31,793 nucleotides of DNA, from IMG/VR virus record IMGVR_UViG_3300032093_000542, positions 1 to 31,793 of that record, one strand, 5' to 3'. The notes under the pieces are model-generated. The model saw nothing but the letters and a program-made list of their open reading frames with translations, was not told the origin of the DNA and did not search any database. This document shows, piece after piece, positions 1 through 31,793 of this stretch. The stretch comes from a virus. The translations under genes and the position numbers were made by a program. How positions within the stretch are numbered: the first letter of the stretch is position 1; every line of letters begins with the position of its first letter.

Positions 1-372
1 AGCAGGTCCCGGAGCAGGAGCAGGTCCCGGAGCAGGAGCAGGAGCAGGAGCGGGTGAGGGGGGTAACGTAAAAGTAACCAAAGGTGTCGGCGACGGAGCA
101 GGTCCCGGAGCAGGAGCAGGTCCCGGAGCAGGAGCAGGAGCAGGAGCGGGTGAGGGGGGTAACGTAAAAGTAACCAAAGGTGTCGGCGACGGAGCAGGTC
201 CCGGAGCGGGAGCGGGAGCGGGAGCGGGCCCAGGAGCGGGAGCGGGCCCAGGAGCGGGTGAGGGGGGTAACGTAAAAGTAACCAAAGGTGTCGGCGACGG
301 AGCAGGTCCCGGAGCGGGAGCGGGAGCGGGAGCGGGCCCAGGAGCGGGAGCGGGCCCAGGAGCGGGTGAGGG
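1..372 (-). repeat. Long-period tandem repeat inside the Pro/Ala-rich gene
   Basis: A block containing taacgtaaaagtaacc recurs at 64, 160 and 268, giving periods of 96 and 108 bp. The 12-bp difference equals one short APGP-coding sub-repeat. Each unit encodes [14 protein letters not shown] followed by a variable number of Pro-Ala or Gly-Pro units. Around 361-380 a degenerate copy ends the array. The array continues beyond the left edge. All length changes seen are multiples of 3, so the frame is preserved. Confidence 0.85.
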
Positions 373-2880
373 GGTAACTAATGGCTCAATTGGCGTTCCG
401 GGCACCGGGACTATTGCAGGGCGAACTGCCGGATCAGGCTGATCCGCAGGAACTACAGGCCCCACGGGAGGGGCTACAGGTACGACATTTGGTCGTGTAT
501 CTGGGTTAGGTTGGTTGTCTGGCTGGGGTTTAGGGACCGCTGCACCGCCTTCGGTAGGGAACACAAAACCGTAGATGTCTAGCATCTCTTGGTCAGTGAG
601 ATAGCCGTACGGAGTAAGCCGTTTACCTGTGATGACTACTTGTTGAACCTCTGGACTTACGGTAACTGCTGGTGCGGTCGGTGCAGGGGCGGGCGCAGCC
701 ACATCCCCGGGGATAACAGCAGCGGCGGTTAACCCCAACGCCGTAGCCACGTACTGCATCAACGGGTTAGCCGACCGGGCTACCAACGCCGCGAATCTTG
801 GGTCATTTGCCGCCATACGTGCTATGGCGGGCATAGCGGTTTCAACTGCTTCAATCGCTACCGGAACCCCCCGAGCAAGTCCAACCGCCAAGGCAGGTAG
901 CGCCGCATACTGTTCGGTGGGCGCGTTTTCTTGTATTAGCCGGTTGACGTAGGCGTTTAACTCATCGTCAGTTGTAGGAGTAGGGAGTTGATCTACGGGG
1001 GTATTTCGATCAAGATACGCAGCGCCTGGGGTATAAGCTGAATAAGTTGGTTGTGTTGGCGCAGGGGTTGGCTGCAGAACATCCTGCGACCGTGACGGGT
1101 CGGCATAGGCAGCGGATACCGTTTTACCGGTCTGGTACTTATCTATCTCAGAGCCAAACCCCTGAATTGCAGAAGTTATGGCAGCTTGGTTACCAGAGCT
1201 AATAGCAGTAGCAAGCCGACTTGCGGACGTAGCAAGCCCCAGCTCAGGGCTATCGATGAAGTTGTTAGCCCCAGCCAGAACTTGGGTTAGGTCTCCAGAC
1301 TGAATACCCTTGGCGATGCCGATTGCCGCGCCAATGTCTTTTGAAGACAGCCCCGACGATTGCAGTACCCCCGCAGATCCTGTGGTGATCGCACCAGAAG
1401 CCGCAGCCGTAAGAACACTTCCAAAGTTCCCAGTCGCCAATGCGCTCGGCAGTGCTCCCGCAGCGCCTGTAATCGCACCCTGAACAGCTTTACCGGCGAT
1501 ATCTCCGGCTGTACCGCCCATCTGACTTGCAATCTGCGCGCCTGTGGTCTGAGCAAAATTGGCGACTGAGTTAACAGCGGCTTGGCTCAATCCACTTGCA
1601 GCGGCGGCTTTCAACGCATCTTGAAGGTTCCCACCTTGTGCAACAGTAAGCGCGGCGTTGATTGCTGCATTACCAATTGCCGTGGCCGTTGCGCCGGTCG
1701 CTCCAAGCGCAGTGCCGATACTTCCAGCCAAAGGGCCGAGCGCACCGGCGCTCATAGCGGTCATGATCAACGGAGCAAAGTCCGTTGCTATTGTCTCTAC
1801 CGCCCCGCCTAACGTGCTGAAGAAATCTCCGAAGAATCCTCTACTACCTTCTTTGAACTGACCTGTACCCGTTACTTGCCCAGTGGCCCTATCAATAATC
1901 TCATAAGGCTGACCGGCACCTGTTTGCCCAGTTTTGTACCGGTATACGTATTCAACCGCCCCCGGTGCTTCGCCTGTTTCCGCGCTAGCGGGTTGTGAAT
2001 ACACAGGTTGATATGTGTACTCACCAATAGTCCTCGTGTCGTATTCATTTGTACCCCAAGACCATGCGGCAGTAGGCGCAGGAGTAGGCGCAGGAGTAGG
2101 CGCAGGAGTAGGCGCAGGAGTAGGCGCAGGAGTAGGCGCAGGAGTAGGCGCAGGAGTAGGCGCAGGAGTAGGCGCAGGAGTAGGCGCAGGAGTAGGCGCA
2201 ACGGTGCGGGGTAAGGTGAACGTCGGTGTGGGTGTCGGACCTACGAAACCAGTTGGTAATGGGGTAGGCCCCGCTATTGCAGGAGCAGCGGTCGGAGCAG
2301 CCGTAGGAGCAGCCGTAGGAGCAGCCGTAGGAGCAGCCGTAGGAGCAGCCGTAGGAGCAGCCGTAGGAGCGCGAGTGACTAGGAGAGTCGGCGCGGGGGT
2401 AGTAGTCGGCGCGGAAGTGACCAAAAGGGTCGGTGCGGGGGTAGGAGCAGCAGTTGGTGCAGGGGTAGGGGCGGGAGTCGGAGCGACCGTAGGGGGTAGA
2501 GTAAATGTCGGTGCGGGTGTAGGTGCCGCAGTTGGAGCCGGGATATACGGCCCGTATTGCTCGTACGGATCAGAGTACGTCTCTAAATCCGCTTCAGACG
2601 CCAACGTCTGGTATCCGCTCGTGGGACGAAAAATTGTTGGGGCCGGAGCAGGTGTAGGTGCAAGTGTTGGAGCGACAGTAGGGGGTAGCGTGAACGTCGG
2701 TGCTGGAGTAGGGGCCGGGGCGTAAGTCCCTAAATATCCATTGTTAAGCATCCAGTTAATAGATGCTTGGTCTACGCCCTGACTTAGTAAGGTGTTGGTA
2801 TCAACTTGGTTTTGGTTAAACCAGTTGATTTTCTTCGTGGCATCGTAAGTGCCCCAGTCTGATGGCAGTGCAAGAGCCAT
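1..2880 (-). CDS. Ala-Pro-Thr-repeat virion-associated protein (partial, C-terminus off the left edge)
   Basis: The reading frame is open from ATG 2880 to the left edge, giving 960 visible residues with no stop, so the C-terminus is missing. The N-terminus ([20 protein letters not shown]) is followed by long low-complexity stretches of APTP, APTA and APAPGP repeats separated by short Tyr-rich spacers such as [12 protein letters not shown]. Residues about 340-600 form an Ala/Gly/Ser-rich, alternately hydrophobic region (for example [20 protein letters not shown]), followed by more mixed sequence ([14 protein letters not shown]) and then another Pro/Ala linker. The gene starts just after the stop at 2885, with a GGGGTAAGG stretch before the ATG. 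Position after the tail hub and a virion protein suggests a tail, fibre or ejected internal protein. The Pro-rich parts are probably extended linkers, and the hydrophobic part could interact with membranes (inference). I do not recognise the family. Confidence 0.8.
2071..2200 (-). repeat. 12-bp perfect minisatellite encoding (APTP)n
   Basis: The 12-mer agtaggcgcagg is repeated head to tail for 130 bp, nearly 11 copies, with no visible mismatch. Read on the minus strand in the frame of the host gene it encodes Ala-Pro-Thr-Pro. Identical copies at the DNA level, including third codon positions, suggest recent expansion by slippage or unequal exchange rather than an old repeat kept only at protein level. 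Confidence 0.93.
2282..2370 (-). repeat. Second 12-bp minisatellite encoding (APTA)n
   Basis: The unit ggagcagccgta is repeated about seven times, with the first copy slightly diverged (gcggtc in place of gccgta). On the minus strand it encodes Ala-Pro-Thr-Ala. It is a separate amplification from the neighbouring APTP array, because codon choice differs between the arrays but is uniform within each. Confidence 0.88.
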
Positions 2881-2884
2881 TACC

Positions 2885-4258
2885 TTACCCCGTTAAGTCC
2901 CAGAAGGTCAGAGAGCCCACGGCGTCACCCGTGGTAGCGCCCGACACGGTTCTGATCTGGATGGTGTATATGTCACTGACCCCGGCAAGGGAGGAGCCAA
3001 GCTGCAAGTCCCAGTTATAACCAGCAGGGTCCGCAAGGGGGTTTGTACCACCGCTGCCACTGGAAGTCACGTAGTCGGTTTGAACAATCGTCCCGCCTGT
3101 CACCGCCGTAGCGGTCACATCCATCTCGACGTTGTTTGAGGTCGTAGCAACCCAGGATGCACCAGTCAGCGTGGGGTTCTTCACCAGAGCGACCTCGTAG
3201 TTTTGCGAGGTGGTTGGCAACACTTGAACCCGTTGAGGGAGCACCACTGCACCAAGTCGCGTGGACTTCAGGCGGATGGAAACTATGGGGAGGAATGTGC
3301 TGCCGATGGTGCCAAGGATCGCAGTGCGCCGAGCGATATGCCCGAACGAATACTGCTCATACCCGCCCTCAGAAACAACCGAGGAGCAGATCTGCTTGAG
3401 CGTCCCTGCCACAGCAACAGAGGAAACAATCTCGTAGCGCACCGGCAACGTAGCCGTGCTCATGTAAACAGTGGCTACGTTGTTGGCGTTCTCAAACGTG
3501 TGGCAGACGATGTACTGGCCGTCGATGATGAATCCGCACCGCACAGAGCCAACGCCCAGCCACTCAAAGTCCATCCACAGAATCTGTGCCTTGGACGGGT
3601 CAAGGGTATACCCTGAGTCTCCGGTGCCATCGAGCTTATCCCCGTTCCAGTCAGTTTGGTTGACTGTCCGCGCATCGCTGGGCGTACCGGGCGTGGGGAT
3701 GGAGTTTGAACGCAGGACGAAGGAATAGACCCCGTCTACCTTCTGGAAGAACACACCGTTGTCGGTGTTGTAGTAACCAACCCGCTGGGTCAGTCCCGCA
3801 TTCAAACTGCTGTCCATCACAAATGTGGAGAGGACGAGTAGACCCTTACCCGGCTGGTACGGGAAAACCCGATACGTCTGCTTGACTACGGAACCCACAC
3901 CGCCCGCAGTCACGGCCATGTTTACCGCAGCTTCGTTTGAAGCGTAGGTGGCTGACCCAGTGCCCGTAGTAGTGGTGTCGAACTGGGGATCTGCTTCGTA
4001 CCGGCTCTGAGAATCAAACAACGTGTACGGCTGGCTTACACGTACACGCCCAAACGCATCGGTGTTGGTCCCGCCAATGGAAATAGGTACAGGACTTCCG
4101 GTAGTTGCCACGATCTGCTCCAGCAGGTTGTCTAGTTGGTTGAAGTACAACCGCAGAATGTTGACGAGCGCATCAAAGTAGGTGCGGTCATACTCCACCC
4201 CTGGTTTTGGTAGCGCGGGAGCCTTAAACCGCTTGATGAGGCTTACCCAAATACTCAT
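2885..4258 (-). CDS. Phage virion structural protein
   Basis: This 457-residue protein starts at ATG 4258, which overlaps the stop of the upstream tail-hub gene by one base (TGATG), so the two are probably translationally coupled. The N-terminus is basic (SIWVSLIKRFKAPALPKPGV). A segment near residue 68, FGRVRVSQPYTLFDSQSRY, is of a kind I recall from structural proteins of uncultured marine and freshwater phages. The rest is Thr/Ser/Gly/Val-rich, predicted mostly beta, and has no signal peptide. Context between the tail hub and the Pro-rich protein supports a virion role. The exact part (tail, fibre or capsid-surface protein) cannot be decided from sequence. Confidence 0.72.
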   Translation of the reverse strand: MSIWVSLIKRFKAPALPKPGVEYDRTYFDALVNILRLYFNQLDNLLEQIVATTGSPVPISIGGTNTDAFGRVRVSQPYTLFDSQSRYEADPQFDTTTTGTGSATYASNEAAVNMAVTAGGVGSVVKQTYRVFPYQPGKGLLVLSTFVMDSSLNAGLTQRVGYYNTDNGVFFQKVDGVYSFVLRSNSIPTPGTPSDARTVNQTDWNGDKLDGTGDSGYTLDPSKAQILWMDFEWLGVGSVRCGFIIDGQYIVCHTFENANNVATVYMSTATLPVRYEIVSSVAVAGTLKQICSSVVSEGGYEQYSFGHIARRTAILGTIGSTFLPIVSIRLKSTRLGAVVLPQRVQVLPTTSQNYEVALVKNPTLTGASWVATTSNNVEMDVTATAVTGGTIVQTDYVTSSGSGGTNPLADPAGYNWDLQLGSSLAGVSDIYTIQIRTVSGATTGDAVGSLTFWDLTG

Positions 4259-6117
4259 CAGCTTTTCCTGCCGTCCTGCTTAATGTCAAGTCGCGGTGCC
4301 CCTAACTGCCACTGTACGCCAACAGCATCAGACGCAATTTTCAACGCCATCTGCCTACCCCGCACTCGGACATTGATTTGCTGTGTGAACTGTTCAATAG
4401 GCACAGTTGCAACCCGAGAAATCGCGCCGTTGTTTGTACCACCTTGGGACACAGGACTGTTGTACCCTGAACCCGAGTTTTGTAAAGGGAGGAGTGTAAG
4501 CGTGGCGCTCGGTGTGCCAGCGGTAGACCCACGGAATGTGATATCGGGCAGTACGCGCCAAACGAAACCAAAGCGATCCCCGTCCTCAATGTCAAACTCA
4601 GACGAAGTAATGTACGCGTTGATGGGTACAGGTGTTCCAGTAGTGTTGTCATCAACACCGAACTCGTGATAGACCAGCTTATTGGCGGTTGCGGCTATCG
4701 GATAATCACTGGTGACGTTGGCATCGATCCAAGCGGTGCGATTCAGCGTGCCGTAGTACCACGCTTTTTCAAGGTAGTTGTAGATTACGTACCTATCGAT
4801 TTCGGTACTGCTGGCGGAGCAGTAGAACCACCAGACTTCGTTGAACTGCTCAACGGTGGAAGAAAAAATCTGCTCGTTCTGGTCGTAGTTAAAGTCACTG
4901 AAAATGTACTGCCGGATATCGCACTCAAGCGTGCTCACGCGACCGTCATAGCTATAAAACTTTTCTTGCCCCATCCAGTAGGTTACGCCTGCCGCGACAG
5001 ACCAAGCCCGGTCGCTAAAAATAGACACGTTGTCAGAGAGCAGTTGGGAACCCCAAACAATCGGAGGGCCAAAATACTGCAAAGAATACATGGAAGTGTC
5101 GGTCCAAACCAGAATTTCCTGCCTGACCTGACCAACAGCAACGATCTCTGAGCCGTGGGATAAGCGCAAAGACCCCGCTTGGTTGGTGGCGGCAGGGGTC
5201 CAGTTAACCGCACTTTCCTGATCGCTCCAGCGGATCAGCATAGGATCTTGGGCCGAAGTGCCGTAGTCGTTACACCCAAACACCAGCACAAAACGAGAAG
5301 CATCGGAGACGAGCAAGCTATTTTGGATTACTGGGGCATCAGAAGCTCCAGGCAACGAAGTAAGTGCAACGCCTCTATTAAGCAAACCGCTGCTTGCGTC
5401 CCAATAGTACAAACCCCCACCGCGAGGCCCAAAGATAAGATCTTCACCAAAGTTCTGGTGGTTCCAGATTCGGAACTCCTTAGTGTTCAGACTGCCTGAA
5501 CCCCAGGTGCCGCCACCCCAAGTGCCTGTGCCCCAACCGGAAAGCGGGTATTGAATATCCCCACCGGTAGTAACTTGGTACGCCGCTGTTACCGTCCCCC
5601 CTCCACCGGGAGGTTGGGTTACCGTTGAACTTGCGTTGCTTCCAGCGTTGATGGTGTATGTGCTGGCGTCAATTACCGTTACGACGTACTCACCAGAAAT
5701 AGTCAGCCCACCAACCGCTGTTGCCCCCGAAAAAGTTACATAGTCGCCCGTCAAAGCTCCGTGGTTTGAATCGGTAACGGTTACCGTCGGCAAGCTGATT
5801 GTGGTAGAAAACGGGTTTGTCAGAACAACGCTGCGCCGAATCGGTGTGATGTCGTAGTACACACCACCAAAGGTGATGTAATACTTTAGGTTGGTGCCAA
5901 CGCCGAGCAATCCAGAGTAAGAGAAGGTTGACCACGGCCACAGCGCCCTGCAGATCCCAAGGTATGTAGTCGTGGAGAATTGCTGCCACCCACCAATTTT
6001 CTCAGGCGTACCTTGGCGGAACCGTACCTTGTCGCAATCGTACCAACCACCTTCAGTGGTATAGCGCGTGTTTTCGCGGTTTACGCCCGGTTTGAATACT
6101 ATCTTCTTGAGTGGCAT
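4258..6117 (-). CDS. Tail hub / DNA-stabilisation protein, P22 gp10-like
   Basis: I place the start at ATG 6117 (MPLKKIVFKPGVNRENTRYT), giving 619 residues. It lies 2 nt after the endolysin stop behind a weak GGGG site. An in-frame extension to 6198 would run deep into the endolysin gene and has unlikely sequence. The N-terminal pattern FKPGVNRENTRYTTEGGWYD, followed by DKVRFRQGTPEKIGGW, is typical of gp10-like tail hub proteins of podovirus-like phages, from family knowledge. Aromatic-rich repeats (WFYCSAS, YVIYNYLEKAWYYG) suit a beta-propeller-like hub. It is longer than P22 gp10 (about 470 residues), with a Thr/Gly-rich insertion near residues 115-190. Function is inferred from motif and context. 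Confidence 0.72.
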   Translation of the reverse strand: MPLKKIVFKPGVNRENTRYTTEGGWYDCDKVRFRQGTPEKIGGWQQFSTTTYLGICRALWPWSTFSYSGLLGVGTNLKYYITFGGVYYDITPIRRSVVLTNPFSTTISLPTVTVTDSNHGALTGDYVTFSGATAVGGLTISGEYVVTVIDASTYTINAGSNASSTVTQPPGGGGTVTAAYQVTTGGDIQYPLSGWGTGTWGGGTWGSGSLNTKEFRIWNHQNFGEDLIFGPRGGGLYYWDASSGLLNRGVALTSLPGASDAPVIQNSLLVSDASRFVLVFGCNDYGTSAQDPMLIRWSDQESAVNWTPAATNQAGSLRLSHGSEIVAVGQVRQEILVWTDTSMYSLQYFGPPIVWGSQLLSDNVSIFSDRAWSVAAGVTYWMGQEKFYSYDGRVSTLECDIRQYIFSDFNYDQNEQIFSSTVEQFNEVWWFYCSASSTEIDRYVIYNYLEKAWYYGTLNRTAWIDANVTSDYPIAATANKLVYHEFGVDDNTTGTPVPINAYITSSEFDIEDGDRFGFVWRVLPDITFRGSTAGTPSATLTLLPLQNSGSGYNSPVSQGGTNNGAISRVATVPIEQFTQQINVRVRGRQMALKIASDAVGVQWQLGAPRLDIKQDGRKS

Positions 6118-6119
6118 GG

Positions 6120-6623
6120 TTACCCCAAAAACAACGCACGTTCGTCTTTGCGGCGCTTGGCGAGCCCAGGCAACTCTCTGCCGCCGCCCTTGGTCCAAGC
6201 CATGAACGCATCGGCTGCACCTTCAAAGTCACCCCGGTTGTTCTTCATGCGGATGGTGCTTCGCTGGTAGTTGCCTAACCCGGCGTTGAAACTAAAAGAG
6301 ACCACAGCGTCAAATGCGCCTTGACGATCAGCCAGATTAGGAGACAGTCGAAGAGCACCACGCTCAAAAGATGCGACATCTTGGCTGAAAAGCTCTTCAA
6401 TCTCATCTCGGCTCCAGACCCGGTTGTCCTCTGGGCGCAGCGGGTACTCCTTGCGGATGACCCCAGTGTAATCGCCTACCCTTGCGACAGGAAGCCTGAT
6501 CTGTTCTTGGTACAGAACGTGGCCGTAGCCGATGGTCCAGATGTGCGCAGGGCAAAGGTAAGGCTTCGTCCGATACCCCTCGTATCGGTGCATCAGATCA
6601 GCGCCGACCTTGCTGAGTTTCAC
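6120..6623 (-). CDS. Endolysin, GH24 (T4-type) lysozyme / muramidase
   Basis: This 167-residue enzyme should cleave the glycan strands of peptidoglycan at the end of infection. The catalytic triad pattern E-(8)-(D/C)-(5)-T is present as E15, C24 and T30 (MHRYEGYRTKPYLCPAHIWT followed by IGYGH). C24 replaces the commoner Asp, an accepted variant of the family. Later family landmarks are FDAVVSFSFNAGLGNYQRST and ADAFMAWTKGGGRELPGL. The start is GTG 6623, overlapping the holin stop (GTGA). There is no N-terminal signal or signal-anchor segment, so release should depend on the adjacent holin. The length is normal for the family. Confidence 0.95.
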   Translation of the reverse strand: MKLSKVGADLMHRYEGYRTKPYLCPAHIWTIGYGHVLYQEQIRLPVARVGDYTGVIRKEYPLRPEDNRVWSRDEIEELFSQDVASFERGALRLSPNLADRQGAFDAVVSFSFNAGLGNYQRSTIRMKNNRGDFEGAADAFMAWTKGGGRELPGLAKRRKDERALFLG

Positions 6624-7123
6624 TTCTTGTTCCAGCTACGGGTTCCGAACCAGAACCCAATGATTCCACCCAGCATTGCCATCTCGTCTTCAGAGAAGAT
6701 CACGGCGGTCACGCGAATCAAGCTGTCCACATCCTTGATCAACCCAGGCTGGTTAAACGCGTACCAAGCAATCGCTGCGTTGATCGCCACAAGCTCAAGG
6801 ATGAAGATGTAGGTCACTGTCGGGCGCACAGTACCGACATAGTTGGCAACCCAGCGAGATGCTTTCTCCAAGACCTTCTCGTCATGCTCCAGAGCCCGCT
6901 CGGTCATGGAGGCTTCGGTCTGCATCTGGACCTGCTCGGTCCTGATCTCTTCCATCCGGGCCTGGGCGGCAAAGCCTTGAGCCGCGAGTTGCAGTTCTCG
7001 CTCCGTCTGCACACGGGCAAGCGCCAGTTCATGCTTCTGGTCAGCACGGTTCTGGAAGAAGTCCAGCAGCTTTGGTAAGCCGGAGATCAACAGGCCACCG
7101 AGGGTGGAAAGAAGAGACAGCAT
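6620..7123 (-). CDS. Holin, GTA-type (three-transmembrane) family
   Basis: This 167-residue protein has a short hydrophobic N-terminus (LLSTLGGLLISGLPKLLDFF), a long charged, Gln/Glu-rich coiled coil (residues about 25-95), then hydrophobic segments around VTYIFILELVAINAAIAWYA and the C-terminal AMLGGIIGFWFGTRSWNKK. The RPTVTY and IIGFWFGTR landmarks match the family named holin of 3TMs, for gene-transfer release. It should make inner-membrane lesions that let the endolysin through. ATG 7123 directly follows the upstream stop, with GGAG 6 nt before it, and the gene overlaps the endolysin by 4 nt, forming a compact lysis cassette. Confidence 0.85.
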   Translation of the reverse strand: MLSLLSTLGGLLISGLPKLLDFFQNRADQKHELALARVQTERELQLAAQGFAAQARMEEIRTEQVQMQTEASMTERALEHDEKVLEKASRWVANYVGTVRPTVTYIFILELVAINAAIAWYAFNQPGLIKDVDSLIRVTAVIFSEDEMAMLGGIIGFWFGTRSWNKK

Positions 7124-7594
7124 TTACTTCTCCAGCAAGAAGGTCAGGTTCTTGTGCTTGGGGTACGTCACAGTACGCTGGCCCTCGGGGCACTTGTATG
7201 TAATCGTTGCAAGCAGCGTAGCCGTCCCAGGCGCGATCTTGTCCTTGGGAGACATTGTCAGTTGGTAGGTGAAGGTGTCCACCTCGGGGCTTGCGGGGCC
7301 AGTGAACTTTGACATGCTCGGCGTGGCTTCGTGGATCACCCCAGACGCATCACGCACCGTGGGCAAAAAGCCTTCAACTGAGCAGTCATCGCGCCGCTTG
7401 ATACGTGCCACCTGCACCGTTATGGGGGCTCCAACCTTGGCAGGCTGGATCTTGAAGTGCTCCGGTGACCACTCCAGAATTGGCTTCTCCGTTGACCACC
7501 ACCCAAACTTGTCGCCAGCCGTAAAGCCCCCCACCGCCAATGCGAACGCAGCGGTACAGAACTGAACAACGGGGGTGAGCTTAGGGATTTCCAT
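7124..7594 (-). CDS. Membrane-anchored protein next to the lysis genes, unknown function
   Basis: This 156-residue protein has one hydrophobic N-terminal segment (VVQFCTAAFALAVGGFTAG, residues about 9-27) and a polar, probably beta-rich remainder with two well-separated cysteines (RRDDCSVEG and TYKCPEGQ) that could form a disulfide outside the cytoplasm. ATG 7594 has no clear Shine-Dalgarno, so translation may depend on the gene upstream. It directly precedes the holin. An accessory lysis role (spanin-like or regulator) is possible, but no lipobox is visible, and an Ig-like virion or moron protein is equally possible. Confidence 0.6.
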   Translation of the reverse strand: MEIPKLTPVVQFCTAAFALAVGGFTAGDKFGWWSTEKPILEWSPEHFKIQPAKVGAPITVQVARIKRRDDCSVEGFLPTVRDASGVIHEATPSMSKFTGPASPEVDTFTYQLTMSPKDKIAPGTATLLATITYKCPEGQRTVTYPKHKNLTFLLEK

Positions 7595-7614
7595 AGGTTT
7601 ATGGTTTTGCCAGC

Positions 7615-9639
7615 TTACGTAAAAAACGCCAGAAGATTGCCTTGGGAAGTAGGGAAGTTGAACGTCCAGTTGACGTTGTTCCCGGCGTTGGTGGAGTTCA
7701 CTGCGTAGAAGGTGGACGCGGGGGAGGCGTTGATGTCCTTGACCGAAATAAAGTTGGACACGCTAAACCCGCCACCTGTCTTTGTTAGATTGGCACGAGT
7801 GCCAGAAGACGAGCTTTCAACTGTAATGATGTTCCCAGAGCTTCCGTTTACGTTCCACGCACCGACCGTAGTTGTACCGCTGGCAGGTAGCCTCAGAAAG
7901 TAGGCATTAGTCTTGGTGCTGGTGATGGATGTAAAGGTGTTGTTACCCGATATTGAAATTGCAGCCGCGCCCGTCGACCCACTAATTAACAAGTTATTGT
8001 AAGTAGCCCCACCACCGGCAAAGGAATATGTCACCCCAACCGAAGCCGCAATTTCAATCGTGGATGTTTCTGGGAAAAGAGTAAAAGTACCACTTGCGGT
8101 ATAACTCCACCCAGAAGTGCCAGTGGCTGTCCACGTTCCGGACCCCATATAAACGGTCAAATTTGGGGAGGAGGTGTAACCGGTTGTGGAGTTTTGAACG
8201 GAGAACCTACCAGAGGTAAGGTTGTAGTTATTAGCTTCAAACAGCCCGCCGTATATGTAGCTATCTGTTTGAACGGACAAATTTGCGTTCAGCCTATAGT
8301 TACCAGCAAAAATTGTGAAGTACAGCTGCTTTCCAGCGGTGTTTATTGTATTAGTTCCATCCCCCAAAAAAGATAGTATCTTGTTGTTGTTGGTAAACGT
8401 CAAGGCCGAACTCAAGGTAAAACTCTTATATACCTCAATATCCACCCCAAGAGAGATTACCCGAGCGCCTAGCGCTGATGCGTTCAAAGCGCCAATACGG
8501 GGCACGTTAAATGTATATGTGCCAGCCCCAGTGTTGGCATCAAATACAGCCGTGTCTTGAGGTAGGGGTACTGATGCGCCTACTGAGCCCCCAGAAGTAG
8601 CCGACCATACAGAAGTATTGGAGAAATTACCTGAAGCCACCGCATACCGAGTTACGGCTGCGGGGAATGTGATGTCCGAGTTATTACCCAGGTCTCCTAC
8701 ACGTTGCCCTGACAGAGCCCAAGGAACCGCCGCGCCGTTGGCGTTTATGTCACGAAAATCCGTGTCTTGAATGGAAACAGCGGCTGCGTTGATTGCCCTT
8801 TGCGTACCTCGAATGTTGCTGTAAACGACGTTACGATCTTGAACGCCTGTGCCAAAGCTGGTAAACGTACCGTTTACCGTAATGTTTGCAGATAGCTCAA
8901 CCTGCATATACGACGCGCTCGGTACAATAGAGAGATTATTAAATGTGGTTGCAACAGTAAATTGGTTAAAAGCTAAAACGCTACCATTTATTGTTACGTT
9001 GTACAGCGTATATGGCCCCCCCGAGGGTATTTGTACAACCCCAGTGGTTATGGTTGATGTACCCGCGTTTACAGTAGCGCCCGATAGATATAAAGAGCTA
9101 CACGTTATTGTTGAGGACCCCAATACTACAGTGCCGCCAACAGGAGCAAACTGCCCACAGGATATGTTGTAGTTGTTTGTGGTGAAGGTTCCGTTGGCTA
9201 CTTGTATCGGCGCAGTATTGGTTAGGGCGTCCTGAAGCGTCCAACCCCCACCAGAACCAAAAAGTATCAGTGCGGAATTACCAACACTCTTACCGTTTGT
9301 GGTAATTGTCTTACCAGAAGTCGTAGCGGCAAACGCAAGATTGCTGCTGGCGGACCATGTCATGCCAGCGGATACAACCAAGTTACCGTATATGTATATT
9401 TCCGGCGTGTTTGAAACGCTAAAGATTGTGCCGGTGAACCCGGAAAAATTCAGGTTATTGCAGTTGGCGTTGACTGTTGAAATTGTTACCGTGCCAGAAC
9501 CAGAGCTAGCGTCAAAAAAGACATTATCGGCAGAGGTTGGAACAGATGCACCACCAGCACCACCAGAAGTGGCGGACCACTTGGTCCCAGCCGTGCCGTC
9601 CCAATTTGCGGTGCCGCCGACCCAGTAACGATCTGCCAT
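7615..9639 (-). CDS. Tail fibre/spike-like protein with duplicated RYWVGG-type module
   Basis: This 674-residue protein begins MADRYWVGGTANWDGTAGTK, a start I recognise from fibre-like proteins of aquatic phages. Its N-terminal module (WSATSGGAGGASVPTSADNV then FFDA) recurs in diverged form at residues about 331-378 (WSATSGGSVGASVPLPQDTA then VFDA). Between and after these, Asn/Thr/Ser/Gly-rich short strands (ITVNGTFTSFG, INTAGKQLYFT) suggest a beta-helix or stacked beta structure. ATG 9639 sits behind a strong GGAGGTC site and immediately after the upstream TAA. It is likely exposed on the virion and receptor-binding. No enzymatic motif is visible. Confidence 0.75.
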   Translation of the reverse strand: MADRYWVGGTANWDGTAGTKWSATSGGAGGASVPTSADNVFFDASSGSGTVTISTVNANCNNLNFSGFTGTIFSVSNTPEIYIYGNLVVSAGMTWSASSNLAFAATTSGKTITTNGKSVGNSALILFGSGGGWTLQDALTNTAPIQVANGTFTTNNYNISCGQFAPVGGTVVLGSSTITCSSLYLSGATVNAGTSTITTGVVQIPSGGPYTLYNVTINGSVLAFNQFTVATTFNNLSIVPSASYMQVELSANITVNGTFTSFGTGVQDRNVVYSNIRGTQRAINAAAVSIQDTDFRDINANGAAVPWALSGQRVGDLGNNSDITFPAAVTRYAVASGNFSNTSVWSATSGGSVGASVPLPQDTAVFDANTGAGTYTFNVPRIGALNASALGARVISLGVDIEVYKSFTLSSALTFTNNNKILSFLGDGTNTINTAGKQLYFTIFAGNYRLNANLSVQTDSYIYGGLFEANNYNLTSGRFSVQNSTTGYTSSPNLTVYMGSGTWTATGTSGWSYTASGTFTLFPETSTIEIAASVGVTYSFAGGGATYNNLLISGSTGAAAISISGNNTFTSITSTKTNAYFLRLPASGTTTVGAWNVNGSSGNIITVESSSSGTRANLTKTGGGFSVSNFISVKDINASPASTFYAVNSTNAGNNVNWTFNFPTSQGNLLAFFT

Positions 9640-10560
9640 TTAGACCTCCGAGGCGATGCCCACTACATCCCAGAAACCTGCGTCTGAGTTGTATACGCAC
9701 CCAACATAGATGGTTTTGTTAATGGTAGTCGTGGTAGGCAGCACGGTGCCGATGACACGGTAGCCGCCAGCAGTGATAGTCCAAGAAATTGTCCGAGACG
9801 TCCCGTTATCCTTGATCCGAATCATCAGCTTCTGTCCGTTGACGGGAGTACCCGAGGGGGCGGCAATTGCTGTGTTGGTCGCTAGTGCTGTGATGGTATA
9901 AACATCACAAGTGTCCGCTGTGGGAGTGATGGTAGCCGAGCTTGCAACCGTGTCTACCCGAGGGTTCACCCGCTTGTTTGTCAGCGTTTCTGTACCCGCC
10001 AAAGTCGCCAACGTGCCGGTTGTAGGCAGCGTAACAGACGTTGTATTGGTCGCGGTAAACGTGATGCCAAAAGCACCGACCGTCGTAAACGCATTGGCAA
10101 AGGTAGCGTTACCCCCCAAGGACAGCGTGTACCCGCCGATAGTGAAGGAACTCAGGTTGGTGATGGCATCTACTACGCTTGTCCCATTGCAGTACAACGC
10201 CATCGTCTTGCCGTTGGGAACTGAGATCCCTGCACCAGACAGCGTTTTCAACGTCAAAGCATACCCGCCCGTGACGTTGTTAGACAGGAAATACAGCTTA
10301 CTTACAGCAGGGCAGATTACATTACGGGCCGCACCGGGGGAGCCGGTAGCCACAATAAACATCTTTCGCGCTTCGTTTGTGCCACCGTCTGTGTTGGTCA
10401 GGGTGTAATCGGAACCCGCAATCGTTATGTTGGCAGTCCCTGCTACTGCATCGTCAACGAGCTGTGTAATGCCGGTGTTGACGATATTGCCCCACGTGCC
10501 GGAGTTTTCACCTGTTGCCGGAAGCGTCAGGCGCAGGCTGGTGGTATAGGTTGACGGCAT
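9640..10560 (-). CDS. Tail fibre-like protein
   Basis: This 306-residue Thr/Gly/Ala-rich protein starts at ATG 10560 behind GAGGTAAC. The N-terminal phrase YTTSLRLTLPATGENSGTWG and the later LPTTGTLATLAGTETLTNKR are common in phage fibre proteins, where the latter lies before a trimerised distal region. The C-terminal region (NGQKLMIRIKDNGTSRTISW, then YVGCVYNSDAGFWDVV) resembles a compact beta-rich cap. The gene sits between two other adhesion-like genes. It is probably a virion fibre or fibre-tip subunit, with the partner unknown. Confidence 0.72.
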   Translation of the reverse strand: MPSTYTTSLRLTLPATGENSGTWGNIVNTGITQLVDDAVAGTANITIAGSDYTLTNTDGGTNEARKMFIVATGSPGAARNVICPAVSKLYFLSNNVTGGYALTLKTLSGAGISVPNGKTMALYCNGTSVVDAITNLSSFTIGGYTLSLGGNATFANAFTTVGAFGITFTATNTTSVTLPTTGTLATLAGTETLTNKRVNPRVDTVASSATITPTADTCDVYTITALATNTAIAAPSGTPVNGQKLMIRIKDNGTSRTISWTITAGGYRVIGTVLPTTTTINKTIYVGCVYNSDAGFWDVVGIASEV

Positions 10561-10568
10561 GTGTTACC

Positions 10569-10997
10569 TCAAGGAAAGCGGAGCAGAGCAGTGGTGGGCG
10601 TGGCGGCGGGTAGCTGCACCGTGAAGGTAGTGGTCGAGGTCTTGTCCGCGCCAAAGTCCAAAATTGCCACCGAGCGATCTGCCTTGCTGGAGTTGTAGAT
10701 CAGCGCCCCACGGGCCGTCAGGGCCGCGTTAAACACCGGGTTGTCGAAGGTGACGTAAACGGGAGCAGGTTGCGTTGTCGTTGCAGGCCCCGTCGTGATC
10801 GTCACTCCAGTCAAAACCAAACCACCTGCGGTGTATCCGCTGGCTACAACTTCCCCGGTGAGCGTGTAAACCTGGGTGGTCGGGTACAGATCCGCAACGC
10901 TCGTGTAGAGCGCCATCTTCAGGATGTCAGTGTCAAGGTCATGAACACCTTGCAGCATCTCCGAGCGGAATGAGTTGGTAACGCACTGGATAAGCAT
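10569..10997 (-). CDS. Small virion protein in the fibre cluster
   Basis: This 142-residue protein begins MLIQCVTNSFRSEMLQGVHD, then KMALYTSVADLYPTTQVY, a pattern seen in small conserved proteins next to phage fibre genes. The remainder is Thr/Val/Ala-rich and probably beta. ATG 10997 follows the previous stop directly (TAAATG) with GAGG 8 nt upstream. No function is assigned. A fibre-attachment or baseplate-like role is inferred from position. Confidence 0.68.
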   Translation of the reverse strand: MLIQCVTNSFRSEMLQGVHDLDTDILKMALYTSVADLYPTTQVYTLTGEVVASGYTAGGLVLTGVTITTGPATTTQPAPVYVTFDNPVFNAALTARGALIYNSSKADRSVAILDFGADKTSTTTFTVQLPAATPTTALLRFP

Positions 10998-11645
10998 TTA
11001 CACCACCTCAGTTCGGACCTGCCCCGAACGATACGCATCCTGTCGATCCTTGCCGTCACCCAAGTTCTTCAACAACGTCAAAGACTGGACGTACTGTTTG
11101 CTGGCTTCCGCCACAACGTCAGGCTCCTGCTTCATCCACCGAGCAACTTCAACCAGCACCGCGTTAAACAGTACGCTGTCAAAGTTGTCGCCAAGCCATG
11201 TGGTAGTAGCCGTGACAATGCTCTCTGGGTAGTAGAAGTAGTTCAGTTCTGCTGTCAGCGCAGCGGCGGGCGTGGGCCCCAACAGGAAGGATTGGACCTT
11301 CGGAGTTCCCGTCTGCGTGCCGTACAGAGCGTAATACTTCGGCGTTCCAGTAACGGCAACACTTGGGAAAGACTCCCGCATGAAGTTCACATCCTTGTTC
11401 AGCAGAAAGCTGAACTCCCCAGCGACGGTCACGCCCAAAGAAAAAGCTGAAAGGAAGTCAGCCGGGACAACAAGCAGTGGGTTGCCGATGACCAGCGTAA
11501 GGTTTGAAGTCTTACGTAGGTTGGGGAGTTGCACCGAGTTGTAGATGCGCTGCTCCGCCAACTTCGTCATTGTGGCAAAGTCAGCCGACGAGAACGTGTT
11601 CTCTACCGCGTCCTGAACAGCGGTCTGCAACTCGGTGTAGTTCAT
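10998..11645 (-). CDS. Head-tail connector / adaptor-like protein
   Basis: This 215-residue protein has an N-terminal helical region (YTELQTAVQDAVENTFSSAD, then MTKLAEQRIYNSVQLPNLRK), a beta core with LLVVPADFLSAFSLGVTVAG, and a helical C-terminal region ending in KDRQDAYRSGQVRTEVV. This helix-beta-helix layout is typical of phage adaptor proteins placed between portal and tail. It is the second adaptor-like gene of the window. ATG 11645 has no recognisable Shine-Dalgarno, and a short hairpin lies 2 nt upstream, so it may be read through from the gene before it. The exact place in the neck is inferred. Confidence 0.7.
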   Translation of the reverse strand: MNYTELQTAVQDAVENTFSSADFATMTKLAEQRIYNSVQLPNLRKTSNLTLVIGNPLLVVPADFLSAFSLGVTVAGEFSFLLNKDVNFMRESFPSVAVTGTPKYYALYGTQTGTPKVQSFLLGPTPAAALTAELNYFYYPESIVTATTTWLGDNFDSVLFNAVLVEVARWMKQEPDVVAEASKQYVQSLTLLKNLGDGKDRQDAYRSGQVRTEVV

Positions 11646-11647
11646 AG

Positions 11648-11663
11648 CATACTTTTTTGTATG
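11648..11663 (-). other. Short hairpin in front of the connector start
   Basis: The minus strand reads CATAC, six A, GTATG, a 5-bp stem ending 2 nt before ATG 11645 where a ribosome binding site would be expected. It contains an extra ATG. It could hinder initiation or be chance. The stem is weak. Confidence 0.3.
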
Positions 11664-11852
11664 TTACGCCATTGGCCCACGGGCCATGAAGCCACGGGTG
11701 GCGGCACCAGCACCGCGCATCTTCACGCCGGAGGTCTTGGCCGGAGGAGCAACCTCCTTGGAGGAGTTGCCAATCACCATGCACAGGTCACGGGGGTTCT
11801 CAGCGCCTTGAGGATAGCTGGACTTGGCAGGAGCAAGTTTCTTGGTCTTCAT
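11664..11852 (-). CDS. Small basic protein with GAGAATRG motif
   Basis: This 62-residue basic protein (MKTKKLAPAKSSYPQGAENP at the start) ends with VKMRGAGAATRGFMARGPMA. The RGxGAATRG tail is a motif I associate with many tiny structural-region genes of aquatic phages. ATG 11852 lies 3 nt after the upstream stop with a GGTGAG stretch before it. Function is unknown. High charge and small size fit a DNA-binding or virion-packaged peptide, which is inference. Confidence 0.68.
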   Translation of the reverse strand: MKTKKLAPAKSSYPQGAENPRDLCMVIGNSSKEVAPPAKTSGVKMRGAGAATRGFMARGPMA

Positions 11853-11855
11853 GGC

Positions 11856-12011
11856 TCACCCCGTCTTCTGGTTCATGGCGCGGGACATATTCTTGCCCAG
11901 GCGCATGCGGTCATCGGTGGTCGGGCCACCCTTTTTGAAGCCTTTGCCGTGAGCTTCACTGGCGGGCTTCTTGGCGTGGGCTCGGAGAGCCGCCATTGCA
12001 TCTTTTTTCAT
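11856..12011 (-). CDS. Very small Lys/Gly-rich phage protein (51 aa)
   Basis: An open frame of 51 codons begins MKKDAMAALRAHAKKPASEA and continues with HGKGFKKGGPTTDDRMRLGK to a TGA at 11856. An AAGGAG site lies 5 nt before ATG 12011 (another ATG at 12014 is too close to the site). It exactly fills the space between its neighbours on the same strand. The KGxKKGG stretch and the DRMRLGKNMSRAMNQK end resemble small phage peptides encoded next to connector genes. It is strongly basic. Function is unknown. Confidence 0.72.
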   Translation of the reverse strand: MKKDAMAALRAHAKKPASEAHGKGFKKGGPTTDDRMRLGKNMSRAMNQKTG

Positions 12012-12020
12012 CATCGCTCC

Positions 12021-12413
12021 TTAAGTCACGACCACCGTGACCGTACCGACTTCTGCTGGAGAAGTCAACCAATTGGGCGTCAGCCCGTCATCAAAAGACT
12101 GAGAACCACCGACTGGTGCCCAGCCCCACTGGATTACTCTGCTGCCCTCGCCGGTAGACCCAGTTGCCGTTTGGCCCGAGGCGTACCAAGTGTTTGTGTC
12201 TGGACGAGGATCGCGGATGGCCTGGGGGTCACTTACCGGGAAGGTCCCCAACAAAAGTTGTGGGTGATCCATTGACCAGCATTGAGGACACGCCTTTATT
12301 TGTGTCTGCTTTGTCTTTACAACTTCGTTTTTAAGTTTCTTCAGTGGAAACCTAAAATTACAATAATCGCAGAACCCGAAGGCCTTTGCGCCGTTTGCAA
12401 AACGATTGCTCAT
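12021..12413 (-). CDS. Small zinc-ribbon-like phage protein
   Basis: This 130-residue protein has CDYCNFRFPLKKLKNEVVK followed by CPQCWSMDHPQ. The two CxxC pairs are 27 residues apart and could bind one zinc ion. The second half is polar and Thr/Gly/Val-rich (TGEGSRVIQWGWAPVGG), probably beta. The ATG overlaps the upstream connector stop (ATGA), so translation is likely coupled. It may be a small neck or head-completion component, judged by its place between two adaptor-like genes. Function is unknown. Confidence 0.7.
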   Translation of the reverse strand: MSNRFANGAKAFGFCDYCNFRFPLKKLKNEVVKTKQTQIKACPQCWSMDHPQLLLGTFPVSDPQAIRDPRPDTNTWYASGQTATGSTGEGSRVIQWGWAPVGGSQSFDDGLTPNWLTSPAEVGTVTVVVT

Positions 12414-13105
12414 GAGATGAACATCTGGCGTGGGACCAGACGAATAGCTGCCTTCTCACGATCTTCCGTCGAAGCCAGATCCCAGGCTTCATCGTACTGC
12501 TGCTTCAGAACCTGCATGCGCTCCATAGCGCCAGGGATCTTCATGGACAGGTAGTACGCAAGCCCCGCAACCAGTGCGTTGAGGAAGCGGAACGGGATGT
12601 CCTGCGTGTACGTACCACCGGCCCCAGCATCCTGAATCCTGCGCAACCGCCAGTAGACGAGCGTGTAGGTCTGCGAGTTGTCGGGCGTGGGCCACACAGT
12701 GAACTGCGGAGCAGGGCCTTGGCGGTTGATCCAGATCTGAATCGGCCTTGCTTGTTGCAGCTTGTTCGGGATGGACGAGTAGGTGGAGACCGAGATGCGC
12801 GTGATGGTCAGGTCGGTCTGTGTTGAAACAGAACCGGAGCCCGTGCGGATCACATGCTCAAGCAAATCCACCGTGTCGGCAGGCAGCGTGTAGGTATTTG
12901 TACCGGGTGTCAGGACTTGTGAGCCTTGCTCCACCGTCCAGAGGTTAATCCCTCGGTTGGCCCAGTCTGTGAAGAGCAGGTTCATCGACCGCCGTGCGGT
13001 CTTCAGGTCATAACCCGTGCGAAGCTCTGCACCACAGCGCTCAAAGGCTTCCTCAACCGCTTCGTTGAGGTCAAGATTGAATGTAGTGATGCCGGAGGTT
13101 GTCAT
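12410..13105 (-). CDS. Head-tail connector, P22 gp4-like adaptor
   Basis: This 231-residue protein has an N-terminal helical pair (NEAVEEAFERCGAELRTGYD, then KTARRSMNLLFTDWANRGIN), a beta core (QVLTPGTNTYTLPADTVDLL, then TVWPTPDNSQTYTLVYW) and a helical end (RFLNALVAGLAYYLSMKIPG). This arrangement is characteristic of the short adaptor that docks under the portal in podovirus-like phages. P22 gp4 is shorter (about 166 residues), so assignment is to the general class. ATG 13105 has a weak GAAG site and follows the previous stop by one base. Confidence 0.75.
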   Translation of the reverse strand: MTTSGITTFNLDLNEAVEEAFERCGAELRTGYDLKTARRSMNLLFTDWANRGINLWTVEQGSQVLTPGTNTYTLPADTVDLLEHVIRTGSGSVSTQTDLTITRISVSTYSSIPNKLQQARPIQIWINRQGPAPQFTVWPTPDNSQTYTLVYWRLRRIQDAGAGGTYTQDIPFRFLNALVAGLAYYLSMKIPGAMERMQVLKQQYDEAWDLASTEDREKAAIRLVPRQMFIS

Positions 13106-13106
13106 A

Positions 13107-13337
13107 TCACTTCGCCGTCATTGCGGAACGCTTGAACGCTTTGGCAGTAGGAGCGCCGGGAGCACCCGGCTTGCGCATGGTTTCGCCCGATCCTGCGGCA
13201 ATCCGTTTGCGCTTGGCATTGATGTTGGCGTAGAGGCCAACTTCGCCGCCCTTGGCGTACTCAGTGAAGTCAGTGTTATCACGGCGCTTCTTCACCACAC
13301 CTTTACGGATTGCCCCCATACCCCGTGAAGCCATCAT
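13107..13337 (-). CDS. Small basic protein with SRGMGAIRKG N-terminus
   Basis: This 76-residue, strongly basic protein starts MMASRGMGAIRKGVVKKRRD and carries a YAKGGEVGLYANINAKRKRI segment. The RGMGA(I/V)RKG start is one I recall from small conserved aquatic-phage proteins. Either of two adjacent ATGs (13337, 13334) may be used. An AGG at 5 nt favours the first. The start overlaps the stop of the upstream gene. Function is unknown. Confidence 0.68.
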   Translation of the reverse strand: MMASRGMGAIRKGVVKKRRDNTDFTEYAKGGEVGLYANINAKRKRIAAGSGETMRKPGAPGAPTAKAFKRSAMTAK

Positions 13338-14101
13338 ACAAACCTACCTTTGGTTTTACCCCGAGATTCGCATCCACCGCCACGGACTGATCCACCCGAA
13401 GCATAGCCAATCCGACCACCCTTAGCGCGGAGTTCGTAGTCAGGTTCACGATCCTCCCGTGTACGGTCACGAGGGGAAGCCTTCTTGGGGGTAGCCTGTA
13501 GGACGGGCTTGTTACGCTCCATCGTCTCTGCACGAGCTTTGGCGGTCCTACCCGCTTCTGCGCGTTTGGCTTGAAGTTGTTTACGCCCAACTGCTCCACG
13601 CATCGTGGACTCGGCGGCTTCCATCTCGGCCTTGGGGCTGAACCTACGCCCAGTTTCCGTGGTGACCTGCTTCGCCGTTTGTGGGGAGGAAAATTTAGCC
13701 GCTGCGGCCTTCGCAGTTTCTTTCGCGGCTTCTGCGGCCTTCTCGGCTCGGCTCAACCGTGCAAGTTTTGCTGCGCCTGCAATCCCCGCGCCCGCGCCCA
13801 ACCCCATGAAAATGCGGTCCATGTTGCTGGGGCCAGAAGTATCTTCACCCGTGCTCGCGGGGGCGGCTTCCTTACCCTTGGGGATCTCTGCGCTTGCCGC
13901 TTTTGGTGCGGGGGCGGGAGCAGATGCTTTGGGCTTTGGTTTCGCCGGTGCAGCCGCCTTGGGGGCGTCACTTCCCCCACGCTCTAGAAACTTTTTCGCC
14001 CGAGCGTAGGTATCTTCGTCAAAGCTACCCTTTTCACGCCCAGAAGCGAGTTCGTCTAGGGCAGCCGTGCCGCCTTCAGAGAATTTGCGGTACTTGCGCA
14101 T
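13334..14101 (-). CDS. Ala/Lys-rich low-complexity protein with C-terminal GGGCESRGKTKG motif
   Basis: This 255-residue protein has a charged N-terminus (RKYRKFSEGGTAALDELASG), a Pro/Ala/Lys linker near residues 48-85, a short hydrophobic run (RIFMGLGAGAGIAGAAKLA), a long Ala/Lys/Glu region likely to be helical, and the end GGSVRGGGCESRGKTKGRFV. The last element recurs in two genes just upstream (14103-14336 and 14329-14649). ATG 14101 starts one base before the previous stop. It could be a minor virion or nucleic-acid-binding protein. No family is recognised. Confidence 0.62.
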   Translation of the reverse strand: MRKYRKFSEGGTAALDELASGREKGSFDEDTYARAKKFLERGGSDAPKAAAPAKPKPKASAPAPAPKAASAEIPKGKEAAPASTGEDTSGPSNMDRIFMGLGAGAGIAGAAKLARLSRAEKAAEAAKETAKAAAAKFSSPQTAKQVTTETGRRFSPKAEMEAAESTMRGAVGRKQLQAKRAEAGRTAKARAETMERNKPVLQATPKKASPRDRTREDREPDYELRAKGGRIGYASGGSVRGGGCESRGKTKGRFV

Positions 14102-14102
14102 A

Positions 14103-14336
14103 TCACATCACCCGTCCTTTGGTATGGCCCTTGGTTACACAGCCGTCACCACGAGTTACAGACCCACCACCTGCCATCTTCTTTACCGGAACCTTGGCAG
14201 GCTTCGGGGGCGGGTAGTCTTTCTTGGTCTGAGCCGCTGCCTTCTTTTCCCCAGAAGCGCGTTGCGCCGGAGGAAGTGCGGACAACTGGTCGATGTCCAC
14301 CGGAGGCGGACCCATCTCTTTACGGTATTCAGCCAC
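14103..14336 (-). CDS. Small basic protein with GGGSVTRGDGCVTKGHTKG tail
   Basis: I place the start at GTG 14336, which has GGAGG exactly 5 nt upstream, giving 77 residues. An upstream in-frame GTG at 14348 is less well placed. The sequence runs AEYRKEMGPPPVDIDQLSAL, a Lys/Pro-rich linker, then KMAGGGSVTRGDGCVTKGHT and KGRVM. It overlaps the upstream gene by 8 nt. The tail is shared in diverged form with its two neighbours. Function is unknown. Confidence 0.62.
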   Translation of the reverse strand: MAEYRKEMGPPPVDIDQLSALPPAQRASGEKKAAAQTKKDYPPPKPAKVPVKKMAGGGSVTRGDGCVTKGHTKGRVM

Positions 14337-14649
14337 AGGAACCTCCACGCATCATTTTGACCATCTTGCCCTTGGTCTTGCCACGAGACTCGATGCCACC
14401 GCCCTTGGCGTAGCCCTTACCCTTGGCTTCCTTCATTTCTTCAGCAGCCATCTTGGGCTTACCGGCCTTCTTCAGGGCGGCAGCGTGGCGCATTTCCATT
14501 GCCTTCTTGGCTGGGGACATCTTCATTTCGCCTCCTTCGGCATGGGCTTTAGGCCCGACAAACTTCTTCGCTACGCTCGGCGGGACATCCGTCTTGCCAG
14601 CGAGAGACGCATACATGAACCGGCGCTGCTTCTCAGATTGAACCGGCAC
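14329..14649 (-). CDS. Small basic protein beginning PVQSEKQRRFMYA
   Basis: I place the start at GTG 14649 (106 residues), with GGAG 8 nt upstream. The longer frame to 14694 would overlap the upstream gene much more and has no better site. The N-terminus MPVQSEKQRRFMYASLAGKT resembles a family of tiny phage proteins opening with PVxSxxQxRFM. The middle is Lys/Ala/Met-rich and helical. The C-terminus has AKGGGIESRGKTKGKMV, shared with neighbours. It overlaps the preceding gene by 17 nt. Function is unknown. Confidence 0.65.
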   Translation of the reverse strand: MPVQSEKQRRFMYASLAGKTDVPPSVAKKFVGPKAHAEGGEMKMSPAKKAMEMRHAAALKKAGKPKMAAEEMKEAKGKGYAKGGGIESRGKTKGKMVKMMRGGSCG

Positions 14650-14884
14650 TTTGCTTACTCCGCAGAGTATCCAGCTTGGCTTCGATCCTGTCAAAGCGCT
14701 CCAGCAACTCTTTCATATCAGCCCGGAACTCGGACCGAGTGATGTGATCACGAGCAATCTCTTCCCTCGTGCGGTTGAGCAGGATGGACAACCTATCAAG
14801 CTCCTTGAACTTGGCCGACATGAAGAACGCCACTGCACCAATCAGGATGGTCAGGACGAGGTTCCAGAGTATTGTCGCTTCCAT
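14633..14884 (-). CDS. Small membrane protein with C-terminal coiled coil
   Basis: This 83-residue protein has a single N-terminal membrane span (ILWNLVLTILIGAVAFFMSA) followed by a charged heptad-like helix (KELDRLSILLNRTREEIARD, then FRADMKELLERFDRIEAKLD). This span-plus-coil layout occurs in several small phage membrane proteins, including some holin-like or antiholin-like ones. It lies 8 kb from the main lysis cassette, so a lysis role is only one option. A membrane-tethered partner of a virion protein is another. Confidence 0.7.
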   Translation of the reverse strand: MEATILWNLVLTILIGAVAFFMSAKFKELDRLSILLNRTREEIARDHITRSEFRADMKELLERFDRIEAKLDTLRSKQSAGSI

Positions 14885-14887
14885 GAG

Positions 14888-15127
14888 TCAGCACTTCCAT
14901 GCACGCCGCGCTTTCCTCAGGCGGCTATCAGGATCTTTGGCCGCTTCCGGCCACATCTTCATCTGCCCCGCAGAACGGGCGCAGAACGACTTCTTGCGAG
15001 GACCGCCCTCGGGCTGAGGAGGCTTCAGATTCATACCCTGGGCTTTGGCAGATGCCCGCCCCTTGGCGTTTAGACCGCCCTTGGGGTTCTGCCCCTCCTT
15101 GCGGGTCCAAGCGGGAGACTTAGCCAT
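14888..15127 (-). CDS. DUF6321-like small basic phage protein
   Basis: This 79-residue protein reads AKSPAWTRKEGQNPKGGLNA, then KGRASAKAQGMNLKPPQPEG and KKSFCARSAGQMKMW, ending LRKARRAWKC. The order GGLNAKGR, NLKPP, KSFCARSAGQ and RRAWKC is the hallmark of the small family I know as DUF6321, common next to phage structural genes. The cysteine in SFCAR and the C-terminal Cys are conserved features of that family as I recall it. It is strongly basic and its function is unknown. A search against that Pfam family would settle the name. Confidence 0.75.
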   Translation of the reverse strand: MAKSPAWTRKEGQNPKGGLNAKGRASAKAQGMNLKPPQPEGGPRKKSFCARSAGQMKMWPEAAKDPDSRLRKARRAWKC

Positions 15128-15128
15128 T

Positions 15129-15410
15129 TCAGCACCACACCCTTCTCGGCACTGCAGGGCCGGGGTCCACGATGTATGCGTCCAACTCAGGCGCTTCAGG
15201 GGTCCGCACGTTCACATACCAGCCGTCCAGCGGCACGGGGTCATACGGCTCAGGCAGCGGCTCAGGCGGGCGCTCGTACAAGGTTCCCAGCGTGTCGATG
15301 GCGTAGTAGTTGGGCGTGAGAGTGACCTGACCCTCGTCGTCCTCGGTGGAGGTGTAGAGGATGGCCGTGGCCTCAGCCTCATCAGCAAAGCGCAGCATGT
15401 AGTCTGTCAT
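15129..15410 (-). CDS. Small acidic protein coupled to the adhesin gene
   Basis: This 93-residue protein (TDYMLRFADEAEATAILYTS at the start) has a Pro-rich middle (YERPPEPLPEPYDPVPLDGW) and ends AYIVDPGPAVPRRVWC. Its ATG overlaps the adhesin stop by 4 nt (ATGA). Unlike its downstream neighbours it is acidic. The sequence style is that of small phage structural-region proteins. A role as a partner or chaperone of the adhesin is a guess from coupling. Confidence 0.68.
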   Translation of the reverse strand: MTDYMLRFADEAEATAILYTSTEDDEGQVTLTPNYYAIDTLGTLYERPPEPLPEPYDPVPLDGWYVNVRTPEAPELDAYIVDPGPAVPRRVWC

Positions 15411-18400
15411 GTGGTCGTCAATGCCTGTAGGGTTGAGTTAGGAAGACGGGTGTTGTAGTAGCCGATGCGGCGGATGGTGCCGTTTAAATTGCTAGAACCA
15501 TTGAAAGCACTACCAATGTTTAGTTTGTTAACTGGAGGTATTGCTCCAGATGTATCAGTGGCTGGTGTCGCTCCATTTAGTGATGCAGCAAAATCATTTT
15601 GCTTGTATGCCGCTGCAATCTTTGTCAAAGACGTTGGAGAGCCACTAGATGAAAGTTGGGCTTGAGGAACACCCCCAACGTACACCCATTCTGTGTAAAT
15701 AGTAGATGGTCCAGCGAAACTTTGGATTACGTTTGCCGACGTTCCATCACTCAATTCGTAATACCTGTTTGTAGTGGTTCCTGCATATGCAGTCGCCTCA
15801 GCACTCAACGTCCCCTGATTCGGGTTATACCAAGCGTAGAAGTTGTCCCCCAGCATGCTTGCCGAGTCAGCGTTTCGCGTGACCTGAGAGGCTACAGTGG
15901 GGATGTAGCTGGTGGCGAAGGAGCCGGCTTCTAGTTGAGCGCCCCAGATGAAGATGCCAGAAGTGCCGTTGCCAGTTGTTGCTACCGTGTCTACAGGCAA
16001 TATGCCGGACCTAATCGAAGTATCAGTGTCAGATGTAACAATAAAAATGCAGCGATACCAACCGTTGCCAACAGACTCAATTGATGCCGTTGCTCCAGAA
16101 AAACCGCTCCCAAATGTTGTAAGTGAACTATAGGTGCCTGTAGCAAGGTTAAACGTGCATCTTCCGCCATTACTTCCGGCCCCGTTTGCCATGAACAGCA
16201 TGACGCTGTTGAACTCGGCGGCTTTGGCAAAGACACTTTCGGTGTACGTTATTGAAGTTGCGGCTTTTGAAGGTTGTTGACGCACCCCCGCGCCCGTTAA
16301 TGCTCCAAGTTGAACCCCATTTGCAATGATAATTTTGTCCGCAGTTGTTGCCCCGTCTGGTGCAATCGCGGAATTGGTATTGAATGATGCAGAGGTATTA
16401 ATCCAAGCCGCATTACTGAAATCTTCGCTATACGTCACCAAGTTCGTCCGCTGCTCCTCAATCAGCAAGCCCTTTGCAGTGGCGGTGTAACCGGTGACTT
16501 CTTTGACGGAGATGTTGGAGACAACCGCAGTCGTTGTTGAAAGACGAGCACGAACACCAATAGCCCCAGTTCCAGTTGCGTAGACCAACTGTCGGTACAC
16601 ACCGTTTCCGGTTGCTACAAGTCCGATTGAGTTACCGGCATTTGTAAAACTTACTCCGCCAGCCCCTGAATACCCCGATACAGTAAACTCAGCGATATAC
16701 CCGACACCGACAACTACAGTTCCTGTATTAGCTGCCGCATCTGTAGCAGGAGATGCAGAAAAAGTTACTACTCCACCGCTTTGACTCACGCCTGTGCCCG
16801 ACACCGACCAAGATGAGGTAATAAGCTCACTCCCCAACACCGGAAGCCCGGTCGGGTCATAGTCGAACCTCGGGCCGTAGTACGCCGTACTCGCCGCCGC
16901 TGCCTGTGGGTTGTAAACGTAAGGGTCTACGCTGGCAGAGTTGGAAAGCTGGAAGTCACTGACGTAGATGCCACTGGTGCCGTCGCCGGTGTAGCTGGTG
17001 CCTGTGGTTGCGTTGTCGTTAATGCCAATATAAGCCGTAGAAGACGTAACAATCGTCACAGTGTTGCCCACACGGCAGCGATACCAGCCATTGCCGACAC
17101 TTTCGATTGAAAAGATCAACCCACCATTGCTGGAATAGGTCTGTGCCCCTGTCTCAAGGTCAAAAATAACGTAGCCTGAACTGCCGCCCCAAGCGCCGGG
17201 AAAGCCAACACGCACATACCTTTTTTCGCCTTGTTTGGCGTAGACCGAGAGCGTGTAAGGCGTGTTCGCGGTAGGCGTGAAAGTCGGGGTGCGAATCTCA
17301 TGTTGTGTGCTGGTCGCCGTATCCTCAACCAGCTTCCTACCCGTCAGCGTACCGTCCCAGTTCACATACCGCGTCGGTGCCGCTGCACTGGTGGTCTGCG
17401 TGTAGTCTCCTGCGGTGCTGCCTTGGACGAGTTGAGCGCCCCAGATGAACAGACCGTCTGTGCCGTTGCCTGTAAAACTCTCTCCGCGCACCGCCGTCGA
17501 GCTAGTGACTACCCCAATCCGAATGGCCGTAGAACCTGCGGCAAATGTCTTTGTCCCTGTGCAGCGATACCACCCGTTGCCCACAGATGTAATCGCGCCC
17601 GTATAACCCAATGAAGAACCTACCTGCTCCGTCAAGAGATTGAAATTAACAAAGTCTGTCGTGAGGCCATCGAAAATCTGCACTGCACTGTATTCGCCAG
17701 CTTTTGCGTAGAAACTAAACGAGTGCGCTAAGTTCGGAAAAACATATGTCTGCTGCGCCGCGTGAAACCCAGCAACAGCGTTTGGAATAAATTTGTCTGC
17801 CGTTAAAGTGCCATCAGGCGCAACAATCGTATTTGCGCTAACCGTTATCCCACCGTCAATGGTCTTCACCCAAGCCGCATTATCAAAATCCTGACTCCAT
17901 GTCAGCAAGTTCTGCTGCACATACGAGTTGCTCTTGGTCCACGCTGCGTTCTCAGGCTCCTGAGTGAAGCCAAGCAGGTTCTTGGGCGTGGTGGGGTTGT
18001 ACGCCGGGGGCAGGTAAATGCTGCTCGTCGTGGCTACGTAGGGCAGGGCTACAGAGCCGGTGTTGAGTTGAGCGCCCCAGATGTAAACAGAAGTGACTGC
18101 CGCAAATGTCGGGTTTCTTGTAGCCGTACCTGAATCCACAGGAACCACAATAAACGTGGCACTTGAGCTTGTAAGCACCGTAGTCATCACTGCTACACAG
18201 CGATACCAGCCGTTGCCTACGCTAGTGATTGTTGCCGTTGCGGAACTACCAACAGCCGACACAACACCAGTTTGCAAATTGAAGTTTGCGTAATGGTTTG
18301 CGCTCCCTGCCGTCAAGTTTGTGGTGATCTGCAAAAAGTTGGTAGCCCCTGCTTTTGCATAGACACTGAACGCATACGTGGTGGTGGCAGCTAACGTAGG

Positions 18401-19237
18401 TGAAGCAGAAACAATGTGTTGGTTTGATAGTCCATCAGAAGTTAACGTATCCGCAGTAGTTGTGCCGTCTGGAGCTACTACGGAATTTGCCGCCACCGTT
18501 GCGGCGGATGGCGTCCAAGCCGCATTCGTGAAATCCTCACTCCATGTCAGCAGATTGACCGGAGCGTTGGCGATGTTGAGTTGGGCTCCCCAGAGGAAGA
18601 GACCGCTGGTTCCGTTGCCGATGTAGTTTATTGTGCTCCCGGTTGAAACCAAACCCACTTGCACTCCGCCAGAGGCGGTCGATGCCGCCAAAACGGTTAG
18701 AGAGACTCGGTAAAAGCCATTACCGGCGGGCGTAACTGAAACAGTGACAGAACCCGTTGAGGATACAACTTCCCCGGTACTAAAGTCTACATTAGCAGTA
18801 AAAGCAGTCAGCGTAGCGTTTGAACGCTCAAACCAAAGTCTTGTACGTTCTGCGGCTTTAACGTAAGCAGAAAAAGTATAAGAAACGCCAGAAGTTAAAC
18901 TAGCGTTTTGGGCAGTTACATGCACGCCCGTTGATGTGTCTTCTACGAGTTTGTCTGCCGTAGTTGCTCCATCTGGTGCCACCGTAGCATTTGCGGTTAC
19001 TGTAGCCCCGACTTTAATCCAAGCCGCAGCCTCAAAGTCCTCCGAGTTCGTCAGCAGGTTGTGCGGCGCATAGGCCACCCGTCCGTTACTGTCCGTCAGC
19101 GTGGCGTTGGTGCCTCGGGAGAAGGTGACCGTGGAAGGCAGGAGTCCCGTACCTACGAAATCAAGGTACAGCGATGGGCTCAGCCCACCGCCAGAGGTCA
19201 ACCTGCGCGGAAACCCAAACCCGAAGCCAAACGACAT
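15407..19237 (-). CDS. Giant modular tail adhesin with repeated carbohydrate-binding-like modules
   Basis: This 1276-residue protein begins with a Gly/Phe-rich start (MSFGFGFGFPRRLTSGGG) and an SLYLDFVGTGLLPSTVTFSR segment. About six copies or partial copies of a roughly 160-residue module follow. Each typically opens NLLTWSEDFTNAAW, continues VAPDGTTTADTL and YTFSVYAKAG, and closes SVGNGWYRC with NGTSGLFIWGAQL. Clear full modules lie at residues about 60-220, 228-391, 443-602 and 932-1101, with diverged ones at 640-763 and 800-915. The end (1123-1276, NFYAWYNPNQGTLSAEATAY, then LNGTIRRIGYYNTRLP) looks like a concanavalin A/LamG-like lectin domain. The modules match the type I know as phage head-spike/fibre domains that bind surface glycans. 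Its start overlaps the upstream stop (TGATG). Confidence 0.85.
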   Translation of the reverse strand: MSFGFGFGFPRRLTSGGGLSPSLYLDFVGTGLLPSTVTFSRGTNATLTDSNGRVAYAPHNLLTNSEDFEAAAWIKVGATVTANATVAPDGATTADKLVEDTSTGVHVTAQNASLTSGVSYTFSAYVKAAERTRLWFERSNATLTAFTANVDFSTGEVVSSTGSVTVSVTPAGNGFYRVSLTVLAASTASGGVQVGLVSTGSTINYIGNGTSGLFLWGAQLNIANAPVNLLTWSEDFTNAAWTPSAATVAANSVVAPDGTTTADTLTSDGLSNQHIVSASPTLAATTTYAFSVYAKAGATNFLQITTNLTAGSANHYANFNLQTGVVSAVGSSATATITSVGNGWYRCVAVMTTVLTSSSATFIVVPVDSGTATRNPTFAAVTSVYIWGAQLNTGSVALPYVATTSSIYLPPAYNPTTPKNLLGFTQEPENAAWTKSNSYVQQNLLTWSQDFDNAAWVKTIDGGITVSANTIVAPDGTLTADKFIPNAVAGFHAAQQTYVFPNLAHSFSFYAKAGEYSAVQIFDGLTTDFVNFNLLTEQVGSSLGYTGAITSVGNGWYRCTGTKTFAAGSTAIRIGVVTSSTAVRGESFTGNGTDGLFIWGAQLVQGSTAGDYTQTTSAAAPTRYVNWDGTLTGRKLVEDTATSTQHEIRTPTFTPTANTPYTLSVYAKQGEKRYVRVGFPGAWGGSSGYVIFDLETGAQTYSSNGGLIFSIESVGNGWYRCRVGNTVTIVTSSTAYIGINDNATTGTSYTGDGTSGIYVSDFQLSNSASVDPYVYNPQAAAASTAYYGPRFDYDPTGLPVLGSELITSSWSVSGTGVSQSGGVVTFSASPATDAAANTGTVVVGVGYIAEFTVSGYSGAGGVSFTNAGNSIGLVATGNGVYRQLVYATGTGAIGVRARLSTTTAVVSNISVKEVTGYTATAKGLLIEEQRTNLVTYSEDFSNAAWINTSASFNTNSAIAPDGATTADKIIIANGVQLGALTGAGVRQQPSKAATSITYTESVFAKAAEFNSVMLFMANGAGSNGGRCTFNLATGTYSSLTTFGSGFSGATASIESVGNGWYRCIFIVTSDTDTSIRSGILPVDTVATTGNGTSGIFIWGAQLEAGSFATSYIPTVASQVTRNADSASMLGDNFYAWYNPNQGTLSAEATAYAGTTTNRYYELSDGTSANVIQSFAGPSTIYTEWVYVGGVPQAQLSSSGSPTSLTKIAAAYKQNDFAASLNGATPATDTSGAIPPVNKLNIGSAFNGSSNLNGTIRRIGYYNTRLPNSTLQALTTT

Positions 19238-19491
19238 CAGAACACCCTGGTCATCGACGTAGCGGTCGTGTTCGTTGCGAACACCTTGATCACCTGCACC
19301 GGGAGAACACTGCCACCCAGCACACTGGTGAACGTCACATCACTGCCCTGAGCAGTCAACACACGCACGTTCCCCGCACCGCCCACGTAGATCACGCTGG
19401 GGGTAGAGAAGTTAACGGTGTCGCTCGTGGTCACAGCAGCCGCGTCCCCAGGGTACATGGGAAACGTCGGAGAGTAATTGGTTTTTGCCAT
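19237..19491 (-). CDS. Small virion protein upstream of the adhesin
   Basis: This 84-residue protein (AKTNYSPTFPMYPGDAAAVT at the start) has a strand-rich body, FSTPSVIYVGGAGNVRVLTA then VLGGSVLPVQVIKVFATNTT. Small proteins of this style, with a central YVGGAGNV(R/K)V motif, are frequent in phage virion modules. ATG 19491 is preceded by a GGGGG stretch. Its stop overlaps the adhesin start by one base, which suggests equal production. It may be a capsid- or tail-decorating subunit that anchors the adhesin (inference). Confidence 0.7.
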   Translation of the reverse strand: MAKTNYSPTFPMYPGDAAAVTTSDTVNFSTPSVIYVGGAGNVRVLTAQGSDVTFTSVLGGSVLPVQVIKVFATNTTATSMTRVF

Positions 19492-19497
19492 GCGGCC

Positions 19498-19525
19498 CCC
19501 AAAAGACTACCCCGCCGAAGCGGGG
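19498..19525 (-). terminator. Possible weak terminator or attenuator
   Basis: On the minus strand CCCCGC, a TTCG loop and GCGGGG (19525-19510) form a stable 6-bp stem, followed by TAGTCTTTT. The run of T is short and interrupted, so termination may be partial, separating the 159-residue gene from the adhesin operon. It shares the TTCG tetraloop with the two stronger terminators of the window. Confidence 0.5.
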
Positions 19526-19534
19526 CTGGGTTCA

Positions 19535-20014
19535 TCAGTTCTGGAACGTGGTCGGGTTCTGAGCGCCGTCCGGAGCACGCTGGATGTAAGTCACCGTCAC
19601 GATGAACCGACCCTGCGTGGTTGCCAGAGTACCGATGGCGTTGCGGATATAGATCGTCGTATCACCCGTGGTGGAGGTCTGCCATGCCAACTGCGTAGCA
19701 GTGGTGGTTGTGCCCCGGAAACGCCCGCCAGCAGTCGTGGCAACACCCGCCATCAACTCCGCACCACCAGAGGTGGTACCCACAGAAATCGTAAACGTGG
19801 AGGTGGCCGTGGGGACTTGAACCTGATCCACCACGATGTCGTAAATTTGCGAGCCCTGCGGGATGACGAACGCCGTCACATCCACGTTGCCCGTAGCGGC
19901 AGACACAGTGCCCGAGTCATACGACTGAGCCAAGGTGACCAAGCCGGTGTTGCGGCCAGGGTTGTAACGGTTTGTGCCCACGCGAACCGGGCCAGAGAAG
20001 GTAGCGAAGCTCAT
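19535..20014 (-). CDS. Virion structural protein, beta-rich
   Basis: This 159-residue protein (SFATFSGPVRVGTNRYNPGR at the start) continues with DVTAFVIPQGSQIYDIVVDQ and ends YIQRAPDGAQNPTTFQN. Thr/Gly-rich strands and the phrase QGSQIYDIVVDQVQVPTATS are typical of small capsid-associated proteins in phage head modules. ATG 20014 has an AGGA site 6 nt upstream. It is the first structural gene after the endonuclease insertion, so it may have followed the capsid gene directly before the insertion. No precise function. Confidence 0.7.
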   Translation of the reverse strand: MSFATFSGPVRVGTNRYNPGRNTGLVTLAQSYDSGTVSAATGNVDVTAFVIPQGSQIYDIVVDQVQVPTATSTFTISVGTTSGGAELMAGVATTAGGRFRGTTTTATQLAWQTSTTGDTTIYIRNAIGTLATTQGRFIVTVTYIQRAPDGAQNPTTFQN

Positions 20015-20122
20015 GATTTGTCCTCAATCTGCTCTTGCCGTCTCTGAGGAGAAGTCCGCCTAGTCGGTCGGCAAGCGTGAAGGTCTAGGTTTGTAGCAGG
20101 GTAGCATAGCGGGGTGGGGGAG

Positions 20123-21553
20123 TCAAGCCCTCCAGACCCACCTCTTCTTGCCACAGTCATACAGCCTCCGGCACCCCATCAAGAATGTCATCTCGGATTC
20201 AGATCGCGCGTCTGTCTCAGGGTCAAAGTTTTCGGTCATCCCATGCTCCAGCAGTCGTTTGGGGATGTTGCGGCGTTGGTAGTGCGCCTTGGGGCGAAGG
20301 CCAATTTTGGGGCTCCACACTTGGTAATCAGGCCCCGTTTCTTCCTCAAGCGCAAAGCCCAGTTGCGCGTACATACCCCCGTCAAAGTAGCGGTTGTCTG
20401 AGAAAGATTTGACCTCTGTCGGCTGCTGTTCATCGATGAACGCCTTGAACAGACGCGAAGCACCGCCTGCAACTGTTACACGCGTAGCGTAGCGGGTCAG
20501 TGTCCAAACCCTCGTCCTTGCGTCCCCTCTGTCATTGGCACCAAACGTAAACCGCATACACGCGACCAGCTTATCGCCCCAGTACAGACCATAGTGCTCC
20601 CCGCTCCCGTCTCCGCCTTGGGGGTGATACCGTTCGTAAAACGCTCGTGCCTCGGAAAGCTCCGTCTTCTTCAACGCACACTTGCGGGCCATGAGCTTGC
20701 CCCTCCCCTTACCCACGGCATTACGCATCAGGCGTTTGAGCGCGTGTTCTCGGGTTAGCCATTCAGATTCGTAGACTGTTAGAAGGCGGATGCCAAGAGC
20801 TTTACACGCCGTGTACTTGTCGTAGTGGCGATTCTTGTTTTTGCGTTCAGATTCCTGATCCCCATGGCTGTGCCAATAGTCCCCGCAGTATTCAATAGCA
20901 AGTCGCACCTCTGGAAGGAACGCATCCAACTCACGCGGGCGAAGCAGTTCGCGGTTACGTTGTTGAACAGTAGAAAACCGCGAAAGAAACGCAGCAATAC
21001 GATTCTCATTGTCCGAACGCATGTGGTTACACGCAGGGCACGGTATGGCCCCGCGAAGCACGTTGTGTGGATGCGCAAGCGTTTCTTTATTGTGGATAGT
21101 ACACAAGAAGACCGCGTTATCGGTCATCGACTGATACCCGCTTACGTACTGCAATTTCCCTGCATGTACCTCTTGTAAACGCACAACAAGCTCAGTAACC
21201 GGCAAGCGATTAGCGGCGCGTACCTCACGCCCTTCTGCAGCGACTTTTTTGCGATAGTGCTCCAGGCGGTACTGTTTATGCGCTTCAGGCATATCTGCAC
21301 GGCGTTGCGCTTGAGCAAGTCGGTCTTTCTCTCGGACCTGTTCCCTGTTTCTCTCTCGGTATGCAGCGGCGTACTGCAGCCCCTTTTCAGGACGCGCCGC
21401 TAACCACGCCTGCTGTGCGGCCTTTGTGCACTCCGTACAGGTGCCCGTTTTTGTGGCACGGGGGGCAAGGTGCCCTTGTTTACACGGTGTCCCGGTGAAG
21501 TAATGCTTTTCGCCCTTGGCTACCGCTTCGGCTCGGGCAGTCATGTTGCGCAT
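20123..21553 (-). CDS. Free-standing homing-endonuclease-like protein, EDxHD (Vsr-fold) type with C-terminal GNAT-like domain
   Basis: The start is set at ATG 21553 (476 residues) because GAGGAG lies 5 nt upstream and a GTG at 21580 would fall at the promoter. Domains: (1) an N-terminal zinc-finger-like part, C24-x2-H27 and C39-x2-C42; (2) a long charged helix; (3) CTIHNKETLAHPHNVL with CPAC (C151, H154, C172, C175); (4) a nuclease-like core, E183 in DNENRIAAFL, D210 in RPRELDAFLP, E221/H228 in LAIEYCGDYWHSHG, D245 in HYDKYTACKALGIRLL; (5) residues about 300-435 (GLYWGDKLVACMRF, VAGGASRLFKAFI, SDNRYFDGGMYAQLGF), resembling an acetyltransferase-like fold found fused to phage nucleases. Core motifs fit the EDxHD endonucleases related to I-Bth0305I. 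It probably nicks or cuts capsid-region DNA of related phages to spread itself. Confidence 0.8.
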   Translation of the reverse strand: MRNMTARAEAVAKGEKHYFTGTPCKQGHLAPRATKTGTCTECTKAAQQAWLAARPEKGLQYAAAYRERNREQVREKDRLAQAQRRADMPEAHKQYRLEHYRKKVAAEGREVRAANRLPVTELVVRLQEVHAGKLQYVSGYQSMTDNAVFLCTIHNKETLAHPHNVLRGAIPCPACNHMRSDNENRIAAFLSRFSTVQQRNRELLRPRELDAFLPEVRLAIEYCGDYWHSHGDQESERKNKNRHYDKYTACKALGIRLLTVYESEWLTREHALKRLMRNAVGKGRGKLMARKCALKKTELSEARAFYERYHPQGGDGSGEHYGLYWGDKLVACMRFTFGANDRGDARTRVWTLTRYATRVTVAGGASRLFKAFIDEQQPTEVKSFSDNRYFDGGMYAQLGFALEEETGPDYQVWSPKIGLRPKAHYQRRNIPKRLLEHGMTENFDPETDARSESEMTFLMGCRRLYDCGKKRWVWRA

Positions 21554-21580
21554 CTCGGCTCCTCGGTGAACATGGATCAC

Positions 21581-21609
21581 ATTCTAACCGATGCCAAAAA
21601 GCCTGTCAA
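21581..21609 (-). promoter_or_regulatory. Near-consensus sigma-70 promoter of the endonuclease gene
   Basis: On the minus strand TTGACA (21609-21604) is followed after exactly 17 bp by TAGAAT (21586-21581). This is 6/6 and 5/6 match to consensus with ideal spacing. Transcription would start near 21574, leaving a short leader of about 20 nt containing GAGGAG before ATG 21553. It is the clearest promoter in the window. Confidence 0.85.
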
Positions 21610-21668
21610 CAAGTGATTTGGTGGCTTGGTTTAGGTAGTACCGGGCCGGTTTGCGCGTAGCGAAGCGC

Positions 21669-21695
21669 AAAAGAAAAAGGCCCCCGAAGGGGCCT
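21669..21695 (-). terminator. Rho-independent terminator after the major capsid gene
   Basis: On the minus strand AGGCCCC, a TTCG loop and GGGGCCT (21695-21678) are followed by TTTTTCTTTT. It closes the head operon 18 nt after the capsid stop. A second small inverted repeat, TAAGGGT-AA-ACCCTTA (21700-21715), overlaps the capsid stop codon and may strengthen the structure. Confidence 0.9.
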
Positions 21696-21712
21696 CTGCT
21701 AAGGGTAAACCC

Positions 21713-22621
21713 TTAAGCGCCAGGGCTACCGAACACGCCCAGGGGGTCCGAAACGCCGAACGAATATCGTTCACGGGCCTTGTAGCGGTTGTTCCCGGTG
21801 TCGAAGTCCGAATCCATCGAAGTTGCCAGGGGCACACGCACAAAGTGCTTCATGCCGTTAGGAACATCGGTGCGGAGGAACCACGCGTTCGTATCGGTCA
21901 AGAAGTGGTTGATGGTGTAGCCTTCCGGGATCGAGCCGTTGTTCTTCAGGGCGTTGATGTCGTTGTCGGTGGTGCCAACGCGCAGGCTGGTTTCCAACAG
22001 ACGGGTAGCAACGAACTGCAGAGCAGGAGGCACGATCAGCTTGCGGGGCTTGGCAGCAATCAGCAGGCCTTTTTCGTCCGTCCAACCAGCGATCTGGATC
22101 ACAGCCGCTTCGAGGGACGTTTCGTTCAGGTCTGCAGCCGTCGCGGGACGGTTGCTGTTGGTGCCACCAGAGACAATCGGGTGAGCCGTCGAGAACAGGG
22201 AGACGCCATCACCGTAGACCACGGAGCTGGAAAAACCGTTGTTCAGGACTGCTGCAGCCTTGACCTGCTTGGTGTAAGACATGGCGCGAGCCAGTGACTT
22301 GGTGTACCGAGCGGACAGACTGTCGTACAGGTTGTCTTCCATCGCCTCTTCGGTGATGGAGAAGCCCATAGCGATGGTCTCGTGGTTGTAACGAGCGGTC
22401 CAGGCTTCCTGTGCGTTGTCGTACTGGATGGCCGAACCTTCGTTCTTCACCGGGGCTGCGGAGAAACCGGCGAGCTTAGTTTCCTCTTCGAACGAGCGCT
22501 CTGAGGACTCGGTCTCGTAGATCTCCTTGTGCTCTTCGCCGTAGCGCTTGTACTCCATGCCGAACAGAGCGTTCAGGCCGGGCAGGAGTTCCTTCAGTAG
22601 TTGGGCACGTGAAATTGCCAT
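21713..22621 (-). CDS. Major capsid protein (HK97-like fold expected)
   Basis: This 302-residue protein should build the icosahedral head. The N-terminal helix (ISRAQLLKELLPGLNALFGM) is followed by EEHKEIYETESSERSFEEET, the loop-like KLAGFSAAPVKNEGSAIQYD and then RYNHETIAMGFSITEEAMED, LARAMSYTKQVKAAAVLNNG and LLIAAKPRKLIVPPALQFVA. These landmarks are those of Mu gpT-like or HK97-fold capsid proteins, from family knowledge. Length is typical. ATG 22621 is preceded by a strong AAGGAG site. It follows scaffold and decoration genes and ends at a strong terminator, as expected for a highly expressed late gene. Confidence 0.9.
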   Translation of the reverse strand: MAISRAQLLKELLPGLNALFGMEYKRYGEEHKEIYETESSERSFEEETKLAGFSAAPVKNEGSAIQYDNAQEAWTARYNHETIAMGFSITEEAMEDNLYDSLSARYTKSLARAMSYTKQVKAAAVLNNGFSSSVVYGDGVSLFSTAHPIVSGGTNSNRPATAADLNETSLEAAVIQIAGWTDEKGLLIAAKPRKLIVPPALQFVATRLLETSLRVGTTDNDINALKNNGSIPEGYTINHFLTDTNAWFLRTDVPNGMKHFVRVPLATSMDSDFDTGNNRYKARERYSFGVSDPLGVFGSPGA

Positions 22622-22634
22622 TTTGAGTTACTCC

Positions 22635-23444
22635 TTAAGCAACGTAGTAGCGATGAGCGCCGAAGGTGATCTTGACGAACACTTCCTGCGATTGCACCAG
22701 GGCGACCGTACCGGCAAGAGTCGTGCCGATAGTGGTCACAGTAAGCGCCTGACTGGTCGCGGACGCCACAGTGACTGCGCCGTTGACCGTTGCGCCACTG
22801 AACTGAAGCTGACCATTGACCACGTTGAAAAGATCCGTCCCGGTGGGGATAACCTGACCAACCGTCAGACCAGACACAGTCACCGATGTACCAGTACCGC
22901 CAGCAACGACAGTGGCACCAGTAACGATCTGCGTATCAGGCACCAGACCCAAAACGCGGAAGTTGCCCGTGGAGGTAGTGGCAGTCACAACACCACCCGC
23001 CGAGTTACCCGTAGAGGCGGAACCCGTGCTGGTGTTACCAGCCATGTTCTGACCCACAAGGATAGACGAGGCAGAGGCAATCGTCGCCGTACCGGCAGCG
23101 GTCACAACAGCAGCTTTGAAGACCGTGTCCGGGTCGTCGCAGATGATTGCGGTGATGTCGCCAGCCAGGGTGTTCGCAGGGTAGAACTGCGAGAACAGGC
23201 GCTGCTTGGTGGACGGGTTGGTGTAGTAGCAGCCCAGGAAAACGCCAACTGCCGCATTACCAGCAATGGTGTTTGCCAGGAGGGTCACATACCCACTGGT
23301 CAACTGCACGAAATCCCCGTAGAAGATGTTCGTGTTGTAGTTGTAGGCGATGGGGTAATTCCGGGTGGACCCCGAGAAAACTTGCCCCCCGATTAGATTT
23401 ACGGGTTTGAACCCGTAGGGAGCTTCAATCGTCGGATAAGCCAT
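22635..23444 (-). CDS. Capsid-associated (decoration-like) protein
   Basis: This 269-residue protein starts MAYPTIEAPYGFKPVNLIGG, then NYPIAYNYNTNIFYGDFVQL and VGVFLGCYYTNPSTKQRLFS, a pattern common in proteins encoded just before major capsid genes of aquatic podovirus-like phages. A Thr/Ser/Ala/Val-rich insertion (residues about 115-235) separates this from the end KITFGAHRYYVA. The low-complexity insertion resembles a surface-exposed Ig-like or beta domain. ATG 23444 has AAGGAG 6 nt upstream. A head-decoration or head-fibre role is inferred. Confidence 0.72.
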   Translation of the reverse strand: MAYPTIEAPYGFKPVNLIGGQVFSGSTRNYPIAYNYNTNIFYGDFVQLTSGYVTLLANTIAGNAAVGVFLGCYYTNPSTKQRLFSQFYPANTLAGDITAIICDDPDTVFKAAVVTAAGTATIASASSILVGQNMAGNTSTGSASTGNSAGGVVTATTSTGNFRVLGLVPDTQIVTGATVVAGGTGTSVTVSGLTVGQVIPTGTDLFNVVNGQLQFSGATVNGAVTVASATSQALTVTTIGTTLAGTVALVQSQEVFVKITFGAHRYYVA

Positions 23445-23459
23445 TTAAGACTCCTTAGA

Positions 23460-23909
23460 TTAGGAACCGCGTCCGAAAGACACTTCGCTGCGCCGTTCCT
23501 TGAACAGCGGCATACGAGCATCACTCTCGCGCATGAAGTTGTTGTCCACCGACTGCATCTGCCCTTCAGCTTGACGCTGGTAGTAGGCATTACGCTGTTC
23601 AGTGAACTCCTTTGGGGTTTTGCAAAGCAGCAGACCACCGACTTCAATACTGTCGGGGAAGCGACCTGAACCGCCTCCACCCAGTTGAATCTCAGGATGT
23701 TCGCTTGCTTTTACGGGCTCCCAGCCCTCGCGGAGTTTTGAGGAGACGTTCATCGGGTCGTTGTTCCCGAGGGTGCTGATGCGAATCCAACGGAAAGCAT
23801 ACCCTTCTTCCGGGTTCGGATCGGGCAGGAGTTGGGGAGGCATCCACTGCTTAGGCCGTTCAGCCTTTGCGCGGGTGTCCAATTCACGTGAAATTCTATT
23901 CTCAGCCAT
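23460..23909 (-). CDS. Conserved head-module protein, unknown role
   Basis: This 149-residue protein has a Pro/Asp-rich first third (PPQLLPDPNPEEGYAFRWIR), a core FPDSIEVGGLLLCKTPKEFT and a basic, Gln-rich helical end (NAYYQRQAEGQMQSVDNNFM). The WIRISTLGNNDPMNVSSKLR segment and the EVGGLLLCK motif recur in head modules of related phages as I remember them. It overlaps the scaffold stop by 8 nt, so it is probably co-translated. It may be a minor head or scaffold-accessory protein. Confidence 0.68.
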   Translation of the reverse strand: MAENRISRELDTRAKAERPKQWMPPQLLPDPNPEEGYAFRWIRISTLGNNDPMNVSSKLREGWEPVKASEHPEIQLGGGGSGRFPDSIEVGGLLLCKTPKEFTEQRNAYYQRQAEGQMQSVDNNFMRESDARMPLFKERRSEVSFGRGS

Positions 23910-24795
23910 TTTGTTTCCTCATTTCTTCCGCAACCGCACGGGCGTACTGTTCATTGGTCAGTCCGAGCCGCTTGGCGATACTCACTTGTGATTGCGTCAG
24001 CACGATCTTTTTGGGCGCTGTGCTACGCGTGGCTGGGGATACGACAGACTTCCGGGTCTTTCCAGAGGAAAACGCTTCTGGAAAACGATTACGAATGCGG
24101 GTGTTGATCGCGTCGTAATACCCATCACTGTTCGTGTCTACCCCCGAACTCACAAGTTGCTTGTGTACTGCCAACGCAACCGCCGTCATTTCCTCATTTT
24201 CTCCAAACCACGGATTGGCTTGCTGCCACGCACGGGCTTTTTGATCAACTTGGGGCGGCGACTGAGTTGCCGGAGGGGTTTGTACCGCACTTTCTTCGCG
24301 CTGTAAAGAACCTTCCCCGCTTTTCAGTTTGTCTTCTTCAATTTTTGCTGCGGCAAGCGCATCCTGCGCTGCAATCAGAAGTCCAGAATCCCCCGTCTCA
24401 TACGCTTGCTGGAGCTTGCGTTTGGCGTCTGCCAGCTCAGCATCGACGGTTTTCTTGCGCTCCGTAGCCTTGAGCCGCTTATTCTCTTCAGCCAGCGCTA
24501 CTGCAGCGCGGAGGGCTTCTTCACGCTCCCGCAGTGCGGTTTCCTTGGCTCGACGCTCGTCGTGGTATCCCTTGGAGAAGTGCTGGATGCGCTTCTTGAC
24601 GCTGTCACTGTATTGCGACAACTCCTCGTCCGTGACTTCCGCAGGGGGGTCCTTCATCGGAGTACGGCCCCGGTCTACCTCGGGGGTATCGTCTACGACC
24701 TCAATCTCGGTGTCGCCTTCGCCTTCGACCTCGTATTCGACCCTGGTCTCGGCGGTTTCTTTTTCAATCTCGTCGGGGAACTTGAATTCAGCCAT
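23902..24795 (-). CDS. Capsid scaffolding-like protein
   Basis: This 297-residue protein has an acidic N-terminus (EIEKETAETRVEYEVEGEGD), a long charged helical region predicted as coiled coil (residues about 60-165, for example REREEALRAAVALAEENKRL), a Pro/Gln linker, and a compact C-terminal part (RAWQQANPWFGENEEMTAVA, then FPEAFSSGKTRK). The end KKIVLTQSQVSIAKRLGLTN resembles a small helix-turn-helix-like segment. Composition and position between portal and capsid are those of phage scaffold proteins. It directs head assembly and leaves before packaging, from family knowledge. ATG 24795 has AAGGAG 8 nt upstream. Confidence 0.78.
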   Translation of the reverse strand: MAEFKFPDEIEKETAETRVEYEVEGEGDTEIEVVDDTPEVDRGRTPMKDPPAEVTDEELSQYSDSVKKRIQHFSKGYHDERRAKETALREREEALRAAVALAEENKRLKATERKKTVDAELADAKRKLQQAYETGDSGLLIAAQDALAAAKIEEDKLKSGEGSLQREESAVQTPPATQSPPQVDQKARAWQQANPWFGENEEMTAVALAVHKQLVSSGVDTNSDGYYDAINTRIRNRFPEAFSSGKTRKSVVSPATRSTAPKKIVLTQSQVSIAKRLGLTNEQYARAVAEEMRKQNG

Positions 24796-24805
24796 GAGTT
24801 ACTCC

Positions 24806-25210
24806 TTATACCCGTTGAATCCCGCGAGGGTCTTGCACAACGGCTTCAACGCTGTCGTCGTTGATGATGCGCCATTCGGTGCCGTGAATCTTCAGGCGTG
24901 TACCCGTGTTTGGGCGCACGAGGATGAAGTCACCCACCTTGCAGGATGGCCCGCTGGGGAAACGCAAAGGGTCTTTGAATGCGTCAGGCCCCATCTTGGC
25001 CACGAACAGTACGGGGCTCATCACCTCTTCAAAGTGCATCGTCTGACCGGCTTTGACAAGCCCGCTTTCGTACTCGTCGTTGGCCTTTGGCAGCATGCAG
25101 AGCAGGTGGTAAGTCGCCGGATCAGGCACTTGCCGTGCTTTATCCGAATCCGTCTCCGGAAGTACCGTAGTGCTTGCGCCATCGCTCAGGAGTAGCTCAC
25201 TCATCTTCAT
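24806..25210 (-). CDS. GroES-like co-chaperonin
   Basis: This 134-residue protein matches phage-encoded Cpn10/GroES-like proteins in layout. It has a beta start (TYHLLCMLPKANDEYESGLV), a loop where the mobile GroEL-binding loop would be (KAGQTMHFEEVMSPVLFVAK), then MGPDAFKDPLRFPSGPSCKV, GDFILVRPNTGTRLKIHGTE and WRIINDDSVEAVVQDPRGI. The CKVGDFILVRPNTGTRLKIH core is the most telling. It probably works with host GroEL to fold capsid proteins. Starts ATG 25210 and 25204 are both possible with the same GGAG. It overlaps the upstream gene. Confidence 0.8.
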   Translation of the reverse strand: MKMSELLLSDGASTTVLPETDSDKARQVPDPATYHLLCMLPKANDEYESGLVKAGQTMHFEEVMSPVLFVAKMGPDAFKDPLRFPSGPSCKVGDFILVRPNTGTRLKIHGTEWRIINDDSVEAVVQDPRGIQRV

Positions 25211-25394
25211 TTCGCTCCATAGTTCGCACGAGGTCGGTGATAAAGGAATGCGCTAGAGAAAGACCCCGGATTTCTCCACACATTGACTTGTACTCGGGGA
25301 AATCTTTTGACGCACCCGAGATGAGAACCTGCGCGAGTGCATCGCGCCGTTCTTCGATTTCTTTCAATACCACGGAAAACGCAGTGGTAGCCAT
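25197..25394 (-). CDS. Small conserved helical protein between portal and GroES-like genes
   Basis: This 65-residue helical protein (VVLKEIEERRDALAQVLISG, then KDFPEYKSMCGEIRGLSLAH) is of a type I recall beside portal genes of podovirus-like phages, with the phrase GAxKDFxEYxxxCGEIxGL. ATG 25394 has AAGGACG upstream, overlapping the portal stop region, and its stop overlaps the GroES-like start. It could be a portal- or head-assembly accessory factor. No established function. Confidence 0.75.
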   Translation of the reverse strand: MATTAFSVVLKEIEERRDALAQVLISGASKDFPEYKSMCGEIRGLSLAHSFITDLVRTMERNEDE

Positions 25395-25403
25395 GACTCG
25401 TCC

Positions 25404-27875
25404 TTACTGTTTGGGTTGGGGCTTGGGCTGCGCAGCGCGTTGTGCAGCCTGCTGCGCTTGCTGCTGCATGCGCATCTGACTTGTTTGGGTCTGTTGCCTG
25501 ACCTTCTGCTGGTGAAGCTGCTCTTTGTGTTGCATGTCCTGCTGCGCCATAGCCGCCTTCAGGCGGGGGTCCTCCCCCTGCTTTCTCTGGGCATCAAGTG
25601 CCAACCGAGCCTGCTCAATCTGCAACTTGCCCTGAGCGATCTGGAAGTCACGCTGGCTGTCAGCCTCCTTGCGCCGCAACTCCTCGGCCTTCAACTGCAG
25701 CTCGGCCTGCTTCATCTGTACTTCAGGGTTCTGGGCCATCTGCTGCGCTTGCTGTGCCTGGGCCTTCTGCATGTTGCTCTGCAGCAACTGCTGCGAGGCT
25801 TGCGCCACGAGACGGCTCAACTGGACTTCCGTGTTCTCATCCAAGTCAGCATCGGGTGCGGTCAACGGCACGCCCAACTGCTCTTCCACCTGAGCCCTGT
25901 AGCTGAACGCCAAGTGCTGCGAAATGTGGGCCATGATCGCTCCCATCATCTGCTGCGCCATCGGACTCTGCCCAAGCATCTGCATGATCATGGGGTCCTT
26001 CATCAGGGCCATGTGTGTCGCAATATGGGCTTCGTGGTCTTGGTAGATGAACGCCTTGGTCGGCTTCCCCGTCAAGAACGCCATGTTCTCGGAGATAGGA
26101 TCTTTTGGTGTCTGATCGTCTTCGATAGGCACGAGCTTGGCCGCGTTCTTGATCCCCAAAACCTCCAGCATTTGTCGATGAAGCTGGGGCATGTCGTAGA
26201 TCTGCGGAGCCCCTTGTGCGAGTTGCAGTGCAGCTTGGTACTGCATGATCCGCTGCGCCATCGTGGCCGCGTTGGGATCGCTGACCGGGATGATCTCCAC
26301 TTGGTCATAGTCAGACTGCTTGACCGACCGGTCGCCGCCTTCTGGGGTGTAGGAATAGTCCGGTGGCAGGAAGTCACGGATAACCTTCTTCAGGAGCTTG
26401 AACTCCATCTTCAGGCTGTCATGCACCCGGGCCTGTACCGCACCCATGATCTTGAGTTGCCGCTCAAGGATAGCCAGCGTCGTACCCACTGGGGCCTGGG
26501 CAGACATGTCACTGATCTTCAGGTCAGCAATAGCCGCCAGACGCCGCCCATCGTCGGTAAGCTGCTGCAGCAACGCCGCCAGAACCTGACTCGGCTCCTT
26601 GTACGGCAGGGCCATGATGTTGTCTTTGACCGTCCCGCTGGGGATGTCCACATCCCTGAACTCGCCCGGGGCGATGGGCGTGTCGTCGCCCTTGATTCGC
26701 AACCCCCGGCTCTTCAAGCCACCGGGCAGGTTGCTCAGGGTGCCTGCGTCAACCAACTGGCGCAGAATCGACGTACCCGCACGTGCGTAGCCACCAACCA
26801 GATTGATCAGGCCGATACCATATGGGCCGAACCCAGGCACGTAGGTGTACTGAGAGAAGTGCTGGCGCTTGAGCTTGCGAGAATCCGACTCGTCCCAGTT
26901 ACGGCGGATAGCCAGAACCGTCGATGTACCCCGGTCGATGGTAACAACGTAAGGGAGCGCGATACCGTCTTCGTCCTCATCCCCGGGCATATTCCAGTCA
27001 ATATGCACCTCAAGGATCTGATACCGGTCGTCGTCGGTCAGGCTGTAGCCCTGCTCCTCGGCCTTCTTCTTCTCCACATCCGTGAAGATCCGCACAGGCT
27101 CCCCAAGCTCTACATCACGGTAAAACCCTTCTACCTGCAGCTTCTTGATCTCGTTCTCGGTCTTGCGCATCACGTGGGTTACACGCTCGGCGCTGTAGAT
27201 GTTTGACGCCCCGTACGGGATGACCATGTCCTCTGCGGGAATGAACGGAGCAGCAGGACGCTCAAGGCTGGGGTCGAAGTAGATCTTCTTGAACGCGGAC
27301 CCCGACAGGCCCAGGTTGAACAGCATCCGCTCGTGCTCCGACCGGTACTCCACCATCTCTTCTGTGAGGCGGAAGTTCATGTCGTCCTGCACGCGTATCG
27401 CAGCTTCCTTCTTCTCCTGGGTCTCCTCCCCGATGATCTGCGTCTTAACCGGTCCTTGAGCCGGGAATGTCTCCGTGATCAACTCAGACTGGAATCTGAC
27501 TGCAGCCTCAGTCAGCAGCGGGGAATACGCACCACATGCACCGTTCCACGGCTCGGTACGCTCCTCATACTTCATGCCCAGAACTTCCAACCCCTTGACA
27601 TAGGCTTCGGCCCAGTCCTTGCGCGAGTTGATGTCCGCATCCACCAAGGCAATGATCTCGGACGCCAGGGACTGCATCTCCCCCTCGTCCATGAACTCCG
27701 CGAGGTTTGCGTCAAAATCTTCCGCCGTAGGGGTTTCCGGCGTCAATTCAATCTCGACCCCATCAATTCCGATGTTTACGGCTTCCGGGTCCTCGATTTC
27801 AATCTCGATGGCGGGCTCGTCCGTCATGAGCATAGGGTCCATCGGGGAGAGTGCGCTGTCGATGTTTGTAGCCAT
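25404..27875 (-). CDS. Portal protein
   Basis: This 823-residue protein should form the dodecameric DNA channel at one head vertex. The N-terminus is acidic (EIEIEDPEAVNIGIDGVEIE). The core has WNGACGAYSPLLTEAAVRFQ, ELITETFPAQGPVKTQIIGE and the wing/crown-like LGLSGSAFKKIYFDPSLERP, typical of portals of podovirus-like phages. The last 150 residues or so are Gln/Lys/Ala-rich and coiled (AQQAQQMAQNPEVQMKQAEL), resembling the long helical barrel of P22-type portals. It directly follows the terminase genes. ATG 27875 sits behind AAGGA, which overlaps the terminase stop. Confidence 0.9.
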   Translation of the reverse strand: MATNIDSALSPMDPMLMTDEPAIEIEIEDPEAVNIGIDGVEIELTPETPTAEDFDANLAEFMDEGEMQSLASEIIALVDADINSRKDWAEAYVKGLEVLGMKYEERTEPWNGACGAYSPLLTEAAVRFQSELITETFPAQGPVKTQIIGEETQEKKEAAIRVQDDMNFRLTEEMVEYRSEHERMLFNLGLSGSAFKKIYFDPSLERPAAPFIPAEDMVIPYGASNIYSAERVTHVMRKTENEIKKLQVEGFYRDVELGEPVRIFTDVEKKKAEEQGYSLTDDDRYQILEVHIDWNMPGDEDEDGIALPYVVTIDRGTSTVLAIRRNWDESDSRKLKRQHFSQYTYVPGFGPYGIGLINLVGGYARAGTSILRQLVDAGTLSNLPGGLKSRGLRIKGDDTPIAPGEFRDVDIPSGTVKDNIMALPYKEPSQVLAALLQQLTDDGRRLAAIADLKISDMSAQAPVGTTLAILERQLKIMGAVQARVHDSLKMEFKLLKKVIRDFLPPDYSYTPEGGDRSVKQSDYDQVEIIPVSDPNAATMAQRIMQYQAALQLAQGAPQIYDMPQLHRQMLEVLGIKNAAKLVPIEDDQTPKDPISENMAFLTGKPTKAFIYQDHEAHIATHMALMKDPMIMQMLGQSPMAQQMMGAIMAHISQHLAFSYRAQVEEQLGVPLTAPDADLDENTEVQLSRLVAQASQQLLQSNMQKAQAQQAQQMAQNPEVQMKQAELQLKAEELRRKEADSQRDFQIAQGKLQIEQARLALDAQRKQGEDPRLKAAMAQQDMQHKEQLHQQKVRQQTQTSQMRMQQQAQQAAQRAAQPKPQPKQ

Positions 27876-27884
27876 GATCTGTCC

Positions 27885-29432
27885 TTAGTAGTAAGCAGTA
27901 CGCCGGCTGCTCTTGAAGTACCGTTGTTCTTCCCGCTCGTCCGTAGGCAAGCGTACAAACCCACCTTGGCGAAACCGCATCAGCGCCATCACCGTGGAGT
28001 CCACCAAGTCGTCGTTCGACATGAACGGGAACCCGGCAATCTCCTCCACAACCTCTTCTGCCCACCGGGTCTGTGGCACCCAGCACAGTTTGGACTTGAC
28101 GATATCGGCTACGGAGTTGAGTCGGGCAAGTTTATCCCCGGAACCTCTGTGCGGGGTGTATTCCTGCACGGGCAACCCCATGCGCCGCATCTCCTGATAC
28201 AGCGCCGTACCGCTGGACTTCTTTTCAACGATGAACGAATCTGGCTCCCAATGCTTGTACTCATCAAGCGCAAGCGTCTTCAGCTCCGGGAACTCCAACC
28301 GTTTCTTGATACTGTTGAGTAGGATGATGTTGTGGCAATCTTCTTCCTCGTTGAACCACACACCCCAGGTAGTAAGCGCCGTGAAGTCAGCACGGTTGTG
28401 GGATTCCGCTGCCGCGTCCAAGGACATGATGATGTATTCGCACCTGGGCGGGTCCTCCCCCTCCCAAGTGTTCCACCACTCCCGCTTGATGACCGACGCC
28501 TCTTCGGCGGTGGGGTTCTGCTGGAACTGTGCATTCCACTGGAACAACGGCATGGACGCCTTGGTCCGCAGCAGCGCGGGGACGTCATAGAACTCGGGCC
28601 ACAACGCACTCTGTGTGCCATCCGTACGGTCAAACAACGCCGGGAACTCCACGACCTCATACTGGTCCGCATCGGGGTTCTGCCCCATATCCTTGGTCAC
28701 CCGACCCGTCAGGTCACTCAAATGCCAGCGGGTCTGGATGATGGCAACGCGCCCACCCGGCATGAGGCGAGTACGGGCACCGTACGTAAACCACTCATAC
28801 GCCTTGTCGAACACCTCAAAGTTACCGTTGATGATGTCCTGTTCGTTATGTGGGTCGTCAACCAGCAGCAGGTCGGCACCCCGTCCAGCCAACGCAGAGC
28901 CTACGCCGCAGGCGTAGTATTCACCCCCGACGTTCGTATTCCACCGACCCGCAGACTTGCTGTCTTGCGCAAGGAACACCGTAGGAAACACCTGCTTATA
29001 AGCATCGGTATCGATGATGTTACGCACCTTGCGCCCGAAGTCCACGGCCAGATCTGACGTGTGCGAGACCATCAGCACCTTCTTGGTAGGGTACTTGCCG
29101 ATGAACCACGCTGGGAAATAAATCGACACAAGCTGGCTTTTGCCATGCCGAGGCGGGATGTTCACGCACACCCGATCCTTCTTACCCTCGGCAATCGCCA
29201 TCAGCATGTCCGCCAAGATCCGGTGGTGCTTACCAACCTTGTAATCCGGCTGGATGTGCTTGCAGAACTCGATCAGATCGTCCCGACAACGCTGGGCCTG
29301 ACGCCTGCCTGACAAGGCTTCTGCAATCTGCAGGATCTCCTCCTGCTCCGAAGAGTCAAACTGCTCGATGTTGGCAACCAACAGATCGATATCGTCGTCT
29401 GTCAGGTCATCGAACGTGTCTGCAACGGTCAA
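27885..29432 (-). CDS. terL: Terminase large subunit (ATPase and nuclease)
   Basis: This 515-residue packaging motor starts at TTG 29432, 5 nt after GGAGGAG and overlapping the small-terminase stop (TTGA). ATPase motifs: Walker A PPRHGKS (93-99), Walker B ADLLLVDDPHNEQD (D192, D193) and the coupling motif IIQTRWHLSDLTGR (231-244). Nuclease side: D339 in YIIMSLDAAAESHNRADFTA, E403 in FIVEKKSSG and D475/D478 in FPFMSNDDLVDSTVMALM. All expected elements are intact. The rare TTG start may lower its translation to low copy number, though coupling to the upstream gene can compensate. Confidence 0.96.
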   Translation of the reverse strand: MTVADTFDDLTDDDIDLLVANIEQFDSSEQEEILQIAEALSGRRQAQRCRDDLIEFCKHIQPDYKVGKHHRILADMLMAIAEGKKDRVCVNIPPRHGKSQLVSIYFPAWFIGKYPTKKVLMVSHTSDLAVDFGRKVRNIIDTDAYKQVFPTVFLAQDSKSAGRWNTNVGGEYYACGVGSALAGRGADLLLVDDPHNEQDIINGNFEVFDKAYEWFTYGARTRLMPGGRVAIIQTRWHLSDLTGRVTKDMGQNPDADQYEVVEFPALFDRTDGTQSALWPEFYDVPALLRTKASMPLFQWNAQFQQNPTAEEASVIKREWWNTWEGEDPPRCEYIIMSLDAAAESHNRADFTALTTWGVWFNEEEDCHNIILLNSIKKRLEFPELKTLALDEYKHWEPDSFIVEKKSSGTALYQEMRRMGLPVQEYTPHRGSGDKLARLNSVADIVKSKLCWVPQTRWAEEVVEEIAGFPFMSNDDLVDSTVMALMRFRQGGFVRLPTDEREEQRYFKSSRRTAYY

Positions 29433-30091
29433 TTCAGCTCCTCCGGAGCCATCCCAAGCTCCGCATCGAGGTCTACAACCAGCGGAACGTCATCTACAGG
29501 GGCAAATTGGGTGGAATTGATGACATTTGCGTCTTCCACATCGTTTTTCAGGGCCTTGGACCGCAACGCCTGGAGCTTTTCACGCAACGATTGCTTCAAA
29601 TCATCCGTAGACCGGTGGGTAACCGTCACTTCCGAGCGTTCCGTGAACAAACCAACGTCAGAAATCTTGCCCAGAAGCTCTAAAGCACGAATACGCACCC
29701 TGGGATCAGGGTTTGACGCCTCTTGGAGCAGCTTGTTAGTAACAAACGTCCGAATCTGGACCGCATTACGCACCACCACATGGCTGAACTCCTGCAACGC
29801 ATCCTCCAACTGCAGGATTGCAGCGGGGCGCATGGCCGAAAACTTCGCCGGAGTCATGGATTTGTTGGTGGCCTCCTCGTCCTTGGCGTACGAAGTCAGT
29901 AGCTTTTCGACAACTACGTCGTCTTGGGGGTCATGCACCAGGGTTTCGGGGTCCAAACCATTCTCCAGAAGCACATGGATGGTCTTACATGCAGCAGCAG
30001 CCCGTTCACGCAACGTCGCGTGGGGCATATCCTCAGGGGGAACGATAACCCCGAGGTCTGGAGTAATAACTAGCTCAGGAGCACTAGGCAT
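29429..30091 (-). CDS. terS: Terminase small subunit (putative)
   Basis: This 220-residue protein is set to start at ATG 30091 (MPSAPELVITPDLGVIVPPE). Upstream in-frame TTG at 30151 would add an unlikely WYVPHHAWFHTK stretch. Helical pieces follow (TLRERAAAACKTIHVLLENG, LQLEDALQEFSHVVVRNAVQ, IRALELLGKISDVGLFTERS, LKQSLREKLQALRSKALKND), consistent with an oligomeric small terminase that recognises the packaging site. Identity rests mainly on coupling to terL. The visible ribosome site for 30091 is poor, so the start is uncertain. Confidence 0.72.
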   Translation of the reverse strand: MPSAPELVITPDLGVIVPPEDMPHATLRERAAAACKTIHVLLENGLDPETLVHDPQDDVVVEKLLTSYAKDEEATNKSMTPAKFSAMRPAAILQLEDALQEFSHVVVRNAVQIRTFVTNKLLQEASNPDPRVRIRALELLGKISDVGLFTERSEVTVTHRSTDDLKQSLREKLQALRSKALKNDVEDANVINSTQFAPVDDVPLVVDLDAELGMAPEELN

Positions 30092-30385
30092 AGATGTTCG
30101 CAACTTGGTATGGAACCAAGCGTGATGCGGAACATACCACAAAAATTGCAAAACACAAGGAGGTTGGGACTCCTACCGGGGGGTGTTTCTATATAGACGG
30201 GGGTGGGGTAGCGCCCTAGGGAATAAAAAGTTAGTAGGCGCTTACAAAGCCGAACGTAAAAAGTGGGCATCGCGGGCGCGGAATAGTAGCACCTAGCGGC
30301 GCGATGGAACCAAACGTCATTTTGGGGGGTGCCACCCCGGTGGGTCAATTGCCCGTAGGTTTCTACAATCAATCCCTGCCATCCC

Positions 30386-30413
30386 TTGCCATAACATGTC
30401 AACCCGTTACAGT
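30386..30413 (+). promoter_or_regulatory. Candidate promoter of the plus-strand gene
   Basis: TTGCCA (30386-30391) and TACAGT (30408-30413) are 16 bp apart, matching consensus at 5/6 and 4/6. Transcription would begin near 30420, so the inverted repeat at 30422-30444 would be at the start of the transcript or act as an operator. The match is only moderate. Confidence 0.35.
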
Positions 30414-30421
30414 TCGTCTCA

Positions 30422-30444
30422 TGGCATCGCTGACCACGATGCCA
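30422..30444. promoter_or_regulatory. 8-bp inverted repeat, possible operator
   Basis: TGGCATCG, a 7-nt spacer CTGACCA and CGATGCCA form a perfect inverted repeat. An 11-bp palindrome CGGGTTACCCG follows at 30451-30461. Both lie between the candidate promoter and the start codon of the only plus-strand gene, a typical place for repressor binding or leader structure. Confidence 0.55.
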
Positions 30445-30477
30445 CGTACACGGGTTACCCGGTACAACATGGTCGGT

Positions 30478-30496
30478 TGATTGAAAGGATCAATCA
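30478..30496 (+). promoter_or_regulatory. Hairpin presenting the Shine-Dalgarno in its loop
   Basis: TGATTGA (30478-30484), loop AAGGA (30485-30489) and TCAATCA (30490-30496) form a perfect 7-bp stem. The loop is exactly the ribosome binding site and the last stem base is the A of the ATG. This could be a translational control hairpin or a binding site for a regulatory protein. Confidence 0.6.
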
Positions 30497-31227
30497 TGGC
30501 TCCACGTATCAACGCACCCAAGGGTGCTATCGCCTCCGCCGCTGAGGTTCTGGTAAACGCTCAATCCGCCCCCGCGACGGATGACGATTCGAATTGGATT
30601 CCGGCCACCGAGGGTTTCATCGACGGGCGTTATGGTCTGGCAAAGGATCCTGAGGTTCGGCAGGTGTTGCCCCTCGCCATGAAGGCCACCGATGCTGCTG
30701 CTGTCACATGGGCGGTTCTGGCTGACCTTCTGTACGGTAAGGGTATCCGTGCTGGCATGTTGACTGGCAAGGACATGGTGGAAGAAACCCGCAACGAGGT
30801 TCAAGACCTTGTGACTGTTACGCGTTTTGGCAACACCATCGCTGCGGTTTACATGCGCGACGGTCAGGAGTTCAAGATTTCTGCGGTCGAAGACCTCCGC
30901 GCTTCCGATGATCGCAAGTCGATTCACTGGAAGATGATGAGCGAAGAGCGCAAGGACTTTGTGAAGATCCGCGCTGGCAGGGTTCGGGCTTACATGTCCG
31001 ACTTGATCGAGCAGCTCCGTCGATTCGATACCGCAGCGCCTAAGGGTAAACAACCTAAGGCAACCCTGGAAGAGCGCTACCTTACGCTACTCGGTCCGGT
31101 TCTGTTGTTCCTGCAAGGGATCGACCTGACCAAGGAAGACCCTAAGTTCGAATGGCGCGAAGAGTTTGACGCAATCAGCGCTGCAGTCGACCGCGCCAAG
31201 ACCGCCAAGAAATTGGCAGTCGGTTGA
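30496..31227 (+). CDS. Unknown protein, the only plus-strand gene of the window
   Basis: This protein has 243 residues from ATG 30496, chosen because GAAAGGA lies 6 nt upstream. An in-frame TTG at 30481 lies within the hairpin and has no site. It has a flexible Ala-rich start (APRINAPKGAIASAAEVLVN), DSNWIPATEGFIDGRYGLAK, a hydrophobic helix (KATDAAAVTWAVLADLLYGK), a strand section (DLVTVTRFGNTIAAVYMRDG) and a helical C-terminus (MSDLIEQLRRFDTAAPKGKQ, then LTLLGPVLLFLQGIDLTKED). There is no signal peptide, catalytic motif or zinc motif. It stands alone with its own leader and terminator, opposite to the late genes, which fits an early or replication-associated gene. I do not recognise the family. 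Confidence 0.85.
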   Translation: MAPRINAPKGAIASAAEVLVNAQSAPATDDDSNWIPATEGFIDGRYGLAKDPEVRQVLPLAMKATDAAAVTWAVLADLLYGKGIRAGMLTGKDMVEETRNEVQDLVTVTRFGNTIAAVYMRDGQEFKISAVEDLRASDDRKSIHWKMMSEERKDFVKIRAGRVRAYMSDLIEQLRRFDTAAPKGKQPKATLEERYLTLLGPVLLFLQGIDLTKEDPKFEWREEFDAISAAVDRAKTAKKLAVG

Positions 31228-31243
31228 TACCCTGACCCCTTCA

Positions 31244-31269
31244 AGCCCCACTTCGGTGGGGCTTTTTTT
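31244..31269 (+). terminator. Rho-independent terminator of the plus-strand gene
   Basis: AGCCCCAC (31244-31251), loop TTCG and GTGGGGCT (31256-31263) are followed by a run of T to 31269. The stem is 8 bp, very stable, and lies 16 nt after the stop codon. Confidence 0.95.
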
Positions 31270-31540
31270 CGTCCCTACACAGTCAAAACACCCCGCATCC
31301 CACACACCACACCACAACCCCGCAAGGGGATCGAGACCAGTTCTCCGAGCAGCGGGGAGGGGCACAACCAGCCCCGCGCAGCGGTGCGGACCACATTGCC
31401 CGTAACAAACCTACACCCATTTCAGCACCCCAACACCCCGAAACCAGTTCTCCGAGCAGCGGCGAGCGGCCCAATCGGCCCCCAAAACGTATTGTTCGTA
31501 ACGTAGCTACGACCATTGTGGGTAGTGTTCGTTTGTACTA
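31270..31540. other. Non-coding region with 20-bp direct repeats
   Basis: No credible gene is seen. ACCAGTTCTCCGAGCAGCGG occurs perfectly at 31336-31355 and 31443-31462, 107 bp apart, each followed by a GC-rich stretch containing GGCC or CCCCGC words. A perfect 10-bp palindrome CGTAGCTACG lies at 31502-31511. Composition shifts from GC-rich to AT-richer near 31490, where the TGTTC-rich array begins. Confidence 0.7.
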
Positions 31541-31732
31541 TGTTCGGATTGTTCTAATGTAGTTGGATGGACTGTTCGTAATGTTCGGACTTGTAATGTT
31601 CGAATGTTCGGGTTGTTCTAATGTTCTGTGTTCCACGTTTTGGGTTGTTCGAACGTAGTTGGATGGAATGTTCGGGTTGTTCTAATGTAGTAGTTTGGAA
31701 TGTTCGGATTGTTCTGTAGCCAATCTGGCGAC
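31541..31732. repeat. Tandem array of about six degenerate 32-bp units with paired TGTTC words
   Basis: Units begin at 31541, 31573, 31605, 31637, 31669 and 31701, exactly 32 bp apart. The best-conserved part is TGTTCGGRTTGTTCTAATG, two TGTTC words 9 bp apart, and in units 1 and 4 it is followed by GTAGTTGGATGGA. The fourth unit has lost the first TGTTC and the sixth has a diverged second half. More TGTTC words flank the array, 19 in all between 31493 and 31780. The period is not a multiple of 3, so it does not encode a protein repeat, and there are no unique spacers as in CRISPR. Confidence 0.85.
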
Positions 31733-31793
31733 CATCACCTGTTTTCGGTGCCTAATGTTCTTGCAATGTTCGGAATGTTCGGATGGTCACAGA

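Follow-up and report, generated by a model that had tools for sequence, protein, structure and literature searches.

The DNA analyzed here (hereafter the window) is a 31,793-nt stretch of viral sequence, near whose right end a plus-strand gene for a 243-aa protein follows a structured leader. The features of this locus, all on the plus strand, are as follows.

30386 to 30413, plus strand: sigma-70-like promoter TTGCCA-16-TACAGT, found by consensus scan
30422 to 30444, plus strand: hairpin H1, TGGCATCG - CTGACCA - CGATGCCA, found by folding (arms 30422-30429 and 30437-30444)
30432 to 30436, plus strand: probable pseudoknot strand 1 (GACCA), in the H1 loop, complementary to 30470-30474
30446 to 30465, plus strand: hairpin H2, GTAC-(A bulge)-CGGG - TTA - CCCG-GTAC, found by folding (arms 30446-30454 and 30458-30465)
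30470 to 30474, plus strand: probable pseudoknot strand 2 (TGGTC), directly 5' of H3, complementary to 30432-30436
30475 to 30495, plus strand: hairpin H3 in its conserved register, GGTTGATT - GAAAG - GATCAATC, abutting the ATG, found by folding and comparison
30485 to 30489, plus strand: Shine-Dalgarno (SD) sequence AAGGA, 6 bases 5' of the ATG, read from the sequence
30496 to 31227, plus strand: gene, 243 aa, without a match in Pfam, PHROG or INPHARED
31243 to 31269, plus strand: intrinsic terminator with a 9-pair stem, TTCG loop and T run, found by scan

The promoter recurs as TTGC-16-TA(C/T)AGT, its spacing unchanged, in each of eight close leaders examined, so transcription probably starts near 30420, which would place H1 at the 5' end of the transcript. 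A preliminary description of this DNA had credited the gene with a strong dedicated terminator, and this is real (hairpin 31243-31264, then a T run). Two of its other statements did not survive. The plus-strand gene seems "lone" only because the contig ends: relative L003 has further plus-strand genes downstream, whose matches include a weak one to DUF3150 and a clear one to an AAA ATPase. The 243-aa gene therefore opens a group of plus-strand genes beside a divergent promoter region. To call it the most heavily controlled gene of the window was too strong, as the minus strand has an equally good terminator (21697-21676) and a better promoter match (21609-21581). This second well-marked transcription boundary (21697-21581, minus strand) consists of a strong terminator followed by a TTGACA-17-TAGAAT promoter match.

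Upstream of the 243-aa gene, in the opposite orientation, lie a 220-aa gene, which from its position is perhaps the small terminase, and the large terminase gene. A G-rich stretch at 30318-30346 (CATTTTGGGGGGTGCCACCCCGGTGGG), 5' of the promoter and kept in close relatives, might be part of a packaging (cos/pac) site adjoining the terminase genes. On the 3' side of the gene, a 32-base repeat (ATGTTCGGATTGTTCTAATGTAGTTGG...) recurs about 5.5 times, in degenerate form, over 31540-31715; the array could be iterons or another control region. At the left end of the window, tandem repeats of 6, 12 and 18 bases (GGAGCA, AGTAGGCGCAGG), up to 100% alike, occupy 1-378 and 2071-2370 inside a long minus-strand open frame.

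Around the SD sequence the window carries, exactly as described beforehand, a perfect 7-bp inverted repeat, TGATTGA-AAGGA-TCAATCA, at 30478-30496 (arms 30478-30484 and 30490-30496), whose final A opens the ATG at 30496. Two registers compete here, at -5.1 kcal/mol for this repeat versus -6.1 kcal/mol for GGTTGATT/GATCAATC, in which 30475-30482 pairs with 30488-30495, including one G-U pair (G30476-U30494). The hairpin is real, but relatives keep the latter register, which abuts the ATG instead of including its A. The claim that the SD lies exactly in the loop holds roughly: in the kept register AAAG is looped, the GG sits at the loop edge and the A of GGA is paired. By the same token the SD is not paired in the stem in the manner of T4 e, soc and 49, stem contact being limited to the final bases of GGA. 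GAAAGGA around the SD is invariant among close leaders.

The 31-nt SD-hairpin segment has a predicted stability of -7.6 kcal/mol (z -2.44; 4 of 200 shuffles equally stable). Such stems are rare at start sites: a Watson-Crick stem of at least 7 bp encloses the SD at 3 of the 751 other SD-bearing ATG starts scored on the collected contigs, a control set drawn partly from contigs fetched by a DNA pattern (TTGAAAGGA..ATGG) and so, if anything, slightly biased against the finding, whereas all six distinct SD regions of the gene's close family have SD stems of 7-8 bp.

Scans of IMG/VR with the protein, the terminase and DNA patterns yielded, counting that of the window, nine distinct leaders of this gene, whose proteins range from 87 down to 57% identity to that of the window (L245 and L248-L251, also from the pattern scans, were set aside as chance matches rather than relatives). 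An SD-displaying hairpin with mutually matching arms is present in all nine, though the arm sequences differ. The 5' arm reads GGTTGAT in the window and GATTGAT in L045, L005, L014, L070 and L084; GATTGAT/ATCAATC becomes GATTCAT/ATGAATC in L083, GATTTGAT/ATCAAATC in L002 and L006, GATTGATT/AATCAATC in L004 and GATGATT/AATCATC in L040. The arms have therefore changed jointly, by a G-C to C-G swap, by paired one-base insertions and by shortening that left them matching. In every leader the 3' arm ends immediately 5' of the ATG. The 30478-30496 register survives in some relatives only, being broken in L002, L004, L006, L040 and L083. Predicted H3 stability stays between -6.1 and -7.6 kcal/mol across six variants.

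Two kinds of test were run side by side on these leaders. When arms, set by hand, were exchanged between relatives, 6 of 720 permutations equaled the native total stability for H3 and 4 of 720 for H2; H1 gave no significant result (1440 of 5040). In a MAFFT alignment of the nine leaders, 7 pairs of the 30-pair leader structure have changed on both sides, against a mean of 3.2 in shuffles, none of which reached 7 (0 of 500), and sliding the partners by 1-3 columns left 0-1 two-sided pairs. The counts are conservative for H3 because MAFFT misaligns its indels. RNAalifold, with the structure not supplied, recovered H1, most of H2, and H3, again with 7 two-sided pairs. We regard the covariation as good, not overwhelming, because few independent events stand behind nine leaders whose gene tree is poorly resolved.

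The two further inverted repeats noted just upstream in the preliminary description are present, at 30422-30444 and 30446-30465, and the one in the middle, H2, covaries strongly, with several pairs changed on both sides; L002 and L004 have a different hairpin in its place. H1 shows one A-U to G-C double change and, in three leaders, an A.C mismatch at the same pair. RNAalifold also proposed a 4-bp pairing of CCAU at the leader's 5' end with AUGG at the start codon, which has no two-sided change and is unproven. That description had named loss of the stem in relatives that keep the protein as the observation that would count against it; in the relatives compared, the stem has instead survived with compensatory changes, so a functional RNA element is well supported. 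Comparison shows that H2 and H3, as predicted structures, are kept base-paired, and the paired single-base indels are more readily explained by an RNA stem than by a DNA dyad. What is conserved extends beyond the SD hairpin and takes in the covarying H2 and a probable pseudoknot. A regulator, or the gene product, might bind the loop, as that description suggested.

The loop of H1, CUGACCA, is complementary to UGGUC(G) between H2 and H3. The core strands are invariant in all nine close leaders, and this invariance says nothing for or against pairing. Among distant relatives, L089 carries a TGACCA loop and, ahead of the SD, TGGTCA, and L090 has the same two strands; in L094 these are replaced by TGATTC and GAATCA, a three-pair compensatory change relative to L089. 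With strands exchanged between L089 and L094, the pairing is lost or weakened. Because complementarity in any single leader has a chance level of 0.02 to 0.44, the L094 change carries most of the weight, and covariation of the pseudoknot is seen only between these two relatives. These data suggest, less firmly than for H2 and H3, that the H1 loop pairs with the UGGUC upstream of H3, forming a pseudoknot that would end beside the SD hairpin. Its predicted geometry, with a short loop 1, a six-pair stem 2 and no base between the stems, matches a classical H-type pseudoknot. In the leaders of several distant relatives (L134, L095 and L139), the 5'-terminal hairpin has a 3' strand (CTCC or CCGAT) with two possible partners, its own 5' strand and the SD region, an arrangement that looks switch-like by eye.

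The encoded protein gave no match in tblastn of INPHARED phages or in the genome contigs searched. Iterative profile searches joined the window gene with genes transcribed away from the terminase at most of 78 loci, with a weak link or none for L147, L153, L156, L157 and L158; the stretches fetched from HTVC027P and 023Pt_psg01, the best INPHARED terminase matches, were part of the searched set and contained no match. This is a fast-evolving, unnamed protein family encoded opposite the large terminase gene. AlphaFold2 gave pLDDT 40 for the window protein with 8 relatives and a confident all-helical model (pLDDT 86.6) for family member L126 with 35 sequences. The L126 model had no Foldseek match at E 0.001 or better against PDB and viral models, and VIA-align returned a Z of about 5 over 44-47 residues only, which is uninformative; we therefore infer no function for the protein.

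Across the wider protein family most members lack H3 and have SD stems of 2-4 bp, and the idea of an SD hairpin common to the whole family was dropped in favor of one confined to the close clade. Weaker SD hairpins of 5-6 bp occur in L148, L154, L137, L104 and L131. The leaders of L126, L136, L142, L120 and L131 have a different SD hairpin, with AAGG in the stem (e.g. CCCTT-GA-AAGGG).

We propose, with a probability of roughly 0.6, that the leader of about 75 bases is a cis-acting RNA element controlling translation initiation. A 30S subunit could contact the SD in the H3 loop; the 3' arm of H3 takes up the entire SD-to-AUG spacer, so the stem would presumably have to melt before the AUG is seated. 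H3 would then set the rate, its stability lying in a narrow band near the limit where hairpins at ribosome-binding sites (RBS) start limiting translation. MS2 coat hairpins gave near-full expression at -6.6 to -7.9 kcal/mol and 20% at -9.5, values computed at 42 C with other parameters and hence only roughly comparable with H3 (PMC9894550). The comparison suggests that H3 is tuned near the stability threshold. Expression would cease if some factor kept the pseudoknot/H3 unit closed, and the likeliest such factor would be the gene product itself; by analogy with T4 gene 32, autogenous repression is a proposal we make tentatively. The promoter and terminator that frame the gene count in favor of a controlled unit. 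Against leader control, most of the wider family does without H3, so the protein does not need it, and H1 by itself draws no support from the arm exchanges; the near-neutral product (pI 6.0) and the lack of an informative match for a relative's predicted fold also weigh against it. That the leader founds a distinct class, with a 5' pseudoknot docked on the hairpin that displays the SD and kept closed by the encoded protein of the terminase-opposite family, is doubtful; if true, it would be a new class of autogenous phage switch across a large group of mostly uncultured phages.

The main rival is a constitutive leader that enhances or stabilizes: the 5' hairpin or pseudoknot would protect the mRNA or offer a standby site to the ribosome or S1, and a weak H3 would keep the SD displayed and free of other pairings, giving high, steady expression with no regulator. 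We consider this a minority possibility, yet a serious one. The conserved promoter, the hairpin at the probable 5' end and the dedicated terminator suit it, many distant relatives likewise start with a hairpin, H3 is weak enough for ribosomes to melt, and E. coli tisB needs a 5' pseudoknot for standby translation (PMC7708055). Standby in tisB, however, takes place about 100 nt upstream through a single-stranded region, whereas little free single strand is available here, and the repair of H3 by paired indels exceeds what mere accessibility seems to require.

Other readings are much less likely. A host repressor of the CsrA/Rsm type could target GGA in a loop over the SD; CsrA favors an ANGGA looped out by a short hairpin, frequently one that covers an SD (PMC7652899, PMC6028588), and the 30478-30496 register presents AAGGA in precisely such a 5-base loop. 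Yet it is that register which is broken in five relatives, the kept one pairs the A of GGA so that a looped ANGGA is not kept across relatives, the H3 stem is longer than in most selected CsrA ligands, and three phage records (fragments) contained no CsrA gene; we judge this improbable. Just as improbable is a DNA operator for a transcription factor: the perfect dyad does lie near a promoter, but some 55-75 bases downstream of the probable transcript start, its half-site spacing and arm length vary among relatives, and the kept register in the window includes a G-U pair. A leader peptide coupled to the gene (19 codons from an ATG at 30421 to an end inside the H3 5' arm) draws on a beginning common to relatives, ATG GC(A/G) TC(G/A) C(T/C)G ACC ACG, and on an ATG at the probable transcript start; frame length and stop vary, however, to 14 codons in L002 and L004 and to a frame in L005 that passes the gene start, which makes coupling very unlikely. 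Chance inverted repeats would accord with the modest single-sequence significance of the 90-nt leader fold (z -1.99), but given the covariation and the control starts we find chance scarcely credible, for H2 and H3 in particular.

Returning to the leader as a translational control element, Rfam release 15 gave no gathering-score match in the window and none up to E 10 in 30090-30560, and the parts of the design are known separately. The MS2 coat RBS likewise has a hairpin at the SD and start codon, with a translation rate that depends on stem stability (PMC9894550), but MS2 is an RNA phage and places SD and AUG differently in stem and loop. In T4, local RNA structure at the start sites of e, soc, 49, I-TevI and 25/38 tunes initiation (PMC3014915); e, soc, 49 and I-TevI have their SD or AUG hidden in the structure, whereas the window's SD is in a loop, and in 25 and 38 structure between SD and AUG shortens the spacing, whereas here the spacer is the H3 3' arm. 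E. coli tisB combines a pseudoknot near the 5' end with a structured RBS (PMC7708055), but is a toxin mRNA whose leader is long and whose standby region is single-stranded and lies apart. The rpsO (S15) leaders are under autogenous control and structured, sometimes pseudoknotted, with the SD included (PMC4137082); they belong to a ribosomal protein gene, and we claim no sequence relation. In the limited set of papers searched, none described a 5' pseudoknot together with a hairpin that displays the SD and abuts the AUG.

Few phage genes are known to be under leader-pseudoknot control, and a conserved, compact leader on an unnamed, widespread gene offers a clear, testable case; it marks out a gene whose dosage seems to be tightly controlled in these phages. 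A 2010 review considered T4 gene 32 possibly the only viral example of a pseudoknot in translational autoregulation (PMC3014915). The gene 32 operator of T4 and RB69, bound autogenously by gp32, places a pseudoknot 5' of the RBS within a phage leader (PMC535899, PMC3014915), a layout that the probable pseudoknot of the window would share. Its product is a single-strand-binding protein, and no sequence relation to the window system is claimed; its RBS region is unstructured with UUAAA/UAAA repeats, which are absent from the window leader, whereas the RBS of the window is a conserved hairpin.
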